From Acidobacteriota bacterium (lineage in GTDB: Bacteria > Actinomycetota > Acidimicrobiia > Acidimicrobiales > Microtrichaceae), in NCBI GenBank assembly GCA_003577145.1, contig QEUP01000017.1, forward strand, positions 62,001 through 126,000: a stretch of DNA of 64,000 nt, read 5' to 3'. The notes beneath the pieces are model-generated. The model ran no database searches and was not told where the DNA came from. It saw only the letters and a program-made list of their open reading frames with translations. The translations under genes and the position numbers were made by a program. Position 1 is the stretch's first letter. Every line of letters begins with the position of its first letter. Positions 1-64,000 of this stretch are shown here, piece by piece.

Positions 1-1
1 G

Positions 2-1087
2 CTGACGATTGACTACGACTATGCAACTCGTTTGAGGCAGGGACACCTCGATCTCGAGTGGCTGCACACATGGAACCACGAGGTCGGCGAGGAGATCACG
101 CCGTCGCCGGTCGGCTTGACGATGCGAGACATCGCTGTCGGGCGTTACGGCGAGATACCCGACGAGGCTCCCATGCGGACCATGGCACCCCGAGGCGGCG
201 AGCGGGAGGCGGTGATGCCCGACATGGGCTACCGGCTCAACCACAAGGCCGAGGTGTGGGCGGACAACGTGATGGAGCTATACGAGGAGGCTGTCAGCCG
301 GCAGTGGTCGGCGACACGCGACATCGCCTGGGGTGAGATCCCAGACCTCGATCCCGACATCGAGCACGCCCTTTGCCAGGTGTGCACCGTCCTGTCGGAA
401 GTCGAGATGATCGCCTCGGACTTCCCCGCCAAGTGGATGTGGCAGATCAACCACGACTACGTCGAGACGAAGATGTTCCTGGCCACTCAGATCATGGACG
501 AGTCACGCCACACCGAGGTGTTTCGGAAGCGGGCTCTCGCCAAAGGTGCGGGCCTCGGTAGATCCAAGGCAGCAACCGAGGAGTTCCTCAAGCTGATCCT
601 CGATGCGGACACCTATTCGGAGGGCTCAGCGCTCATGCACCTGCTCGGTGAGGGGATCGTGCTCTCGTTGTTCCGGGCCGGTGAGCTGATTTCGCCCAGC
701 CATGTCGAAAAGAAGATATTCCGGCTCTGCATGCAGGACGAAGCCCGCCACGTCGCCTACGGAACGATGCACCTGCGTTACGCGCTGGCCAACGACCCCG
801 ACAAAGCCGACGAATACCACGAGTACCTCGACAAGGGTGAGACCATCCTCGCGGCCCTCTTCACCATCCCCGAGGTCGTCGAGCCGCTGATGATCCTCGC
901 CGCCGGCGGTGAAGAACAGGCGGCCGTCCTCGGGAGTCAGGCGTCGGAGATGCTGCGCGATCGGGTGATCGAGGAGTACTTGCAGCGATGCGACCGAGCC
1001 GGTATCGATCGCCGTTCGCGGATCCAGTTGCCGAGCTTCAACGGCGATGCTGCGAACCTTGCCGACCAGGCAGAAGTGGGGGTCTGA
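2..1087 (+). CDS. Ferritin-like diiron protein, 5' end outside the window
   Basis: The frame is already open at base 2, before the first internal TTG at 32, so the gene starts upstream of the window. At least 361 residues are visible. Two helical carboxylate/His motifs, DESRH and DEARH, spaced as in ferritin-like four-helix bundles, together with upstream acidic residues (SEVEM), suggest a dinuclear iron or manganese site. The family includes oxygenases, oxidases and desaturase-like enzymes, and the substrate cannot be read from the sequence. The next gene begins 3 nt after the stop, so the two are probably co-transcribed and work together. Confidence is good for the fold and low for the reaction. 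Confidence 0.75.
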   Translation: MTIDYDYATRLRQGHLDLEWLHTWNHEVGEEITPSPVGLTMRDIAVGRYGEIPDEAPMRTMAPRGGEREAVMPDMGYRLNHKAEVWADNVMELYEEAVSRQWSATRDIAWGEIPDLDPDIEHALCQVCTVLSEVEMIASDFPAKWMWQINHDYVETKMFLATQIMDESRHTEVFRKRALAKGAGLGRSKAATEEFLKLILDADTYSEGSALMHLLGEGIVLSLFRAGELISPSHVEKKIFRLCMQDEARHVAYGTMHLRYALANDPDKADEYHEYLDKGETILAALFTIPEVVEPLMILAAGGEEQAAVLGSQASEMLRDRVIEEYLQRCDRAGIDRRSRIQLPSFNGDAANLADQAEVGV

Positions 1088-1090
1088 GAG

Positions 1091-1537
1091 ATGGCAGAGT
1101 TCCCATCAGCAGAGTGGTTCGACTCACTTGCCGCTGTCGCCAACGGGCGTTCCGCAGAACTGGCGGACTTCGGCTTCTCCAACATCCGCCTGGCCTGCCA
1201 GATCAACGGTCTGCCCGACGGCAACCACACCTACGGCTTGCGGATCGAGGGCTACGAGGTCATCAGCGATGGCGCGATCGAGCCTGCGAACTGGCATCCC
1301 GACTGCACCCTCGAGGGCCCGGCCGCGATCTGGTACGACATGATCGCCAACATCCGGTCCCACGGTGCCGCCGACCTGCAGCACACGCTCAACGCCCTCA
1401 GCCTGCCGGAGATCCCCATGAGGGTCGTGGCCGACGACCCGATGGGACGCGATCTGTTCTTCCGCTACAACCAGACCCTGCAGGAGATCTTCGACCTCGC
1501 GGCCGAGGTGCCGACCGAGATGCTCGCGGAGACCTAG
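1091..1537 (+). CDS. Small protein resembling SCP2-type lipid-binding domains
   Basis: This 148-residue protein has no signal peptide and no membrane segment. The second half has the pattern of sterol-carrier/SCP2-like domains: a conserved tryptophan, a run of alternating hydrophobic residues and a final RYN..LQ..FD-like helix. It sits 3 nt behind the diiron protein, so it may present a lipid or acyl substrate to that enzyme; this is inference from position. The assignment rests on a loose pattern, and it could equally be an unnamed actinobacterial conserved protein. Confidence 0.45.
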   Translation: MAEFPSAEWFDSLAAVANGRSAELADFGFSNIRLACQINGLPDGNHTYGLRIEGYEVISDGAIEPANWHPDCTLEGPAAIWYDMIANIRSHGAADLQHTLNALSLPEIPMRVVADDPMGRDLFFRYNQTLQEIFDLAAEVPTEMLAET

Positions 1538-1554
1538 CCGTCCCACAGCCGCGC

Positions 1555-3228
1555 TCAGCCACGGTAGCGATTCGTCATCGGTAGACGGCGGTCCTTGCCG
1601 AACGCCTTGGTGGTGATCCGGATCCCGGGTGGCGTCTGCCGGCGTTTGTACTCGGCTAGGTCGACCAGACGGACGATCCGCTCGACCATCCCAGGGTCGT
1701 GCCCGGCATCGATCAGCTCGGCTGCGGTTGCGTCGCCTTCGACATAGGCTTCGAGGATCGGATCGAGTTGCTCGTAGGGCGGCAGGCTCTGGTCATCGCG
1801 CTGATCGGGCCTCAGCTCGGCCGATGGCGGTTTGGCGAGGACGTTCGCCGGTATCGGGACGTCCTCACCCCGCTCGTTGCGCCAACGACAGAGCCTGTAG
1901 ACGAGGAGCTTCGGTACGTCCTTGATCACCGCGAAGCCGCCGGCCGTGTCGCCGTAGAGGGTCGAGTAGCCGACCGCGCTCTCGCTCTTGTTACCGGTCG
2001 TCAGCACCAGCCATCCGAACTTGTTCGACAGAGCCATCACCACGACACCTCTGATACGCGACTGGATGTTCTCCTCGGTCACGTCTGGCCCTAACCCCTC
2101 GAAGGACTCGGCGAGCATCCCCAGCAGGGCCGCATGGGCCGGCTCGATCGGGATGGTCCGGTGGTCGACACCCAGGTTGCGGCACAGCAGCTCCGCATCG
2201 GTCAACGAGTGATCGCTGCTGTACCTCGACGGCATCAGCACCGCGTGCACATGCTCCGGCCCCAGCGCGTCGGCCGCGACGGTCGTGACCAGACTGGAGT
2301 CGATCCCTCCCGAGAGCGCCACGACCACGTCGTCGAAGCCGTTCTTGGTGACGTAGTCGCGGGTTCCGAGCACGAGCGCCTGGTACACCTCTTCCACCTC
2401 GTCCAGAAGCGGGCTGGGGTGCGGGATGAGGATCCGAGGCCTCTGAGCGGGTGCATCACTGACGTGAATCGGCGTCTCGACCTCAGGGCGGTCCGGTACC
2501 GACACGTCGATGACCACGACAGCTTCCTCGAACTGAGGCGCCCGGTAGTGGAGGCTGCCGTCGTCGCCCAGCACCATGGAGGCACCATCGAAGACCAGCT
2601 CGTCCTGGCCACCCACGAGGTTCACGTAGACGATCGGTAGCCCCGCCTCCGCCACACGGTCCCGGAGGATCTTCTCACGCTCCACGACCTTGCCGGCATG
2701 GAAGGGCGACGCATTGATGTTCAGGACCACCTCGGCACCTGCCCGGGCTTGTTGGAGAACGGGGCCCTCCGGCCGCCAGGCGTCCTCGCAGATGGAGACG
2801 CCTACGCGTGTCCCGGCGATCGAGAAGACCGGCATCCGATCGGTACCCGGCTCGAAATAGCGCTCCTCGTCGAAGACTGCATAGTTGGGCAGCAGCCTCT
2901 TGTTGTACACGCCGGCAACCGTGCCGTGAGCACAGACGGCAGCCGCGTTGTGCAGCTGCTCGCCCCGCTGCACGAAACCCACGACCGTGGCGCACTCGCG
3001 GGTCTGGCGGGCGATGGTCTCGAGGGCTGCCTCGTTGTCGGCGATGAAGCCCGGCTTCAGCAGGAGATCCTCTGGCGGATAGCCGGTGATGGCCAGCTCC
3101 GGGAGGACCGCGACGTCGCATCGTCGCTGCTCGGCCTCATGGAGAGCCTGCAGGATCATCGCGACGTTGCCCGCCAGATCGCCAACCACCAAGTTGAGCT
3201 GGCACATGGCCACGCGAAGGACTGCCAC
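1555..3228 (-). CDS. nadE: Glutamine-dependent NAD+ synthetase
   Basis: The two-domain enzyme makes NAD+ from deamido-NAD+, ATP and glutamine in the cytoplasm. The N-terminal nitrilase-type glutaminase domain shows the Glu-Lys-Cys triad: Glu in PELAITGYPPEDLL, Lys in YNKRLLPNY and Cys in SICEDAW. The C-terminal synthetase domain has the PP-loop SGGIDSS and later TTGNKSE. About 557 residues is normal for the fused form. I prefer a GTG start at 3228 (or 3231), a few residues before LRVAMCQLN, because longer frames run into a repeat element. It is monocistronic and convergent with the preceding gene. The NAD salvage genes lie separately at 37.7-40.5 kb. Confidence 0.93.
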   Translation of the reverse strand: MAVLRVAMCQLNLVVGDLAGNVAMILQALHEAEQRRCDVAVLPELAITGYPPEDLLLKPGFIADNEAALETIARQTRECATVVGFVQRGEQLHNAAAVCAHGTVAGVYNKRLLPNYAVFDEERYFEPGTDRMPVFSIAGTRVGVSICEDAWRPEGPVLQQARAGAEVVLNINASPFHAGKVVEREKILRDRVAEAGLPIVYVNLVGGQDELVFDGASMVLGDDGSLHYRAPQFEEAVVVIDVSVPDRPEVETPIHVSDAPAQRPRILIPHPSPLLDEVEEVYQALVLGTRDYVTKNGFDDVVVALSGGIDSSLVTTVAADALGPEHVHAVLMPSRYSSDHSLTDAELLCRNLGVDHRTIPIEPAHAALLGMLAESFEGLGPDVTEENIQSRIRGVVVMALSNKFGWLVLTTGNKSESAVGYSTLYGDTAGGFAVIKDVPKLLVYRLCRWRNERGEDVPIPANVLAKPPSAELRPDQRDDQSLPPYEQLDPILEAYVEGDATAAELIDAGHDPGMVERIVRLVDLAEYKRRQTPPGIRITTKAFGKDRRLPMTNRYRG

Positions 3229-3245
3229 CACCTCAGCGTAGTGAA

Positions 3246-3378
3246 GCCCCACCCGCTGCTACGCCGCAGGCGACCACCTTGGCGTTGCCACAGGCGACGC
3301 CTCGCTTCGCGGATCCAACTCAGTCCCACCCGCTGCTACGCCGCAGGCTCCGCAGCGACGCCACGCTTCGCGGATCCA
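3246..3378. repeat. GC-rich intergenic hairpin repeat element, two subunits
   Basis: A 24-nt segment containing CGCTGCTACGCCGCAGG occurs at 3248-3271 and again, identical, at 3326-3349. A 15-mer, CGCTTCGCGGATCCA, occurs at 3304-3318 and 3364-3378. Between them, 3281-3301 forms a hairpin with arms GGCGTTGCC and GGCGACGCC (one G-T wobble) around ACA. Related elements occur at 16493, 26776, 48530, 49620 and 53062. It fills the gap between nadE and the membrane-anchored gene. It is REP/BIME-like; no mobility gene is near. Confidence 0.8.
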
Positions 3379-3381
3379 GGC

Positions 3382-3981
3382 TCAGTCCCCTTCTTCCTCG
3401 GTTGGCGGTGCATCACCAGCCGGGCGGCCGTCGTTCACAAACGCGGTCACGCGGTCGGTGAGCCCGGCCTTGATCTCCTCAGCGCGCTCGGCGTCGAGCA
3501 CGCCGTTGGCCGCCGCTACCTCGATCCGGGCCGTCGCGTCGGCCACGATGGCATCGATCACTGCTTGGACTTCAACTCCTTGCCGGCTCGCCAGGTCCGC
3601 CAAGGTCGAACCCCCGGCCAGGGCCTCCTTCACCTCGTCAGCGGTAAGGCCCAGGCTCTCGGCAGCTGCCTCCACGCTTGCACCACGACCCAGGCCTCCG
3701 GGACGTCCCGGGTGCTCGCCCCGGTACTCATCGAACTTCGATCGAACGCGGTCTCGCACAGCGTCGGCCTGCTCCTGGGTGATGGTGCCCTCGGCCACCA
3801 GTTCGTCCAAGGCCCCTTCGAGGATATGAGGGCGCCCACGACCGGCCCCTGACGAGGGATCTTGGGCTGCCTCACCCTCCTCCTGGGCATCGAGCAGACC
3901 AAGCGGGGACAGGACGGCTAGCACCAGCGAGCCCCCCACGAGCAGGGTGATCGTGCCTATGGCGATCAGGGCCTTCTTCAT
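3382..3981 (-). CDS. Membrane-anchored or secreted helical protein of unknown function
   Basis: This 199-residue protein starts MKKALIAIG followed by a hydrophobic stretch to about residue 30, which is a signal peptide or N-terminal anchor. The start at 3981 is fixed by an AAGGAG site at 3990-3995, 8 nt upstream. The exported part is charged and helical, with two short repeat-like motifs: a segment 'G.ITQEQADAVRDRV' and a similar 'GVLDAERAEEI' near the C-terminus, resembling the short helical repeats seen in many actinobacterial cell-envelope proteins. The middle has a helix-turn pattern (AESLGLTADEVKEAL). It is monocistronic. I cannot assign a function. Confidence 0.6.
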   Translation of the reverse strand: MKKALIAIGTITLLVGGSLVLAVLSPLGLLDAQEEGEAAQDPSSGAGRGRPHILEGALDELVAEGTITQEQADAVRDRVRSKFDEYRGEHPGRPGGLGRGASVEAAAESLGLTADEVKEALAGGSTLADLASRQGVEVQAVIDAIVADATARIEVAAANGVLDAERAEEIKAGLTDRVTAFVNDGRPAGDAPPTEEEGD

Positions 3982-4137
3982 GCGATGCACTCCTTTTGAA
4001 AAGGGCTCCGGCAATGATGTTTCGGCCGCTGGACCGTCCGGTGACCACGGACAGGTCTCGCCGGATTCCCGAGCAACGGGCCGTCCGAGTAAGTATCGAC
4101 ACCACCCATAAGGGAACTCTTAGGGATCCGTGAGATC

Positions 4138-4154
4138 GTGAACACTTCGTGAAC
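4138..4154 (+). promoter_or_regulatory. Candidate GlnR box upstream of glnA
   Basis: GTGAAC occurs twice, at 4138-4143 and 4149-4154, so the repeats are 11 nt apart. Tandem half-sites at 11-nt spacing are what OmpR-type regulators such as GlnR bind. The site lies 52 nt before the glnA ATG, and glnR follows glnA. The binding is inferred. Confidence 0.45.
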
Positions 4155-4205
4155 AAGTCCGCCGAAGACGGCCTGGCGGGCCCGACGGTGGATAATGGTG
4201 TGGTT

Positions 4206-5537
4206 ATGGAGCATCAGCAGGAGTACGTGCTTCGCACCGTCGAGGAGCGCGGTGTGCGCCTTGTCCGCCTCTGGTTCACCGACGTGCTCGGTCAACTCAA
4301 ATCGGTGGCCATCTCACCCGTCGAGCTCGAAACCGCTTTCACCGAAGGTGTGCATTTCGACGGCTCGGCGATCGATGGATTCAGTCGCGTCCAAGAAAGT
4401 GACGTCCTCGCCCGCCCCGACGCCAACAGCTTCGAGCTGATGCCCTGGAGCGAGGAGGGTGAGATCTCAGCCCGCACCTTCTGCGACATCGAGAACCTCG
4501 ACGGCACGCCGTTCGAAGGCGACCCCCGACAGGTGCTGAAGCGGACGCTGACCAAGGCGCGCGCAGCCGGCTACCAGTTCATGTGCGCGCCCGAGATCGA
4601 GTTCTTCTACTTCGACAACCAGTCGCTGCCCGAACGCCGACCTCTCGACGAGGCGTCGTATTTCGACCTCACCACCTTCGACGTCGCTTCCGACCTCAGG
4701 CGCCGGACCATCCACATGCTCGAGACTATGGGCATCCCCGTCGAATACGCCTTCCACGAGGACGCCCCCTCCCAGCACGAGCTCGACCTCAGGTACACCG
4801 ACGGCCTCACGATGGCCGACACGGTCATGACCCTCAGGCTCATAGTCCGCGAGATCGCTCTGGAGTCCGGCGTGTTCGCGACCTTCATGCCCAAGCCGCT
4901 GGCGGGCGTCCAGGGATCGGGCATGCACACCCACATCTCGCTGTTCGAAGGCGAGACCAACGCCTTCTACGACCCTGGCGATCCCCACAACCTCTCCAAG
5001 ACAGCCCGGCTCTTCATGGCAGGGCTACTGCATCACGCCGCCGAGATCACTGCCATGACCAACCAGCTCGTCAACTCGTACAAGCGACTGATCCTCGGTT
5101 TCGAAGCACCGGTTCACATCTCGTGGGCCCGAAACAACCGTTCCGCCCTTGTCCGCGTCCCCGTCGCCAAGAAGGGCAAGGGATCCTCGACCCGCCTCGA
5201 GTACCGCTCCCCCGATCCGGCATGCAACCCCTACCTCGCGTTCTCGCTGATGCTCGCCGCCGGACTCAAGGGGATACAGGAGGGTTACGAGTTGCCTTCT
5301 GAAGCTCCGTGGAACATGTTCGAGATGACCGAGGAGGAGCGCCGTTCCGCCGGAATCGACCTCCTCCCCCAGTCCCTGGCCGACGCTCTCGATGCCATGG
5401 AGCGCTCCGACCTGGTGAAGGACACGCTCGGTGACCACATCTTCGAGTGGTTCCTTCGCAACAAGCGCTCGGAGTGGGCCGACTACAAGAGACACGTCAG
5501 CCAGTTCGAGATCGACCGTTACCTCAAGCACTGGTGA
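4206..5537 (+). CDS. glnA: Glutamine synthetase, type I-alpha
   Basis: The enzyme makes glutamine from glutamate, ammonia and ATP. The 443-residue product has the GS beta-grasp N-terminus (WFTDVLGQLKS), the catalytic domain with the metal-binding stretch EIEFFYF, the ATP site GSGMHTHISLF, and the NNRSALVRVP and EYRSPDPACNPYLAF blocks. The position of the adenylylated tyrosine of I-beta enzymes (NLYD) reads NMFEM, so there is no modifiable Tyr. With the short length this indicates the I-alpha form, controlled by feedback rather than adenylylation. I chose ATG 4206; GTG 4200 is possible. A GATAAT box lies at 4191-4196. The gene is followed after 19 nt by glnR. Confidence 0.93.
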   Translation: MEHQQEYVLRTVEERGVRLVRLWFTDVLGQLKSVAISPVELETAFTEGVHFDGSAIDGFSRVQESDVLARPDANSFELMPWSEEGEISARTFCDIENLDGTPFEGDPRQVLKRTLTKARAAGYQFMCAPEIEFFYFDNQSLPERRPLDEASYFDLTTFDVASDLRRRTIHMLETMGIPVEYAFHEDAPSQHELDLRYTDGLTMADTVMTLRLIVREIALESGVFATFMPKPLAGVQGSGMHTHISLFEGETNAFYDPGDPHNLSKTARLFMAGLLHHAAEITAMTNQLVNSYKRLILGFEAPVHISWARNNRSALVRVPVAKKGKGSSTRLEYRSPDPACNPYLAFSLMLAAGLKGIQEGYELPSEAPWNMFEMTEEERRSAGIDLLPQSLADALDAMERSDLVKDTLGDHIFEWFLRNKRSEWADYKRHVSQFEIDRYLKHW

Positions 5538-5556
5538 TCGCAGAGCCTTGAGTCCG

Positions 5557-6237
5557 ATGGAGCCCCTTCTCCTGTTCCCCGACCCAGCTCCCCCCGAGCT
5601 GGCCCAGGTCCTCGACCTGGCGGGTTACCCCTGGAAGTCGGTGAGCGACGCCGACGCTGCCCGTTTGGGCGAACCCGATGACGGCTGGGCGGGTGCCATA
5701 GTCGTTGCCGACGAGAACGCCGAGGGCGCCTTTGGCCTGCTGCGGAGCCTCCGCAAGCGCGACCTCCCTCTCGCTCCGGTTCTCCTGCTGGTCAAGGGCA
5801 CTCAACTCCGTGACCTCGAACTACGCGAGGACCTCTTCGACGACTTCTGCCTGACGCCCTTCCATCCCACTGAGCTCGAGGCCCGAATCCGGCACCTCTA
5901 CTACAGGATGGGTGGGGGTACGCGCCCCGAGCTCATCGAATACGAGGGTCTCGTCCTCAACCTCGAGACCTACCAGGCGGTCATCGAGGACCGGCCGCTC
6001 GACCTCACCTACATGGAGTACGAACTGTTGAAGTTCCTCGCCTCGCATCCTGGGAAGGTCTTCACCAGAGAGACGCTGCTGAGCCGGGTCTGGGGCTACG
6101 AATACTACGGGGGAGCGCGCACGGTCGATGTTCACGTGCGCCGGCTCAGGGCGAAGTTGGGCGAGGAGAACGCCGGTCTCATCCAGACCATCCGCTCGGT
6201 CGGGTACAAGTTCGGTGAGTCGCGCTGGACGGTCTGA
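5557..6237 (+). CDS. glnR: GlnR-like OmpR-family orphan response regulator
   Basis: This 226-residue protein has an atypical receiver domain (about residues 1-110) and an OmpR/PhoB winged helix (about 125-222). The receiver lacks a clear phospho-acceptor Asp in the usual context, as in actinobacterial GlnR, which acts without a partner kinase. The DNA-binding half contains LDLTYMEYELLKFL, VWGYEYYGG and TVDVHVRRLRAKLG, very close to GlnR of mycobacteria and streptomycetes. GlnR controls nitrogen-assimilation genes. Its place 19 nt behind glnA, together with a tandem GTGAAC site in front of glnA, supports that role here. The start at 5557 gives the typical N-terminus. Confidence 0.85.
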   Translation: MEPLLLFPDPAPPELAQVLDLAGYPWKSVSDADAARLGEPDDGWAGAIVVADENAEGAFGLLRSLRKRDLPLAPVLLLVKGTQLRDLELREDLFDDFCLTPFHPTELEARIRHLYYRMGGGTRPELIEYEGLVLNLETYQAVIEDRPLDLTYMEYELLKFLASHPGKVFTRETLLSRVWGYEYYGGARTVDVHVRRLRAKLGEENAGLIQTIRSVGYKFGESRWTV

Positions 6238-6381
6238 TCTGCCCGGCAAGTCCCGCAGGACCACTCACGCCCCTCGCTTCCACAACATGCCTCCCGCCAA
6301 GTTGTGCCTTCCTCGACAGCACGCTTTCAGACCCCGTCCTCGCCTCTCAGCCCGGGCCTCGGTGCTCGCCGGTCGCCGGCC

Positions 6382-7284
6382 TCAAAGCCTGAGCCCGATC
6401 GGCATGGCAGGAGTCGAGATGGCCGCCGCCAGGTTCCGCGCCGCTTGCTCGTCCATGTCGCCGCCCACGATCTGGATCTCGTCGCGTTCGTAGGAGGCGG
6501 CGATCACCTCGGGGGCGCTCAGCACCACACCGTCGACGACCATGGCGACCTGGCCGGTGGGGCATGACGGGTCGTTGGCAACGCAGCCCGGGGCGAAGGC
6601 GTTGAAGGAGTCGATTCCCTCCGGGGTGAAGGTCAGACGAACCGCCCATTCCTCGGCGACGGTGTCGACGGCCGCCTCGGCGCCGTCGATGGCCTCGTTG
6701 TCGAGTATCGGTTCACCCAGCTGGTAACACGACACCAGCCCCCCGTCGGGACCCAACTTCGGGAAGATGCCCGCTATCGGGTCCTCGCAGGTGCCGGCAG
6801 GAGCGATGAAGTACACCGGCCGGGCCTCGAGCACACCGGGCGTGTCCAGCAACGACACGATCAGGTCCCCCTGGGCACCGGACACACCCGACGCCAGCCC
6901 TATCAGGAGCTGGTCGCCTTCTACGTCGACCTCGGTCGTCTCGATGCCGGCAGCCGCCAACCTGGCGTCCACCGCTTCCTCGGTCGCCGAGGCCTCTTCG
7001 GCGGTGGCCTCTCTCGCCAACGTCAGCGTCAGAGCCGGTTGAGGCCCACCGTCTTCGACTCCGTCTCCGTCCTCGCCTTCGACCCCGTCGCTGCCGTCGT
7101 CCCCGGCTGTCCCATCGCTGCTGTCACCTTCGACGCCGGTTTGAGTGGGCGTGTCGGCGCTCTCCTCGGTACCTGAGTCGTCAGCCGGGGAGTCATCGCC
7201 ATCACCCGAGCAGGAACCGGCAAGGAGAAGCACTGCCAGCAACAGCCCGGCTGGCGCACGGCACCCACCACGCCATCTCGGCAC
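6382..7284 (-). CDS. Lipoprotein with a SecD P1-like domain
   Basis: The likely start is GTG 7284, giving 300 residues with a hydrophobic signal ending in the lipobox LAGSC. An acidic Ser/Asp/Gly-rich linker follows (to about residue 90). The C-terminal two thirds resembles the periplasmic P1 head and base of SecD: 'GVLEARPV', the segment RLTFTPEGIDSF, and VVDGVVLSAPEVI followed by GG.MDEQAARNLAAA. The polytopic SecD membrane part is absent, so this is not a translocase subunit. It may bind unfolded exported protein or act as a regulator; function unknown. It is the last gene of a four-gene minus-strand operon. Confidence 0.65.
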   Translation of the reverse strand: MPRWRGGCRAPAGLLLAVLLLAGSCSGDGDDSPADDSGTEESADTPTQTGVEGDSSDGTAGDDGSDGVEGEDGDGVEDGGPQPALTLTLAREATAEEASATEEAVDARLAAAGIETTEVDVEGDQLLIGLASGVSGAQGDLIVSLLDTPGVLEARPVYFIAPAGTCEDPIAGIFPKLGPDGGLVSCYQLGEPILDNEAIDGAEAAVDTVAEEWAVRLTFTPEGIDSFNAFAPGCVANDPSCPTGQVAMVVDGVVLSAPEVIAASYERDEIQIVGGDMDEQAARNLAAAISTPAMPIGLRL

Positions 7285-7309
7285 GCTGTCCCAACCTCGC
7301 GGCTGACGG

Positions 7310-7477
7310 TCAGTAGTTGAGCTCGACCAGCTCGCTGGGCTCATAGGCTTCGTCGCGATCCTCCATGAGGAGATAGCCGAGGATCGCCGCGAGGACCGCG
7401 CCGCTCACCAGGACGAGGACGGGGATCACCACTGCGAGAACGACGATGATCAGGACTGCGCCGGCCATGTGGATCAT
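7310..7477 (-). CDS. 55-residue membrane protein, translationally coupled to ridA
   Basis: A short gene encodes MIHMAGAVLIIVVL... with one long hydrophobic segment (about residues 4-38) and an acidic tail ending ELVELNY. Its ATG (7477-7475) overlaps the TGA of the RidA gene (7476-7474) as ATGA, the classical coupling arrangement. It stops 25 nt before the GTG of the SecD-P1-like gene. The overlap, hydrophobicity and operon position make it a credible gene despite its size. It could anchor or regulate a neighbouring product; no family recognised. Confidence 0.7.
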   Translation of the reverse strand: MIHMAGAVLIIVVLAVVIPVLVLVSGAVLAAILGYLLMEDRDEAYEPSELVELNY

Positions 7478-7821
7478 GGTAGGCGTGCCCAGGCATCTAT
7501 CTCCACCTTTGCGCCCAGCGGCAGCGCTGCGACCTCGACGGCGGACCGGGCAGGTCGATGGTCGCCGAACGCCTCGACGTAGACCTCGTTCATGCGCGCG
7601 TAGTCGTCGATGTCATCGAGGTACACCGTCGTCTTGACCACGTCGCCCATTGACGCTCCTTCGGATGCGAGGAGCGAGGTCAGGTTCGCCAGCGCCTGCT
7701 CCAGTTCGGCTTCGAGGCCTCCCTCGACCAGTCGACCGTCGACCACACCCACTTGACCGGAGACCGCCAACCAGTCCCCGGCACGTATGATCGGCGTGTA
7801 CGGCCCCACGGGTTTGGTCAT
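7474..7821 (-). CDS. RidA family protein (YjgF/YER057c/UK114)
   Basis: This 115-residue protein has the RidA fold and length. RidA proteins hydrolyse reactive enamine/imine intermediates to keto acids and ammonia. The conserved arginine in R.A.EVA.LP.GA.VEI is present (RSAVEVAALPLGAKVEIDA). ATG 7821 is chosen because GGAGGA lies just upstream; the longer frame to 7860 lacks a site. It lies 35 nt downstream of the CoxS-CoxL-like gene and overlaps the next gene by 4 nt, so the four genes form one transcript. RidA-like proteins are often paired with catabolic enzymes, consistent with an oxidation product of that oxidoreductase as substrate. Confidence 0.85.
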   Translation of the reverse strand: MTKPVGPYTPIIRAGDWLAVSGQVGVVDGRLVEGGLEAELEQALANLTSLLASEGASMGDVVKTTVYLDDIDDYARMNEVYVEAFGDHRPARSAVEVAALPLGAKVEIDAWARLP

Positions 7822-7856
7822 CTTGTCCTCCTCCCGACCCTTGTCAGGCCAGTCTG

Positions 7857-9422
7857 TCACCCGTCAGTCGGCCAGCACTGCGGGAACCCACGGCTACGCC
7901 ACACGGCCGCTGCGACTGCTGCGAACACCGCGTCGGATCCGTTGACCGGCTCGTCTTCGGACTCCTCGACCTCGATGTCGATGACCGGGGTGTCGGCAGC
8001 CTTCACTATCCCGAGCGAGCGGATCGTGAGGTCCTGAATGGCGCCCGACTCGTCCACCAACAGGCTTTCGGACGTGACCCAGCTCACGGCCATGTGGGCT
8101 GCCCCGATGCAATAGGAACGCAGCACGGTTACGTCGAGGGGTCTCCCACAGGACACCCGCACGTGCAGAGTGGCGCCATCCCACCACGCCCGGGCGCGCC
8201 CGCCCTCGGGGTGACGCACCTCGTCCGGGCCATCGTCGAGCGACGCCAGTACGACCGCCGCTTCGGCCCAGCCCGCGCCACGCAAGTCGACCGACGTGAC
8301 CGGGCCGGGGAGATCGATCTCCTCGACCCTCAGGTCACCGCCTGCGCTTGCTATGGCCGCGGCGATGCCGGGTGTGCGGGCGACCCTGCAGACGCCCCTG
8401 CCGTGGCGGTCCACACCAATGGCGAGCGGAGGGCGCTTGGGACCCATCCGAATCGTGTCCTCCCGGCTCAACAGGACGCGAACCGGTCGGCGGTACTCGT
8501 CGGCTAACCGGCGGGCCACCGAGGCGGCCGGCGAGGAAAGCTTGCCGCCGAAGGCCCCGCCGTTCCCCAGGGCAGAGGCCGGCTCCCCACCGGGGACGCA
8601 CCAGGACGCGTCTGTCTCCAGGTAGGCCGGCTCGACCCAGGTGGTACGCAACGTCCGGTACCACTCGCCTGCGGGGGACCCGACAGGTTGGAGGGCACCC
8701 GTAATGCCTCGCCGGCTAGGTGGTCGAGCCGCTTCGGCGCGGGCTTCGGCGAGCGTCTCCGCCACAGCCCAACCACCCCGGCCATCGGGAACGGCGACGA
8801 GCGCGTCCTCAGGAGCGGTGTCATCAGCGAAGCCACCCTCTCCGAGCACCACTGCGGTCCCAACCTGCTGCGCAGTCCTACCTTCGATGGTGGCCCGCCT
8901 CGCGGCCGCGCCCAGGTCACGGTCCCGAGCTGCCGCAGTGCTCGCTCCAGCGCCCTCGTGCCCCGCGGCGCGCAGCGAGTACGCCTCGCGAACCGTCTGC
9001 CATCCCGTACAGCGACACAGGTGTGCCAGGAGAGCCCCGTCGAGCTTTTCGCGCTGCGTGTCCGGATCGATCCCGGCGCCCCCCTCGTACAGAGCGTGGA
9101 GGCGCATGAGGATCCCGGGGGTGCAGAACCCGCATTGGCTCCCGCCTACTGCGACAAATGCATCTGCCCAGGCATCGCGCTCGCGTGCCGGAAGCCCATC
9201 GAGGGTCAGAACCGAACGTCCCTCCACCCTTCGCACCGGCGTCACGCATGACACCCGCGGCCGGCCGTCGACCAGGACGGTGCAACAACCGCACTGGCCC
9301 TGCGGGCTGCACCCGTCCTTGACCGATCTGACCCCGAAGCCGTGGCGCAACACGGTGAGCAGCGTCGAGCCGTCATCGGACGTCTCGACCGGCCTCCCGT
9401 CCAATTCGAAGCTGATCGTCAT
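7857..9422 (-). CDS. Compact fusion of a CoxS-type 2Fe-2S protein with a reduced CoxL-like domain
   Basis: Residues 1 to about 155 are a complete xanthine-dehydrogenase-type small subunit: plant-type 2Fe-2S cysteines in DGCSPQGQCGCC plus a later Cys, then the helical 2Fe-2S domain with CGFC and CRCTGW. The remaining 365 residues resemble a much shortened molybdopterin subunit (CoxL/XdhB, normally about 750-800 residues): an AFGGK motif, then RPVRVLLSREDTIRMGPKR, and a C-terminal part near PVIDIEV. The usual C-terminal active-site Glu segment (GVGE-like) is replaced by PVNGSDAVF. It may be an inactive or repurposed electron-transfer protein, or need a partner. It leads an operon with RidA. Confidence 0.7.
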   Translation of the reverse strand: MTISFELDGRPVETSDDGSTLLTVLRHGFGVRSVKDGCSPQGQCGCCTVLVDGRPRVSCVTPVRRVEGRSVLTLDGLPARERDAWADAFVAVGGSQCGFCTPGILMRLHALYEGGAGIDPDTQREKLDGALLAHLCRCTGWQTVREAYSLRAAGHEGAGASTAAARDRDLGAAARRATIEGRTAQQVGTAVVLGEGGFADDTAPEDALVAVPDGRGGWAVAETLAEARAEAARPPSRRGITGALQPVGSPAGEWYRTLRTTWVEPAYLETDASWCVPGGEPASALGNGGAFGGKLSSPAASVARRLADEYRRPVRVLLSREDTIRMGPKRPPLAIGVDRHGRGVCRVARTPGIAAAIASAGGDLRVEEIDLPGPVTSVDLRGAGWAEAAVVLASLDDGPDEVRHPEGGRARAWWDGATLHVRVSCGRPLDVTVLRSYCIGAAHMAVSWVTSESLLVDESGAIQDLTIRSLGIVKAADTPVIDIEVEESEDEPVNGSDAVFAAVAAAVWRSRGFPQCWPTDG

Positions 9423-9443
9423 CTCGTGTCACCTCGCACGTTC

Positions 9444-9485
9444 TGTGAACCGAAAAGGCCCCTATAGGGGCCACGCGCGTTCACA
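9444..9485. promoter_or_regulatory. Nested palindromes in a divergent promoter region
   Basis: A perfect 16-bp palindrome GGCCCCTATAGGGGCC (9457-9472) is centred exactly inside an outer inverted repeat TGTGAAC (9444-9450) and GTTCACA (9479-9485). Both share the centre 9464.5. The site lies between the CoxS-L-like gene (minus, start 9422) and the lipoprotein (plus, start 9516), where a repressor or an RNA stem-loop could act on both. GTTCTGTGAAC at 9440-9450 is itself a short dyad. Confidence 0.6.
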
Positions 9486-9503
9486 AAACCAGTTCGGGCA
9501 GGG

Positions 9504-9509
9504 TAGCTT
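9504..9509 (+). promoter_or_regulatory. -10 box of a probable leaderless promoter
   Basis: TAGCTT ends 6 nt before the GTG start at 9516. This TANNNT-N6-start pattern recurs at several unlinked genes in the window and is typical of leaderless transcription in actinobacteria. Confidence 0.45.
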
Positions 9510-9515
9510 CGCGGT

Positions 9516-10418
9516 GTGGTAGCCCCCTCGCAGCGTTCACCGACCCGGCGCGCCGTTATCCTCGGAGGCCTCGGGATGCTCGGGCTCGCCGCCTGCTCGA
9601 ACAACACGCGCACCTCCACCGACCCGAGTGGTCAGTCCTCCACTACCGACCCGTCGTACAACCTCGCCTACGGCTTCCCACCCAGCGATTTCGCCGTCGC
9701 CGGCCTCGAGCAGCGCTTCCCATTCCTCGTGGCCGACTCCGAAGGGGTTTACCTCAGCGAGCTCGCGGGCCCGCTCGAGTTCACGGTCACGCTGGGAGGT
9801 GAAACCGTCGTCGAGGGGGCCGAGGTCACGCCCCGCCAGCAGGGCGTACCACGGGCTTACGTGCCACTCCGGTTCACGCCACCCGAACCAGGGATCTACG
9901 ACGTGATCGCCGAGTACGAGGGGGCCGAGTTGCCGGCCAACATCGAAGTGGTCGACAGGGGGACCTTGGCACTGGTCCAGGTCGGCGACGCCATGCCGAG
10001 CGTCGCGACGCCCACCGTCGACGAGCACCGTGGCGTAGAGCCCATCTGCACCCGCGACCCCGAATGCCCCTTGCACCAGACGAGCCTCGCGTCGGTGATC
10101 GCGGCAGGAGAACCGTCGGCGGTCCTCGTCGCCAGCCCCGCCTACTGCAGCACGACGATCTGCGGTCCCGTCCTCGACCTTCTCATCGAAGAGGTGGCAG
10201 CGGCAGACCGCCAAGCGATTCACGCCGAGGTGTACGCCAACCCCGGAGCCGTCGACAACATCGTCGACGCGACCCTTGCCCCGACCCCGGAGGCATTCGG
10301 TCTGACCTACGAACCGGCGCTGTTCGTCGCGGACCGGGACGGCCGCGTGGTCGACCGTCTCGACGCCGTCTTCGATCAGACCGAGATCAGCGACGCTCTC
10401 GCGAAGGCGGGTCGCTGA
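9516..10418 (+). CDS. Exported lipoprotein with a thioredoxin-like domain
   Basis: This 300-residue protein begins with a twin-arginine-like signal (SPTRRAVILGG) and the lipobox LAAC, followed by a Ser/Thr-rich linker. About residues 45-150 look like a beta-sandwich. The C-terminal half (from about 160) has a thioredoxin-like fold with a redox-like CSTTICGP motif after a beta-strand, and a second cysteine pair nearer its start (CTRDPEC). The spacing of the first motif (C-x4-C) differs from the classical CxxC, so it may act as a redox sensor or metal-binding protein rather than a disulphide reductase. GTG start with a TAGCTT box 6 nt upstream. Confidence 0.65.
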   Translation: MVAPSQRSPTRRAVILGGLGMLGLAACSNNTRTSTDPSGQSSTTDPSYNLAYGFPPSDFAVAGLEQRFPFLVADSEGVYLSELAGPLEFTVTLGGETVVEGAEVTPRQQGVPRAYVPLRFTPPEPGIYDVIAEYEGAELPANIEVVDRGTLALVQVGDAMPSVATPTVDEHRGVEPICTRDPECPLHQTSLASVIAAGEPSAVLVASPAYCSTTICGPVLDLLIEEVAAADRQAIHAEVYANPGAVDNIVDATLAPTPEAFGLTYEPALFVADRDGRVVDRLDAVFDQTEISDALAKAGR

Positions 10419-10430
10419 ACCCAAAGTGGA

Positions 10431-10751
10431 TCAGCTGAAGGACTGCCCGCAACCGCAACTCCGCTGAGCGTTGGGGTTCTTGATCGAGAAGCCGGCCTGC
10501 TCGAGTGAATCGGTGTAGTCCAACGTCGCACCTTCCAGCAGCTGCGCGCTCGACGGGTCCACGACGACCTTCACCTCCCCGAAGTCGGAGGTGACGTCCT
10601 CGTTGTCTATCTCGGTGTCGAAGAACATCTCGTAGGAGAAGCCCGAGCATCCGCCCGGCCGCACGGCAACCCGCAGCGCCAGACCCTGCTCCCCTTCCTT
10701 CTCGATGAGCTCCTTCACCTTGGTGGCGGCGTTGTCGGTGAGGGTGATCAC
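10431..10751 (-). CDS. erpA: A-type iron-sulfur carrier (HesB/IscA/ErpA family)
   Basis: This 106-residue protein holds and delivers Fe-S clusters to apoproteins. The three conserved cysteines are present: Cys in RPGGCSGFSYEM and the C-terminal SCGCGQSFS. The length is typical. The neighbouring SufR-like regulator (same strand, upstream) and the divergent Mrp ATPase indicate an Fe-S biogenesis locus. It is convergent with the thioredoxin-fold lipoprotein, with only 12 nt between stops. The symbol is by family; SufA or IscA names are equally possible. Confidence 0.85.
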   Translation of the reverse strand: MITLTDNAATKVKELIEKEGEQGLALRVAVRPGGCSGFSYEMFFDTEIDNEDVTSDFGEVKVVVDPSSAQLLEGATLDYTDSLEQAGFSIKNPNAQRSCGCGQSFS

Positions 10752-10836
10752 GAGTCGTTCTCCTTGTGGGTTCCCTGTCGGGCGTTCGACGCGCCCAGAC
10801 GTGCGGTCAACTGTAACGGTGGCGAGGGCAGACTGC

Positions 10837-11544
10837 TCAACGGGTCTCCAGCTCGACCAGGCACGGTTCCCGGCTCGAGAGGTCGTGGAAATCCTCGACC
10901 GAGGCTCCTCCCAGTTCGTCCACGACGCCCTCGATCAAGCCGCGGTGCAGGTTGCACACCAGGTCCGGGTTGGCTTCGGCGAGCTCACGGAACGGACAGT
11001 GCCCGAAGGCGATCGTCGTGAGTGTCCCGCCGTCTACTCGCGCCGGGTCGAAGCCGAAGGACTCGAGTTGGTCCATCACCGTGTCGACGCACGGCACACC
11101 GGTGCAGTGCCGCCGGTTGGCATCGATGCGTCCCTCCGCCCGACCGGCGTCGGCTGCGAGGTCCCCATCGATGCCGGCCTCGGCAGCCAACTTGAGCAGC
11201 ATCCGAGCGAGCAGCGGGAAGAGCGGCGGTTCGAGCCCCAGGCTGGGGGCATCGGCAGCGATCGAGTAGAGGTGCTGGGGCCGCCCTACGACGCCGCGCA
11301 CCTCGCTGCGGACCTCGAGCAGCCCCACCTCGCGCATCCGCTCGAGATGGGGACGGACGGTGTTGGCGTGAAGATCGAGGGTGGTGGCGATGTCGGCGGT
11401 GGATCGCGGGGCGGCGGCCCGCGCCAACTCGAGATAGATGGCGTAGCGAGTGTTGTCACCGAGAGCCTTCAAGATGTCCAGGCGCGGCTCGCCACGGGTT
11501 GTCGGGGCTGCTCGCGGCGCTCTCGCGCCTCGGTCTGCGGTCAT
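10837..11544 (-). CDS. SufR-like Fe-S-responsive HTH regulator
   Basis: The 235-residue protein has an ArsR/MarR-like winged helix (about residues 25-90: DNTRYAIYLELAR, then TVRPHLERMREVGLLE) and a C-terminal cysteine-bearing domain. Cysteines occur in CTGVPC, GHCPFRELAEANPDLVC and EPCLVEL, the pattern of SufR-type repressors that bind an Fe-S cluster. Its neighbours are an A-type carrier downstream and an Mrp ATPase transcribed divergently. It probably controls this locus and suf genes elsewhere. A TATAAA box on the minus strand at 11599-11594 is a candidate promoter. Confidence 0.75.
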   Translation of the reverse strand: MTADRGARAPRAAPTTRGEPRLDILKALGDNTRYAIYLELARAAAPRSTADIATTLDLHANTVRPHLERMREVGLLEVRSEVRGVVGRPQHLYSIAADAPSLGLEPPLFPLLARMLLKLAAEAGIDGDLAADAGRAEGRIDANRRHCTGVPCVDTVMDQLESFGFDPARVDGGTLTTIAFGHCPFRELAEANPDLVCNLHRGLIEGVVDELGGASVEDFHDLSSREPCLVELETR

Positions 11545-11593
11545 CGGGCCTCACAACGGCGGGGTTCACTGATCGCGACCCGCCTGGGTCACT

Positions 11594-11617
11594 TTATACG
11601 GGCTTGGCCGGTAAAAT
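11594..11617. promoter_or_regulatory. Overlapping divergent promoters between the SufR-like gene and mrp
   Basis: On the plus strand TAAAAT (11612-11617) lies 7 nt before the mrp GTG, a leaderless arrangement. On the minus strand TATAAA (11599-11594) can serve the SufR-like gene. The two boxes form an imperfect inverted repeat, TTTATAC and GTAAAAT, 11 nt apart, which could be an operator for the regulator. Confidence 0.4.
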
Positions 11618-11624
11618 CTGTCCC

Positions 11625-12821
11625 GTGCCCACACCGCGCCCGACACCGCCCGACACCGGCGAGGTCTACGAGCTCCTCCGGGGGGTCATCGACCCCGAGC
11701 TCGGCAGCGATATCGTCGACTTGGGCATGGTCCGGGGAGTCGAGAGCGCCGCCGACGGGACGGTATCGATCAAGATCGCGCTGACGACCGCCCGATGCCC
11801 TCTCAGGGGGCAGATCCAAAAGGACGTGACCACCCGAGTGGGGTCTCTCCCCGGTGTCGGTAGCGTCGAGATCGCCTGGGCCGAGCTGACCGCGGAGGAG
11901 AAGGCTCGAACCATGGGCAACGCCCGGCTCCGGGCAGCCGAGAGCGCTCCCCCGACGGCGATCCCGCCGACAGCCAAGGTACTGATGATCGCATCCGGGA
12001 AGGGGGGCGTCGGCAAGTCGGCGGTGACGGTGAACCTCGCCGCCGAGTTGGCCCAGCGGGGCCTCGAAGTGGGCATCATCGACGCCGACATCTGGGGTTT
12101 CTCGGTTCCGCGGATGCTCGGAATCGAGGGACGACTACAAGCGGTCGAGAGTGGCGAGAAGAAGATTGCCCCCAAGACCAAGCGGGTGGGCCGCGGCGAG
12201 ATCCACGTCGTCTCGATGGGTCTGCTCGTCGAGCAGGAGGAGTCTGCGCTCATGTGGCGGGGGCTCATCCTGAGCCGGGCGGTTCAGCACTTCCTGGAGG
12301 ACGTGTGCTGGCCGACAGACCTCGATTACGTCCTCATCGACATGCCGCCGGGGACCGGCGACGTCCAGATGGGACTGGCACGGATGCTTCCCCGCGCCGA
12401 CATGATCGTGGTGACCACCCCGGCCGTGAGTGCCCAGAAGGTCGCCGTACGAGTGGTCAACATGGGTCGTAGGAGCCATCTCCGTGTGGCAGGCGTGATC
12501 GAGAACATGTCGGTGTTCGTGAGCGAAGAAGGCAAGGAGTACGCCCTGTTCGGGCGCGGCGGCGGCCAGGCGCTCGCGGCCGACGCCGGTGTGCCGCTGC
12601 TCGGCTGCATACCCATCGACCCGTCCGTGGCGGAGGGGTCCGACGAAGGCAGGCCGGCCGTGCTCCAACCCGGCCCAGCCGCCCGGGAGATCCGCAAGAT
12701 CGTCGAGCAGATCGTCGAGGAGATCGTTCCGCCGGTCGAGATGCAAAGCTGCAGTGCCCGTATCCTCGAAGCAGCCATCGCCAACCTCGATGCAGTCGGT
12801 ACCGGCCCCGCCACAGGATGA
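11625..12821 (+). CDS. mrp: Mrp/NBP35-family Fe-S carrier ATPase with MIP18 (DUF59) domain
   Basis: The 398-residue protein has an N-terminal MIP18/DUF59 domain (about 10-95, with IDPELGSDIVDLG) and a deviant Walker A P-loop ATPase domain (GKGGVGKS with the signature lysine), then DMPPGTGD. Mrp proteins bind and transfer Fe-S clusters in the cytoplasm. The CxxC of many Mrp proteins, expected just before FGRGGG, reads SEEGKE here, as in other actinobacterial members. GTG 11625 is chosen for the leaderless -10 box. It lies divergently next to a SufR-like regulator. Confidence 0.85.
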   Translation: MPTPRPTPPDTGEVYELLRGVIDPELGSDIVDLGMVRGVESAADGTVSIKIALTTARCPLRGQIQKDVTTRVGSLPGVGSVEIAWAELTAEEKARTMGNARLRAAESAPPTAIPPTAKVLMIASGKGGVGKSAVTVNLAAELAQRGLEVGIIDADIWGFSVPRMLGIEGRLQAVESGEKKIAPKTKRVGRGEIHVVSMGLLVEQEESALMWRGLILSRAVQHFLEDVCWPTDLDYVLIDMPPGTGDVQMGLARMLPRADMIVVTTPAVSAQKVAVRVVNMGRRSHLRVAGVIENMSVFVSEEGKEYALFGRGGGQALAADAGVPLLGCIPIDPSVAEGSDEGRPAVLQPGPAAREIRKIVEQIVEEIVPPVEMQSCSARILEAAIANLDAVGTGPATG

Positions 12822-12877
12822 CACCGAGGCTCTGAACGGGGTCGGCCTGGTCTGTTCCGAGTTGGAGGGGAGGACCA

Positions 12878-13537
12878 ATGGGCACCAGCAAGACCATCGG
12901 CCTGGAAGCTGACATCCAGCAGTACCTGATCGACCACAGCATCCCGCGAACCGGTGTCCACACGGCACTCGTGGAAGCCACCGAAAACGCTGTCGGCAAC
13001 ATGGCAATCATGCAGATACCCGAGGAACAGGGTGCATTCATGACCCTTCTCGCCAAGATGACCGCCCCGGAGATCGCCGTCGAGGTGGGAACCTTCACGG
13101 GCTACTCGGCTCTGTGCATCGCGCAGGGATTGCCCACGCACGGCAAGCTCATCGCCTGTGACATCTCCGACGACTACACCTCGCTGGCGAAGCCGTTCTG
13201 GGAAGAGGCCGGTGTCGCCGAGAAGATCGACCTGCGAATCGGCCCGGCAATCGACACGCTCCGTGCCCTACCAGACGATGAAGCGGTCGGCCTCGCCTTC
13301 ATCGACGCTGACAAGGAGTCCTATCGCGACTACTACGAAGAGCTGCTCAAGCGGCTCGAGCACGGTGGCCTCATCGTCGTCGACAACGTGCTCTTGTTCG
13401 GCACCGTCACCCAGCCGTCACACGACAGTGCAGTGAAGGCGATGAAGGAGTTCAACCGCTTCGTCGCCGCAGACGACAGGGTGGACGTCTCGATGATCAA
13501 CGTGGCCGACGGCCTCAGCCTCATCCGCAAACGCTGA
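12878..13537 (+). CDS. Class I SAM-dependent O-methyltransferase (catechol/caffeoyl-CoA type)
   Basis: 219 residues with the family's motifs: SAM-binding VEVGTFTGYSALCIA, the acidic D in ACDIS, AFIDADKESY for metal/substrate, and VVDNVLLFG. These enzymes methylate phenolic or hydroxamate hydroxyls using Mg2+. It follows mrp by 56 nt on the same strand but has its own GGAGGGGAGG-like site before ATG 12878. The physiological substrate is not predictable. Confidence 0.85.
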   Translation: MGTSKTIGLEADIQQYLIDHSIPRTGVHTALVEATENAVGNMAIMQIPEEQGAFMTLLAKMTAPEIAVEVGTFTGYSALCIAQGLPTHGKLIACDISDDYTSLAKPFWEEAGVAEKIDLRIGPAIDTLRALPDDEAVGLAFIDADKESYRDYYEELLKRLEHGGLIVVDNVLLFGTVTQPSHDSAVKAMKEFNRFVAADDRVDVSMINVADGLSLIRKR

Positions 13538-13553
13538 GCAGCTCCGGCCTTCC

Positions 13554-13569
13554 GCCGGCCTGAGCCGGC
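13554..13569. terminator. Candidate terminator hairpin between convergent genes
   Basis: GCCGGC, loop CTGA, GCCGGC lies 17 nt after the methyltransferase stop and before the DUF779 stop. There is no T-tract. It may be a bidirectional terminator. Confidence 0.4.
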
Positions 13570-13612
13570 GCCAGCGGCGACATCGAGAGCTTGTGGGGCA
13601 CACCTCGGCTGT

Positions 13613-14044
13613 TCAGCGAATACGCCACCCGCGCAGTGCTTCGGGCATCTCACCCCGGACCCCTCCGGTGCGGCTCGGTGACGCCGATCCCACAGCTGGC
13701 CTGTGAGCCGGGATATCGCAGCCGGACGCGTCACTCCCACGAAGAACCAGCCGACACCCGAACTCGGTCTCGACCGACAGCGACTCGACCGGCTCCTCGA
13801 CCGCGTCGATTGTCACGCCCTCTTCGCCGGGATAGAGGTCGCGGATGAATGCGTCTCCCATCACCGGCACTCCCGCCACCTCGCCGACCTGCTCGGCGTC
13901 AGGCCCCGAGTAGTAGTCCTCGTAGAGGAACGGAGCGGTGCTCTCGCAGCAGCCAGTGCCGATGGTTATCGTCAGCACACCGGCGCGTGACTCCTTCGCT
14001 CGCTCGATGATGTCGACCGCAGCCTGGGTTGCCGTTACTCGCAT
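13613..14044 (-). CDS. DUF779 family protein
   Basis: This 143-residue protein starts MRVTATQAAVDII; the frame continues upstream but a start at 14044 fits the family. Conserved features are TGCCEST, the YEDYY region and 'EFGCRLV'. DUF779 genes are typically found next to acetaldehyde/aldehyde dehydrogenases, as here (28 nt downstream of the ALDH gene), and probably share its transcript. The role is unknown; the vicinal cysteines suggest metal or redox chemistry. Confidence 0.75.
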   Translation of the reverse strand: MRVTATQAAVDIIERAKESRAGVLTITIGTGCCESTAPFLYEDYYSGPDAEQVGEVAGVPVMGDAFIRDLYPGEEGVTIDAVEEPVESLSVETEFGCRLVLRGSDASGCDIPAHRPAVGSASPSRTGGVRGEMPEALRGWRIR

Positions 14045-14072
14045 GCCCTCATTGTGCCAGGAGACCGGTTGG

Positions 14073-15587
14073 TCAGATGTTCGCCGACAGGAGTTGGTAG
14101 TGGAAGTGGGTGTCGCGACCCTCACCGGTGTTGACGTGCACGTGCTTGACCTGGCGATAGATGTTGTACCCGAAGGTACCCAGCTCACGGCCTATTCCCG
14201 ACTGCTTGTAACCACCGAAGGGCCTTTCGGGGCTGATCAGGTGGTAGTCGTTGATCCAAACGGTGCCCGTGCGCATGGCCGCGGCCACCTTCTTCGCCCG
14301 GTCCAGATTGCTGGACTGCACGCCACCGCCGAGCCCGTAGATCGAGTCGTTCGCCAAGGCGACCGCCTCTTCGTCGGTTTCGAACGGTATTACGCACAAC
14401 ACAGGGCCGAAGATCTCCTCTTGGGCGATCTTGGCCTCGTTGTCGACGTCGGTGAAGATCGTCGGCTGGAAGAAGCAATCCCGGTCGAGCCCTGCGGGTA
14501 GTCCTTCGGGTTTGGCGCCGCCGGTGACGGGCTCCCCGACCTCCTCGCGGCCGGAGGCCACATAACGCTCGACGGTCTGCACCTGGCTGCGCGACACCAA
14601 CGGCCCGAGATCGGTCTCGAAGTCCAGAGGGTTGCCGAGCTGGATCTTTCCGGCCCTGTCGGCGAGCAGGCTCACGAACTCGTCATAGATGCCCCTCTGC
14701 ACCAGAGCCCGCGTGCCGGATTCGCAAACCTGGCCCCCGTGCATGAAGGTGCCCCAGAGCACGCCGGCTGCCGCGACGTCGAGATCGGCGTCGTCCAGCA
14801 CGATGTTGGCCGACTTCCCGCCCAGCTCGAGGGTCACGGGCTTCACGGTCGCAGAAGCGAGTTGCATGATCCGCCGGCCCACCTCGGTCGAGCCGGTGAA
14901 CGCGGTCTTGTCGACGAGCGGGTTGGAGGCCAGTTCCTCCCCTACGGTCCCGCCGGGGCCTGATATGACGTTCAACACGCCGGGCGGCAGATCGCATTCC
15001 TCGTTGATGAACTGAGCCATCAGGAGCGCGCTGAGGGAGGTGAACGAGGCGGGCTTCAACACCGACGTGTTACCGGCCGCCAGCGCCGGCGCGATCTTCC
15101 ACGACGCCATGATCAGCGGGAAGTTCCAGGGGATGACGCCCGAGCAGACGCCAAGAGGCTCGTATCGGAGGTAGTTCTCCGAGGGCGGCAGCGGGGAACC
15201 CGTCAGCTCGACCTCGGTCGGCTGCTCTTCGGCCATCTTGGCGAACCACTCGAAGGACTGCTGGGCCCCGGGTACGTCCGCGAGCTGGGCCTTGCGGATC
15301 GTCCCGCCGCCGTCGCGGGTCTCGATCTCGGAGAGCTCGGCGGCGTGGGCGCCGATCACCTCGACGATCTTGCGGAGCTTGTCGGCCCGCTCCTTGCCGC
15401 TCATCTTGGGCCACGGACCCTCGTCGAAGGCCTTGCGGGCGGCTTCGATGGCGCGTACTGCGTCCTCCTTGCCGGCCTTGGGAACGTCGGCGATCTTCTC
15501 GCCGGTGGCGGGTTCGAAGGTCTCGAAGGTCTCGCCCGAAGTGGCGTCGCATAGCTCGCCGCCGATCAGCATCTTGTAGTCAGCCAC
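14073..15587 (-). CDS. NAD(P)-dependent aldehyde dehydrogenase
   Basis: 504 residues of the ALDH superfamily oxidising an aldehyde to the acid. The catalytic cysteine is in GGQVCESGTR, the general-base glutamate in LELGGKSAN, and the cofactor region in IPWNFPL and FTGSTEVG. GTG 15587 is chosen because AGGGGGAG sits 6-7 nt upstream and family N-termini align. The downstream DUF779 partner is typical of acetaldehyde dehydrogenases used in alcohol oxidation, so acetaldehyde or another short aldehyde is a reasonable guess. It overlaps no neighbour. Confidence 0.9.
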   Translation of the reverse strand: MADYKMLIGGELCDATSGETFETFEPATGEKIADVPKAGKEDAVRAIEAARKAFDEGPWPKMSGKERADKLRKIVEVIGAHAAELSEIETRDGGGTIRKAQLADVPGAQQSFEWFAKMAEEQPTEVELTGSPLPPSENYLRYEPLGVCSGVIPWNFPLIMASWKIAPALAAGNTSVLKPASFTSLSALLMAQFINEECDLPPGVLNVISGPGGTVGEELASNPLVDKTAFTGSTEVGRRIMQLASATVKPVTLELGGKSANIVLDDADLDVAAAGVLWGTFMHGGQVCESGTRALVQRGIYDEFVSLLADRAGKIQLGNPLDFETDLGPLVSRSQVQTVERYVASGREEVGEPVTGGAKPEGLPAGLDRDCFFQPTIFTDVDNEAKIAQEEIFGPVLCVIPFETDEEAVALANDSIYGLGGGVQSSNLDRAKKVAAAMRTGTVWINDYHLISPERPFGGYKQSGIGRELGTFGYNIYRQVKHVHVNTGEGRDTHFHYQLLSANI

Positions 15588-15613
15588 GGTGTCTCCCCCT
15601 GGGGTGGTCAGGC

Positions 15614-16480
15614 TCACGGTGCGTGGCCGACGTTACCGCCCGACGACCAGTCTTGCCCAGTGGGCCGGCTCGTCTCGGCGTCGAAGGCCTCGCCGTCCGG
15701 GAGGACTATGCGCTCACCATCCCGGTGCCCTTCCACCCTGGGCCTCACCGGCTCGACGACCTCGATGTCAGCGGCGGTAGTGAGCAGTTCGTCGACCGAC
15801 CCGAACCCACCGAGGAACTCGAGGCTCCTCACCGTCGGCAGGATCATCGGCATCCTCCCCGACCCGTGTCGGGCGAGAGCCTCCTCGGGCACGATCCACA
15901 GGTTCTCGATCACCTCGATGTCATCGTGGAGAGGCTCTTGGCCCGGCGGAGCGGCCGCCACGAAGAATCGCGTGTCGAAGCGCCGGGGAGAGCCGAGTGG
16001 CGTGACCCAGCGGCTCACGTAGCGGAGCCGATCAACCGCGAGGGTGAGCGATTCCCCTCGACAGATCTCCTCGAGCCCCCGCTCGCCCCTGTGAAGCGCA
16101 CCGCGATGATCGCTGAAGCGCTCGTCGACCTCCTGGTCCTCGAACGTCACCAGCTCACCGCCTCGGTCGTAAGCGAGCAGGATGCCCGCCTCCTCGAACG
16201 CTTCTCGTATGGCGGCCACTTCGAAAGCGATCACGGATGCGGCGCCGGCCGGCCGGCCCGCTTCAGGCGAGATCCGACTCACCTCGTTGATTCCGGACGA
16301 GTGGTCCCCCGCATCGACGGCTCCACCAGGAAACACGTAGGCGCCGCCGACGAAGCCGCTCTGTAGATGACGCCTGAGCATGCAGACCTCGATCCCCTCT
16401 GCAGCATCGCGGACGAGCATCACGGTCGCCGCATCGCGTACCGGTACGGACTCGGGGTCGCCTACATCGAGCCTCTCCAC
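15614..16480 (-). CDS. NUDIX hydrolase, NUDT19-like with long insertion
   Basis: 288 residues from GTG 16480. The NUDIX box is split by a long insertion: GG.V at the start, then after about 35 residues REAFEEAGI (REUXEEXGU). This layout is that of NUDT19/RP2-like CoA diphosphatases. The frame remains open upstream through the 97-bp repeats, but those residues are repeat-derived, so the start is set after them. The C-terminus ends 26 nt upstream of the ALDH start, suggesting co-transcription. Confidence 0.75.
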   Translation of the reverse strand: MERLDVGDPESVPVRDAATVMLVRDAAEGIEVCMLRRHLQSGFVGGAYVFPGGAVDAGDHSSGINEVSRISPEAGRPAGAASVIAFEVAAIREAFEEAGILLAYDRGGELVTFEDQEVDERFSDHRGALHRGERGLEEICRGESLTLAVDRLRYVSRWVTPLGSPRRFDTRFFVAAAPPGQEPLHDDIEVIENLWIVPEEALARHGSGRMPMILPTVRSLEFLGGFGSVDELLTTAADIEVVEPVRPRVEGHRDGERIVLPDGEAFDAETSRPTGQDWSSGGNVGHAP

Positions 16481-16492
16481 CTCTTCTGTATA

Positions 16493-16713
16493 GCTTGGCG
16501 CTGCCACAGGCACCGCCCGGCTCCGCCGATGCGCCTCACGAACCAACCCGCTGCTAGGGCCTGCGCCTCCGCAGCCCTGTGAACCCCGAGCTTGGCGCTG
16601 CCACAGGCACTGCCCGGCTCCGCCGATGCGCCTCACGAACCAACCCGCTGCTAGGGCCTGCGCCTCCGCAGCCCTGCGAACCCCGAGCTTGGCGCTGCCA
16701 CAGGCACCGCTCA
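16493..16713. repeat. 2.3 tandem copies of a 97-bp GC-rich element
   Basis: Copies start at 16493, 16590 and 16687 (the last partial), exact period 97 bp with few differences. Each contains a hairpin with arms GGCGCTGCC and a GGCACCGCC-type partner around ACA (e.g. 16497-16517), then CCGGCTCCGCC and CGCTGCTAGGGCCTGCGCCTC. It is the same family as the elements at 3246 and 26776. It forms the 3' end of the FxsA gene. Confidence 0.85.
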
Positions 16714-17282
16714 CGCCCGGTGTTGCCGTCGAAGTCGACCACTTCGTAAGGGTCGAGCGCCACGATGCTGCGGCGGTCGGCGAACTCGGCCTCGTCCAAG
16801 TCGATGACCTGACCCGTGGCCGAGGCGTCGTCAACCCAGCGGCTCCGCCGCTGCGACCCGAACCGACTGCGTGCCGTGCGGTAGACGAAACCCGAGGTCT
16901 GCCCGACGACCGCGTAGGCCGCGTAGCGGTTGCGGAAGTATCGCATCGTGGCACCGCGTGCCGGTGCGCGCGTGGGCGGGAACAGCAACAGGAGGCCCAA
17001 GACGTCGGTCAAGAAGCCGGGCGTGAGCATGAGAGCGCCCGCCACCAGCACCAGCCCGCCGTCGACGAGGCTGCGCGTCGGCATCTGGCCATCGCGGATC
17101 TGCTGGTTTATCGAACGCCATATACCCAACCCTTCGCGCTTCACCAACCACGCGCCAACCAGGCTCACCACGATCAGCAGGCCGATCGTGAGCCCGGCTC
17201 CCAGGTAGTCGGCAACCTCGAGGATCACCCACAATTCGGCGATCGGGACAACCAGAAGGAGAACAAGAAGCAGTCCGAACAC
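16554..17282 (-). CDS. fxsA: FxsA family membrane protein with a repeat-derived C-terminus
   Basis: Residues 1 to about 110 are the FxsA domain: three to four hydrophobic segments, PIAELWVILEV, the segment LVKREGLGIWR and MLTPGFLTDVLG. FxsA is a cytoplasmic-membrane protein whose precise activity is unknown. A soluble tail follows to about residue 188 (DPYEVVDFDGNTG). The last 54 residues (RERCLWQRQARGS... onward) are encoded by the 97-bp tandem repeats, so the original stop has been replaced by repeat sequence. The protein still terminates in frame. Confidence 0.8.
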   Translation of the reverse strand: MFGLLLVLLLVVPIAELWVILEVADYLGAGLTIGLLIVVSLVGAWLVKREGLGIWRSINQQIRDGQMPTRSLVDGGLVLVAGALMLTPGFLTDVLGLLLLFPPTRAPARGATMRYFRNRYAAYAVVGQTSGFVYRTARSRFGSQRRSRWVDDASATGQVIDLDEAEFADRRSIVALDPYEVVDFDGNTGRERCLWQRQARGSQGCGGAGPSSGLVREAHRRSRAVPVAAPSSGFTGLRRRRP

Positions 17283-17341
17283 AGGGCTCAGCCTACCGGT
17301 GCCTCGCCGAGAGCATTACGCGCCCCGTCCTGACAGCAGTC

Positions 17342-18559
17342 TCAGCTCGGTGTCTCGAGGGGGCGCACCCCGTACCAATCGGCGCCACGGGCGTCGAGTC
17401 GCGCCAGAACCCGGTCCCAGGCAGCCCACAGTTCGTCTCTGAACGGTTCGGGGGTGTCGGGAGCGTCGAGCGTACGGGCCACCGGAACTACCACGCCGGT
17501 GGCAGCGTCGTAGTAGGTCGCCACGTGGGTGAGGCTGGTCACATGGAACTCGTCGCCGACCACACCGGTGATCTCGACCCCGAGGATGACGCCGTCGGGC
17601 ACACCTCCCTGGGGGATGTCCGCCAGTTGGTTCCCCAGGCTGTAGGCGACGAACTCGTCACCGACCCGATCAATGGGCTGCACCACGGGTCCGTGGCCGA
17701 TCACGAGGTCGACGTCGTCCGAAGCCAGCAGAGCCTTGGCGATCTGCTGTTGAGCATCCGTGGGCTCCGGCCCGTTCTCAGCGAAATGGACGCTGACGAC
17801 CACGAAGTCCGCGCCGCTTGCGCGGGCTGCATCTGCCTTGGCCAACATGGTCGGCAAGTCGGCGAGGCCGACGAGGAAGGGCACCTCACCAAGCGGCTCG
17901 CGCTGGTTGACAGTCGTCGTGAAGGACAGGTGGGCAACCTGCACGCCCTCCACCTCATACATCGGTGTCGCGAAGGCCTCGATCGGGTCGTCGGCCATCC
18001 CCGACTGCACCAGTCCGGCTCGCTGCAGGGTGGAGATGGTCCCGATGACACCACCGACGCCCTGTTCCAGCGCCCGGTTCGACGCCGCCGAACACCCGTC
18101 ATACCCCGCCTCGGACAGTGCGGAGACCACTGAGGAGAAGGCGTTGAACGTCGGCAGGACCTCCCCTTCGGTCGCGGCCGCCTCCACCGGGGCAGGGGGG
18201 TCGTCGAGAGTCAGCGGCTGGCCGAGGTGGCACAGCGCCAGGTCGCTCTCCTCGAGCAGTGGCTTGACCTGTTGGAGGGCCATGCCGAAGTCGAAGGGCT
18301 TGGCGGTGAACACGCCCACGCCCTGGGCGGCGGTCTTCACACCCGGATCGAGGTAGACGCCTCCGGTGAAGCTGAGCCGGAGGGATACGAGCTCGGTTTC
18401 GGCCGGTGCGTCGTGGGGCTCTACGTCCTCTGCCGGCGCCGTGGTGACGGTCGTCCCCTTCACCCTCACCTGGGGTGCCGGATCGGAGAGCTGGAAGGCG
18501 ACGAACGCGACGAGGGCAGCCAGAAGCGCGACCGAAGCCAACGGGCCTCTCGCCCACAT
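17342..18559 (-). CDS. CapA/PgsA-family metallophosphatase-like exported protein
   Basis: 405 residues with an N-terminal hydrophobic anchor (ASVALLAALVAFVAF) and a CapA fold: LRLSFTGGVYLDPGV where 'GD' is usual, HLGQPLTLDD (where LE.PL is usual), VVSVHFAENG, and VIGHGPVVQPID. Family members act in poly-gamma-glutamate capsule synthesis or as cell-wall enzymes. The first metal ligand 'D' of FxGD is replaced by GGV here, so activity is uncertain. ATG 18559 gives a proper signal anchor. The gene is divergent from selA. Confidence 0.7.
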   Translation of the reverse strand: MWARGPLASVALLAALVAFVAFQLSDPAPQVRVKGTTVTTAPAEDVEPHDAPAETELVSLRLSFTGGVYLDPGVKTAAQGVGVFTAKPFDFGMALQQVKPLLEESDLALCHLGQPLTLDDPPAPVEAAATEGEVLPTFNAFSSVVSALSEAGYDGCSAASNRALEQGVGGVIGTISTLQRAGLVQSGMADDPIEAFATPMYEVEGVQVAHLSFTTTVNQREPLGEVPFLVGLADLPTMLAKADAARASGADFVVVSVHFAENGPEPTDAQQQIAKALLASDDVDLVIGHGPVVQPIDRVGDEFVAYSLGNQLADIPQGGVPDGVILGVEITGVVGDEFHVTSLTHVATYYDAATGVVVPVARTLDAPDTPEPFRDELWAAWDRVLARLDARGADWYGVRPLETPS

Positions 18560-18635
18560 GGCGCCGAGGCTAACTACGGCCGGGGCTCGAAGGGTGGATG
18601 CCCGCAACGAGGATCCGAATCGTATGCTCGTCGTG

Positions 18636-19877
18636 ATGCGCCCGCCGTCGGTCGACAGCCTCGCCCGCTCGCTCTCCGACACGGGGCTACCCCATCCGCT
18701 GCTCGTGGAGGTGGCCCGAGAGGCGATCGCGGCCGACCGCGTCTCGGAGGCCCATGCTCTCGCTGCGGTACGCCGCCGGCGGCTGCTGGTTCCGGTGGTC
18801 AACGCCACTGGCGTCCTGCTCCACACCAACCTCGGAAGGGCCCCGCTTTGTCACGTCCCGCCCCTCACCTACACGAACCTGGAACTGGACCTCGAGACAG
18901 GAAAGCGCGGCTCCCGCCAGGAACGCACTGCTTCCCTGCTGGCTGCGGCTACCGGTGCCGAGTCCGCAATGGTGGTCAACAACTGTGCCGCGGCGGTGCT
19001 GCTGGTCCTCGCAGCCCTCGCGCGGGGCCGACCGGTCGCGGTCTCACGCAGCGAGCTGGTAGAGATCGGCGGGGGATTCAGGGTTCCCGAGGTCATGGCC
19101 CAATCCGGAGCCCGGTTGCTGGAGGTCGGCACGACCAACAGGACCCGCCGCGACGATTTCGGTCGGGCGGTCGCCGAGCACGACCCTGCGCTGTTGCTGA
19201 AGGTCCACCAATCGAACTACCGGATCGTCGGTTTCACCGAGTCGGTGCCGGTCCGCGACATGTCCGGGTTCGGGCGACCGGTGATCGTCGACCTGGGTTC
19301 GGGCTTGCTGGACGCATCCACGCCTTGGCTCGACGGGCCCCCGCCGAGCTGGCTCCGAGGCGAACCAGCGGTCCGTCAGACCCTCGCCGAGGGGGCAGCC
19401 CTGGTCACGTTCTCGGGGGACAAGCTCCTCGGGGGCCCTCAGGCGGGCATCATCGCGGGACGCGCCGACCTCGTCGATGCCTGTGCCGATCACCCTCTGG
19501 CACGAGCGGTCCGGCCCGGCGAGTTGGTGGTCGCTGCGCTGCAGGAGACCCTCCTCGCGTATCTGAGAAGGGACGCCGCCGCCATCCCCTTGTGGGCCAT
19601 GGCTTCGGCTCGACCGGAGGACCTGCGTGCGAGAGCCGCCCGCCTCGGTGGCGGCAAGGTGATCGAGACCGAGGCGCTCCCCGGGGGTGGCACCCTCCCC
19701 GGTGTCACCATCCCCTCGGTCGGGGTGGCTTTCGCCGGTGATCTCACCGAACAGCTACGGGCGCACTGCCCACCGATCCTGGCCCGGGTGATCGATGACC
19801 GCACGGTCCTGGACCTGCGTACGGTCCTCCCCGCAGACGACGAAGTGATCGCCGAATGGATCGCGCAACGGCCATGA
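18636..19877 (+). CDS. selA: L-seryl-tRNA(Sec) selenium transferase
   Basis: SelA converts Ser-tRNA(Sec) to Sec-tRNA(Sec) with selenophosphate and PLP. The 413-residue product contains [16 protein letters not shown], the segment [12 protein letters not shown] and the PLP-lysine motif [14 protein letters not shown] prefer ATG 18636, because TATGCT at 18623-18628 ends 7 nt before it as in other leaderless starts here; ATG 18624 is an alternative. selB follows 13 nt downstream. No selD or tRNA-Sec is found in the window. Confidence 0.9.
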
Positions 19878-19890
19878 GAGCGGGCGGCCG

Positions 19891-21618
19891 ATGCGGGTAG
19901 TCGCCACCGCCGGCCACGTCGACCATGGGAAGTCGACGCTGGTCGAGGCCCTGACCGGGATGGACCCGGATCGCCTCGAGGAGGAGAAGCGACGGGGGCT
20001 CACCATCGACCTCGGGTTCGCCCACACGACGCTGCCCTCCGGTCAGGATCTGGCTCTCGTGGACGTCCCCGGACATGTTCGCTTCCTGAAGAACATGCTG
20101 GCCGGTGTGGGCGCGGTAGAGGCATGCCTCTTCGTGGTGGCGGCCACCGAGGGATGGAAGCCCCAGTCCGAGGAGCACCTGCGAATCCTCGAGCTCGTCG
20201 GCGTCCACCACGGCATCATCGCCTTGACGATGACCGGTCTCGTGGACCGCGACGTCCTCACCCTCGCCCGCCAGGAGGTGAGCGAAAGGGTCGCCGGTAC
20301 CTTCCTCGAACGGGCCGAGATGGTCGAGGTCGATTCCCTCACCGGCTCCGGGATCGCCGAGGTGGCTCTCGCCCTCGACCGCCTGCTCGCGACGAAGCCC
20401 CGACCGCCGGGATCTGGACGGCCCCGCCTCTGGGTCGACCGGAGCTTCGCCCCCAGAGGTGCCGGAACGGTCGTCACCGGCACGCTCACCGGTGGGTCAA
20501 TCAGCCTGGGAGATGACCTGGTGGTCGAGCCCGGACGAAGGCCGGTTCGTGTGAGGGCCCTGCAGAGCCTGCACACCGAGCGCCGCGCGGTTCCGCCCGG
20601 GAGCCGGGCGGCCGTGAACCTGTCAGGGATCGATCATGACGATGTCAGCCGGGGCGACGCCCTGATCAGGGAGGGTCAGTGGCACATGACCTGGGTGTTC
20701 GACGCGGCAATGACCGTTCTGTCGTCACTTCGTCACGAGGTCGGCAGGCGGGGTGCGTATGTCGTCTACCTGGGGTCAGGCGAGCACCACGCCGGCATCC
20801 GCGTTCTCGACGCGGACGCTCTCGAACCCGGCGAGGAGGGCCACATCAGGGTGTACCTCGACACGAGGCTCCCACTGCTGCCGGGGGACCGCTTCGTCAT
20901 CCGCGAAACCGGCCGCAGCGAGACGGTCGGCGGCGGAGAGGTTCTCGACCTCGACCCGGTCCTGCCGACTGGTCGCGCCCGTCCCGACCGGAGCGTGGAT
21001 CGCGTCATCCGGGAGCGGGGGTGGGTCGACGTGGTCGAGTTGGAGCGCCTCACCGGCGAGGTACGCGCTCCATCGGTCGGTAGCTGGGTCGCCGATCCTC
21101 ATGTTCTCGACGAGACCGTGAAGCGGGTCCTCGCCTCGATCGCCGAGGCGGGCGCGCTCGGGCTGAACGTCGCCGAGTTGGGGGAAAAGGAGCGGGCCGT
21201 CCTGGGGACTCTCGACGGCGTGCGCGTGGAGGATGGCCGGGCGATTCTGGCCGGGAGCGCCGACGAGTTGGCAGAGCACCCGTTCCTCGGCGAGCTACGG
21301 GCGGCGGGCTTCGCTCCCCCCAAGCCCGAGGGGGTCGACCGTGGCGTGCTGCGTGCACTCGTGCGGCGGGGGCTGGTGGTGGAGTCGGAGGGGGTCTACT
21401 TCAGCTCCGAGGCAGTCGAGGCCGCCTCGCTGGAGATGGCGGACCTGTTGAGGACCCGACCCGACGGCTTCACCGTCGCTGACGCCCGCGACCGGTTGCA
21501 CAGCAGCCGCAAGCACGTCCTACCCCTGCTCAGCCACCTCGATCGCCACGGCGTGACCCGTCGCCGGGGAGACCTACGGGTGGCGGGCCCCAGGCTTCCC
21601 GGCAGCCGGCAGACCTGA
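19891..21618 (+). CDS. selB: Selenocysteine-specific elongation factor with an altered G4 motif
   Basis: SelB brings Sec-tRNA(Sec) to ribosomes at SECIS-marked UGA codons. The 575-residue protein has G1 [10 protein letters not shown]2 [10 protein letters not shown]3 DVPGH, EF-Tu-like domains 2 and 3, and C-terminal winged helices that bind SECIS RNA (last about 240 residues). The G4 position, TKxD in the family, reads ALTMTGLVD: both the lysine and the guanine-recognising Asp appear substituted. It forms an operon with selA. The downstream 13-bp hairpin is the likely terminator. Confidence 0.88.
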
Positions 21619-21633
21619 TCTGCGAGCAAGCAG

Positions 21634-21665
21634 TCGGGGCCGCCCCCTTGCAGGGGCGGCCCCGA
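21634..21665. terminator. Strong bidirectional terminator-like hairpin
   Basis: A perfect 13-bp stem, TCGGGGCCGCCCC (21634-21646) with its complement at 21653-21665, has a 6-nt loop. It lies 16 nt after selB and between convergent selB and whiB. No T-tract follows, as is common in actinobacteria. Confidence 0.75.
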
Positions 21666-21711
21666 GACACCCGCAGCCGCCGACCCCCCGCGGCAGCCCG
21701 GATGGTAGATC

Positions 21712-21978
21712 TCAGTTCACCGATTCGGGCCACATGGATTTTCGCTCGGTCTCGTTGAGGCCCCCCCAGATACCGTGCGGCTCGCGGATGCGCACCGCGT
21801 ACTCGAGGCAGTCCTCTCGCACTGTGCAAGCGGCGCAGATCGCCTTGGCACGCCGCTCCCGGTCGAGCTTCTCGTCTTTGCGCTCGAATTGCGGCGGCGG
21901 GAAGAACACGGCCGCCTGCGGTCCCCGGCACGCTGCTTTGACCTGCCAGACTTCTATTGAATGTGCTATTGCACTCAC
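21712..21978 (-). CDS. WhiB-family Fe-S transcription factor
   Basis: 88 residues from GTG 21978, preceded by a GGGGGG-rich ribosome site. The four cluster cysteines are in AACRGP and ICAACTVREDC (C-x2-C-x5-C), followed by GIWGGL, the turn that contacts the sigma factor. Wbl proteins carry a 4Fe-4S cluster and modulate transcription in response to redox or nitric oxide. Two GET3-like ATPase genes are nearby, as around mycobacterial whiB4 (Rv3679-Rv3681c); that suggests, but does not prove, a WhiB4-type identity. A structured 200-nt upstream region may regulate it. Confidence 0.9.
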   Translation of the reverse strand: MSAIAHSIEVWQVKAACRGPQAAVFFPPPQFERKDEKLDRERRAKAICAACTVREDCLEYAVRIREPHGIWGGLNETERKSMWPESVN

Positions 21979-22010
21979 CGCTACCCCCCTCTTCAGCGGG
22001 GACCCTAGGC

Positions 22011-22129
22011 TCCCTATTTCACCCAAACAAGGGTGAATTATTGTTCGCAAGGCGCTTCTCATCGCGAACAACCGCAGGTCAGAGGCACAGTGCTCGATCC
22101 AGCTCACCGGTACGACATCCAAATAGGGA
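22011..22129. promoter_or_regulatory. Cluster of inverted repeats upstream of whiB
   Basis: Three dyads are seen: TTCACCC (22018-22024) with GGGTGAA (22031-22037); TTGTTCGC (22041-22048) with GCGAACAA (22064-22071); and TCCCTATTT (22011-22019) with AAATAGGGA (22121-22129), enclosing the other two. All are perfect. They lie 30-150 nt before the whiB GTG. They may be operators, or stems of a structured 5' UTR. Confidence 0.55.
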
Positions 22130-22133
22130 CAGA

Positions 22134-22178
22134 CCTCAGCGCTGTAATCAGAGCAATGAATTCGTAACGTCGCTGAGG
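22134..22178. terminator. Inverted repeat between nfeD and whiB
   Basis: CCTCAGCG (22134-22141) pairs perfectly with CGCTGAGG (22171-22178) across a 29-nt AT-richer loop. It lies 60 nt past the nfeD stop and may end that transcript or belong to the whiB control region. Confidence 0.3.
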
Positions 22179-22237
22179 GTGACGGCTGACCGCTGAGCGT
22201 GCCTCCGGGTGAGGTGCCGGGCCCCTCGTGCGCGGTC

Positions 22238-23614
22238 TCACGAACCCTCGGGCGGCTTGCGGTGACGGCGCGCCCCGCCCTCAGCCGGCTCGATCTCGAG
22301 CACCACGCCTTCGATGCCCGTCACCCGTACCCGGGCGCCGCGAGCCACCGGTGTCGCCCGGTTCGTCCGCGCCCGCCACAGCGCGTCGTGGACACGCACG
22401 GTCCCATCGGGGTCCAAATCGGTGACGGCGTCGCCGAGTTCGTCGATCATCCAGTCCCGTCCGATGGTCGGGGTGGAGAACCGCGATCGGACCATTGCCG
22501 GCATGCCGGAGAGCATCGCCAGGCCCATGCCGACGATCCCCACCACCAGCGTCAGCCAGGATACCGAGACTCCGTCGAACAGCACCAACGAACCCGCCAC
22601 GAAGCTGATGAGCCCGACACCGGTCCAGATCCGCGGGACTCCCGTCTGGATGTCGACCGCGAAGCCGAACATGGCGAAGACCATCAACCCCACACCCACC
22701 GAGTTCGTGGGAAGGGCCGCCAGGCCATAGGCGGCCAGGACGAGGCTGACAGCGCCTGCAACCCCAGCAATGCCCACACCAGCCGTGAAGAACTCGAACA
22801 CGAGCAAGCCCAGGCCGATGCCGAACAGGAGATAGGCGACAGCCGGCGACGCGACCGTGTGCATGAGCTGTGACAGCAGCGGCAGGGGAAGGAACCGGAC
22901 CACCGTCAGCGGCTCCCGTCGAGGCTCGCCACCGGTCTCCGCCACCTCGGTTTCGAAGCCGGCCAACTCGAGGAGGTGGTCTCCCAACGTGGGCGCAGCT
23001 CGATCGACCAGCCCGAGGTCCACCGCCTCCTCCCAGTCGACGGTCTTGTCGCGGATTTCCGCCGCTTCCTCGCCGAAGAGCTCACCGAAGCGCTCCGGGT
23101 CCAGTCGCTGCTGGCCCAACTCGCCGATATCGCTGCCCGGCGAGATCGAGGAGGTCTTGGCCAAGGCCACCAACTCGGCGGCTCCATCCAGAGCCTCCGC
23201 TCCGCTGGGCCCGATCCAGACGCTCACCGGCACCGCCGCGTCTTGGATGTTCTCGGCCAGCCTCTCGAGACGCCCGCTGTCCAGCGCCACGCCGGGGCTG
23301 TCGAGTTGCAGCACCAGACCTATGACCTCCCGCTCCGACTCGGACTCATCGATCGACGCTTCGATGAAATCGGCCACCACCTCGTCGACGAGCCCGTCGA
23401 TCTCGATGACGTTGACGCAACCGTGCTCCGCGCAGGTGCCGGAACCGCCTGTCTGGCCGGTGGCGGCCCTTGCCGGGTCCTGTCCTGACAACAACAGCAG
23501 CCCCAAGACGACCAGCGTGACAGCAGACCGCCCGGCAGGCCTCGACGATCGCCACAGCCGTCGGGTTTGCAGCCGAAGCAGGGGGAATAGGCGGAGCGTG
23601 GCTATTGTGCGCAC
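22238..23614 (-). CDS. nfeD: Long-form NfeD protein with a degenerate ClpP-like domain
   Basis: 458 residues: N-terminal hydrophobic signal (about 30-50), ClpP-class protease domain (about 65-240), four to five membrane segments (about 255-385), and a C-terminal OB-fold NfeD domain (about 395-450). In active long NfeD proteases the nucleophile lies in a GA.AASAG context; here it reads GPSGAEALDGAAELV, with no Ser at that position. The domain may be non-catalytic. NfeD proteins work with flotillin-like membrane proteins; none is encoded nearby. Divergent from the ArsA-like operon. Confidence 0.8.
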   Translation of the reverse strand: MRTIATLRLFPLLRLQTRRLWRSSRPAGRSAVTLVVLGLLLLSGQDPARAATGQTGGSGTCAEHGCVNVIEIDGLVDEVVADFIEASIDESESEREVIGLVLQLDSPGVALDSGRLERLAENIQDAAVPVSVWIGPSGAEALDGAAELVALAKTSSISPGSDIGELGQQRLDPERFGELFGEEAAEIRDKTVDWEEAVDLGLVDRAAPTLGDHLLELAGFETEVAETGGEPRREPLTVVRFLPLPLLSQLMHTVASPAVAYLLFGIGLGLLVFEFFTAGVGIAGVAGAVSLVLAAYGLAALPTNSVGVGLMVFAMFGFAVDIQTGVPRIWTGVGLISFVAGSLVLFDGVSVSWLTLVVGIVGMGLAMLSGMPAMVRSRFSTPTIGRDWMIDELGDAVTDLDPDGTVRVHDALWRARTNRATPVARGARVRVTGIEGVVLEIEPAEGGARRHRKPPEGS

Positions 23615-23638
23615 CCGGAGCGCCTCCGAGGGAAAGAC

Positions 23639-24628
23639 GTGGATCCTGGGCAGTTCTTCACTGCGTCACGTGTGATCATCGTGGCTGGCAAAGGCGGCGT
23701 CGGCAAGACGACGGTGAGCGCCGCGCTGGCGCGCGGGGCGGCCCGCAGCGGGCTTTCCACCCTCGTCGTGGAGGTGGAAGGCAAGAGCGGGCTTCCGGCG
23801 ATGTTCGGTCAGGACGACAACCTCACCTACATCGAGCAGACGATCTCCCCCGGCGGCGGACCCGAGGGCGCCGCCGACATCCGAGCCAGGACGCTGACAC
23901 CGGACGACGCCCTGCTCGAGTACCTCCAAGACCACGGTCTCAGCCGCATATCCAAGAGGCTGGTCAACACCGGCGCCCTGGATGTGGTCGCTACCGCGGC
24001 CCCCGGCATCAAGGACATCCTCATACTGGGGAAGGTCAAGCAGTTGGAGCGGACCAGCGACGTCGACCTGATCCTGCTCGACGCTCCTGCCGCCGGCCAC
24101 GCCATAACCTTTCTCCGCAGCCCCCGGGGATTGCTCGATGCCGTGCGGGTCGGGCCGATCAACACCCAGGCCAGGGACGTCCTCGACATGCTGACAGACC
24201 ACCGCCGGTGCCAGGTCATCCTGGTCTCGCTGCCGGAGGAGACGCCGGTCAACGAGCTGGTCGAGACGGCCTACAGCCTCGAGGACCATGTCGGCATCGG
24301 CCTTGGGCCGGTGGTCGTCAACGGCCTCTACCCACCGTTGAAGGGAATAGCCACGGATCCGCGGGTCGCCGCCGAGGAGGCCCACGCCAGCCTCCGGCCC
24401 GGTGAGGCCGAGATCTTGAGCAAAGCAGCCGACTTCAGGAGCCACCGCATCGAGCTGCAACAAGAGCAGGTCGCTCGACTGGCCGAACTGCTGCCCCTCC
24501 CCCAGATTCATCTCCCGTTCCTCTTCACGTCCGACCCGGGCCCGGCCGACGTCGATCTCCTGGCCGACAACCTCCTGGCAGGAATCGACGCCCTGCAGCC
24601 GCTGCCGGAGTCCGGGACGGACGCATGA
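23639..24628 (+). CDS. ArsA/GET3-like ATPase, first of a pair
   Basis: 329 residues with a deviant Walker A AGKGGVGKTT carrying the signature lysine, and a switch region LLDAPAAGHA. Actinobacteria carry two such genes in tandem (Rv3679-Rv3680 in M. tuberculosis) whose products are thought to form a complex. The GTG start at 23639 is 24 nt from the divergent nfeD start. The stop overlaps the next ATG by 4 nt (ATGA), so synthesis is coupled. The substrate is unknown; arsenite export is unlikely without arsB. Confidence 0.85.
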   Translation: MDPGQFFTASRVIIVAGKGGVGKTTVSAALARGAARSGLSTLVVEVEGKSGLPAMFGQDDNLTYIEQTISPGGGPEGAADIRARTLTPDDALLEYLQDHGLSRISKRLVNTGALDVVATAAPGIKDILILGKVKQLERTSDVDLILLDAPAAGHAITFLRSPRGLLDAVRVGPINTQARDVLDMLTDHRRCQVILVSLPEETPVNELVETAYSLEDHVGIGLGPVVVNGLYPPLKGIATDPRVAAEEAHASLRPGEAEILSKAADFRSHRIELQQEQVARLAELLPLPQIHLPFLFTSDPGPADVDLLADNLLAGIDALQPLPESGTDA

Positions 24629-25695
24629 ACTTCGATGACCTCACCCGGACCGAGCGGATCATCGTGTGCACCGGCTCAGGGGGCGTAGGCAAGACGACGA
24701 CGGCGGCGGTGCTGGCCATGCGAGGTGCCGAGCACGGCCGCAAGTCGGTGGTGGTGACGATCGATCCGGCCAAGCGCCTCGCCGACGCCCTCGGACTGCG
24801 CGACCTGAGCAACAGCCCCAAGCGGATCGACGGCCCGTGGGCGGGCGAGCTGTGGGCCATGATGCTGGACACGAAGAGCACCTTCGATGCCCTGGTGGCC
24901 AAGTACGCAGGCAGCGAGGAGCAGTCAGAGGGGATCCTCGCCAACCGTTTCTACCGCAACATCTCCGAGGCGCTGTCAGGCACCCAGGAGTACATGGCCA
25001 TGGAGAAGCTCTACGAACTGCACGAGGAGACCGACTTCGACCTGATCGTCGTCGATACCCCCCCGACGAGGCACGCGCTCGACTTCATCGACGCGCCGCG
25101 GCGGCTCACCCGGTTCCTCGACCACCGGCTCTACCGCATTCTCATGGCACCCACTCGGGGCCTGGTCAAAGCCCTCAACGTTGCAGCGCAGGCATTTCTC
25201 CGAACTGTCTCCAGGGTCGTCGGCGGTGACGCCGTCAACGACGCGATCGCCTTCTTCCAGGCCTTTGAAGGCATGGAGCAGGGCTTCAAGGAGCGCGCAG
25301 GAAAGGTCGGCGCGCTGCTGTCGGATCCGCAGACCGCCTTCGTCCTCGTCGCGAGCCCCCGGCGCGACACTGTCGACGAGGCCACGTTCTTCGCTCGCAA
25401 GCTGCACGAGGCGGGGATCGAGGTGCGTGGACTCATCGTCAATCGTGTCCATCCCCGCTTCGGTGAGGCGCTACCCGAGGCGTTGCGAGAACGCGCTCAC
25501 ACACTTGTGGGGACCGATCTTGGTGATCTCTACACCTGCCTGGCCGACTTCCAGCAGATCGCCACCGAAGAGGACAGGCACCTGCGCGGGTTGGCCGAGC
25601 ACGTGGCACCGGCGCCGGTGGTTCGTGTGCCCTTCCTCCGCTCTGACGTCCATGACCTCGACGGCTTGGAGCTAGTAGCCGAGCATCTGTTCTGA
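24625..25695 (+). CDS. ArsA/GET3-like ATPase, second of a pair, signature lysine absent
   Basis: 356 residues with P-loop GSGGVGKTT: the first-position lysine of the deviant Walker A (KGGVGKT) is Ser. Other features are TIDPAKRLADALG, VVDTPPTRHALDF and a helical insertion (about residues 70-130). In GET3/ArsA dimers the signature lysine acts across the dimer interface, so this subunit may rely on its partner encoded just upstream (4-nt overlap). The family's C-terminal region VVRVPF is present. Confidence 0.85.
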   Translation: MNFDDLTRTERIIVCTGSGGVGKTTTAAVLAMRGAEHGRKSVVVTIDPAKRLADALGLRDLSNSPKRIDGPWAGELWAMMLDTKSTFDALVAKYAGSEEQSEGILANRFYRNISEALSGTQEYMAMEKLYELHEETDFDLIVVDTPPTRHALDFIDAPRRLTRFLDHRLYRILMAPTRGLVKALNVAAQAFLRTVSRVVGGDAVNDAIAFFQAFEGMEQGFKERAGKVGALLSDPQTAFVLVASPRRDTVDEATFFARKLHEAGIEVRGLIVNRVHPRFGEALPEALRERAHTLVGTDLGDLYTCLADFQQIATEEDRHLRGLAEHVAPAPVVRVPFLRSDVHDLDGLELVAEHLF

Positions 25696-25726
25696 TTTCC
25701 TTGCGTGAACGACCGGGAGGCCGCTC

Positions 25727-26077
25727 TCAGTCGCCGCTGGAAGGGTTGCGCAGCACCTCGACGGCAGCAGCCGCCGATTCGGCAACGGTTACTATCCGGT
25801 CGAAGCCGGTGGTGTGCAACAGCCGCGTGAGCGTGGGACGGTTGCAGGCCACCGCTACATCTCCGCCCGATTCGCGTACCTTGCGGATCCCGCCGATCAG
25901 CGCTCCCAGCCCGGCCGAATCCATGAACGGCACCTCCGAGAGATCGATCAGCAGGCGTTCGGAGTCGGCGAGCCCGCTCAGGCTCTCGCGGAACTGCCCG
26001 ACGGTGTAGGCGTCGAGTTCCCCTACCGGACGGCAGACGTGGTGGTCGCCACCATCCTCGACTTCGATCTCGAGCAC
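25727..26077 (-). CDS. STAS-domain anti-sigma factor antagonist
   Basis: 116 residues forming one STAS domain. The phosphorylatable serine is in FMDSAGLGAL, the hallmark of SpoIIAA/RsbV-type proteins, which bind an anti-sigma factor kinase when unphosphorylated. No RsbW-like kinase or sigma-B type gene is adjacent, so partners are elsewhere. The start at 26077 gives MLEIEVEDGG. It is convergent with the ArsA-like operon. Confidence 0.82.
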   Translation of the reverse strand: MLEIEVEDGGDHHVCRPVGELDAYTVGQFRESLSGLADSERLLIDLSEVPFMDSAGLGALIGGIRKVRESGGDVAVACNRPTLTRLLHTTGFDRIVTVAESAAAAVEVLRNPSSGD

Positions 26078-26224
26078 TCGTCCTCCTGGGTCCCGGAGCC
26101 CCTGGAACTGCGGTGAGCGACCTCAACGGTCGGCAACCGGAATGACGATGCTACCCGCTGCAACGTCGGGGGCAGCAGCGACTGCGATTCGGTGGAGCCC
26201 ACCGGTCGCCTGTAGCCTCCCGCC

Positions 26225-26656
26225 GTGCTCGAAGTGCTGCTCGCCACCGACGCCGACGCGGTGTACGAAGAAGTCGATGCGGCGCTGAGCGATGCCGAGA
26301 CGACCGTCACCTTGGTACGGGCCGGGGCCGACGTGCTCGCCGCGGTAGCAGATACGGGGCCCGACTTGGTCGTCCTCGACCTCCAGATCGGCAACATGGG
26401 CGGGATGGCCACCTGCATGAACCTCCGTCTCGAGGAGGGTGCGGGGCGCGTCGCAGCGGTCACGGTCCTGATGCTGCTGGACAGGCCGGCGGACGTCTTC
26501 CTGGCCAAGCGATCCGATGCCGATGGCTGGCTGGTCAAGCCCCTGGACGCGTTCCGCCTGCGAAGGGCGGCCAACGCCTTGCTCGAGGGTGGGACCTACA
26601 CCGAAGGGACCGAAGCCGGAGTCGCAGTCGGCCGCCGTGCCCCGCTGGGGACGTGA
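26225..26656 (+). CDS. Stand-alone response-regulator receiver protein
   Basis: 143 residues. The phospho-acceptor Asp is in LVVLDLQIGNMGG, the switch lysine in WLVKPLD, and acidic residues near the N-terminus (LATDADAV) can bind Mg2+. There is no output domain. It may act by protein contact, like CheY or Spo0F proteins. The GTG start is preceded by TAGCCT (26213-26218) with a 6-nt gap, a leaderless pattern. It precedes tRNA-Pro by 35 nt. Confidence 0.8.
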   Translation: MLEVLLATDADAVYEEVDAALSDAETTVTLVRAGADVLAAVADTGPDLVVLDLQIGNMGGMATCMNLRLEEGAGRVAAVTVLMLLDRPADVFLAKRSDADGWLVKPLDAFRLRRAANALLEGGTYTEGTEAGVAVGRRAPLGT

Positions 26657-26691
26657 ATGGCGAGTTCGGCGATTCGGTAGCATCACAGGAC

Positions 26692-26765
26692 CGGGTAGTA
26701 GCGCAGCTTGGTAGCGCGCCTCGTTCGGGACGAGGAGGTCGTGGGTTCAAATCCCGCCTACCCGA
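26692..26765 (+). tRNA. tRNA-Pro (anticodon CGG)
   Basis: The 74-nt cloverleaf has acceptor stem CGGGTAG/CTACCCG with discriminator A, a D-arm GCGC...GCGC, anticodon stem CCTCG/CGAGG with loop TTCGGGA (anticodon CGG, reads CCG) and T-arm GTGGG TTCAAAT CCCGC. CCA is not encoded. A hairpin repeat starts 11 nt downstream. Confidence 0.95.
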
Positions 26766-26775
26766 CCCCTCACAT

Positions 26776-26870
26776 GGCGCTACCGCAGGTAGCGCCGGCT
26801 TCGCCGACCCCCAAACGCTCTCACCGCTGCTACGGCGCAGCCTCCGCAGCCACCCCTCACATGAACCTGC
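26776..26870. repeat. Hairpin repeat element behind tRNA-Pro
   Basis: 26776-26796 is a perfect hairpin with arms GGCGCTACC and GGTAGCGCC around GCA, followed by GGCTTCGCC and by CGCTGCTACGGCGCAGCCTC. It belongs to the same family as the elements at 3246, 16493, 48530 and 53062. It could also end the tRNA transcript. Confidence 0.75.
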
Positions 26871-26905
26871 TCAAGTGAGCCCTCCCGCGATCCGATGCAC
26901 AACTC

Positions 26906-27406
26906 ATGTTTGGAGTGCTCCGCCGCCACTCCGCGAGCACGGGCGAACGCGAGGAACCGGCTGCCCGGAAGCACCGGCTGGCCTGCTGGCTGGTGGTGCT
27001 CTCGGTACTGGGCATCGCCCTGACATCGTGCGAGACCACCCGCGCCGAACGGGACTACGTCATCGGCCTCATCAACCAGTCAAGGGCCGCCTACGGGATC
27101 CACCCGCTGATCGAGAACGGCGAGCTCGACATGAAGGCCGAGAGGTGGGCTCAACACCTGCGGGACACCTGCTCCCTGTACCACTCCCACCTCCCTGACG
27201 GGATCAGCTACTACTGGTTGAAGCTCGGGGAGAACGTGGGCTACGGCGGGAGCATCGGTACGATCCACAACGCCTACATGGCCTCGTCGGGCCATCGTGC
27301 CAACATCCTCGATCCCGCCTTCCGGTATGTCGGGGCGGCCTCGGTGAAGGGCTACTGCGGAGGATATCTGCGTACCTACACGGTTCAGGTCTTCATGCGG
27401 CTTTGA
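26906..27406 (+). CDS. CAP-domain (SCP/PR-1-like) lipoprotein
   Basis: 166 residues. A hydrophobic signal (about 25-42) ends in LTSC, a lipobox, so the protein is exported and anchored. The CAP domain follows: IGLINQSRAAYG, then AQHLRD, LGENVGYG, and SSGHRANILDPAFRYVG. Bacterial CAP proteins are common in the envelope; activity is not established. The first 20 residues before the hydrophobic region may be extra. It overlaps the MazG-like frame's upstream region but not its chosen start. Confidence 0.8.
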   Translation: MFGVLRRHSASTGEREEPAARKHRLACWLVVLSVLGIALTSCETTRAERDYVIGLINQSRAAYGIHPLIENGELDMKAERWAQHLRDTCSLYHSHLPDGISYYWLKLGENVGYGGSIGTIHNAYMASSGHRANILDPAFRYVGAASVKGYCGGYLRTYTVQVFMRL

Positions 27407-27456
27407 CCGTCCCGCCCACCCGCGTTCATGACCGGGTCGTCTCCTACACTCCGTCG

Positions 27457-27711
27457 ATGGAGATCGCCGCGTTCCAGCAACTCATGGCCGACCTCTACGG
27501 GGAGAAGGACAGGGAGCGTGGGATTCCGGCAACAGTCGCCTGGCTCGCCGAAGAGGTCGGCGAGCTTGCCCAAGCGGTTCGCAAGGGCGATCACGCAGCA
27601 CAGCTCCACGAGCTCGGGGATGTGCTCGCGTGGTTGGCCTCGCTCGCCTCACAGCTCGGCCTCTCACTCGAGGACGCTGCCCGGCGTTACGTGACCGACC
27701 CGCCGATGTGA
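27457..27711 (+). CDS. MazG-like nucleotide pyrophosphohydrolase
   Basis: 84 residues with the all-alpha NTP-PPase motif: EEVGELAQAV then ELGDVLAWL (ExxE...ExxD). Such short enzymes hydrolyse non-canonical or excess NTPs to NMP and PPi. ATG 27457 follows TACACT (27445-27450) by 6 nt, a leaderless pattern, and gives the expected N-terminus. It is convergent with asd (2 nt between stops). Confidence 0.85.
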   Translation: MEIAAFQQLMADLYGEKDRERGIPATVAWLAEEVGELAQAVRKGDHAAQLHELGDVLAWLASLASQLGLSLEDAARRYVTDPPM

Positions 27712-27712
27712 G

Positions 27713-28789
<1,077 letters not shown>

Positions 28790-30007
28790 TCAGCTCTCGT
28801 CGAGCTCGAACGCCCGATGCAACTCCTCGACCGCGCGGTCGACGTCCTCCTCTTGCACGACACAGCTCGTGCGAATCGAGGAGGTGGAGATCATCTCGAT
28901 GTTGATCCCGTTGGCGGCGAGCACCTCGAACATCGTGGCTGCTACGCCGGGGTGGCTCTTCATGCCGGCGCCGATGAGGCTCACCCGCCCGATCCTGGGG
29001 TCGCTGCTCACGTCCTTGGCCCCGACCTCGTCCCGGTAGGCCTCCATGACCTCCGTGGCACGGTCGAGGTCTTCGTGCGGGACGGTGAACGAGATGTCGG
29101 TCACCCCGTGATCCGAGACGTTCTGGACGATCATGTCGACGTTGACGCCACGATCGGCGAGGGCACGGAACAGCTTGGCTGCGATACCCGGTCGGTCGGG
29201 AACGCCCGACACGGTGACCTTGGCCTCCGACCTGTCGGAGGTGACGGCTCGGATGATCGCCTGTTCCATCTCGGGGTCCTCCTCGGTTACGAGAGTGCCC
29301 TGCTCCCAGGTGAATGCTGACCGCACATGGAGATCGACCCCGTGATTGTGGGCGTACTCCACCGAACGCATCGCCGGCTTGGGGCATCCGGTGGCGGTCA
29401 TCTCCAATAGCTCGTCGAAGGAGAGCCGGGGGATCTTGCGCGCTTCGGGAACTATGCGCGGATCGGTCGTGAACACACCCGACACGTCGGTGTACAGCTC
29501 GCAGATGTCGGCACCGAGAAACTCTGCCAGAGCCACCGCTGTCGTGTCCGACCCACCCCTTCCGAGGAAGGTGACGTCGTTCTCGGTCGACACGCCTTGG
29601 GCGCCGCCCACCACCGGAACCTTGCCGGCCTCGATGGCGGTACGCACCCGGTCGGCTCTGACCTCGAGGATCTTCGCGTTGGTGTGCGTCGTGTCGGTGA
29701 TGAACCCGGCCTGGCTGCCGGTGAACGACACGGCCTCGACACCGCGATCGGCCAGAGCCATGCACATCAACGCGCAGGCCTTGCGTTCGCCGGCGGTGAT
29801 GAGCATGTCCATCTCGCGACCCGGCTTGGTCTCGGACACCTCCTGAGCGGTGCGGATCAACTCGTCGGTCTCTTTGCCCATGGCGGATACGACCATGACG
29901 ATCGCGTCCCCACGCCGCAGGCAGCCTGCTACGTACTCTGCCACGGCGCGGATCCGCTCGGGGTCGGCGACTGCGGTACCGCCGAACTTCTGGACCAGGA
30001 GTGCCAC
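28790..30007 (-). CDS. lysC: Aspartokinase
   Basis: 405 residues. It phosphorylates aspartate, first step of the aspartate pathway. Motifs: QKFGGTAVADPERI, then FTGSQAGF, GRGGSDTTAVA, and two C-terminal ACT domains (about 265-400) that sense lysine/threonine. GTG 30007 is supported by TACCGT on the minus strand (30020-30015) 7 nt upstream, a leaderless start. The usual internal start for a separate beta subunit was not evident. asd follows. Confidence 0.95.
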   Translation of the reverse strand: MALLVQKFGGTAVADPERIRAVAEYVAGCLRRGDAIVMVVSAMGKETDELIRTAQEVSETKPGREMDMLITAGERKACALMCMALADRGVEAVSFTGSQAGFITDTTHTNAKILEVRADRVRTAIEAGKVPVVGGAQGVSTENDVTFLGRGGSDTTAVALAEFLGADICELYTDVSGVFTTDPRIVPEARKIPRLSFDELLEMTATGCPKPAMRSVEYAHNHGVDLHVRSAFTWEQGTLVTEEDPEMEQAIIRAVTSDRSEAKVTVSGVPDRPGIAAKLFRALADRGVNVDMIVQNVSDHGVTDISFTVPHEDLDRATEVMEAYRDEVGAKDVSSDPRIGRVSLIGAGMKSHPGVAATMFEVLAANGINIEMISTSSIRTSCVVQEEDVDRAVEELHRAFELDES

Positions 30008-30107
30008 GGCGGGAACGGTAACCGGCCTGTTGCAGGTTCGACACTCGATTGAGCAGATCCCGGGTACAACCCGCCAACCCCACCGGTGTTGATACCTTGC
30101 TGAGCGT

Positions 30108-31007
30108 ATGAGCACCGACAAGCGGGACCGCCAACGTGAGCGTAGGGTCCGCCTCCAGGCCGCGCTGGACCAGGCCCAGGCGAAGAGCAGGCGCCGGCGA
30201 CGCCTGCTGTGGGGCGGTCTGGTCCTGGTCGTCATAGCTGGCCTGGTCGCTCTCGTCGCCGTCCTCAGCAACGGCGAGGACGAGGAGGCGTCCGACGACG
30301 GGACCACCACGACCTCCCAGGGGGTCGCCGAGCCCGCGGAGCTCCCCGTCCCGCCTGCGGGTGCCTCGATCACCGGTGACACACCGTGTCCGCCGGCGGA
30401 CGGCTCGGCACAGCGGACAACCCAGTTCGAGAAGGCGCCGCCGCTCTGCATCGACCCGTCCAAGAGCTACCAGGCGGTGGTGCACACGTCCCTGGGCGCC
30501 TTCACGATCCAGTTGGATCCCCGGACGGCCCCCTTGGCGACCAACAACTTCGTGGTGCTCGCCCGGTATCACCTCTATGACGGGATCCCCTTCCATCGCA
30601 TCGTTCCCGGCTTCGTCATCCAGGCCGGCGATCCCATTGGTGAGCCCTGGGGCAGCCATGGTCCTGGCTACACCTTCGCCGACGAACTCCCACCCGAAGG
30701 CACCGTCTACGGGCTGGGCACCGTGGCGATGGCCAACAGCGGCCCCAACACCAACGGCAGTCAGTTCTTCGTCGTCAGCGGCGCCGAGACCGGCCTGCAG
30801 GCCAGCTACACGATCTTCGGCAACGTCACCGACGGGATCGACGTGGTCGAGACCATCGGTGCAGTGCCGCCGACCCCCAACCCGACCAGCGGTGCGTCGG
30901 ACTGGCCCAGCCAGGTCGTCACCATCGACCGCATCGACATCATCGAAACCGACACACCGCCCGCCACGGCCGACTCCACGACCACCACGACCATCGCCGG
31001 CGGCTGA
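30108..31007 (+). CDS. Membrane-anchored cyclophilin-type peptidyl-prolyl isomerase
   Basis: 299 residues: a charged N-terminus, a transmembrane helix (about 36-55, LLWGGLVLVVIAGLVALVAV), an acidic/Thr linker, and a cyclophilin domain (about 120-285). Catalytic-region motifs PFHRIVPGFVIQAGDP and NTNGSQFFV are intact. It probably assists folding of exported proteins outside the membrane. The tail is Thr-rich. Divergent from lysC with about 100 nt between. Confidence 0.88.
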   Translation: MSTDKRDRQRERRVRLQAALDQAQAKSRRRRRLLWGGLVLVVIAGLVALVAVLSNGEDEEASDDGTTTTSQGVAEPAELPVPPAGASITGDTPCPPADGSAQRTTQFEKAPPLCIDPSKSYQAVVHTSLGAFTIQLDPRTAPLATNNFVVLARYHLYDGIPFHRIVPGFVIQAGDPIGEPWGSHGPGYTFADELPPEGTVYGLGTVAMANSGPNTNGSQFFVVSGAETGLQASYTIFGNVTDGIDVVETIGAVPPTPNPTSGASDWPSQVVTIDRIDIIETDTPPATADSTTTTTIAGG

Positions 31008-31023
31008 GCCGTCCGATCGAGTG

Positions 31024-31698
31024 CTACTCGTTCTCGCCGGGCAGCGCGTCGAGGCCGACCTTCTCACCGTGCAGGAAGACGTCGACGGGACCGGTGCCGG
31101 CAGCCCTCCATGCGCCGTGAGCATCTCGCAGCAGCGCCGTGTGCTCGGGAACCCCTGCGACAACCAGCCCCGGCGGTGCCAGCTTGACGGTGCGGTGCGA
31201 CTTCTCGGGCGACCAGAGGTTGTAGCGGGGGATGACGCTCAACCTGGTCGCCAGCCCGAGGCCCACCGTGAACGCGCCACCTCGCGGGTCGACCATGTGA
31301 TCGCACATCACGACTGCGCCGGCTCCCGCCCCGGCCAGCACCATCCCCTCGCGCCAACGCTGCACGATCGTGTCCCAAAGAGCCGTGTCCTTGAGCACCG
31401 AGCGCAGGTGCATCGGTGAGCCATCGCAGAAGTAGACGAACGAAGCCGAGTTCGCAGCCGCGATGGAGGCGTCCTCGAGCGCATCACGCCTGGTGTAGAC
31501 GTCGAGCACCGCTATCGAGGCGCCGAGGGACTCGAACCAGTTCCTCGCGGCAACGACGTGTTTCTCGTGGTTCTCGTAGGCCGCGGCGGTGGGCACCACG
31601 AGTACGGCCCCGCCACCGCTCGCCTCCAACAACTCGTGGTCGAAGGTGCACCCGTCGGTCCACTCGCCCCCACCGACCAGGGCCAGCACTCCGCTCAT
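31024..31698 (-). CDS. Peptidase S51/cyanophycinase-like protein lacking the nucleophile serine
   Basis: 224 residues with the S51 fold: LVGGGEWTDG at the N-terminus, FCDGSPMHLRSVL, and VLAGAGAGAVVM where active members have G.SAGA. The nucleophile Ser position is Gly here. A His that could serve catalysis (RYNLWSPEKSH...) remains. It may be a binding or regulatory protein rather than a peptidase. ATG 31698 has GGAGGA 7 nt upstream and overlaps the TGA of the methyltransferase-like gene by ATGA. Confidence 0.65.
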   Translation of the reverse strand: MSGVLALVGGGEWTDGCTFDHELLEASGGGAVLVVPTAAAYENHEKHVVAARNWFESLGASIAVLDVYTRRDALEDASIAAANSASFVYFCDGSPMHLRSVLKDTALWDTIVQRWREGMVLAGAGAGAVVMCDHMVDPRGGAFTVGLGLATRLSVIPRYNLWSPEKSHRTVKLAPPGLVVAGVPEHTALLRDAHGAWRAAGTGPVDVFLHGEKVGLDALPGENE

Positions 31699-32303
31699 GT
31701 CGTCTCCTCCAAGGGATGCAGGACGGTCGCCTGCACAAAGGTACGCAGGGGAAGGACCGCGGTGGCGATTCGGAAACGGTCGACTTCGGCCACGAAGAGC
31801 CCGGATCGTCTGAGGTTGGCCACCACGTCCTCCCCCAAGCTCCATCCCGTGTTACGACGAATCCATCCGCTCCACCTCCGCTGGACGCGTCCCATCCGGC
31901 CCGTCGGGCAGGTCGGTTCGATGGCGTAGAGCCGCCCCTCCGGCGCCAGGATCCGTTGGAGCCGCGCTATCAGCTCCTCCTGATCGCGCGCCGCGGCGAG
32001 GCGCATCGCCGAGACGATCCGGTCATAGCACCCCGCGTCGGGAACCTGACCCTTGACATGCAGTTCCATACCGAGACGCTCGGCCTGGTTGCCGAGTTCG
32101 GCGGATTCCCCCCGCAGCCGTGTCACGACGGTCACCCGCGAGGCGTCTCGGTAGGGCGAGAGGTCGAGGCCCACCCCACCGAGGTCCAGGACCGACCCCT
32201 CGATCAGCGGTGCGAGCGCCAGCCTGCGCTCGTGCACCCGCGCCCGTACCGCGAAGGGGACGTTGAGCCCACCAGCGGTGGTGACCACTGCGAAATCCGA
32301 CAT
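31695..32303 (-). CDS. Methyltransferase-like protein coupled to an S51-like protein
   Basis: 202 residues with a Rossmann-like class I methyltransferase layout: VLDLGGVGLDLSPY as a divergent motif I, a VVTRLRG segment, YDRIVSAMRL and LAPEGRLYAIEP as later motifs. The SAM-binding GxGxG is imperfect (GGVGL). ATG 32303 is preferred. The stop overlaps the S51-like start by 4 nt, so the two proteins are made together. The substrate is unknown. Confidence 0.6.
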   Translation of the reverse strand: MSDFAVVTTAGGLNVPFAVRARVHERRLALAPLIEGSVLDLGGVGLDLSPYRDASRVTVVTRLRGESAELGNQAERLGMELHVKGQVPDAGCYDRIVSAMRLAAARDQEELIARLQRILAPEGRLYAIEPTCPTGRMGRVQRRWSGWIRRNTGWSLGEDVVANLRRSGLFVAEVDRFRIATAVLPLRTFVQATVLHPLEETT

Positions 32304-32424
32304 CGGCTGAGAACCTACCCCACGCCTGGCGACACCAGACCGTGAAGGCACTCATCGGTTGAACCGCCGCTGCCGCGCCGTCTCACGTGGCGCGACTTGT
32401 TACCCGTCGGTAGCATCGCAGTCC

Positions 32425-33279
32425 ATGACTATCAACAGCGTCGGAATCCTCGGTTCGGGGATCATGGGGTCGGGCATCGCCGAGGTGACCGCCAAGGCGG
32501 GCATCGAGGTGATCCTGCGGTCCCGCAAGCAGGAGACAGCCGCTGCCATGATCGCCGGGCTCGACAAGTCCCTCTCCCGGCAGGTCGACAAGGGCAAGCT
32601 CGAACCCGCCGAGCGCGAGCAGACGCTCGCCCTCGTCACGGCCACCGATCACATCGGCGACCTGGTGGACTGCGACCTCATCATCGAGTCCGTGGTGGAG
32701 GACCTCGACGTGAAGCGAGCCCTCTTCGCCGAACTCGACAACGTCGTCAAACCCGACGCCATCCTGGTGAGCAACACCTCGACCTTCCCCGTGACCGAGC
32801 TCGCCGCCTGCACCTCACGACCCGACAAGGTCTGCGGCCTGCACTTCTTCAACCCGGCCCCGCTGATGGCTCTGGTCGAGGTGGTGCGTCCGCTCACCGC
32901 CAGCGACGAGACGATCGGGGCCGCTGTCGCCTTCGCCGAGAAGTGCGGCAAGAACCCCGTCGAGGTCAGCGACAGGGCGGGGTTCATCGTGAACGCGCTG
33001 CTGTTCCCCTACCTGAACAACGCCGTGGCGATGCTCGAATCCGGGACCGCCAGCCTCGAAGACATCGACTCGGCCATGAAGAACGGCTGCAACTTCCCGC
33101 TGGGCCCCTTCGCCCTGATGGACCTGATCGGCCTCGACACCACCGTGGCGATCATCGACGCCCTCCGCACCGAGTTCGGTGACCCCTCCTACAGCTGCCA
33201 CCCGCGCCTTCGCCGGATGGTCACCGCCGGTTACCTCGGCCGCAAGTCCGGGCGGGGCTTCTACGACTACTCCAGCTGA
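32425..33279 (+). CDS. 3-hydroxybutyryl-CoA dehydrogenase (3-hydroxyacyl-CoA dehydrogenase)
   Basis: 284 residues, NAD-dependent oxidation of L-3-hydroxyacyl-CoA. The N-terminal Rossmann domain has GSGIMGSGIAEVTA; catalytic Ser/His/Glu region NTSTFPVTELA, GLHFFNPAPLM; C-terminal domain with DRAGFIVNALLFPYLN and LGRKSGRGFYDY. Similar to FadB2/Hbd. ATG 32425 with TAGCAT (32411-32416) 8 nt upstream. It acts in fatty-acid or butyrate/PHB metabolism. Confidence 0.92.
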   Translation: MTINSVGILGSGIMGSGIAEVTAKAGIEVILRSRKQETAAAMIAGLDKSLSRQVDKGKLEPAEREQTLALVTATDHIGDLVDCDLIIESVVEDLDVKRALFAELDNVVKPDAILVSNTSTFPVTELAACTSRPDKVCGLHFFNPAPLMALVEVVRPLTASDETIGAAVAFAEKCGKNPVEVSDRAGFIVNALLFPYLNNAVAMLESGTASLEDIDSAMKNGCNFPLGPFALMDLIGLDTTVAIIDALRTEFGDPSYSCHPRLRRMVTAGYLGRKSGRGFYDYSS

Positions 33280-33313
33280 CCGCGCTTCGACGGCCGGCGC
33301 CGATGTATGCTGA

Positions 33314-33325
33314 TATGCATGCATA
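33314..33325. promoter_or_regulatory. 12-bp palindrome over the antitoxin start codon
   Basis: TATGCATGCATA is a perfect palindrome that contains the antitoxin ATG at 33319. Antitoxins of this type usually repress their own operon, so this is a likely operator. Confidence 0.5.
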
Positions 33326-33513
33326 GCACCAGCGTCCGGATCGACACCACGACGCACGAGGAGCTCAAGCGACTCGCAGCCGAGCTCAACACCACGGTCG
33401 GCAACACCGTGTCCCTCGCCGTCCGGGCGCTGCGCCAGGACCGGGTCGGTGTCGATCTGGCTGCTCCTTTGCAACACGGCGAGATCGTATGGCTCGATGG
33501 CGACCTCGGGTGA
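33319..33513 (+). CDS. Ribbon-helix-helix antitoxin
   Basis: 64 residues: STSVRIDTTTHEELKRLA (beta strand and helix) and TTVGNTVSLAVRALRQDR form the RHH fold; the rest is a flexible tail that can bind the toxin. The gene overlaps the toxin start by 17 nt, the normal arrangement for type II toxin-antitoxin pairs. An alternative ATG at 33307 would add four residues; 33319 begins inside the palindrome. Confidence 0.8.
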   Translation: MHSTSVRIDTTTHEELKRLAAELNTTVGNTVSLAVRALRQDRVGVDLAAPLQHGEIVWLDGDLG

Positions 33514-33838
33514 CGTCGTCGATCTCGAGCTCGGTACACCGAAGGGACGAGAGGCGGGCTTCCGCCACCCGGCCGTCGTGGTCACAGCTCAACGAATCCT
33601 CGATGCCGGGCCGGCAGTTGTGCACGTGGTGCCGCTCACGAGCACTATCCGCTCATTCCACTCCGAGATCGTGGTCGAGCCCGACCTGGCGAACGGTCTC
33701 GACGCGTCATCGGCAGCGCAATGCCAACACATCCGGGTGATCTCGCCGAGCCGGATCACCGCTGTCCGAGGCAATGTGGGCGTCGAAGTTCTCGCTCAGC
33801 TACGCGAGACCATCGCAGTGATCCTGGACCTTCCATGA
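33497..33838 (+). CDS. MazF/PemK-family toxin
   Basis: 113 residues. The MazF fold is shown by GDVVDLELGTPKG, the segment FRHPAVVVTAQ and VVPLTSTIR. This family cuts RNA at short sequence motifs. ATG 33497 overlaps the antitoxin by 17 nt. The conserved Arg and Thr-Ser of the active site are present in approximate positions. No further mobile element is adjacent, though the downstream 275 nt look like decayed sequence. Confidence 0.82.
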   Translation: MATSGDVVDLELGTPKGREAGFRHPAVVVTAQRILDAGPAVVHVVPLTSTIRSFHSEIVVEPDLANGLDASSAAQCQHIRVISPSRITAVRGNVGVEVLAQLRETIAVILDLP

Positions 33839-34113
33839 CCACAGTCGAGTCCGGCGCCGCGACCGGCCGTTCGGGGATGGCTCGATGCTGCAGAAGGCGC
33901 TCACCCCGGAGGTGCTTGGGCTCGAGGTATCTCGGTGTCGCTCGAGGTGTGCGTCCTCGTGCACCCACAAGGATCCGTTCCGGCGTGCGGCGAGTTGCTC
34001 GTGCGGGCTCGTGAACGATCAAGATCTGGAGCCCGTTGGGGGTCGGGGTCGGTCGCGGCTTCCCGCATCAAGACCACTTCCTCAGCCGGCTCGATTCGCG
34101 TCAGACTCGGGGG

Positions 34114-34824
34114 GTGAGGATCAACCCGCCGCCGTGTCCTTGGGAGCTCCCCGATCCGGCCACGTCCGAGGAAGGAGACGTGATCGCCGTGGGGGCCGAT
34201 CTCGAGCCCGGTACGCTGCTGGAAGCCTACGGACGCGGGCTCTTCCCCATGTTCCTCGACGACCAGCGGCTATTGGGCTGGTGGTCCCCCGATCCCCGCG
34301 GGATCATCCCCCTCGACAACCTCAGGATCCCGCGATCACTGAAGCGCTCCCTTCGCCGCTACGAGATCCGCGTCAACACCGCCTTCCAGGAGGTGATCAG
34401 GGGCTGCTCGTGCCCGGATCGGCCTCACGGTTGGATCACCGACGAGTTCATCGACGCCTACACCAGGCTTCATCGGCTGGGCTGGGCGTACAGCGTCGAA
34501 TCGTGGACCGCCGAAGGTGAGCTGGCCGGAGGGCTGTACGGGGTGTCACTCGGAGGGTTCTTCGCCGGGGAATCCATGTTCCACCGGCGACGCGATGCCT
34601 CGAAGGTCGCTCTCGTCGCCCTTGTCGAGATCCTCGGGACCGTCGACGGCGCCCTACTCGACGTGCAGTGGTGCACTCCTCACCTGGCCTCACTGGGGGC
34701 GATCGAGATTCCCCGGCGCGCCTACCTCCGGCGCCTGCGAGAGGCCATCAACCTGCCCGTCCCACCTGGGCTGGAAGGCTGCGGTCGGCTTCCCGACCGT
34801 GGGACTCACGCACCGGGTATCTGA
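34114..34824 (+). CDS. aat: Leucyl/phenylalanyl-tRNA--protein transferase
   Basis: 236 residues. It transfers Leu, Phe or Met from tRNA to N-terminal Arg/Lys of proteins, marking them for ClpS/ClpAP. Motifs LLGWWSPDPRGIIPL, the stretch ITDEFIDAYTRLH, VESW and GGLYGVSLGGFFAGESMF are typical. I chose GTG 34114; the frame is open upstream but without homologous residues. It is convergent with, and overlaps by 19 nt, the next gene. Confidence 0.9.
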   Translation: MRINPPPCPWELPDPATSEEGDVIAVGADLEPGTLLEAYGRGLFPMFLDDQRLLGWWSPDPRGIIPLDNLRIPRSLKRSLRRYEIRVNTAFQEVIRGCSCPDRPHGWITDEFIDAYTRLHRLGWAYSVESWTAEGELAGGLYGVSLGGFFAGESMFHRRRDASKVALVALVEILGTVDGALLDVQWCTPHLASLGAIEIPRRAYLRRLREAINLPVPPGLEGCGRLPDRGTHAPGI

Positions 34825-35585
34825 TCGATCAGATCGAACTCGTCGTCGGCTACGTCGGTCGAGATCGTCACCGCTTCGGTGACGTCGACGCCTTCGGGTC
34901 GTCGTATCTCCAGGTACTCGAGGGCCCCGGTGCTCTCGTCGAAGCACATGCGCGCCCAGTTCCCGTAGTCCGGGGCGACGACCTCACGCCGCAAGGTGAG
35001 CTCGAAGCAACCCGCTTCGGTCAGCACCACGTCATAGAGCCCGGGCTCGGCCGCGAAATAGGCTTCGAAGGCCTCGATCTCCTCGGCGACATCCTGCTCG
35101 TAGGGCGCCGCGGCAGCGGCTTCGGCGCACACGAACTCCTCGTCGCTGGTGGTGACACAGTCCACCGCGACCCCCTCGATCTGGCCGATTGCTCCCCCGC
35201 CTTGGCGAACGATGCGATCAGGCGGCCGCTGCACGATCGATGTCTCGCTGTGAAGTTCCCCTCCCAGGGTCGTCTCCCGGACGAACTCCGAGCTGACCGA
35301 GAAGGTGGAGGTCCGGTAACGCTCCCAGGCTGAGACGAGCGCCTGTTCCGCCTCGTCGCCGCTGGAGACAACGGCAGCGGTGACCTCCGCTCCCTGGCGG
35401 GCCGCCCCGCCGTCGTCGGGTGAGCCCCCGCCACCGACCCCCGCCAGGGCCAACACGCCCACGAAGGCCGCGACGAACAACAGCGGCACGAGCGCGTACA
35501 GCCTGCCCGGTGCACGGCATTGTTCCTCGGCGCCGTCAGCACCTGGGGATTCGTCACGATCGACCGGAGGACCGGACACGGCCAC
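34806..35585 (-). CDS. Membrane-anchored protein of unknown function
   Basis: 259 residues: a proline/acidic cytoplasmic N-terminus, one transmembrane helix (about residues 30-50, ALVPLLFVAAFVGVLALAG), then an extracytoplasmic domain of about 200 residues with paired cysteines (VDCVTTSDEEFVC, later GCFEL and MCF). The alternating strand pattern resembles LolA/LppX-like lipoprotein carriers. No family recognised. The GTG start is in the divergent intergenic region with the VOC gene. Its stop overlaps the end of aat. Confidence 0.55.
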   Translation of the reverse strand: MAVSGPPVDRDESPGADGAEEQCRAPGRLYALVPLLFVAAFVGVLALAGVGGGGSPDDGGAARQGAEVTAAVVSSGDEAEQALVSAWERYRTSTFSVSSEFVRETTLGGELHSETSIVQRPPDRIVRQGGGAIGQIEGVAVDCVTTSDEEFVCAEAAAAAPYEQDVAEEIEAFEAYFAAEPGLYDVVLTEAGCFELTLRREVVAPDYGNWARMCFDESTGALEYLEIRRPEGVDVTEAVTISTDVADDEFDLIDQIPGA

Positions 35586-35607
35586 GGTTGCTCAATCGGC
35601 AAGCGCG

Positions 35608-35662
35608 GCCGACGGCTGAGACCATTCGCAAAGGTTCGCCCGTGATCTGCTCAGCCGTCGGC
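35608..35662. promoter_or_regulatory. 13-bp inverted repeat in a divergent promoter region
   Basis: GCCGACGGCTGAG (35608-35620) and CTCAGCCGTCGGC (35650-35662) pair perfectly across 29 nt. A smaller dyad CTATCC/GGATAG follows at 35672-35696. They lie between the membrane protein and the VOC gene. Operator or RNA structure; undecided. Confidence 0.5.
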
Positions 35663-35817
35663 GACAACGGTCTATCCTCGGCGCCCACGCGGATAGGCTG
35701 GGTCCGTCGCGGCAGAGCATTCGTCTCACCGGGCAGCGCTCGGCTCGACAGAACGCTCTGGCACAGGAGTCCTCGCCCGCGGCCCGGCTGCTGCAACCAA
35801 GGGGGAACAACCAGCCA

Positions 35818-36342
35818 ATGGCCTTCCATCATGTCGCACTGGCGACAACCGACGCCGAAGCAACTCACGATTTCTACACCCGGAGCATGGGCTTCACCTT
35901 GGCGAAGGTCGAAGCGATCCCGACGCCGAACGGAACCGGCTGGGCGAAACACCTCTTCTACAACACCGGGGACGGGATGATCGCGTTCTGGGAACTGCAC
36001 GACGAGACGCTCCCGTCACCAGAGGGCGGCATGTCCGAGGTGTACGGGCTCCCGCTGTGGGTGAACCACCTGGCCTTTCGAGCCGAGGACAATGCCCATC
36101 TCGACCACTGCCGGCAGCGCTGGCTCGACAACGGGATCCACGTCACCGAGGTCGACCACCACTGGTGTGTCTCGATCTACGCCGTCGACCCGAACGGACA
36201 CCTCGTGGAGTGGTGCCTCGACACCCGAGCACTGACCGACCAAGACCGTGAGCAAGCTCAGGTGAGCCGGACCGACCCGAACCCGCAGCTGCTCCAGGCC
36301 AAAGAGCCGAAGGTCTACAAGGCCCCCCGTAACGCCTCCTAG
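35818..36342 (+). CDS. VOC-superfamily metalloprotein (glyoxalase/dioxygenase type)
   Basis: 174 residues of two beta-alpha-beta-beta-beta units. Likely metal ligands are His in FHHVALAT, His in NHLAFRA and Glu in GHLVEWCLD. Such proteins include glyoxalase I, epimerases and extradiol dioxygenases. AAGGGGG precedes ATG 35818. It is followed after 28 nt by a hydrolase gene, so the two may handle one aromatic or hydroxy compound. Confidence 0.82.
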
Positions 36343-36370
36343 GCCGCGACCTGAGGGATCTCCGCCGATC

Positions 36371-37558
36371 ATGGACCCCAACCAGTCCGGGGGCCCACGT
36401 CCGTGGCTCGGTTACTGGCCTGATCCCGCCGACGAGCCCGAGGTGTCGTTGCGGCAGGAAGCAGTGACCCTCGTCAGCACTGACGGGGCGGTGGTGCGCG
36501 GGATCCTCTGGACCCCGCCGGTCGGTACCGACTGGAAGACCGCCATACTGCTCTCGCATCCCCGCGCCGACTTCAGCGTCCACTATGCCAACCCGCTGCT
36601 GGCGGCCGCCGGCTATGCCGTGTTCGGGTTCACCACGAGGTACGACAACAACGACGTCGACTGCCTCCACGAGAAGGCGGCCATCGACGTGGGTACCGCG
36701 GCCACGGCCCTGCGCCAACGGGGAGCCGAGGCAATCGTGGCACTTGGCAACTCGGGTGGCGGCTCACTGATGGCCCTGGCAGAGTCCGACGGCCACTTGG
36801 GTGCTGACGCGTTCATCGCGCTCGCGGCACACCCCGGTGAGGGCATGTTCATGCTGCAGGCCATAGATCCGTCGGTCACAGATGAGACTGATCCGTTCTC
36901 GGTCGACCCAGAGATAGACATGTACAACCCTGACAACGGCTGGCGACCATGGCCCGAGCCGTCGTGTTACGACCGGGCATGGTTGGCACGGTACCGCGAC
37001 GCCCAGAAGGCGCGGATCGCCGCCATCGACGCCGTAGCCCGCGGCTCACTGGAGCAGAGGGCTCACGCCCGTGACGAGCTCACCCGGACAGCGAAGGGCT
37101 CACCTGCCTGGAACCACCTGCGCCGTCGTGCGGTACACGCCGAATACCTGACCGTGTACCGCACGCTCGCCGACCCTGCCTACCTGGACCCCAGCATCGA
37201 TCCCGACGACCGCCAGCTCGGTACCGTCTTCGCCTTCCCCGACCCGCTCGACGCCAACTACGGCTATGGGGGCCTGGCACGGGTGATGACCGCACGCGGC
37301 TGGTTGTCGACATGGTCGGGCCTCAGCTCACGAGCACGTATGGCCGACACCCTTCCCTCAGTCACCGCACCGACCCTCGTCGTCCACCCGACCGGGGACA
37401 CCGAGATCCGCGTGCACCAAGCGGAGGCCATCCGCGACGCCGGCGGCGCCGCCGACATCACCTACGAGACGATCCAGGGGGCACCCCACTACCTGCAGGG
37501 CCACCGCCGTGAAGCGCTCGACCTGGTCATCGACTGGCTGCGACCGCGGGTGCCCTGA
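36371..37558 (+). CDS. Alpha/beta hydrolase
   Basis: 395 residues. The nucleophile elbow is LGNSGGGS, the oxyanion region [16 protein letters not shown], and the catalytic His is in [13 protein letters not shown] near the C-terminus with an acid in [13 protein letters not shown] long insertion (about residues 175-310) forms a cap. No signal peptide. Family members hydrolyse esters, amides or thioesters. It follows the VOC gene in the same direction. Confidence 0.82.
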
Positions 37559-37670
37559 CGGCGAGAGGACCGGGGAATCCTCTCCGTTTCGAATGCGTCT
37601 TCCTCCGAGGGGACCGAGGCTCGACTCGTCTTGCGCCGCACCGGCGACGATTGATCCACCAGGGTGATCT

Positions 37671-38450
37671 TCAGCGTCCGCGTGAGTCAGGCCGAAGCAT
37701 TGCCGGTTGCAGCAAGGTGGTGCGCCCGGCGCGATACAAGTCGGCATAGCCCCGGCCTGTCGGCGCGGTATCGCCGGTTGGTTCGACGAAGCCGTCGGTG
37801 TTGAGGACCTTCCGGCGGAAGTTGCCGTAGTCGAGTTCCACACCCCACACCGTCTCGTACACCCGGCGGAGATCGGCGATCGTGAACGGTTCCTCCACGA
37901 ACGCTGTGGCGAGGCTGGTGTACTCGAGCTTGCTTCGGACCCGTTCCAGCCCGTCCTCGATGATGGTGGCGTGGTCGAAGGCGAGCTGTGGCCTCACCTG
38001 CTCGTCGTCACTCAACACGTCCTCGACCGGCCAGAGCCGGGCGACGGCTGCATCGCTTCCCGCCTCGGGGCGAGTGATCCCGGGCACCATCCCCAGGTAC
38101 GCAACAGAGATGACTCGCATGCGGGGATCGCGCTCCGGTCGTCCGTATGTCCTCAGCTGCTCGAGGTGGCCGGGAAACGTCGAGAGGCCCGTCTCCTCCA
38201 ACAACTCGCGCTGTGCCGCCTGCTCGAGGTCCTCGTCGGGGTCGGCGAAACCGCCGGGCAGTGCCCAATAGCCCTGGTAAGGGTGGTCTCGGCGGCGGAT
38301 GAGCAGCACCGACAGCAGCCCGTGGCGCAGCGTCAACAACACGATGTCGACGGTGACCGCCACCGGAGGGAATTCGCGGGGATCGTAGGCGGCAAGGAAC
38401 TCGGCTTCGCCTGCCGCGGCGCGCCCGTTCTCGGCGGCTGAGGCTCCCAT
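37671..38450 (-). CDS. nrtR: NrtR: NUDIX-related transcriptional regulator of NAD metabolism
   Basis: 259 residues: a NUDIX-like domain (about 25-160, with GGFADPDEDLEQAAQRELLEETGL) that senses ADP-ribose and similar NAD derivatives, and a C-terminal winged helix (about 180-235). Together with adjacent pncA and pncB this is the NrtR arrangement; NrtR represses NAD salvage genes and is released by ADP-ribose. ATG 38450 has GGAGGTGA 5-12 nt upstream. It is the last gene of pncB-pncA-nrtR. A palindromic operator is found before pncB. Confidence 0.88.
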   Translation of the reverse strand: MGASAAENGRAAAGEAEFLAAYDPREFPPVAVTVDIVLLTLRHGLLSVLLIRRRDHPYQGYWALPGGFADPDEDLEQAAQRELLEETGLSTFPGHLEQLRTYGRPERDPRMRVISVAYLGMVPGITRPEAGSDAAVARLWPVEDVLSDDEQVRPQLAFDHATIIEDGLERVRSKLEYTSLATAFVEEPFTIADLRRVYETVWGVELDYGNFRRKVLNTDGFVEPTGDTAPTGRGYADLYRAGRTTLLQPAMLRPDSRGR

Positions 38451-38479
38451 ACCCGTCACCTCCGGCCTCGTCCGTCCTG

Positions 38480-39055
38480 TCAGGAAGCCCTGACCTTGAC
38501 GCCGCGGGACTCCATGACCTCTACCGCAACCGCGGTCGTGGCTTCGTCCACGCCTCGACACAGGTCCAACAAGACCGTCGTGTCGAACCCTGCCTCGACC
38601 GCATCCAGCGCGGTGGCCTTCACGCAATGGTCGGTAGCGATCCCCACTATCTCCACGCTGCGGATACCGCGCTGTCGCAGCCAGTCGCCGAGTACGTGGC
38701 CTTCTTCGCTCTCACCGTCGAAACCGGTGTAGGAAGCGCTGAAGCGCCCCTTGGAGAACACCGCGTCGACCTGCTCGGTGTCGAAGCCCTCGTGGAACTC
38801 CGCTCCGGAGGTCCCCGCGACGCAGTGGGGAGGCCAGGTATCGAGGAAGTCGGGATCAGGGGAGAAGTGCCCGCCCGGATCCTCGTGCCAGTCGCGGGTG
38901 GCGGCGATCGCCCCGTAGCCGTGGTTGACGCGCAGGTGATCCGAGATCAGCTTGGCCACCTCCGCCCCGCCGTTGACGGCAAGGGTCGCCCCTTCGACGT
39001 CGCAGAAGTCGTTCTGGACGTCGACCACGATCAGCGCAACCTCAGAGCGATCCAT
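38480..39055 (-). CDS. pncA: Nicotinamidase
   Basis: 191 residues of the isochorismatase-like fold. It converts nicotinamide to nicotinate. The catalytic triad is Asp in VDVQNDF, Lys in FSKGRFSAS and Cys in ATDHCVKATA; the metal ligands are in RDWHEDPGGHF. It lies between pncB (57 nt upstream) and nrtR (29 nt downstream). Confidence 0.92.
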   Translation of the reverse strand: MDRSEVALIVVDVQNDFCDVEGATLAVNGGAEVAKLISDHLRVNHGYGAIAATRDWHEDPGGHFSPDPDFLDTWPPHCVAGTSGAEFHEGFDTEQVDAVFSKGRFSASYTGFDGESEEGHVLGDWLRQRGIRSVEIVGIATDHCVKATALDAVEAGFDTTVLLDLCRGVDEATTAVAVEVMESRGVKVRAS

Positions 39056-39112
39056 GTCTTCACCTCCGTCCCCACTTCCGACATCTCGGTAAGGCCCGAT
39101 TCAGGCTCGGCG

Positions 39113-40489
39113 TCACGGTCCACCTCCGTCCAGGCCCGCCGGCATGGCGTTCAGCGCCGGTGGGCCTTCTCGAATGGCTAGCTGCTCGGGATCCAACTCG
39201 GCTTTGGCGAGCGCATGGTGGCGGCGGGCTGCCTCGACGGAGTCATCGGCAACCCATTCCCCCTGCTCGACGATGCGGACCTGCAGATCCCGAGCTCGCT
39301 GGTGAGGCTCAGGTGAGGCGTCCAGCGATTCCGCGACCATCCCTCCTCGTTGGTCGAAGAGCCGGCGAGCGAACTTGCGGCCCCCCACGGTGGCCTTGCC
39401 TGCCGAACGCTTGGCAACCGGCCGCAACTCGGCCCCTCGATCACTATGGTCGGCGACTGCGGCGAGCTTGTAGACCATCCTCGCTGTCGGCGCTCCCGAG
39501 CCGCTGACGAGCTCGGTCCCGACCAGCATCCCGTCGACCGGCGAGCTCCCGAGCCTTGAGATGGCGTACTCGTCGAGGTCACCCGACACGATGACCTTGG
39601 CGTTGCAGGCCCCGAGCTCGTCGAGGAGAGCCCGCGCCCGGACCGCCTCCTCGACGAGGTCACCCGAGTCGATCCTTATCGCGCCCAGGTCCGAACCGCA
39701 CACCCTGACCGCCGATCTGATCGCGCTCTCGCTGTCGAAGGTGTCGACCAAGAAGGTCGTTCCCTTCCCGAGCGTCCCCGCCTGGGCCGCAAAGGCAGCC
39801 TCTTCCCCGCTATGTCCCAGCATGAAGGCGTGAGCTGTCGTTCCTGTCGTGGGTATCCCCCATCGCCTGCCCGCCTCGAGGTTGGAGGTGCTGTCGAAGC
39901 CGGCGATGTAGGCTGCGCGGGCAGCGGCGACCGCCGCCTCCTCGTGCGTTCGCCGGCCTCCCGCCTCCACCAGGACCCGTCCTCGGGCCGCGGTGACCAT
40001 GCGCGCGGCGGCGCTCGCGACAGCCGAGTCGTGGTTGAGGATCGAGAGGATGACCGTCTCGAGGAGCACCGCTTCGCCAAACGTCGCCTCTACGGTGAGA
40101 ACGGGCGAGTAGGGGAAGTAGAGCTCGCCTTCCCGGTAGCCGATGATGTCACCAGTGAAGCGATAGTTGGCCAGGTAGCCCAGGGCCTGCGGGGAGACGA
40201 GTGCCCTGTCATCGAGGTAGCCGAGCACTCCCTCGTCGAACCGGAACCCCGCCAGGGCCTGCCTCAACCGGCCGGTTCCACAGACCACGCCGTAGCGGCG
40301 ACCGCTCGGGAGGCCCCTGGCGAACACGTCGAACAGGACCCGCCGGCCGGCAAGACCCGACTCGAGAGATGCATCCAGCATCGTCAGCTCGTAATGGTCG
40401 GTGAGCAGCGCTGTCGCAACGGGCGCAACGGGTTCACGAGCGGTCCGAGCGGCGCTGATCTGCGGGCCTGGGCGCTGAAGCCCGTCCAT
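39113..40489 (-). CDS. pncB: Nicotinate phosphoribosyltransferase
   Basis: 458 residues. It makes nicotinate mononucleotide from nicotinate and PRPP. Motifs include LLTDHYELTM, the stretch FDVFARGLPSGR, then STSNLEAGRRWGIPTTGT, IRIDSGDL and VIVSGDLDEY. With pncA it salvages nicotinamide to NAD. It is the first gene of the operon. The ATG follows TATGGT by 6 nt (leaderless), and the promoter is covered by a palindrome. Confidence 0.93.
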   Translation of the reverse strand: MDGLQRPGPQISAARTAREPVAPVATALLTDHYELTMLDASLESGLAGRRVLFDVFARGLPSGRRYGVVCGTGRLRQALAGFRFDEGVLGYLDDRALVSPQALGYLANYRFTGDIIGYREGELYFPYSPVLTVEATFGEAVLLETVILSILNHDSAVASAAARMVTAARGRVLVEAGGRRTHEEAAVAAARAAYIAGFDSTSNLEAGRRWGIPTTGTTAHAFMLGHSGEEAAFAAQAGTLGKGTTFLVDTFDSESAIRSAVRVCGSDLGAIRIDSGDLVEEAVRARALLDELGACNAKVIVSGDLDEYAISRLGSSPVDGMLVGTELVSGSGAPTARMVYKLAAVADHSDRGAELRPVAKRSAGKATVGGRKFARRLFDQRGGMVAESLDASPEPHQRARDLQVRIVEQGEWVADDSVEAARRHHALAKAELDPEQLAIREGPPALNAMPAGLDGGGP

Positions 40490-40495
40490 CCGGTC

Positions 40496-40538
40496 ACCAT
40501 AAGTCAGGATGACTCATAACACAAGTCATTCTGACCTA
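40496..40538 (-). promoter_or_regulatory. pncB promoter with candidate NrtR operator
   Basis: On the minus strand TTGTGT (40524-40519), a 17-nt spacer and TATGGT (40501-40496) form a promoter ending 6 nt before the pncB ATG. Two 15-nt arms (40500-40514 and 40524-40538; cores GTCAGGATGACT and AGTCATTCTGAC) are inverted repeats matching at 13 of 15, so the operator covers both promoter boxes. Confidence 0.75.
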
Positions 40539-40678
40539 AAGCTTCGCCCGGCTCGCCGTCCTGGTCCGCGCGGCGTGTACGCGATGAGCGGCCACAGGCG
40601 GCGCCGCCCAAGGCCGCCCGACAACGGACTCGGCGGAGCTATTGTGGCGCCCACCTTCCCCGGCCCGAAAGGGACGCC

Positions 40679-40984
40679 ATGCGCACCAGACTCGCCGCCG
40701 CTCTCCTGACCACAGCAATCCTGGGGCTGATGGCCTGCAGCACCGTGGTGGACGACGCCAAGCTCGAGGACAACATCACCACCGAGATCGAATCCCAGAT
40801 GGGTGCCGAGGTGAGCGAGGTCAGCTGTCCCTCTCCCGACGTGGAGGCCGGCGCGACCTTTGAATGCACCGCTCAAAGCGACCTCGGTGACATGACGATC
40901 GCAGTGACGATCGTCAACGACGAGGCCGACCTCGAGTGGGAGGTCACCAGCGTCGGCGGTGAGCCCGTGGAGACAACGGAGTAG
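40679..40984 (+). CDS. DUF4333-type lipoprotein
   Basis: 101 residues: signal ending in LMAC (lipobox), then a DUF4333-like domain with two cysteines (VSCPSPDVEAGATFEC) that probably form a disulphide. DUF4333 proteins are small exported actinobacterial proteins of unknown role. A hairpin (41019-41036) follows the stop by 35 nt. Confidence 0.78.
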   Translation: MRTRLAAALLTTAILGLMACSTVVDDAKLEDNITTEIESQMGAEVSEVSCPSPDVEAGATFECTAQSDLGDMTIAVTIVNDEADLEWEVTSVGGEPVETTE

Positions 40985-41018
40985 GAGAGCTGACCAGGCG
41001 GGCGCTACGAGGAGGCCA

Positions 41019-41036
41019 CTGAGCGACGCCGCTCAG
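41019..41036. terminator. Candidate terminator hairpin
   Basis: CTGAGCG, loop ACGC, CGCTCAG: a perfect 7-bp stem between the DUF4333 lipoprotein and the ABC transporter operon. No T-tract. Confidence 0.45.
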
Positions 41037-41127
41037 CAGCGCTTCACCATGACCGTGCCGTGCCCTCGCGTGGGCACCGGGAATGCAACCCCTTGCCCCA
41101 CCCACTGCAACGAACGAGGCTGTCGGG

Positions 41128-41838
41128 ATGGCCATGATCGAACTGGAGGGTGTCGCGCGGCGATTCGAGACAGGTGCCGGCCGCGTGAGCGCTCTCACCG
41201 ACGTCGATCTCAGGGTCGACACCGGGGAGTTCGTCGTGGTCCTGGGACCGTCAGGTAGTGGCAAGACCACGCTCCTCAACCTCATCGGAGCCCTGGACTC
41301 GCCCACCGAGGGAGTGGCGAGGGTTGCCGGCCGGGACCTCACCCAGGCGAGTCGCTCGGAGTTGTTCGAGTACCGCCGCGAGAGCGTCAGCTTCGTCTTT
41401 CAGACCTTCAACCTGTTCCCAGGCTTGACCGCGCTCGAGAACGTCCGTTTCGGAGCCGACGTCGCCGGTGTCGATGACGCCCCCGCCGTCGCCGAAAGGG
41501 TTCTCGTCGATGTCGGTCTCGGTGATCGCGCGGCGCACTTCCCGGCCCAGCTGTCCGGTGGCGAGCAGCAGAGAGTGGCCATCGCGCGGGCCCTGGCTAC
41601 CGGCAACGAGGTCCTGCTGGCCGACGAACCCACCGGTGAGCTGGACTTCCAGACCGGAGTGCAGATCCTGGAGTTGCTGCGGGCCGACGCCGAGCGGGGG
41701 GCGGCGGTCCTGGTTGTCACCCACAACCGGGAGATCTCGAGGATCGCGGACCGGGTGGTCGAACTCAGCGGTGGGCGGGTGGTCAGCGACGGACCTCCAC
41801 CCGAAGGCCGGAAGCCCGTCTCGGACCTCCACTGGTAA
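41128..41838 (+). CDS. ABC transporter ATP-binding protein (MacB/LolD type)
   Basis: 236 residues. Walker A GPSGSGKTT, signature LSGGEQQR, Walker B LLADEPTGELD and H-loop VTHNR are complete. The family drives mechanical-transmission permeases such as LolCDE and MacB. It stops 2 nt before the permease ATG, so they act together. ATG 41128 (or 41134) with GAGG upstream. Confidence 0.9.
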   Translation: MAMIELEGVARRFETGAGRVSALTDVDLRVDTGEFVVVLGPSGSGKTTLLNLIGALDSPTEGVARVAGRDLTQASRSELFEYRRESVSFVFQTFNLFPGLTALENVRFGADVAGVDDAPAVAERVLVDVGLGDRAAHFPAQLSGGEQQRVAIARALATGNEVLLADEPTGELDFQTGVQILELLRADAERGAAVLVVTHNREISRIADRVVELSGGRVVSDGPPPEGRKPVSDLHW

Positions 41839-41840
41839 CC

Positions 41841-44294
41841 ATGGCGCATTCGAAGGGCCTCTGGCTGCGCTGGTCATGGCGGGACCTGCGGTCACGCTGG
41901 CTCCAGGTCGCCGCCATCGCCCTCATAATCGCACTCGGGTCAGGTACCTACGCGGGATTGAGCGGCTACACGCAGTGGCGGCGCCAGAACTACCCGGCCA
42001 GCTACCAAGCCCTCAACACCCACGACATCAGGGTGGCCACGACCAAGGGCACCACCGTGCCGGAGGGGACGCTGCTGGGTTCTCTCGACCAACTCGAGCA
42101 TCCCGAGTGGCTGGCGGGCGCCGAGGAACGGCTCATCGTCCCGACCCAGGTCGACGCTTCGGCTGCGGGCTCCACCATCCTCGTGCCCGGCGAGATCGTC
42201 GGCGTCGACGTTACCGGGGGCGGCCCCGACATAGACCAGGTCCACGTCATGAGAGGTCGCGCCGTCGACGAGGGCGACATCACCGAGAGTCGAGTGGTGC
42301 TCGACTACCACTTCGCCGAACACCACGGGCTACCTCCCACCGGTGAGCTGACGCTGAGCGGCGGTCGGACCGTCGACTACGTAGGTCTCGGCTTCACCCC
42401 CGATTACTTCATGGTCACAACCGAGCAGGGATCCCTGCTCGCCGAAGCCGGCTTCGCGGTCATGTTCGCGCCACTTCAGACCGCTCAGGAGTTGGCTGAG
42501 CGACCGGAGCAGGTCAACGAGCTCGTCCTGACGCTCCGCGAGGGCGTGGACCTCGACGCGGCAACCGCCGAGGTGGAGCGCTGGATGGATCGCGTGCACC
42601 CCGGCCTGGCCGCTGAAGTCACACCCATCGATGAGGAGCGGCTCTACCGCCTGCTGCTCGACGACATCGACGGCGATCAGAAGCTCTTCCGGATATTCGC
42701 TCTGCTGATCCTGGGTGGAGCCGCGTTCGCGGCGTTCAACCTGACGGGTCGTATCGTCGAGGCGCAGCGGCGCGAGATCGGCATCGGCATGTCGCTCGGC
42801 TTGTCACGCTGGAGGATCGCCGTCCGCCCCCTCCTCGTCGGCCTGCAGATAGCCCTGCTCGGGGTCGTACTCGGTGCGGGCGTGGGACTTGTCGTCGGAT
42901 CCCTGCTCTCCGACCTGCACGAGAGCTTCTTGCCCCTCCCCGTGTGGGAGGCGCCCCTCCAGCCGGGCGCCTTCCTCAGCGGCATCGCGCTCGGCCTCGG
43001 ATTGGTCTTCGCCGCTACCGTCTACCCGGTGTGGCGGGCGGTACGCGTCGACCCCGTTGACGCCATAGCCACCGGTCCGAGGAGCACCCGTGGCAGCGGC
43101 GTGGCGCCCCTTCTGCGACGCATCCCCGTGCCGGGAAGCAGCATCGCTCAGTTCCCTCTTCGCAACGTCTTGCGCTCCCCCCGCCGGACAGCTCTGACCG
43201 CGTTCGGCATCGCCGCGGCCATCGCCGTGCTCGTCGCCGTCATCGGCATGGTCGACTCGTTCCTCTCCACCATCGACAAGGGCGAAGCGGACATCCTCGG
43301 TCCCACGCCCGAGCGCGTCAACGTGACCCTCGACTTCTTCTATCCGACCGATGCCGAGCAGGTGCAGGCGATCTCCGAGGTGGAAGGCGTCGCCGCGGCA
43401 GAGCCCGGCTTGGCCCTCGGAGGCAGCCTCGTCGACGGATCCGAGGGCGACATCGACGTGTTCATCCAGTTGATCGACTTCGACAACGAGCTGTGGACGC
43501 CCACCCCTGTGGAGGGGTCGCTCGAGACCGAGTCGCCCTCGGTTGTCATCTCGGAGAAGGCGGCGGCAGATCTCGGCGTGGAGCCGGGCGACACCGTGAC
43601 CTTGCGCCACCCCCGCAGAGAGGGCCTCGTCGACTACAGCTTCGTGGAATCCGAGCTCCCGGTCTCTGCCATTCACCCCAATCCGTACCGGTTCATGCTG
43701 TACATGGACCTCGACGACGCGGCCTTGATGAACCTCGAAGGCATCGTCAATACCGTGGCCGTCGAACCGGAACCGGGCGTCTCAGGAGACGAGATGAAGC
43801 GCGCTCTCTTCGGACGTGACGGGGTCGCCGCGGTGGAACCGGTTGCCGATGTTGCCGGCACTCTCGAAGACGCCATGGAGGACGCCCTTGGATTCCTCGA
43901 CGTGGTGCGTGGAGCAGTCCTGGTGCTCGCTCTTCTCATCGCGTTCAACTCCACGAGCATCAGCGCCGACGAGCGCGCCAGAGAACACGCCACCATGCTC
44001 GCCTTCGGTGTACGGCCGCGGACGGTGCTGCTTACCGAGATGGGCGAAAGCCTCATCATCGGTGTGCTGGCGACGCTCCTCGGCATCGGCCTCGGCCGTC
44101 TCATCATCACCTGGTTGGTGCGGGTGCTGTTGCCGTCGACGATGCCGGATATCACCGTTTGGATCGATGTCGCTCCCGCTACCTACCTCACCGCAGCGGT
44201 GATGGGCGTCGTCGCCGTCTCGATCGCGCCGCTGCTGACGATTCGCAGGCTCCGCAGGATGGACATCCCCTCCGCCCTGCGGGTGGTGGAGTGA
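41841..44294 (+). CDS. FtsX/MacB-like permease
   Basis: 817 residues: N-terminal transmembrane helix (about 15-38), large extracytoplasmic domain (about 40-290), three membrane helices forming an FtsX domain (about 295-395), a helix near 455-475, a second extracytoplasmic domain (about 480-685), and three terminal helices with a second FtsX domain (about 690-805). Together with the ATPase it could pull lipoproteins, lipids or antibiotics from the membrane. There is no periplasmic MacA-like partner. Confidence 0.87.
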   Translation: MAHSKGLWLRWSWRDLRSRWLQVAAIALIIALGSGTYAGLSGYTQWRRQNYPASYQALNTHDIRVATTKGTTVPEGTLLGSLDQLEHPEWLAGAEERLIVPTQVDASAAGSTILVPGEIVGVDVTGGGPDIDQVHVMRGRAVDEGDITESRVVLDYHFAEHHGLPPTGELTLSGGRTVDYVGLGFTPDYFMVTTEQGSLLAEAGFAVMFAPLQTAQELAERPEQVNELVLTLREGVDLDAATAEVERWMDRVHPGLAAEVTPIDEERLYRLLLDDIDGDQKLFRIFALLILGGAAFAAFNLTGRIVEAQRREIGIGMSLGLSRWRIAVRPLLVGLQIALLGVVLGAGVGLVVGSLLSDLHESFLPLPVWEAPLQPGAFLSGIALGLGLVFAATVYPVWRAVRVDPVDAIATGPRSTRGSGVAPLLRRIPVPGSSIAQFPLRNVLRSPRRTALTAFGIAAAIAVLVAVIGMVDSFLSTIDKGEADILGPTPERVNVTLDFFYPTDAEQVQAISEVEGVAAAEPGLALGGSLVDGSEGDIDVFIQLIDFDNELWTPTPVEGSLETESPSVVISEKAAADLGVEPGDTVTLRHPRREGLVDYSFVESELPVSAIHPNPYRFMLYMDLDDAALMNLEGIVNTVAVEPEPGVSGDEMKRALFGRDGVAAVEPVADVAGTLEDAMEDALGFLDVVRGAVLVLALLIAFNSTSISADERAREHATMLAFGVRPRTVLLTEMGESLIIGVLATLLGIGLGRLIITWLVRVLLPSTMPDITVWIDVAPATYLTAAVMGVVAVSIAPLLTIRRLRRMDIPSALRVVE

Positions 44295-44346
44295 TCGCGC
44301 CCGGCCGTGTCTGGCCTTGTGGTATCGGAGGCCGAGGAGGCCTCGG

Positions 44347-44757
44347 TCAGCTGCTGAGGACCTTGCCTTTCATGGAGGCGTACTCCTCGTCGCTCAGCTT
44401 CCCCTTGTCGTGCAGTTCCGCGAGCTTGGCGAGCTGATCGGCGGCGCTCTCGTTGCCTGCCGTCTGTCGTACGTAGTCGGCAAACTGGTCCTCGGCCTGC
44501 TTCTGGGCTGCCGCCGCCCGCTTGGCCATTCCCGGGCCGCGGATGACCAGGTAGAGCAGGATCCCGAGGAAGGGAAGGATGAGAACGAGGATGACCCAGC
44601 CGGCTTTGGCCCAGCCGGAAGTCTCGTGATCGGCGAACAGGTCGCCGAAGATCGAGATCAACAGCCAGAACCAGATCACGAACAAGAAGACCCACAGGAT
44701 CGACCAGAACAATCCTCCGGTTCCCCACTCAAACTCGGCAAGCAGCATTGTCGTCAC
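44347..44757 (-). CDS. Membrane protein with PLDc_N-like and SHOCT domains
   Basis: 136 residues: two membrane helices (about 15-40 and 50-72), then a helical tail ending in a SHOCT motif (LAKLAELHDKGKLSDEEYAS). The SHOCT domain is a short C-terminal oligomerisation motif. The helical hairpin with RGPGM is typical of PLDc_N-like small proteins. Function unknown. It is convergent with the permease and downstream of dnaB (214-nt gap with no gene). Confidence 0.75.
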   Translation of the reverse strand: MTTMLLAEFEWGTGGLFWSILWVFLFVIWFWLLISIFGDLFADHETSGWAKAGWVILVLILPFLGILLYLVIRGPGMAKRAAAAQKQAEDQFADYVRQTAGNESAADQLAKLAELHDKGKLSDEEYASMKGKVLSS

Positions 44758-44971
44758 TCCTAGAGAGCTGTCAGGGCCGGGTAGAACCTAGTCGTTGCAC
44801 GTGATCCACGCACTGCGAGCAACGAGGAGTGTCGCCACGACCACGTGTTGTGGGCTGCACCCTTGCCCGGCGATGACGGCTCTTCGCCGACGCGGTGGTC
44901 GAACTGCTGTTGCCGCCGCACTGTCACCGGCGTCGGGCAGCACTCGAGCCGCAGCAGCAGCAGCTCGCAGC

Positions 44972-46336
44972 TCAGACCCCCTTGGCCATGTTGGCGAACT
45001 TGGTGTAATGATCGAGGAACGCCAGGCGGCACACGCCGGTCGGGCCGTTGCGGTGCTTGGCCACTATCACCTCTGCGGTACCGACGTCGGGCGAGTCCTG
45101 GTGGTAGATCTCGTCGCGGTACAGGAAGGCGACCACGTCGGAGTCCTGTTCGACAGATCCGCTCTCACGCAGATCTGCCAGCATGGGACGCTTGTCCTGA
45201 CGCATCTCGAGCGCTCGGTTGAGTTGGGAGAGAGCGACAACCGGCGTCTCGAGCTCGCGGGCGAGTATCTTGAGGCCTCGGCTGATCTCGGCGACCTCGA
45301 CCTGGCGGTTCTCCGCACTGCCTCGCCCGGTCATCAGCTGTAGGTAGTCGACCACGATCATGCCCAGCTTCCCCACCTTGCTCCTGAGCCGCCGCGCCTT
45401 GGCACGGATCTCCATCACTGTCAGGTGAGGATTGTCATCGATCCAGAGGGGGGCGTCCGCCAGCCGACCGAGGGCCGCACTGATCTTGCTCCAGTCGGCC
45501 TCGCTCAGCTTGCCGTTGCGGATCCGCATGGCATCGACACGTGCCTCGGTGCACAGCAGTCGCTGCGTCAGCTCCACGTGGCTCATCTCGAGCGAGAAGT
45601 AGAGGACCGGTAGGTGCATCTCCACCGCCGCGTGAGAGGCCGCTCCGAGGGCAAAGGCTGTCTTGCCCATAGCCGGACGCGCGCCGATCACGACCAGGGA
45701 GCTGGGTTGGAGCCCGGAGAGCAACTCGTCGAAGTCGATGTAACCCGTTGGTGTTCCGGTGATCGACTCACCTTGTTCGTAGAGCGCCTCCAGGCGATCG
45801 AGGCTGGCGCTCAGGAGGTCGCGAAGCTCCGACATCGAATCGGTCACCCGGCGTTGGGCGACCTCGTACATCATCGACTCGGCGATGTCGACCGCCTTGA
45901 CGACGTCGTCGCCGGGGTTGTAGCCGAGATCGGCGATGTCGCCGGCGGTCGCTATCAGGCGTCGCAGCAACGCTGTCTCTTCGACGATGTGCGCGTAGTA
46001 CTCGGCATTGCCGGTGGCCGGCGTTCGCGACTGGATGGTGATGAGGGTGCTTGCCCCGCCTATGGCCTCGAGCAACCCGGCACGACGAAGCTCCTCGGCG
46101 ACCGTGACCGGGTCGACCCCTTGTCCGGCAGCGTAGAGACTGGAGATGGCGTCGAAGATGTGGGCGTGGGCGGGCTTGTAGAAGTCCTCTGCCGCAAGGA
46201 GCTCGATGGCTGCGGCGATGGCCTGCGGGGCCAACAGCATCGCACCCAGCAGCGACTCCTCGGCCGCAAGGTTGTGGGGAGGAATCCGCACCTCAGAGGT
46301 CGCCGTTCCCGTCCCTGTAGCCCGCTGTTCAACCAT
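44972..46336 (-). CDS. dnaB: Replicative DNA helicase
   Basis: 454 residues. The N-terminal DnaB domain starts IPPHNLAAEESLLGAMLL, and the RecA-like domain has Walker A GARPAMGKTA, then YFSLEMSH, VVDYLQLM and LSQLNRALE. No intein is inserted. It unwinds DNA at the replication fork. ATG 46336 has AAGGA 9 nt upstream. It is the last gene after rpsF-ssb-rpsR-rplI in the origin-proximal order; DnaA-box-like sites lie just upstream. Confidence 0.95.
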   Translation of the reverse strand: MVEQRATGTGTATSEVRIPPHNLAAEESLLGAMLLAPQAIAAAIELLAAEDFYKPAHAHIFDAISSLYAAGQGVDPVTVAEELRRAGLLEAIGGASTLITIQSRTPATGNAEYYAHIVEETALLRRLIATAGDIADLGYNPGDDVVKAVDIAESMMYEVAQRRVTDSMSELRDLLSASLDRLEALYEQGESITGTPTGYIDFDELLSGLQPSSLVVIGARPAMGKTAFALGAASHAAVEMHLPVLYFSLEMSHVELTQRLLCTEARVDAMRIRNGKLSEADWSKISAALGRLADAPLWIDDNPHLTVMEIRAKARRLRSKVGKLGMIVVDYLQLMTGRGSAENRQVEVAEISRGLKILARELETPVVALSQLNRALEMRQDKRPMLADLRESGSVEQDSDVVAFLYRDEIYHQDSPDVGTAEVIVAKHRNGPTGVCRLAFLDHYTKFANMAKGV

Positions 46337-46349
46337 GCCGTGCCATCCT

Positions 46350-46449
46350 TGTGGGTGGTCCCTGTGGGTAGCTAGAGGACGACCTCCGAAAAGTCTTGGG
46401 ATAAGGCGGCGGATATCCCTCTGTTCCCTGTGGACATCCTTGTGGATGA
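46350..46449. promoter_or_regulatory. Four DnaA-box-like 9-mers upstream of dnaB
   Basis: On the minus strand CCACCCACA, CTACCCACA, ATGTCCACA (46437-46429) and TCATCCACA (46449-46441) resemble TT(A/G)TCCACA; the last two match 8 of 9. They are paired, 12-13 nt apart within pairs and 66 nt between. They may mediate DnaA control of dnaB. Confidence 0.45.
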
Positions 46450-46527
46450 GCGCGGGTCAACCGGGGATACTCCCCCCAGTGACCTTGTGTGTCCAGTCGG
46501 CCACAGCAGGTGACCGCCGGACGGGGT

Positions 46528-46974
46528 TCACGACGCGACGACTTCGACCGTGATCGGGAACTCGACCTCGGCGTGGAGCCGGGCGGCGACCTGGTGCGAA
46601 CCGACGTTCTTGATCGGCTCTTCCAGGGCGATCATCCGGCGGTCGATCTCGATACCTGTTTGATCGAGGACCGCCGCGGAGATGTCGCTGGTGGTGACCG
46701 AACCGAAGAGCCGGCCACCCTCGCCGGCTTTGGCGTCGATGGTGACGACAGCGGACACGAGCTGGGTGGCGATCTCTTCGGCAGCGCCACGGTCGCGGGC
46801 TTCCTTCTGGTCCCGCGCACGTCGCATCGCCTTTGCCTGGAGCTCGGCGTTGGCGGTTGCCTTGATCGCCAGGCCCTTGGGCACCAGGTAGTTCCGCGCG
46901 AAGCCGTCGGCGACCTCGCAGATGTCGCCCTTGCGGCCCACGCCCTCGACATCGGAACGAAGCAGGATCTTCAC
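46528..46974 (-). CDS. rplI: Ribosomal protein bL9
   Basis: 148 residues with the bL9 N-terminal domain KILLRSDVEGVGRKGD and ADGFARNYLVPKGLA, connecting helix, and C-terminal domain. GTG 46974 sits in the downstream copy of a 32-bp direct repeat whose upstream copy overlaps the rpsR stop. A 23-codon frame from the first copy ends as GTGA over this start codon, so rplI translation may depend on it. Confidence 0.95.
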   Translation of the reverse strand: MKILLRSDVEGVGRKGDICEVADGFARNYLVPKGLAIKATANAELQAKAMRRARDQKEARDRGAAEEIATQLVSAVVTIDAKAGEGGRLFGSVTTSDISAAVLDQTGIEIDRRMIALEEPIKNVGSHQVAARLHAEVEFPITVEVVAS

Positions 46975-47060
46975 GTCGGAGTCACCCCTCCTCGCCTACC
47001 GAGATGGCCGTACCCGAAATGCCCCGAGAGCAGGATCTTCACGTCGGAGTCACCCCTCCT
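46961..47060. repeat. 32-bp direct repeat duplicating the rplI start region
   Basis: 46961-46992 and 47029-47060 are identical over 32 bp, 68 bp apart. Each includes the ribosome site (AGGAGGGGTGA), the GTG and the first codons of rplI. The upstream copy contains the rpsR stop; the downstream copy is used for the full rplI. Confidence 0.9.
46971..47042 (-). CDS. 23-residue leader ORF produced by the duplicated rplI start
   Basis: Starting at GTG 47042 in the upstream repeat copy, the frame reads MKILLSGHFGYGHLGRRG... and ends with TGA at 46973-46971, which overlaps the rplI GTG (GTGA). It has a good ribosome site, AGGAGG, 5-10 nt upstream. It could be translated and couple to rplI. The peptide itself need not have a function. 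Confidence 0.5.
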   Translation of the reverse strand: MKILLSGHFGYGHLGRRGGVTPT

Positions 47061-47520
47061 GGTTCTGGTCGGGGCCGGCTGGTACCTCGGCCTCGACGTT
47101 GTCAGCGCGCACTTCGCCAGCGGGGATGTCGCTGGGGAGCTCGTCGAACTCCTCTCGTTCGGCGTCACCCGTGACACTCGGCGGCGGGGGCGGGGTGTCG
47201 TGCGAGGGGCGGGGTGGACGTGCTTCGCGGTCGCCCCCGCGACCACGTCCGGCGCCCCTCTGGGTGGTGACCCGATGCGTGTACGGCAGCAGAGCCATCT
47301 CCCTGGCGTTCTTGATGGCCATGGCCACGTGCCTCTGCTGTTGGGCGTCGTTGCCGGTGACCCGGCGGGCTCGGATCTTGGCTCGGTCCGACATGAACCG
47401 GCGGAGCAGATCGACATCTTTCCAGTCGACGTACTTGACACCCTCCTGGTCGAGGAGGCTGACCTTCTTCTTGCTGCGCCGGGCGTTGTCCTTGTTCTTC
47501 CCTCGCTGCTTCCGCGCCAT
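47050..47520 (-). CDS. rpsR: Ribosomal protein bS18 with a long acidic C-terminal extension
   Basis: 156 residues. Residues 1 to about 88 are bS18: [19 protein letters not shown], the stretch [20 protein letters not shown] and [10 protein letters not shown]. Usual length is 75-95. The rest is RG-rich ([13 protein letters not shown]), then proline-rich and acidic. The ATG overlaps the ssb stop by 1 nt. The downstream stop lies inside the rplI repeat. Confidence 0.93.
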
Positions 47521-47969
47521 CAGAAGGGCTCCTCGTCGTATGAATATGCCGGCGCCGCTTCGTTGGGCACGCTTCGGCCCTGGGAGGTACCGCCGCTCTC
47601 GCCGCTACGACGCTCGTTCTTGGTGACCTGGGCGGTGGCCCACCGCAGGCTCGGCCCGACCTCGTCTGCGACGATCTCGACCTTCGACCGGCGTTCGCCC
47701 TCCTGGTTCTCCCAGGTCCGTTGCTCGAGTCGGCCGGTGACCACGACCCGAGCCCCTTTTGGCAACGACTCGCTGACGTTCTCGGCCATCTGCCCCCAGC
47801 AGGTGATGTCGAAGAACGAGGTTGCCTCCTCCCAGTCGTTGGTCTGGCGGTTCTGCCAGCGCCGGTTGACCGCGAGGCCGAAGGTCGCGACTGCTTGACC
47901 GCTGGGTGTGAACCTGAGCTCAGGATCGCGGGTGATGTTGCCCGCAACCGTCACGCTGTTGCCTGCCAT
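47520..47969 (-). CDS. ssb: Single-stranded DNA-binding protein
   Basis: 149 residues: an OB-fold (1 to about 110, with TRDPELRF, then [13 protein letters not shown] and [13 protein letters not shown]), a short linker, and the C-terminal acidic tip DEEPF that binds partner proteins. It protects single-stranded DNA at forks. It is downstream of rpsF (29 nt) and upstream of rpsR (1-nt overlap), the classical rpsF-ssb-rpsR order. Confidence 0.95.
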
Positions 47970-47998
47970 AGCTCATTCTCCGTTCCGGGTAGCCGGTG

Positions 47999-48343
47999 TC
48001 ACGTCGGTTTCGCCTCTTCGCCTGCTGGGGAGAACAGCCCCCGCCTCTTCGCCTCCTTGTCGGGTAGGCGCATGACCTTGTGGCGGACCACCTCGTCGGC
48101 GAGCCTGAGGACGCGCTCCACCTCGCCGAGGTCCGCGGCGTCGGTCACGATCTCCAGGACCACGTAGAACCCAGCGGCCTTGTGATCGATCTTGTAGGCG
48201 AACTCGCGCTTGCCCCAATGGTCGGTTGACGCGATCGTTCCGCCGGCTTTGTCGACGAGTTGGCCGACGTTGTCGACAACGCTGTTCAGGGTTGCGTCGT
48301 CGGCGTCTTCGTCGACGATGATCATCAGCTCGTACGCACGCAT
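47999..48343 (-). CDS. rpsF: Ribosomal protein bS6
   Basis: 114 residues: MRAYELMIIVDEDADD, then STDHWGKREFAYKIDHKAAGFY and a basic C-terminal region. It leads the rpsF-ssb-rpsR-rplI operon. bS6 binds bS18 on the 30S platform, which fits their shared transcript. Upstream, TAGGAT on the minus strand (48442-48437) may be a -10 box. Confidence 0.95.
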   Translation of the reverse strand: MRAYELMIIVDEDADDATLNSVVDNVGQLVDKAGGTIASTDHWGKREFAYKIDHKAAGFYVVLEIVTDAADLGEVERVLRLADEVVRHKVMRLPDKEAKRRGLFSPAGEEAKPT

Positions 48344-48529
48344 GCGCAGCTGCTACCTCCCTTTGGTCCTCGACCCGGGTGATGGGCCGTGTAGGGCCCC
48401 GGTCGCGCCGGAGCAGGGTTCTCGATTGACCGGGCAATCCTAGCTGAGACGGTTCGCTGTTCCCTCATCACCAACCGAGTATGACGACCCGCGGTGACAG
48501 TCAAGGCAAACCCGACGGCGAAGCAGCGG

Positions 48530-48668
48530 GAAACCCCAGAACCCGATGGCGCAGCCCGCGCCACCTGCGGTGGCGCCCAGCCGACCCCGGCTGCGGAGCC
48601 TGCGGCGCAGCGGCGGAAACCCCAGAAACCCGATGGCGCAGCCCGCGCCACCTGCGGTGGCGCCCAGC
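48530..48668. repeat. Two copies of a 52-53 bp hairpin repeat
   Basis: Copies at 48530-48581 and 48616-48668 differ by one base. Each contains GAACCCGATGGCGCAGCCC-type sequence and a hairpin with arms GCGCCACC and GGTGGCGC around TGC (48558-48576; 48645-48663). The same unit occurs inverted at 53062-53150. It separates rpsF from panB. Confidence 0.85.
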
Positions 48669-48671
48669 AAT

Positions 48672-49514
48672 TCAGCCGTAGAGCGCGAGGGCCTCGGCCT
48701 CAGCAGCGGCGAGGTGGTAGCTCTCGTCGTCGCTCGGGAACGCCCCGGAGCGCACGTCGGCAGCGAAGGCCGCCATGGCCTCGACCGAGACACCCTTCAC
48801 GTCGGCGTAGCGGCGCACGAACTTGGGGGTGACACGATCCTCGATGCCGAGAAGGTCGTGATAGACGAGTACCTGGCCGTCGCAGTGCGGTCCGGCGCCT
48901 ATGCCGATGGTCGGGATGTCGAGGGCATCGGTGACCATTCGTGCCACCTGGTCGGGTACCCCCTCCAGCACCAGGGCGAAGCACCCGGCGTGTTGCAGCG
49001 CCTTGGCCTCCTCTACCAGCGCGAGGGCCGCTTCGGACTGCTTGGCCTGGACCTTGAAGCCGCCCATGACGTGCATCGATTGAGGGGTGAGCCCGAGGTG
49101 ACCCATGACAGGGATCTCGGAGTCGATTATCGCCTCCACCATCGGTAGGCGCTTCTTGCCGCCCTCCAACTTGACGGACTGGGCACCGGCTCTGACCAGG
49201 CGGGCCGCGTTCTGGACCGTCTCGGCGATGGTGATGTGATAGCTGAGCCAGGGCAGGTCGCCCACGATGAGCGCGTCGGGTTTGGCCCTCGCAACCGCCG
49301 CCGTGTGATGGGCCATGTCGTCGATCGTGACCTGCAGGGTGTCGTCGTAGCCGAGTACGACCATCGCCACCGAGTCCCCCACCAGCACCACGTCGACCCC
49401 TGCTTCGGTGGCTGTTCGTGCACCGGGAGCGTCGTATGCCGTCACCATCACCAAGCGATCGCTACCGTTGCGAACCTTGCGATCACGCACGGCTGGCACA
49501 GTGATCTTGCCCAT
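48672..49514 (-). CDS. panB: 3-methyl-2-oxobutanoate hydroxymethyltransferase
   Basis: 280 residues, first enzyme of pantothenate synthesis. Motifs: MVTAYDAPGARTATEAG, LVGDSVAMV, then VKLEGGK, PVMGHLGLTPQS and GIGAGPHCDGQVLV. Metal ligands Asp and Glu lie in these motifs. ATG 49514 has AGAAGGAGGC upstream. Its location between rpsF and ponA is not part of the usual order, and its borders are repeat elements, so it may have been inserted. Confidence 0.93.
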   Translation of the reverse strand: MGKITVPAVRDRKVRNGSDRLVMVTAYDAPGARTATEAGVDVVLVGDSVAMVVLGYDDTLQVTIDDMAHHTAAVARAKPDALIVGDLPWLSYHITIAETVQNAARLVRAGAQSVKLEGGKKRLPMVEAIIDSEIPVMGHLGLTPQSMHVMGGFKVQAKQSEAALALVEEAKALQHAGCFALVLEGVPDQVARMVTDALDIPTIGIGAGPHCDGQVLVYHDLLGIEDRVTPKFVRRYADVKGVSVEAMAAFAADVRSGAFPSDDESYHLAAAEAEALALYG

Positions 49515-49619
49515 CTCTGAGCCTCCTTCTCGGTCCAGCGCCCCTTGGCTGCCGGCCGTTTGAAGCCATTGTAGCTCCGCCCTGATCGCAGGTCTCAAGC
49601 TCGTCCCGGCACCGCCGGC

Positions 49620-49680
49620 CTCAGGCGAAGCAGCGGGGTTGGCTCCAGCGCAGTGGCGAAGCCGGCGTTGCCGCGGCTAG
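49620..49680. repeat. Degenerate member of the hairpin repeat family
   Basis: The reverse strand reads CGCGGCAACGCCGGCTTCGCC, close to the GGTAGCGCCGGCTTCGCC part of the element at 26776. The hairpin arms are eroded. It lies between panB and the small zinc-ribbon gene. Confidence 0.45.
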
Positions 49681-49696
49681 GTCGATGCGACTGCCA

Positions 49697-49873
49697 TTAC
49701 TCCTGTAGCGGTTGGTGGGGGTAGTGAAGCCTGCACACGACGCACCACCGTTCGACACCGGCCATCACCTCGACCTTCTCCTCGGTGTCCCACGACTCGG
49801 GCGTGACATATACGCGGTGCACTGCGAGCAGATCCGATTCCTCCCGGGCGCAACTGTCGCACTTGGTCGCCAT
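49697..49873 (-). CDS. Small zinc-ribbon-like conserved protein
   Basis: 58 residues with two CxxC pairs: KCDSCAREE and RWCVVCRLHYPH, joined by VHRVYVTPESWDTEEK. The layout suggests one Zn2+ held by four cysteines. Similar short proteins are common in actinobacteria, function unknown. ATG 49873 is chosen; TATGGT lies 8 nt upstream on the minus strand. It is transcribed in the same direction as ponA, with the CRISPR-like unit between. Confidence 0.7.
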   Translation of the reverse strand: MATKCDSCAREESDLLAVHRVYVTPESWDTEEKVEVMAGVERWCVVCRLHYPHQPLQE

Positions 49874-49934
49874 CGGCCATGACCATAACCCCCGATCGAC
49901 CGTGGTGATGACACTTACGCGTGGTGGCAACGGG

Positions 49935-50036
49935 GTTCAGCCCTGCTGCAGACCAGGAGGTCGAAACCCCATCCTGGCTCAGGACGAGCGCTGGCGGCGT
50001 GTTCAGCCCTGCTGCAGACCAGGAGGTCGAAACCCC
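49935..50036. CRISPR. CRISPR-like one-spacer unit whose spacer matches 16S rRNA
   Basis: Two identical 36-nt direct repeats (49935-49970 and 50001-50036) flank a 30-nt unit (49971-50000). The repeat starts GTTCAGCCCTGC and ends GGTCGAAACCCC, with an internal GACC/GGTC stem. The unit contains CCTGGCTCAG and CGCTGGCGGCGT, which are the conserved 5' part of bacterial 16S rRNA (the 27F-primer region and the following bases). No cas gene is in the window. It lies 9 nt past the ponA stop; transcription from ponA would give an RNA antisense to 16S rRNA. Confidence 0.6.
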
Positions 50037-50045
50037 ACTGCGTCC

Positions 50046-52301
50046 CTATGGTGGGGCCGGGGCCACGCTGCTCGACGTCGACCCCGATGGCGTAGTGCTC
50101 GAGGTGGTGGGCGGCACCGTGCTGGAGGTGGTCGGCGGCACCGTCGTCGTCCCCCCGCCCTCGGGGAGCGTCGAGACCGGCGCCTGGTAGGTGGTGGTGG
50201 GACTCAGGCCGGCATTGGCATTGGTCGTCCCGTAGTCACTGGACTCTATGTCGGGACACGGTTCGTGGCGCGCCGCTGCTCGGGACATGAAATCCCTCCA
50301 GATCTCGGCCGGGAAGCTGCCGCCGGTGACGGTGACACCCTGCACGTTCGTCATGGGGACCGGTGTCTCGTACCCGACCCACACCGCGGCGGCCAGCTTG
50401 CAGTCGAAGCCGACGAACCAGGCGTCGCGGTTGTCCTCGGTGGTTCCGGTCTTGCCCACTGCCGGTTGACCGAAGTCAGCCGCGGTCCCCGTTCCGTTCT
50501 CGATGACCCCTTCCAGCACCGATTCGACCGTGTCGGCGACCTCGGGCTCGACGACCTGGCGACGCTCGCCATCGGAGTTGGCGTCGTACAGGACGTTCCC
50601 CTCGGAGTCCTCGACCCGCTCGATGATGTGGGGCTCCACATAGAGGCCGTCACGCATCAGGGTCGAGAATGCCGTCGCCATGTCCAGGGGCGATACCTCG
50701 GCTGAGCCGAGGACCAGAGAAGGGACCTCCGGCAGGTCCGAGGTGATGCCCATGGATTCGGCGAGGTTCGCCACGTTCTCAGCACCGACCTGCTCCATGA
50801 TCTGGGCGTAGACGGTGTTGGACGACTTCCAGGTGGCTCGCTCGACGCTGAGGGTCCCTTGGCCGCCGCCACCGTAGTTCGAGACCTTCCACGATTCGAA
50901 GCCGGGGATGTCAAGCGTGATGGTGCCGGGGGAGTCGTAGTAGGTGTCCTCCACGGAGTTGCCCTGGGCGACGAACTCGGTGAGGGCGAAGACCTTGAAC
51001 GTCGAGCCCGGTTGGCGACCGGAGCCTCCCCCCTCGGCTCCGAGGGCGAGGTTCACCTCGTTGCCGGCGAAGTCGGTCCCCCCCACCATGGCGACGATGC
51101 GGCCGCTGTCGTCGACGGCGACGGTCGATGCCACCGGATCGAGGGGCCCGAACGGGCTGGTGGTTGCCGCATATGCATCCGCCTGCAACGCCAGGTCCAG
51201 GGTCGTGTAGACCCGCAGGCCCTCTGTGTAGACAGCACCCTCACCGAACATCTCCGCCAGTTCCCGGCGTACGTATTCGACCACGTACTCGGTGCCGATT
51301 TCGGCGTGTTTCACCGGCCCGAGCCCCTCCGACGGCTGCCAGGGGAGCACGTTGAACTCGAGATACTCCTGGCCGTCGGGAGCGACGGCGGACTCCACCC
51401 ACGGGATCGCGGCTGCCTCGGCGGCCTGCTGGTCGGTTATGTAGCCCTCTTCGACCATTGCGTTCAGCACATCGCTGCGGCGCGCCGCGGCCTCGTCGGG
51501 GTAGTTCTGGGGATCGGCGTCTTCGGGTGAGCTGATCAACCCGGCCAGCAGGGCCGCCTCGTGGAGTTGGATCTGGTCCACCGGCTTGCCGAAGTACACA
51601 CGAGAAGCTGCTTCCACGCCATATGCGCCACGACCGAAGTAGATCTCGTTGAGGTAGCGCTCGAGTATCTCCTCTTTCGAGAACTCCTGCTCGAGCTTGA
51701 CCGCCAGCACCGCCTCCTTGAGCTTGCGGACCAGCGTGCGGTCACTGCTGAGGAAGACGTTCTTGACATATTGCTGGGTGATGGTCGAGCCGCCTTGTTG
51801 CACCTCGAGATCCCTTATGTCGTAGTAGGCGGCCCGAGCGATGCCGATGGGGTCGACCCCGCTGTGCTCGAAGTAGTCACGATCCTCGGCCGCGATGACC
51901 GCGTCGATGAGGATCTGCGGGAGGTCGTCGTACTCGACGAGCACGCGGTTCTCCTCCGCGCTGAACTGGGCGAGCGCGGTGTCGGGCCCACATGAGCCGA
52001 CCGCCGTAGCCGCGTCGCACACGAACGACGTCTCCACCGGCCGCTCCGCCTCCGGCAGCTCGATCGTCGACAGGACCAGCCACACTCCCGTTACGCCGAC
52101 GATCGCCAGGACGAGGAGTAGATAGAAGACGCGGCGCAACCTCCAGAAGATCGAGCGCCGAGCCCGACGGCGTTCCTTGCGCTCGGCTCTGGTGAGCTTG
52201 GTCCGGGGCCTGCCGCGCTTGGACGCTCCGGCGCCCCGACGGGACCGGGAATTGCGTCGTCCGGCCGGCGGCCGAGCTGGAGTGGTCGTTTCGGTGCTCA
52301 T
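50046..52301 (-). CDS. ponA: Class A penicillin-binding protein (PBP1 type)
   Basis: 751 residues: basic cytoplasmic start, transmembrane helix (about 55-75), glycosyltransferase GT51 domain (about 95-270, EDRDYFEHSGVDPIGIARA), and transpeptidase domain with active-site GSTFK, SSN and KTGT. The tail is Thr/Pro/Ser-rich. It makes and crosslinks peptidoglycan. It corresponds to ponA1 in the mycobacterial origin-proximal block, next to the DUF5318 gene. The CRISPR-like unit follows its stop. Confidence 0.94.
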   Translation of the reverse strand: MSTETTTPARPPAGRRNSRSRRGAGASKRGRPRTKLTRAERKERRRARRSIFWRLRRVFYLLLVLAIVGVTGVWLVLSTIELPEAERPVETSFVCDAATAVGSCGPDTALAQFSAEENRVLVEYDDLPQILIDAVIAAEDRDYFEHSGVDPIGIARAAYYDIRDLEVQQGGSTITQQYVKNVFLSSDRTLVRKLKEAVLAVKLEQEFSKEEILERYLNEIYFGRGAYGVEAASRVYFGKPVDQIQLHEAALLAGLISSPEDADPQNYPDEAAARRSDVLNAMVEEGYITDQQAAEAAAIPWVESAVAPDGQEYLEFNVLPWQPSEGLGPVKHAEIGTEYVVEYVRRELAEMFGEGAVYTEGLRVYTTLDLALQADAYAATTSPFGPLDPVASTVAVDDSGRIVAMVGGTDFAGNEVNLALGAEGGGSGRQPGSTFKVFALTEFVAQGNSVEDTYYDSPGTITLDIPGFESWKVSNYGGGGQGTLSVERATWKSSNTVYAQIMEQVGAENVANLAESMGITSDLPEVPSLVLGSAEVSPLDMATAFSTLMRDGLYVEPHIIERVEDSEGNVLYDANSDGERRQVVEPEVADTVESVLEGVIENGTGTAADFGQPAVGKTGTTEDNRDAWFVGFDCKLAAAVWVGYETPVPMTNVQGVTVTGGSFPAEIWRDFMSRAAARHEPCPDIESSDYGTTNANAGLSPTTTYQAPVSTLPEGGGTTTVPPTTSSTVPPTTSSTTPSGSTSSSVAPAPP

Positions 52302-52512
52302 CGGGCGAGGATGCTCGGACAGGCCGGGGGCTCAGTCGGCAAGGGTTCCTCGGGTCAGTACGACACCTCGGATCAGCCTCCGAGAGTACTCATTGCGGAC
52401 CTCCCGGGTACATCGCGTGCCTGGCTCCACGATCCGGGATCGCCACGGCCGCGCCGGCTGCGACCCACCGATCCCGGCCACGGTGCCGCTCCCCGTCAAA
52501 GACCTCGACCGC

Positions 52513-52911
52513 TCAGCAGGAGTCGGGAAGGGCGTAGGCCTGCTGGAGGTGATTCCATCCGCAGCCGGGACAGACCTCCACGACGTAGCAGGTGAAGTCC
52601 CCGCGTCTTCCGGCGATGCGCGCCAGTTCGGCGGAGGAGGTGATGCAGCGCCCGTGGCGGGGAAGGCGGGGCCCGAAGACATAGCGGACCAGCCTGAGCT
52701 CACCGTCCTCACAGATCGGGCAATCCTCGTTGGCGGCTTCGGAGCACATCTCCGCCGCCCGGCGCAACTCAGGATGGGCGTCACAGACGTCGGTCCTGGC
52801 GAGCTCCCCGGCTCGGTACGCCTGGAGCACCCCTTGGCGGGCAAGGCGGTAGTCGATCCGCCCAGGCGGTCGACCCGGGACGTCGTCGGCAGCGGAAGGA
52901 ACAAACCCCAT
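52513..52911 (-). CDS. DUF5318 family protein
   Basis: 132 residues: RIDYRLARQGVLQAYRAG at the start, then cysteines VCDAHPELRRAAEMC, CPICEDGEL, CITSSAELA, and VCPGCGWNH at the end, giving a zinc-ribbon-type pattern. DUF5318 genes lie beside ponA1 in actinobacteria (Rv0049-Rv0050). Start ATG 52911 is the family start; upstream codons are repeat sequence. Role unknown. Confidence 0.8.
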   Translation of the reverse strand: MGFVPSAADDVPGRPPGRIDYRLARQGVLQAYRAGELARTDVCDAHPELRRAAEMCSEAANEDCPICEDGELRLVRYVFGPRLPRHGRCITSSAELARIAGRRGDFTCYVVEVCPGCGWNHLQQAYALPDSC

Positions 52912-53061
52912 GTGAATCTGGATCGTGCAACTAGGTCGCGCTATGTCGCTGCGCTCAGGGTAGCGAGCCGCCGCTCCCCCGTGCAGTGGTGGCGGGCTCC
53001 CTGCCGGCTGGGCCTTGCTGGCCCAACGCCTCCGCTCCGCGGGTCCGGTTCTCACTGGCTG

Positions 53062-53150
53062 TTGCTGCGCCGCAGGCTGGGCCGGCTGGGCGCCACCGCA
53101 GGTGGCGCGGGCTGCGCCATCGGGTTCTGGGGTGCCCGCTGCTGCGCCGC
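53062..53150. repeat. Hairpin repeat element, inverted copy of the 48.5-kb unit
   Basis: The segment carries the hairpin GCGCCACC/GGTGGCGC around GCA at 53090-53108, preceded by GCTGCGCCGCAGGCTGG and followed by GGGCTGCGCCATCGGGTTCT, the reverse complement of the sequence at 48530. Together the two elements bracket panB, the CRISPR-like unit, ponA and DUF5318. Confidence 0.8.
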
Positions 53151-53201
53151 AAAAAGGGGTGGGATGGCTGTGACCCATGCCACCCTTGTCCACCACTCCT
53201 G

Positions 53202-53260
53202 CTATATCGGTTCGATATATAGTGTCGATACAACTGGTGTTATCGCGCTTCGCTATATGA
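53202..53260 (+). promoter_or_regulatory. padR-ino1 promoter with PadR-like operators
   Basis: TATATCG (53203-53209) and CGATATA (53213-53219) form a perfect inverted repeat 3 nt apart. A second dyad, CGATA (53226-53230) with TATCG (53241-53245), follows. Candidate -10 boxes are TATAGT (53218-53223) and TATATG (53254-53259). Autoregulation by the PadR protein is likely. Confidence 0.6.
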
Positions 53261-53281
53261 GTTGTGATCGGAGGAGAGAGG

Positions 53282-53908
53282 TTGCTCGAGTTGACCGTGC
53301 TGGGGGTCCTGGCCGACCAGGAACTCCACGGCTACGAGCTCAAGAAGCGGCTCACCGAGCTGCTCGGCACCATGTCGAGCGTGTCGTTCGGCTCGTTGTA
53401 CCCGGCTCTCAACCGCCTCGAACGGACCGGTCAGGTCGCCGTCGTCGAGGCCGAGTCCGACACCTCGCCCATTCCGACGAGCGGCTCTCTCACCGGCGAG
53501 GTAGCCGCCTACCGGGCCCGCCGCGGCCGCACCGCACGAGGAAGGCGTGGCAAGAAGGTCTACTCGATCACACCGTCGGGACGAGCCCGCCTGCGAGACC
53601 TGCTGCTCGACCACACAGGTGATGACCGGTCCTTCTCCATCCGGGTCGCGTTCTGCCGGCACCTCAACCCGCAGGACCGCATCGACCTCTTCCAGCGGCG
53701 CCGGACCGAGGTTGCCGCTCAGCTCGCCGAGCGCAGCGCCAGTCGCAGTGACCGCCGCATCGACAAGTACCTCGGCCTGCTGCGCGAGCACCACGACGAG
53801 GCCCTCGAAAGAGACCTCGCCTGGCTCGACCGCCTCGTCTCCGAGGAGCGTCAGACCCAATCCGACGCCCAACCAGAACACGAGCCCTCCGGAGGTTCCC
53901 GAACATGA
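53282..53908 (+). CDS. PadR-family regulator
   Basis: 208 residues from TTG 53282, chosen for the GGAGGAG at about 53270-53276; GTG 53264 is possible. The winged helix contains [38 protein letters not shown] and [13 protein letters not shown], with an insertion of about 30 residues after the wing. The C-terminal helices mediate dimerisation. The ino1 ATG overlaps its stop (ATGA). The same pair occurs in mycobacteria (Rv0047c-Rv0046c), where the regulator is thought to control ino1. Confidence 0.88.
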
Positions 53909-54981
53909 GCAAGATCCGTCTGGCCATCGCAGGTGTCGGCAACTGCGCCAGCTCCCTCGTCCAGGGACTCAGCTACTACCGTGACGCCGATCCCGACGAG
54001 GACGTACCCGGCCTGATGCACGTGAAGCTGGGCGATTACCACGTACGCGACATCGAGGTCGTCGCCGCCTTCGACGTGGACGCCGCCAAGGTGGGCCTCG
54101 ACGTGGGCAAGGCCATCTTCGCCGGTCCCAACAACACGGTCCGGTTCGCGAACGTGGGCGAGCTGGGCGTGAACGTCCAGCGGGGGCCGACCATGGACGG
54201 CTTCGGCAAGTACTACCGCGAGACCTGCGAGGAATCCCCCGCCGCGCCCGTCGATGTCGCGGGCGCGCTCGTCGACTCCGGTGCCGACGTGCTGGTGTCC
54301 TACCTTCCTGTCGGTTCCGAGCAGGCCCAGAAGCACTACGCCCAGGCATGCCTCGACTCCCGCGTCGCCTTCGTCAACGCGATCCCGGTGTTCATCGCCT
54401 CAGATCCCGCATGGGCCTCGAGGTTCGAGCAGGCCGGTGTTCCCATAGTCGGCGACGACATCAAGAGCCAGGTTGGCGCCACCATCGTGCACCGCCTGCT
54501 GGCCCGGCTCTTCGAGGACCGGGGCATGGTCCTCGATCGCACCTACCAGCTGAACGTCGGCGGGAACATGGACTTCAAGAACATGCTCGAACGTGAGCGA
54601 CTCGAGTCCAAGAAGGTGTCCAAGACCCAGGCGGTGACGAGCCAACTCGACAACGGCATCGCCGCGGAGGCGGTCCACATCGGGCCGAGCGACCACGTGG
54701 ACTGGCTCGACGACCGCAAGTGGGCCTACATCCGTCTCGAGGGTCGCAACTTCGGTGACGTACCCCTCAACGTCGAGCTCAAGCTGGAGGTCTGGGACTC
54801 GCCGAACTCCGCCGGGGTCATCATCGACGCGCTGCGCTGCGCCAAGATCGCCGGCGACCGCGGCATGGGCGGACCTCTGATCGGGCCTTCGGCGTACTTC
54901 ATGAAGAGCCCGCCCATCCAGTACCGCGACGAGGACGCTCGCGTGATGGTCGAGGAGTTCGCCGCCGGCACCGTCACCTGA
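53905..54981 (+). CDS. ino1: Myo-inositol-1-phosphate synthase
   Basis: 358 residues. It converts glucose 6-phosphate to inositol 1-phosphate with NAD+, needed for phosphatidylinositol and mycothiol. NAD-binding [12 protein letters not shown]; further motifs [12 protein letters not shown], then [24 protein letters not shown] and GGNMDFKNM. It is translated with padR through a 4-nt overlap. Mycothiol is an actinobacterial trait, consistent with the organism. Confidence 0.95.
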
Positions 54982-55064
54982 CGATCCGACCAGGCCGACC
55001 ATCCCGGCGCGGAGTCGGCCGGTGGTACAAAATCGGGGGAGTTCACACCCGGGCGTGAGGTCCG

Positions 55065-55868
55065 ATGCCAGATCAGCCACCGACAACTCCCCGTCACCCA
55101 TCAGCTGGGAACCTCAGCGAGAGGCCTGCCATAGTCCGCGACGGAGACCCGCTGCCGACCCTGCCCCCGGCGAGCTTCCCGATCGGCACCGAAACGGGAT
55201 ACGAGCTGGTCGGGTTCGGGCCCGACATAGACAACGAGGAGATCGATCGACTACTCGGTCACCTCGAAGGCAAGCGGGTACTCGAGCTGGGCTGCGGTTC
55301 GGGCGCTGCATCAATCGCCCTCGCCCGGCGCGGAGCCAAGGTCATAGCAGTGGACAACTCCGTCGACCGTCTCCACCAAGCGCGCCTCGCCGCCGACCGC
55401 GAGGAGGTCAAGCTCGAGCTTCACCAGAGCGACCTGGCCGAGTTGGCCTTCGTCCGGGCCGATGCCTTCGATGCAGCGATCTCCATCTACGCCCTCGCTG
55501 GAGTCCTCGACCTGGGAAGGGTCTTCCGCCAGGTGCATCGTGTGCTCAAACCCGAGGCGCCGCTGCTGCTGTCGCTCCCCCACCCGGTCATGGCGCTGGT
55601 CGAACCCGACAGCGACGACCCGCTGGCGATAACCCGCTCCTACTTCGACCAGTCGCCTGTCAGCTGGCAGGCCGGTGCCGCCGAGGGCGTCGATCACTGC
55701 CATTCGGTCAGCGAGGTCTTCACCGCACTCACCCGAGCGAACTTCCGCGTCGACACCGTCCTCGAGCCTGCGCCGTTGCCCAGCGATCGCCGGTCGAGCC
55801 ATTGGTCAGACGCCATGCTCTGGCTACCGGCTACTCTCGTCGTCAGGGCCCGCAAGATGGGCATCTGA
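55065..55868 (+). CDS. Class I SAM-dependent methyltransferase
   Basis: 267 residues. Motif I VLELGCGSGAASIALARRGAKVIAVDNS, an acidic D/N pair for SAM ribose, and motif LKPEAPLLLSLPHPV. The family is broad, including ubiquinone/UbiE-like enzymes. It stands alone after ino1. The N-terminal 40 residues are polar and may be a disordered extension. Convergent with pcnA. Confidence 0.82.
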   Translation: MPDQPPTTPRHPSAGNLSERPAIVRDGDPLPTLPPASFPIGTETGYELVGFGPDIDNEEIDRLLGHLEGKRVLELGCGSGAASIALARRGAKVIAVDNSVDRLHQARLAADREEVKLELHQSDLAELAFVRADAFDAAISIYALAGVLDLGRVFRQVHRVLKPEAPLLLSLPHPVMALVEPDSDDPLAITRSYFDQSPVSWQAGAAEGVDHCHSVSEVFTALTRANFRVDTVLEPAPLPSDRRSSHWSDAMLWLPATLVVRARKMGI

Positions 55869-55919
55869 GCCCGGATCGGCCGGACGAACCCGCCGCGGAC
55901 CGCCGGCCCCCCAACCCGC

Positions 55920-57308
55920 TCAGCGACCCGCCCGCCGCTGCGCCCACCACTCATCGAGACGGCGCACCGCCTCCTCTCTACCCAGTGGCCCTTCGTCGAG
56001 GCGCAGTTCGAGCAGGTGACCCAACGCCTCGCCCACCAGGGGCCCGGGCTCGATTCCGAGGTGCTCCATGACCTCGCGGCCGTCGAGGTCGGGCCGGATC
56101 CGGGCCAGCTCCTCCTGCTCGCGCAGCTCGGCTATCCGTGCCTCGAGCTCGTCCATCCGCCGTGCCAGGACCTCGGCCCTCCTGCGATTGCGGGTCGTGC
56201 AGTCCGAGCGCGTCAGATCGATCAGGTCCTCGAGCAGGGGACCTGCGTCCCGGACGTAGCGTCGCACCGCGCTATCGGTCCATCCCATCCGGTAGGTGTG
56301 GAACCGCAGGTGCAGGTAGACGAGCCGGGACACCGACTCGACGTCCTCCTTGCTGTACTTGAGCGCTCTCATCCGGTCCCGGGTCATCCTCGCCCCGACA
56401 ACCTCGTGATGATGGAAGCTCACGCCATGGCGTCCGATCGCCCGCGTCTTGGGCTTTCCGATGTCGTGGAACAGGGCAGCCAGTCGCAGCAGGCGACGGG
56501 GCTCGCACTTGCTCACCACCGCGACCGTATGGGTGAGCACATCCTTGTGGCGATGAATCGGGTCCTGCTCGAGTCGCATGACCGAGAGCTCGGGCAGGAA
56601 CTCATCGGACAGTCCCGTGTCGTAGAGGAACCAGAGGCCAGGGCTCGGATCGTCCACGACGATGAGCTTGTCGAGTTCGTCACGGATTCGTTCGGCGGAG
56701 ACGATGTCGAGACGAGCATGCATCCGCTCCACGGCCTGCCGGAGGTTCGCGTCGGGCACGAGGTCGTAGTCGGCGATGAACCTGGCGGCGCGCATCATGC
56801 GCAACGGGTCCTCGTCGAAGGATTCCTCCGGCGACAACGGCGTGCGCAACCGTCTCGCCGCGAGATCGTCGAGTCCGTCGAAGGGGTCGATGAGCTCGGG
56901 GGCTCCGGCCGTCACCTCGAGCGCCATGGCGTTCACCGTGAAGTCGCGCCTCGAGAGGTCGGCCTCGATCTCGGAGCTGAACTCCACAACGGGCTTGCGC
57001 GATTCCGGTCGGTAGACGTCGGCCCGGTGGGTGGTGATCTCGTAACGGCGGGTGCCCTTGCTGCAGCCGATCGTCCCGAAGCGCTCACCTTGGGTCCAGA
57101 GAGCATCCACCCAGGGCCCGATGATGCCCTTGACCTCCTCAGGCAGCGCGTCGGTCGTGAGATCGATGTCGGGGTGATGCGACGCCCGGTTCTCCAACAG
57201 GTCGCGGACGATGCCGCCGACCAGGTACAGGCGCTTCCCCGCACGGCCGAACTTCTCCGCCAAGGGCCGGGTCTCGTCGAGTACCGGCTGGACTCGCTCC
57301 GGGATCAC
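55920..57308 (-). CDS. pcnA: CCA tRNA nucleotidyltransferase
   Basis: 462 residues. It adds or repairs the CCA 3' end of tRNAs, essential here because tRNA-Pro has no encoded CCA. The polymerase head has LVGGIVRDLL and the DxD PDIDLTTDA; RRDFTVNAMA and DPLRMMRAARFIADY follow; the C-terminal half holds an HD domain, LFHDIGKPKT. It matches Rv3907c/pcnA of the origin-proximal block. Minus strand, alone in its transcript. Confidence 0.93.
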   Translation of the reverse strand: MIPERVQPVLDETRPLAEKFGRAGKRLYLVGGIVRDLLENRASHHPDIDLTTDALPEEVKGIIGPWVDALWTQGERFGTIGCSKGTRRYEITTHRADVYRPESRKPVVEFSSEIEADLSRRDFTVNAMALEVTAGAPELIDPFDGLDDLAARRLRTPLSPEESFDEDPLRMMRAARFIADYDLVPDANLRQAVERMHARLDIVSAERIRDELDKLIVVDDPSPGLWFLYDTGLSDEFLPELSVMRLEQDPIHRHKDVLTHTVAVVSKCEPRRLLRLAALFHDIGKPKTRAIGRHGVSFHHHEVVGARMTRDRMRALKYSKEDVESVSRLVYLHLRFHTYRMGWTDSAVRRYVRDAGPLLEDLIDLTRSDCTTRNRRRAEVLARRMDELEARIAELREQEELARIRPDLDGREVMEHLGIEPGPLVGEALGHLLELRLDEGPLGREEAVRRLDEWWAQRRAGR

Positions 57309-57379
57309 ACGGCCTCACCGTACCCGGCCATCAGGTCTGTCACCCCCGTCTCGGTTCCGACCGCTTTGCTCGGCACTGT

Positions 57380-58396
57380 TCACCTGTCTCCCACGAGACG
57401 GTGACGCAAGCCCTTGACGACCGGGATGATCTCCTCTCCCGGTCCCCCCGCGGAGGGCTGCTCCGGATGAAGCCGCTCGCCTTCCAGCGCCGCCAGCGTG
57501 GCGGCGGTGCAATCGGTGATGGCCTGCAGGTCATAGCCACCTTCGAGAAACAGGACTCGTCGTCCTGGCGGCGCGAACGACAACAGGTCCGCGGCGATGT
57601 CGCCGTAGTCGCCCGAGGTGAGCCCGAGGTGGGTGAGCGGATCGCTGCGGTGGGCGTCGAAGCCCAGCGACACCAGCATCCAGGTGGGCTCGAACTCCTC
57701 GACCACCGGCGCCACTACCTCTTCGATGGACTGCCGGTAGTGATCCCCGGTCGCCCCCGCCGGAAGCGGGAGGTTGACGGTGGTGCCAAGTCCGGAACCC
57801 TCACCCACCTCGTGTGCGGCGCCGGTTCCCGGGTACAGCGGGAACTGGTGCCAGGACACGAAGAGCACGCGTGGGTCCTGGTAGAAGATGTCCTGCGTCC
57901 CGTTGCCGTGATGTGCGTCGTAGTCGAAGACCACCACCCGCTCACCAGAGCCGACCAACGAGGTGGCGGCGACCGCCACGTTGTTCAGGAGGCAGAATCC
58001 CATGGCCCGCGCCGGTTCGGCATGGTGTCCGGGAGGCCGGACGGCACAGAAGGCCGCGTCACCGTTCCCGCGGCGCAACTGCCTCACGGCATCGAGACCT
58101 GAGCCCGCAGCCATTGCAGCTGCCTGCCATGACGCGGGCCCGGCCACCGTGTCGGCATCCAGACGGCCGCCCCCCTCTTCGCAGAAGCGACGCAGTGAGA
58201 CAAGGTACTCGCTGGTGTGGACCGCTTCGAGGGCCTCGCTGGGTGCCTCTGGGGGAGTCAGGTGGACGACCGCGTCGACCACACCGCTGGCTTCCTCACC
58301 GGCCTGAACTGCCAACAGCCGTTCGGGCCGCTCGGGATGGCCGAGCCCCGCGTCGTGATGGCCGAAAGCCGCGTCGGTGTAGACGAGAATGGTCAT
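57380..58396 (-). CDS. Histone-deacetylase-family deacetylase (acetoin-utilisation type)
   Basis: 338 residues with the arginase-deacetylase fold. Zinc ligands and catalytic histidines: RPPGHHAEPARAMGFCL, FDYDAHHGNGTQDIFY and SLGFDAHRSDPLT; the final Gly-Gly motif FLEGGYD. Substrates in bacteria may be acetylpolyamines or acetyl-lysine of enzymes such as acetyl-CoA synthetase. ATG 58396. It is upstream of, and same strand as, pcnA, but with a 71-nt gap. Confidence 0.88.
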   Translation of the reverse strand: MTILVYTDAAFGHHDAGLGHPERPERLLAVQAGEEASGVVDAVVHLTPPEAPSEALEAVHTSEYLVSLRRFCEEGGGRLDADTVAGPASWQAAAMAAGSGLDAVRQLRRGNGDAAFCAVRPPGHHAEPARAMGFCLLNNVAVAATSLVGSGERVVVFDYDAHHGNGTQDIFYQDPRVLFVSWHQFPLYPGTGAAHEVGEGSGLGTTVNLPLPAGATGDHYRQSIEEVVAPVVEEFEPTWMLVSLGFDAHRSDPLTHLGLTSGDYGDIAADLLSFAPPGRRVLFLEGGYDLQAITDCTAATLAALEGERLHPEQPSAGGPGEEIIPVVKGLRHRLVGDR

Positions 58397-58602
58397 CGGA
58401 GCCGCAGCGTACCGAACGGTACTGGAACCGCACCCGCCCTATTCTCGACAAGCGTCATGGCTGAATCCTCGATCGACCCTCCCTCCCGGTGCCCTGGCGC
58501 TCCCTCGCTCGAGCATCGGGTGGGTCTCGACAGATCCCCCTGCGCCCGGAGCCGGCCGGCAGCTCAGCGACAGCCCGGCAGCGCACAGGTGAGCTCCACG
58601 TC

Positions 58603-59319
58603 ATGAGGCGACGAAGCACCGTGGCATGGGGTCGTGACCGGTTCCGGGTCGGGCCCTGGCACGGCGAGGCACACGTCGCCTACATCTCGCTTCAACCCGA
58701 GTCGCCTCCGCCCTCGGTGGACGGGGTGCGTACGTGCATGGACCACCTCGTGGAGAGGGGATACACCTCGGCGCTCACCTCGGCGCTCAACGACACCGAG
58801 CAACCGGCATTCGTCCGAGCGGGCTTCGTCCCCCACGAAGCGCTCTACGTGCTGGCCCACGACCTGCACGACGTGCCCGGCGAGATCACCCACCGGCTCC
58901 GGCGGGCCCGACGTTCGGAGAGGCACGAGGTCATCTCCCTCGACAACATGGCCTTCGACCACTTCTGGCGGCTCGATCAGGTGGGGCTCGACGAGGCGCT
59001 GGCTGCCACCCCTGTAGCCCGGTTCCGTGTCGCGGTGGACGAAGCGGTGGCGGGCTATGCGATCACCGGCCGGGCAGGCATCAACGGATACGTGCAGCGA
59101 CTGGCTGTGCACCCGGCTCATCAGCGCGTGGGGATCGGCCGGGCGCTGGTCGTCGACGCCCTCGACTGGCTGCGCCGGCGCGGTGCACGTCTCGCACTGG
59201 TCAACACACAGAAGACCAACGCCGCCGCCCTGGGGCTCTACGAGCGGCTGGGCTTCGTCCGTCAGCCTTCTGAGCTCACGGTGTTCACCGTGGACCTCGC
59301 ACCGGGCGGTGTCACGTGA
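58603..59319 (+). CDS. GNAT-family N-acetyltransferase
   Basis: 238 residues. The acetyl-CoA motif is in VHPAHQRVGIGRALV (Q/RxxGxG/A), followed by LGLYERLGFVRQ. The first 100 residues may be a second, degenerate GNAT half. The ATG at 58603 is followed at the 3' end by a GTGA overlap with the DUF6049 gene, so both are in one operon with the kinase. In mycobacteria a GNAT/NUDIX gene sits near this locus. Confidence 0.83.
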   Translation: MRRRSTVAWGRDRFRVGPWHGEAHVAYISLQPESPPPSVDGVRTCMDHLVERGYTSALTSALNDTEQPAFVRAGFVPHEALYVLAHDLHDVPGEITHRLRRARRSERHEVISLDNMAFDHFWRLDQVGLDEALAATPVARFRVAVDEAVAGYAITGRAGINGYVQRLAVHPAHQRVGIGRALVVDALDWLRRRGARLALVNTQKTNAAALGLYERLGFVRQPSELTVFTVDLAPGGVT

Positions 59320-61358
59320 GCCGCCTCGCCCCGGCGCTCCTGATCGCCTTGTTGCTCACGACGACCCTGTCGGCCCAGCCGTCGGACGCCGACTCGACCG
59401 CAGGTGCCCAAGAGCCCACGGATCACCCTCTGGAGTTGGTCGAGCTGACTCCCTGGGTCGAACCGGATGGCGAGTTCGTCGCTCGCTTCAGCTTGAGCCG
59501 ACCGATACCTCTGGACGCGGAGGTCACCTACTCCATTCGGTCCCCGGTGAACGAGTCCGACCAATCCGGCCGGACCCAGTTCCTTGCCGGGCTGTCCGGC
59601 GAGGATGCCGGTCCGGCGCTGCACAACCCGGTCACCAGGCCTGCCTTGCAGTTGCTCGAGGGCCCCGCCGAGTTGGTCCTGCGCATACCTGTGAGCAGCA
59701 CCGGCGACGCCGGGCGAACGTACATCCCCAATGCCGGGGTCCATCCCGTGGTCATCGAGGTGACGGCCGGCGACGAGCTCATCGATGAACAGGTCGTCCA
59801 TCTGGTGCGACTCCCGGAGGACGTGACCGACCCGCTGCGTATCGCCTTCCTCTTCTCGGTCGGTGCCCCTGTCGCGCTCCAGCCGGACGGAAGCGTGCGA
59901 CTCGACGCCGCCTCACGCGAGCAGATCGCGGCGGTCGTGGACCTGCTCGGTCAGGCATCCGGCACCGAGCTCTCGGTACGCGTGACCCCGGAGACGGTAA
60001 CCGCCCTGACCGCGACGGCTGATCCGGGCGATGCGGACCTGCTGGAGGACCTGGCGGCGGTCACCTCGGCGAGGGAGGTGCTCCAGCAGCCCTACACCGA
60101 GTTGGATATCGGCGCATGGTCCGAGCCGGCTCTCAGTGAGGAGTTGGAACTTCGCTTTCAAGCCGGCGACGCGGCGCTTGTTGATCTCCTTGGTGCCGTC
60201 GCCACTCGGTCCACGTGGCAGCCGGACTCGACCCTTACCACCGGGTCGACCAGTGTGCTCGAGGGCTATGGCGTAACGAACTTCGTCATCCGCGACGACT
60301 TCGTCTCCCCCGACGACGACGCCGAGACCGGTGAGCCGTTCCTTCTCGCAGCCGACGGCACCACCCCTGTGGGTCTCGCGACGGACCAGCTTCTCCAGGC
60401 ACAGCTGAGCACCGGTGTGGCCGAACCCATCGCCTCCGCCTACCGGTTCCTCGCCCATCTCGCGGTGATCTACTTCGAAGACCCCGACGCTGCTCGCGGG
60501 CTGGTCATAGCTCCCGAATCGATCGACAACCTCGTCTTCTACCAGACCATCCTCGACGGGCTCGAAAGCGGGACCATCGTGTCCTCCGCGACAACCGGGG
60601 AGTTGTTCGAGGAGGTACCTGTCGGTGACACCGACCAGGCCCCCATCATCCGCCAGCTCACCGGCAGCGAGTCAGAGCCGCTGGGTGACTACCCGAGTGA
60701 GCTCAGCCGAGCCCGGGGGATGCTCGTCGGCTACAGCTCGATGGTCGCCGACACGACTTCGCGAGCCGACTTCCTGGCGGAGCTCCTGTTGGTGAGCGGT
60801 GCCCGCACGCTCACTGCATCCGAGCGCCAGCGGTACCTCGACACCGTGACATCCACGATCGAAGGGGACCTCTCACAGATAAGAGCGCCACGACAGCGGA
60901 CCATCACCCTCGCCGCGCGCGAAGCGGTACTGCCGCTCAGCCTAGAGAACCGGCTGGAGTTCCCTGTCGAGGTATCCCTCGAGATGGACAGCGACCAGCT
61001 CGAGTTCCCCGACGGCGATGTCATGACCGTCCTCCTCCAACCCGGCGACAACCGGCTCTCCCTGAAGGTGACCACACGGACCTCGGGAGAGTTCCCACTC
61101 GTGATCGAGGTGACGAGTCCGGACGGGTCACTACCCGTGACCCTGATCGACCTCGACATCCGCTCCACCGCCGTCTCGGGGGTGGGTCTGGTGATCTCGA
61201 TCGGGGCCCTGCTGTTCCTGCTGGGCTGGTGGGCGACGAACTTCCGCCGCACGCGACGGGACCGCCGACTCGTGACCCCCGAAGACCCCGTAACGCCCAC
61301 CACCCCGGAGCCGTCGAGCGCCGGCGGGCGAACGAGCCACGGAACCGGCGACCGGTAG
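59316..61358 (+). CDS. DUF6049 membrane-anchored exported protein
   Basis: 680 residues: an N-terminal signal (LAPALLIALLLTTTLSAQ), an extracytoplasmic region of about 600 residues with beta-rich segments, and a C-terminal transmembrane helix (about 622-645, GLVISIGALLFLLGWWATNF) with a short basic tail. It is the counterpart of Rv3909, next to the MurJ/kinase gene Rv3910. Predicted role in the cell envelope, unknown in detail. GTG 59316 overlaps the GNAT stop. Confidence 0.78.
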   Translation: MSRLAPALLIALLLTTTLSAQPSDADSTAGAQEPTDHPLELVELTPWVEPDGEFVARFSLSRPIPLDAEVTYSIRSPVNESDQSGRTQFLAGLSGEDAGPALHNPVTRPALQLLEGPAELVLRIPVSSTGDAGRTYIPNAGVHPVVIEVTAGDELIDEQVVHLVRLPEDVTDPLRIAFLFSVGAPVALQPDGSVRLDAASREQIAAVVDLLGQASGTELSVRVTPETVTALTATADPGDADLLEDLAAVTSAREVLQQPYTELDIGAWSEPALSEELELRFQAGDAALVDLLGAVATRSTWQPDSTLTTGSTSVLEGYGVTNFVIRDDFVSPDDDAETGEPFLLAADGTTPVGLATDQLLQAQLSTGVAEPIASAYRFLAHLAVIYFEDPDAARGLVIAPESIDNLVFYQTILDGLESGTIVSSATTGELFEEVPVGDTDQAPIIRQLTGSESEPLGDYPSELSRARGMLVGYSSMVADTTSRADFLAELLLVSGARTLTASERQRYLDTVTSTIEGDLSQIRAPRQRTITLAAREAVLPLSLENRLEFPVEVSLEMDSDQLEFPDGDVMTVLLQPGDNRLSLKVTTRTSGEFPLVIEVTSPDGSLPVTLIDLDIRSTAVSGVGLVISIGALLFLLGWWATNFRRTRRDRRLVTPEDPVTPTTPEPSSAGGRTSHGTGDR

Positions 61359-61369
61359 ATTGGTGCTAC

Positions 61370-62908
61370 GTGGCCGAGCAGAGTCCCCCTGACATCCGAG
61401 GTGGTGACGAGCTCGCCGGCCGTACCCTCGCCGGCCGTTATCGCCTCGACTCGGTGATCGCCGCAGGAGGGATGGCACAGGTATGGAGGGCGACCGACAC
61501 AGTCCTCGGGAGAACCGTCGCCGTCAAGCTCCTGCACCCTCACCTGAGCGCCGACGCCACCTTCGTCGAACGCTTTCGTCAGGAAGCGATCCATGCGGCG
61601 CGGCTCGCCCATCCGGCGATCGTGTCGATCTTCGACACCTGCAGCGGCGACGGCTGGGAGGCCATCGTCATGGAGTTGGTCGACGGGATCACGCTCAGGG
61701 AGTACCTGGACCGCGAGGGCGTGCTCGACCCAGCCAGAACCGTGGAGATCGGAGCCCAGGTCGCCGACGCTCTCGAGGCTGCGCACAGGGCCGGGGTCAT
61801 CCACCGCGACATCAAGCCGGCGAACATCCTGCTCTGCGACGACCGTCGGGTCATGGTGGCCGATTTCGGCATCGCCAAAGCGGTCGACCGCACAGATCTC
61901 ACCCGGCAGGGGACAATGATCGGCACCGCGAAATACCTGGCGCCGGAGCAGGTCGAAGGCACCGACGTCGACGGTCGCGCCGACATCTTCTCGCTGGGTG
62001 TGGTCCTCTATGAGTGCCTCACCGGTCGAACGCCGTTCTCGGGCGACACCGACGCGGCGGTGGCGTTGGCACGACTTCACTCCGACCCGCTGAGGCCCCG
62101 ACAGGTCCGCGCCGACATACCGAAGCGGCTCGACGCCCTCGTGATGAGATCCCTGGCCCGCGACCGCAACCAGCGTCACCCGTCGGCTGCTGCGTTGCGC
62201 GCCGACCTGCTCGACCAGTCGCGGGCCACTGCCTCACCCGAGCCCCCGGAGGTCACCGAACCCTCCACCCCGCCGGGGGGGACTCCCACCTTCGTCCAGA
62301 GTGAGCGACGGTGGCTGGTGCCGGCTCTGCTCATCCTGATCGTCGCCGGCGGCCTCGGGCTGGCCGGCATTCTGCTCGGTCAGACCAAGGCCGGCCAGGA
62401 TTTGTTCGAACGCGCCAAGGAGGCCATCGGCCTCGACAACGACAGCGGCGCTGACCAAGCCGAGCAGGTGGGCATCACCGAGGTGGTCGCCTTCGATCCG
62501 CAGGGGTCGGGGCCGCCGGGCGAGAACGACGGTCTCACCGGCTACATGGTCGATGGCGATCCGGCGACCACCTGGCGCACCGAGAGCTACGACGAGCGGG
62601 ATTTCGGCACCAAAGAGGGGGTGGGGGCCTACTTCGTCCTCGACGGCAGTCGTTCCCTGTCCGAGCTACGTGTCACGTCGCCGACGATCGGTTGGGCCGC
62701 CGACGTCTACGTGCTGGACCACCCCCCGGAGCCCGCCGGAGTCAGCGGCTCGCCGGTGGCGTCGGCATCGGGGCTCTCCGGTGAGGTGACCTTCGACCTC
62801 GGGGGCGCCGACGGCAGCGTCGCCCTGCTCTGGATCACCGACCTGGGGGACGGTCCACCTGACCCACGCGTCCGGGTCGAGATCGCCGAGGTGTCGATCT
62901 GGGGCTGA
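61370..62908 (+). CDS. Ser/Thr protein kinase with extracytoplasmic discoidin-like domain
   Basis: 512 residues. Kinase domain (about 15-285): ATP-binding Lys in VAVKLL, catalytic HRDIKPANILL, DFGIAK and GTAKYLAPEQVEG, all intact. A proline-rich linker, a transmembrane helix (about 320-345) and an extracytoplasmic domain (about 365-512) of the discoidin/galactose-binding type follow. In mycobacteria Rv3910 fuses MurJ, a pseudokinase and a similar C-terminal domain. Here the MurJ part is absent and the kinase looks active. GTG 61370, 11 nt after DUF6049. Confidence 0.88.
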   Translation: MAEQSPPDIRGGDELAGRTLAGRYRLDSVIAAGGMAQVWRATDTVLGRTVAVKLLHPHLSADATFVERFRQEAIHAARLAHPAIVSIFDTCSGDGWEAIVMELVDGITLREYLDREGVLDPARTVEIGAQVADALEAAHRAGVIHRDIKPANILLCDDRRVMVADFGIAKAVDRTDLTRQGTMIGTAKYLAPEQVEGTDVDGRADIFSLGVVLYECLTGRTPFSGDTDAAVALARLHSDPLRPRQVRADIPKRLDALVMRSLARDRNQRHPSAAALRADLLDQSRATASPEPPEVTEPSTPPGGTPTFVQSERRWLVPALLILIVAGGLGLAGILLGQTKAGQDLFERAKEAIGLDNDSGADQAEQVGITEVVAFDPQGSGPPGENDGLTGYMVDGDPATTWRTESYDERDFGTKEGVGAYFVLDGSRSLSELRVTSPTIGWAADVYVLDHPPEPAGVSGSPVASASGLSGEVTFDLGGADGSVALLWITDLGDGPPDPRVRVEIAEVSIWG

Positions 62909-63087
62909 GCGGTCTCCTGCTCGGCCGGCTAGACCACGGCCAAGAACGTTCGCCGGGTTCGGCGTGTATCGGCCCTCCACCTCCGCGGTGAGCGCTCTCG
63001 AACCCGCATTCCCCACGAACGCTCCCATTGCCGGCCCCTGAGGTTGCACGGGTCCTCGCCGTGGATGTTCAGGGCTAGTCTCGCGCC

Positions 63088-63672
63088 ATCGGCTCCGCAC
63101 CGGATGAGCACACTCTTGTTGGCGCTGCGCGGACGGGTGACCGCGGGGCACTCGACACGCTCCTTCGCGCCCACTACGACCGGATCTACGCGATCTGCCG
63201 ACGCATGGCGGGCAACGACGCCGACGCGGCCGATGCCACGCAAGAGGCGCTCATAGCCATCGCCCGCGGCATCGCACGATTCGACGGGCGCTCGTCGTTT
63301 TCGACGTGGACCTACCGGGTCGCCACCAACGCCTGTCTGGACGAGTTGAGAAGGCGCCACCGTAGGCCCGACCCCGGCCTCCCCGACGACGGCCACGCCC
63401 AGCCCAACCAGCACGAGACCTCCATGGACCAAGCTGTCGTCGAAAAGGACTCGATCGACCAGGCCTTGGCCGGTTTGCGAGAGGAGTACCGGGCGGCGGT
63501 GGTGCTGCGGGACCTCGGTGGCTTCGATTACGCGGAGATAGCGGCGATACTCGGCATCCGGCCGGGAACGGTGCGATCCCGCATCGCCCGTGGCCGTGCC
63601 GCCCTCGCCGACGCTCTGTCGCCGGGGAACCAGCGCGGCGACAACGACGTCCAAGCTGATGACCATGCCTGA
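63088..63672 (+). CDS. ECF sigma factor, SigM-like, no canonical start codon
   Basis: From ATC 63088 the protein is 194 residues: region 2 (GALDTLLRAHYDRIYAIC through SSFSTWTYRVATNACLDELRRR) and region 4 (EEYRAAVVLRDLGGFDYAEIAAIL). In that frame there is no ATG, GTG or TTG between the stop at 63076 and ATG 63205, which would delete region 2.1. TAGTCT (63076-63081) lies 6 nt before the ATC, as in leaderless starts here. An ATC start, or a start at 63205, is possible. It precedes a membrane anti-sigma factor and corresponds to sigM near oriC. Confidence 0.8.
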   Translation: MGSAPDEHTLVGAARTGDRGALDTLLRAHYDRIYAICRRMAGNDADAADATQEALIAIARGIARFDGRSSFSTWTYRVATNACLDELRRRHRRPDPGLPDDGHAQPNQHETSMDQAVVEKDSIDQALAGLREEYRAAVVLRDLGGFDYAEIAAILGIRPGTVRSRIARGRAALADALSPGNQRGDNDVQADDHA

Positions 63673-64000
63673 GCACGAGCCCGACCTCGACGAACTCGCG
63701 TCCGCCTACCTGGACGGTGAGACGACCGGCGACGAGGCTGCCCGCGTGGAAGACGACCCTTCCGCGCTCGCCCGCGTCGACCGTCTTGCCGCCGTAGCCG
63801 ACGCGATCGCTCAGCCAGTGGATCTGCCGGCGGTCGACCAGCGCGAAGACCAGATCGCCGCCGCCCTGACCGCCGCCCTGCCGGAGACGACCACCGTCGC
63901 CAGCCTCGCCGCCCAGCGAGAGCGCCGCGCCGCCCGGCAGACCCGCCTGGTTGCGATCGCTTCGGTGGCCGTGGTAGCCGTGCTGGCGCTGGTAGCGCTT
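63665..64000 (+). CDS. Membrane anti-sigma factor, 3' end beyond the window
   Basis: The frame from ATG 63665 (or 63659) reads MPEHEPDLDELASAYLDGE, the helical sigma-binding head of an anti-sigma factor, and runs to the window edge. At least 112 residues, ending in a hydrophobic helix (LVAIASVAVVAVLALVAL) that is the membrane anchor. It overlaps the sigma-factor stop, so the two are coupled. No zinc-binding CxxC is seen. It holds the sigma factor inactive at the membrane. Confidence 0.75.
   Translation, partial: MPEHEPDLDELASAYLDGETTGDEAARVEDDPSALARVDRLAAVADAIAQPVDLPAVDQREDQIAAALTAALPETTTVASLAAQRERRAARQTRLVAIASVAVVAVLALVAL

Follow-up and report, generated by a model that had tools for sequence, protein, structure and literature searches.

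A free-standing kinase with intact catalytic motifs at a murJ-less DUF6049 locus of Acidimicrobiales, a likely ortholog of the Rv3910 pseudokinase half

The pseudokinase of mycobacterial Rv3910 is well known as a case in which a kinase fold serves cell-wall control as a phospho-docking scaffold. According to excerpts of PMC12599244, the tail of this MviN pseudokinase in Mycobacterium tuberculosis is phosphorylated by PknB and recruits FhaA, the tail being the docking site, and excerpts of PMC6180346 give the partner of CwlM as the MurJ linker or FhaA according to phosphorylation. A split kinase form near mviN is already in print: according to the S6 Fig legend of PMC10166564, extension-less mviN genes of Actinobacteria often have a ‘protein kinase family protein’ gene downstream. 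Unlike the case described here, this legend is silent on catalytic motifs, murJ relocation and murJ replacement, and in the open-licence PMC literature we found no report of intact-motif Acidimicrobiia orthologs, of murJ at proA-proB or of murJ replacement.

The present analysis concerns a window (the whole stretch of 64,000 nucleotides) that is part of a contig of 198,545 bases (C26) from an Acidimicrobiales draft genome of 4.05 Mb in 68 contigs (96.6% complete). Its kinase shares with Mycobacterium Rv3910/MviN, the ActPs3 family in the excerpts of PMC12599244, the locus, the kinase fold, a helix after the kinase domain and a homologous extracytoplasmic domain, together with DUF6049 upstream and the SigM, TrxB and CwlM-position genes downstream. 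It differs in that it is not fused to MurJ, its VAIK/HRD/DFG motifs are not degraded and murJ is not in the locus. With the genes of the PMC10166564 legend it shares the state of being a kinase gene of its own near mviN, and with the PknB-type PASTA kinases a membrane receptor architecture and the closest kinase domain by score, but it carries a CBM32-like domain instead of PASTA repeats and the genome has a separate PknB-PASTA kinase.

The gene (61370..62908, forward strand) opens with GTG at 61370, 11 bases past the DUF6049 stop codon at 61358, and ends at 62908; ORF, Pfam, motif, kinase-tree, hhalign and AlphaFold2 analyses together describe its 512-residue product as a transmembrane Ser/Thr kinase. 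The kinase domain spans about residues 17-285 (61418..62224, forward strand; Pfam PF00069, E 5.3e-46) and contains every motif expected, namely AAGGMAQV, VAVKLL, HRDIKPAN, VADFGIAK and APEQ, with a conserved DLT in the activation loop. With its motifs complete, the kinase looks catalytically intact, and the earlier note was right in describing it as a separate gene directly after DUF6049 with full VAVK, HRD and DFG motifs. A membrane helix is predicted at residues 316-338 (62315..62383, forward strand) in the AlphaFold2 model of the full protein (mean pLDDT 83.8), in which the kinase domain is confident and the C-terminal beta domain separate. This C-terminal domain (residues 365-512; 62462..62905, forward strand), modelled with a pLDDT of 93.7, gave no match above cut-off when searched alone against Pfam, and no PASTA repeats were matched by Pfam in the kinase. 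Foldseek searches of the PDB returned mostly CBM32 modules or CBM32-carrying enzymes as top matches (E 5e-6 and weaker, TM-score on the query mostly 0.55-0.69), and hhalign (see below) agrees with an extracytoplasmic CBM32/F5-8 type C domain. The term ‘discoidin-like’, already used in the earlier note, is correct for the modelled domain at the level of the fold. By architecture, with a cytoplasmic kinase, one helix and an extracytoplasmic CBM32-like domain, the protein would be a receptor-like Ser/Thr kinase.

The immediate upstream neighbour encodes a DUF6049 protein (59316..61358, forward strand; PF19516, 1.8e-20), which we take to be of the Rv3909 type. Downstream, on the same strand, lie an ECF sigma factor with an uncertain start codon (63100..63672), whose best NCBIfam match was the SigM model with 140 bits, below the cut-off of 190, and the start of a presumed anti-sigma gene (63668..64000, an ORF that continues past the window to L004:6523). 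The contig then continues with trxB, a CwlM-position protein, parB, parA, rsmG, jag, yidC and dnaN, the identities from parB to dnaN being assigned by eye from the ORF list. Two PG_binding_1 domains were found in the CwlM-position protein and Amidase_3 was not detected in it; named records that share this protein are mostly Acidimicrobiales or Acidimicrobiia MAGs. We assume the gene order to be that of Rv3907 to Rv3922 and beyond, minus murJ. No murJ lies between the DUF6049 gene and the sigma factor of the window, and the MurJ module is thus missing from the locus as the earlier note had it.

To place this order among relatives, loci were collected at the level of the class and of the family. 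DUF6049 was matched in 68 of the 148 genomes of the class sample, and the 43 loci taken plus the window gave 44 Acidimicrobiia loci, of which the fullest read DUF6049, murJ, degV, kinase, sigma, anti-sigma, trxB and cwlM. The kinase was present in 33/44 (window counted), following murJ, degV or DUF6049, a frequency that puts its presence at the locus far beyond chance. A DegV-family gene, presumably of a fatty-acid-binding family, is frequent between DUF6049/murJ and the kinase (L080, L085, L088, L095 and most class loci) and missing in the window family. murJ itself was found at 24 of the 44 loci and was missing from 20; the kinase accompanied 14 of the 24 murJ-bearing loci, one of which ends at a contig end, versus 19 of the 20 murJ-less loci. 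Kinase presence thus does not follow that of murJ at the locus and gives no argument for an obligate MurJ-kinase pair. Within the family, 33 genomes were searched and 28 had a full-length kinase match; in all nine further loci examined DUF6049 stands directly before a kinase with intact motifs and murJ is absent, so murJ does not lie beside the kinase in these other assemblies either. In five family loci (L309, L310, L311, L313 and L315) no sigma factor was found between the kinase and trxB, which came next among the matches. Among 80 named loci DUF6049 was found in 49, with murJ too in 21 of these, and the murJ-less order recurs in the named MAGs L187, L189, L208, L212, L233 and L234. The locus of G087, of the same family, is letter-identical to that of the MAG Microthrixaceae bacterium ACE_NR_ACTI3 (L078 inside L233).

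Outside the class, the split order of DUF6049, murJ, kinase and sigma factor is found as well (for example in G160, G190, G148, G222 and G296), and other lineages also lack murJ at the locus (G276, G247, G195, G217 and G232). MurJ and kinase share one frame only in L137 (G183) among the loci of this comparison within and outside the class. A separate kinase gene is thus the commoner form, and it is probably older than the fusion.

The relationship to Rv3910 was then examined by profile comparison and phylogeny. The fused reference L137, in which MurJ and pseudokinase form a single 1242-residue frame, matched the solved Rv3910-type chains 3OTV, 3OUK, 3OUN and 3UQC with 427-430 bits. By hhalign, 19 Acidimicrobiia kinases and five Actinomycetes-type pseudokinases aligned end to end in their C-terminal domains with a probability of 99.7% (E 2.3e-26), and all 20 column-shuffled controls gave 0.5% or less. 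This bears out the likeness to the Rv3910 C-terminal domain noticed earlier. The window kinase, used as a query itself, also gave weak matches to the pseudokinase C-termini of G304 (5.2e-8) and G183 (7.9e-4).

The kinase-domain tree, a ‘quick’ tree, held 45 of the 88 available locus rows (55, including the two L098 pieces, plus 33) and 32 of 46 paralog rows, the other 14 being left out as duplicates from neighbouring loci or as fragments; L126 (HRN, DFS) and L134 (HGD) were labelled active, labels that touch the group table only. The window kinase grouped with 14 other locus kinases (15 rows; 97, starred) and not with PknB-type paralogs, so the phylogeny proposed in the earlier note as a check came out in its favour. 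A single branch (85, not starred) split 42 of the 45 locus kinases, dead ones too, from the 32 paralogs, among which the locus kinases of G296, G247 and G276 were placed in the free tree. When all 45 were constrained as a clade against the 32 paralogs, the tree lay 17.8 log units above the free quick tree (p-AU 0.741); with the Actinomycetes pseudokinases on very long branches, a locus-kinase clade is ‘not rejected’, which is consistent with a common origin rather than proof of it. Since locus and C-terminal domain correspond and this clade is not rejected, the window kinase is likely the ortholog of the C-terminal half of Rv3910, comprising the pseudokinase, transmembrane and extracytoplasmic parts.

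The distribution of living and dead kinases was also surveyed. Among the 33 class kinases, 32 had the catalytic lysine, HRD and DFG intact, the exception being L098 with its two pieces, and the motifs were also intact in all ten family loci, window counted; outside the class, intact motifs were found in 9/21 locus kinases. The named loci yielded 33 kinase ORFs or pieces, of which 23 were intact, one was cut at the N-terminus, four were fragments and five had lost HRD and DFG (L202, L226, L236, L247 and L261, L236 being Candidatus Microthrix). These five pseudokinases, of Candidatus Microthrix-type genomes (around 5600-6300 in most), keep VTVK, whereas the Ilumatobacter MAGs L223 and L262 carry orthologs with intact motifs. 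The catalytic site was therefore probably lost several times, and the loss in Candidatus Microthrix-type genomes was apparently separate from the mycobacterial one. An active ancestor follows from parsimony; the root and the direction from active to dead do not come from the trees.

We then asked where murJ had gone. Two clear murJ genes of the window genome lie off the kinase contig, one on contig C63 and one on C16, and a third match, on C9, fell below the family cut-off. The C16 gene (G000:C16, L006:8786-10534) lies between recN/steA/steB-like genes, whose steA and steB names are our assumption, and pyrG. It is not the relocated gene but an old paralog, also present in G138, G036 and G107, which keep murJ at the DUF6049 locus; pyrG-linked MurJs including that of C16 form a separate, class-wide clade (10 rows; 98, starred).

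Of the 20 Acidimicrobiia genomes without murJ at the locus, window counted, 18 have a MurJ beside proB (the exceptions are G006 and G012), and in 10 of 17 relatives it is near proA as well. Where the locus carries murJ, the best MurJ was that of the DUF6049 locus in every one of the 11 genomes searched. The MurJ tree (again ‘quick’) comprised 29 of 45 locus MurJs, 18/18 proA/proB-linked genes, two others and 10 of 11 pyrG-linked ones, with L172, which is in pieces, left out. Sixteen of the 18 proA/proB-linked genes formed one clade (SH-aLRT 91, not starred), with seven class DUF6049-locus MurJs as its sister (95, starred), all within the class locus MurJs (99, starred). As these 16 genes form one clade nested in the locus MurJs, a single relocation is the simplest account: judged from the trees, murJ moved from the DUF6049 locus to the proA-proB region, probably once, and its absence at the locus would be derived. 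The earlier note had offered the alternatives that MurJ had moved away or that the split form was ancestral. Both hold in part, for murJ moved to the proB side and the split is widespread and probably older, but the absence of murJ is derived rather than ancestral.

The MurJ of the window genome at this site (G000:C63, L005:9877-11862) occupies the slot of the relatives' vertically inherited, relocated MurJ and is itself divergent. Together with the MurJ of G075 and the locus MurJ of G296 it formed a branch (length 2.14; 100, starred) apart from the proA/proB clade, and forcing the window and G075 genes into that clade was rejected (p-AU 1.8e-45). G075 alone shares this type at proA-proB, and the relative in G296 stands at the DUF6049 locus of another class. 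Against the other genomes among the 33 of the family, nothing exceeded 34% identity and the long matches were at 25-32%. The genes around it, namely proA, two upstream genes, pspA and proB, have conserved counterparts in relatives, which rules out contamination as its source. Since the neighbours are conserved while the MurJ itself is divergent, the relocated murJ of the window lineage appears from these comparisons to have been exchanged in place.

The suggestion in the earlier note that kinase signalling may stand in for FHA docking found no support. Contig C19 of the window genome encodes PknB-PASTA, PstP and an FhaA with FhaA_N and FHA domains, which led us to reject a loss of FHA docking, and FhaA_N was present in 18/20 murJ-less Acidimicrobiia genomes, window counted, and not found in G008 and G075. 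A divergent second kinase adjoins the PknB-PASTA gene (G000:C19:24592-25365).

The explanation that we favour, with somewhat more confidence than doubt, is that of a free-standing receptor-like kinase, likely orthologous to the Rv3910 half, with the following history. By parsimony, the ancestor would have encoded a separate catalytic kinase downstream of murJ, the catalytic site would have been lost repeatedly, in lineages that include Actinomycetes and Candidatus Microthrix, and fusion of the dead kinase to MurJ would have taken place in mycobacteria. In one Acidimicrobiales branch murJ would have passed from the DUF6049 locus to the proA-proB region, and in the window lineage the relocated gene would then have been swapped for a divergent MurJ, the kinase staying in the old locus. 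The outside domain would sense a cell-wall or envelope glycan, and the kinase would phosphorylate proteins of lipid II or peptidoglycan synthesis in trans, with the CwlM-position protein nearby and the PknB-FhaA machinery as candidate targets. It would do so in parallel to FHA-based docking rather than in its place. The rival closest to this is that the kinase still regulates MurJ in trans, wherever murJ lies, either through phosphorylation of MurJ or through a phosphothreonine in its own juxtamembrane linker that docks FhaA, a possibility that we consider real if rather unlikely. FhaA and PknB are retained, threonines are present in the linker before the membrane helix, and the M. tuberculosis pseudokinase tail provides a precedent (PMC12599244, in excerpts); however, a specific MurJ-kinase contact would have to survive the swap to a divergent MurJ, and the linker threonines are conserved, by eye, in some relatives only. 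In a wider reading that we hold doubtful, the mycobacterial MurJ pseudokinase would be the dead remnant of an ancient glycan-sensing receptor kinase that ruled lipid II flux in trans. The window kinase, still alive, would have outlasted the departure and replacement of MurJ, so that its real target would be a pathway protein other than MurJ.

It is improbable that the kinase persists in a scaffolding or sensing role, with its intact motifs idle in the cell. Such a role would fit the dead mycobacterial ortholog, which in the excerpts of PMC12599244 still works as a scaffold, and the several lineages that lost the motifs and kept the gene, but drift without use would erase the three motifs that are intact in 32/33 sampled Acidimicrobiia kinases and 10/10 family loci. 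Less probable still is the chance landing of an unrelated PknB-type kinase at the vacated murJ site. Although the kinase domain is nearest to PknB among solved structures by sequence (1MRU, 233 bits) and the NCBIfam PknB_PASTA model scored 376 bits, under its cut-off of 450, the protein has an Rv3910-type domain at its C-terminus and no PASTA, the same kinase occupies 33/44 class loci and loci of other classes, and the tree groups it with locus kinases. We give almost no credence to an assembly or binning error hiding a murJ still at the locus: although the draft is in 68 contigs, DUF6049, kinase and sigma factor are contiguous in the window and the same murJ-less order recurs in the nine other family loci and the six named MAGs above.

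Returning to the favoured explanation, the kinase gene is real and conserved, and the well-known dead kinase likely has a living ortholog in its product, whose function we infer. That murJ moved to a fixed proA-proB site and was replaced there suggests that the flippase can be exchanged while the kinase remains beside DUF6049. Such a living ortholog, sharing the outside domain, would offer a direct route to the role of the catalytic ancestor, to the glycan recognised by that domain and to the order in which FhaA docking arose and catalysis was lost.
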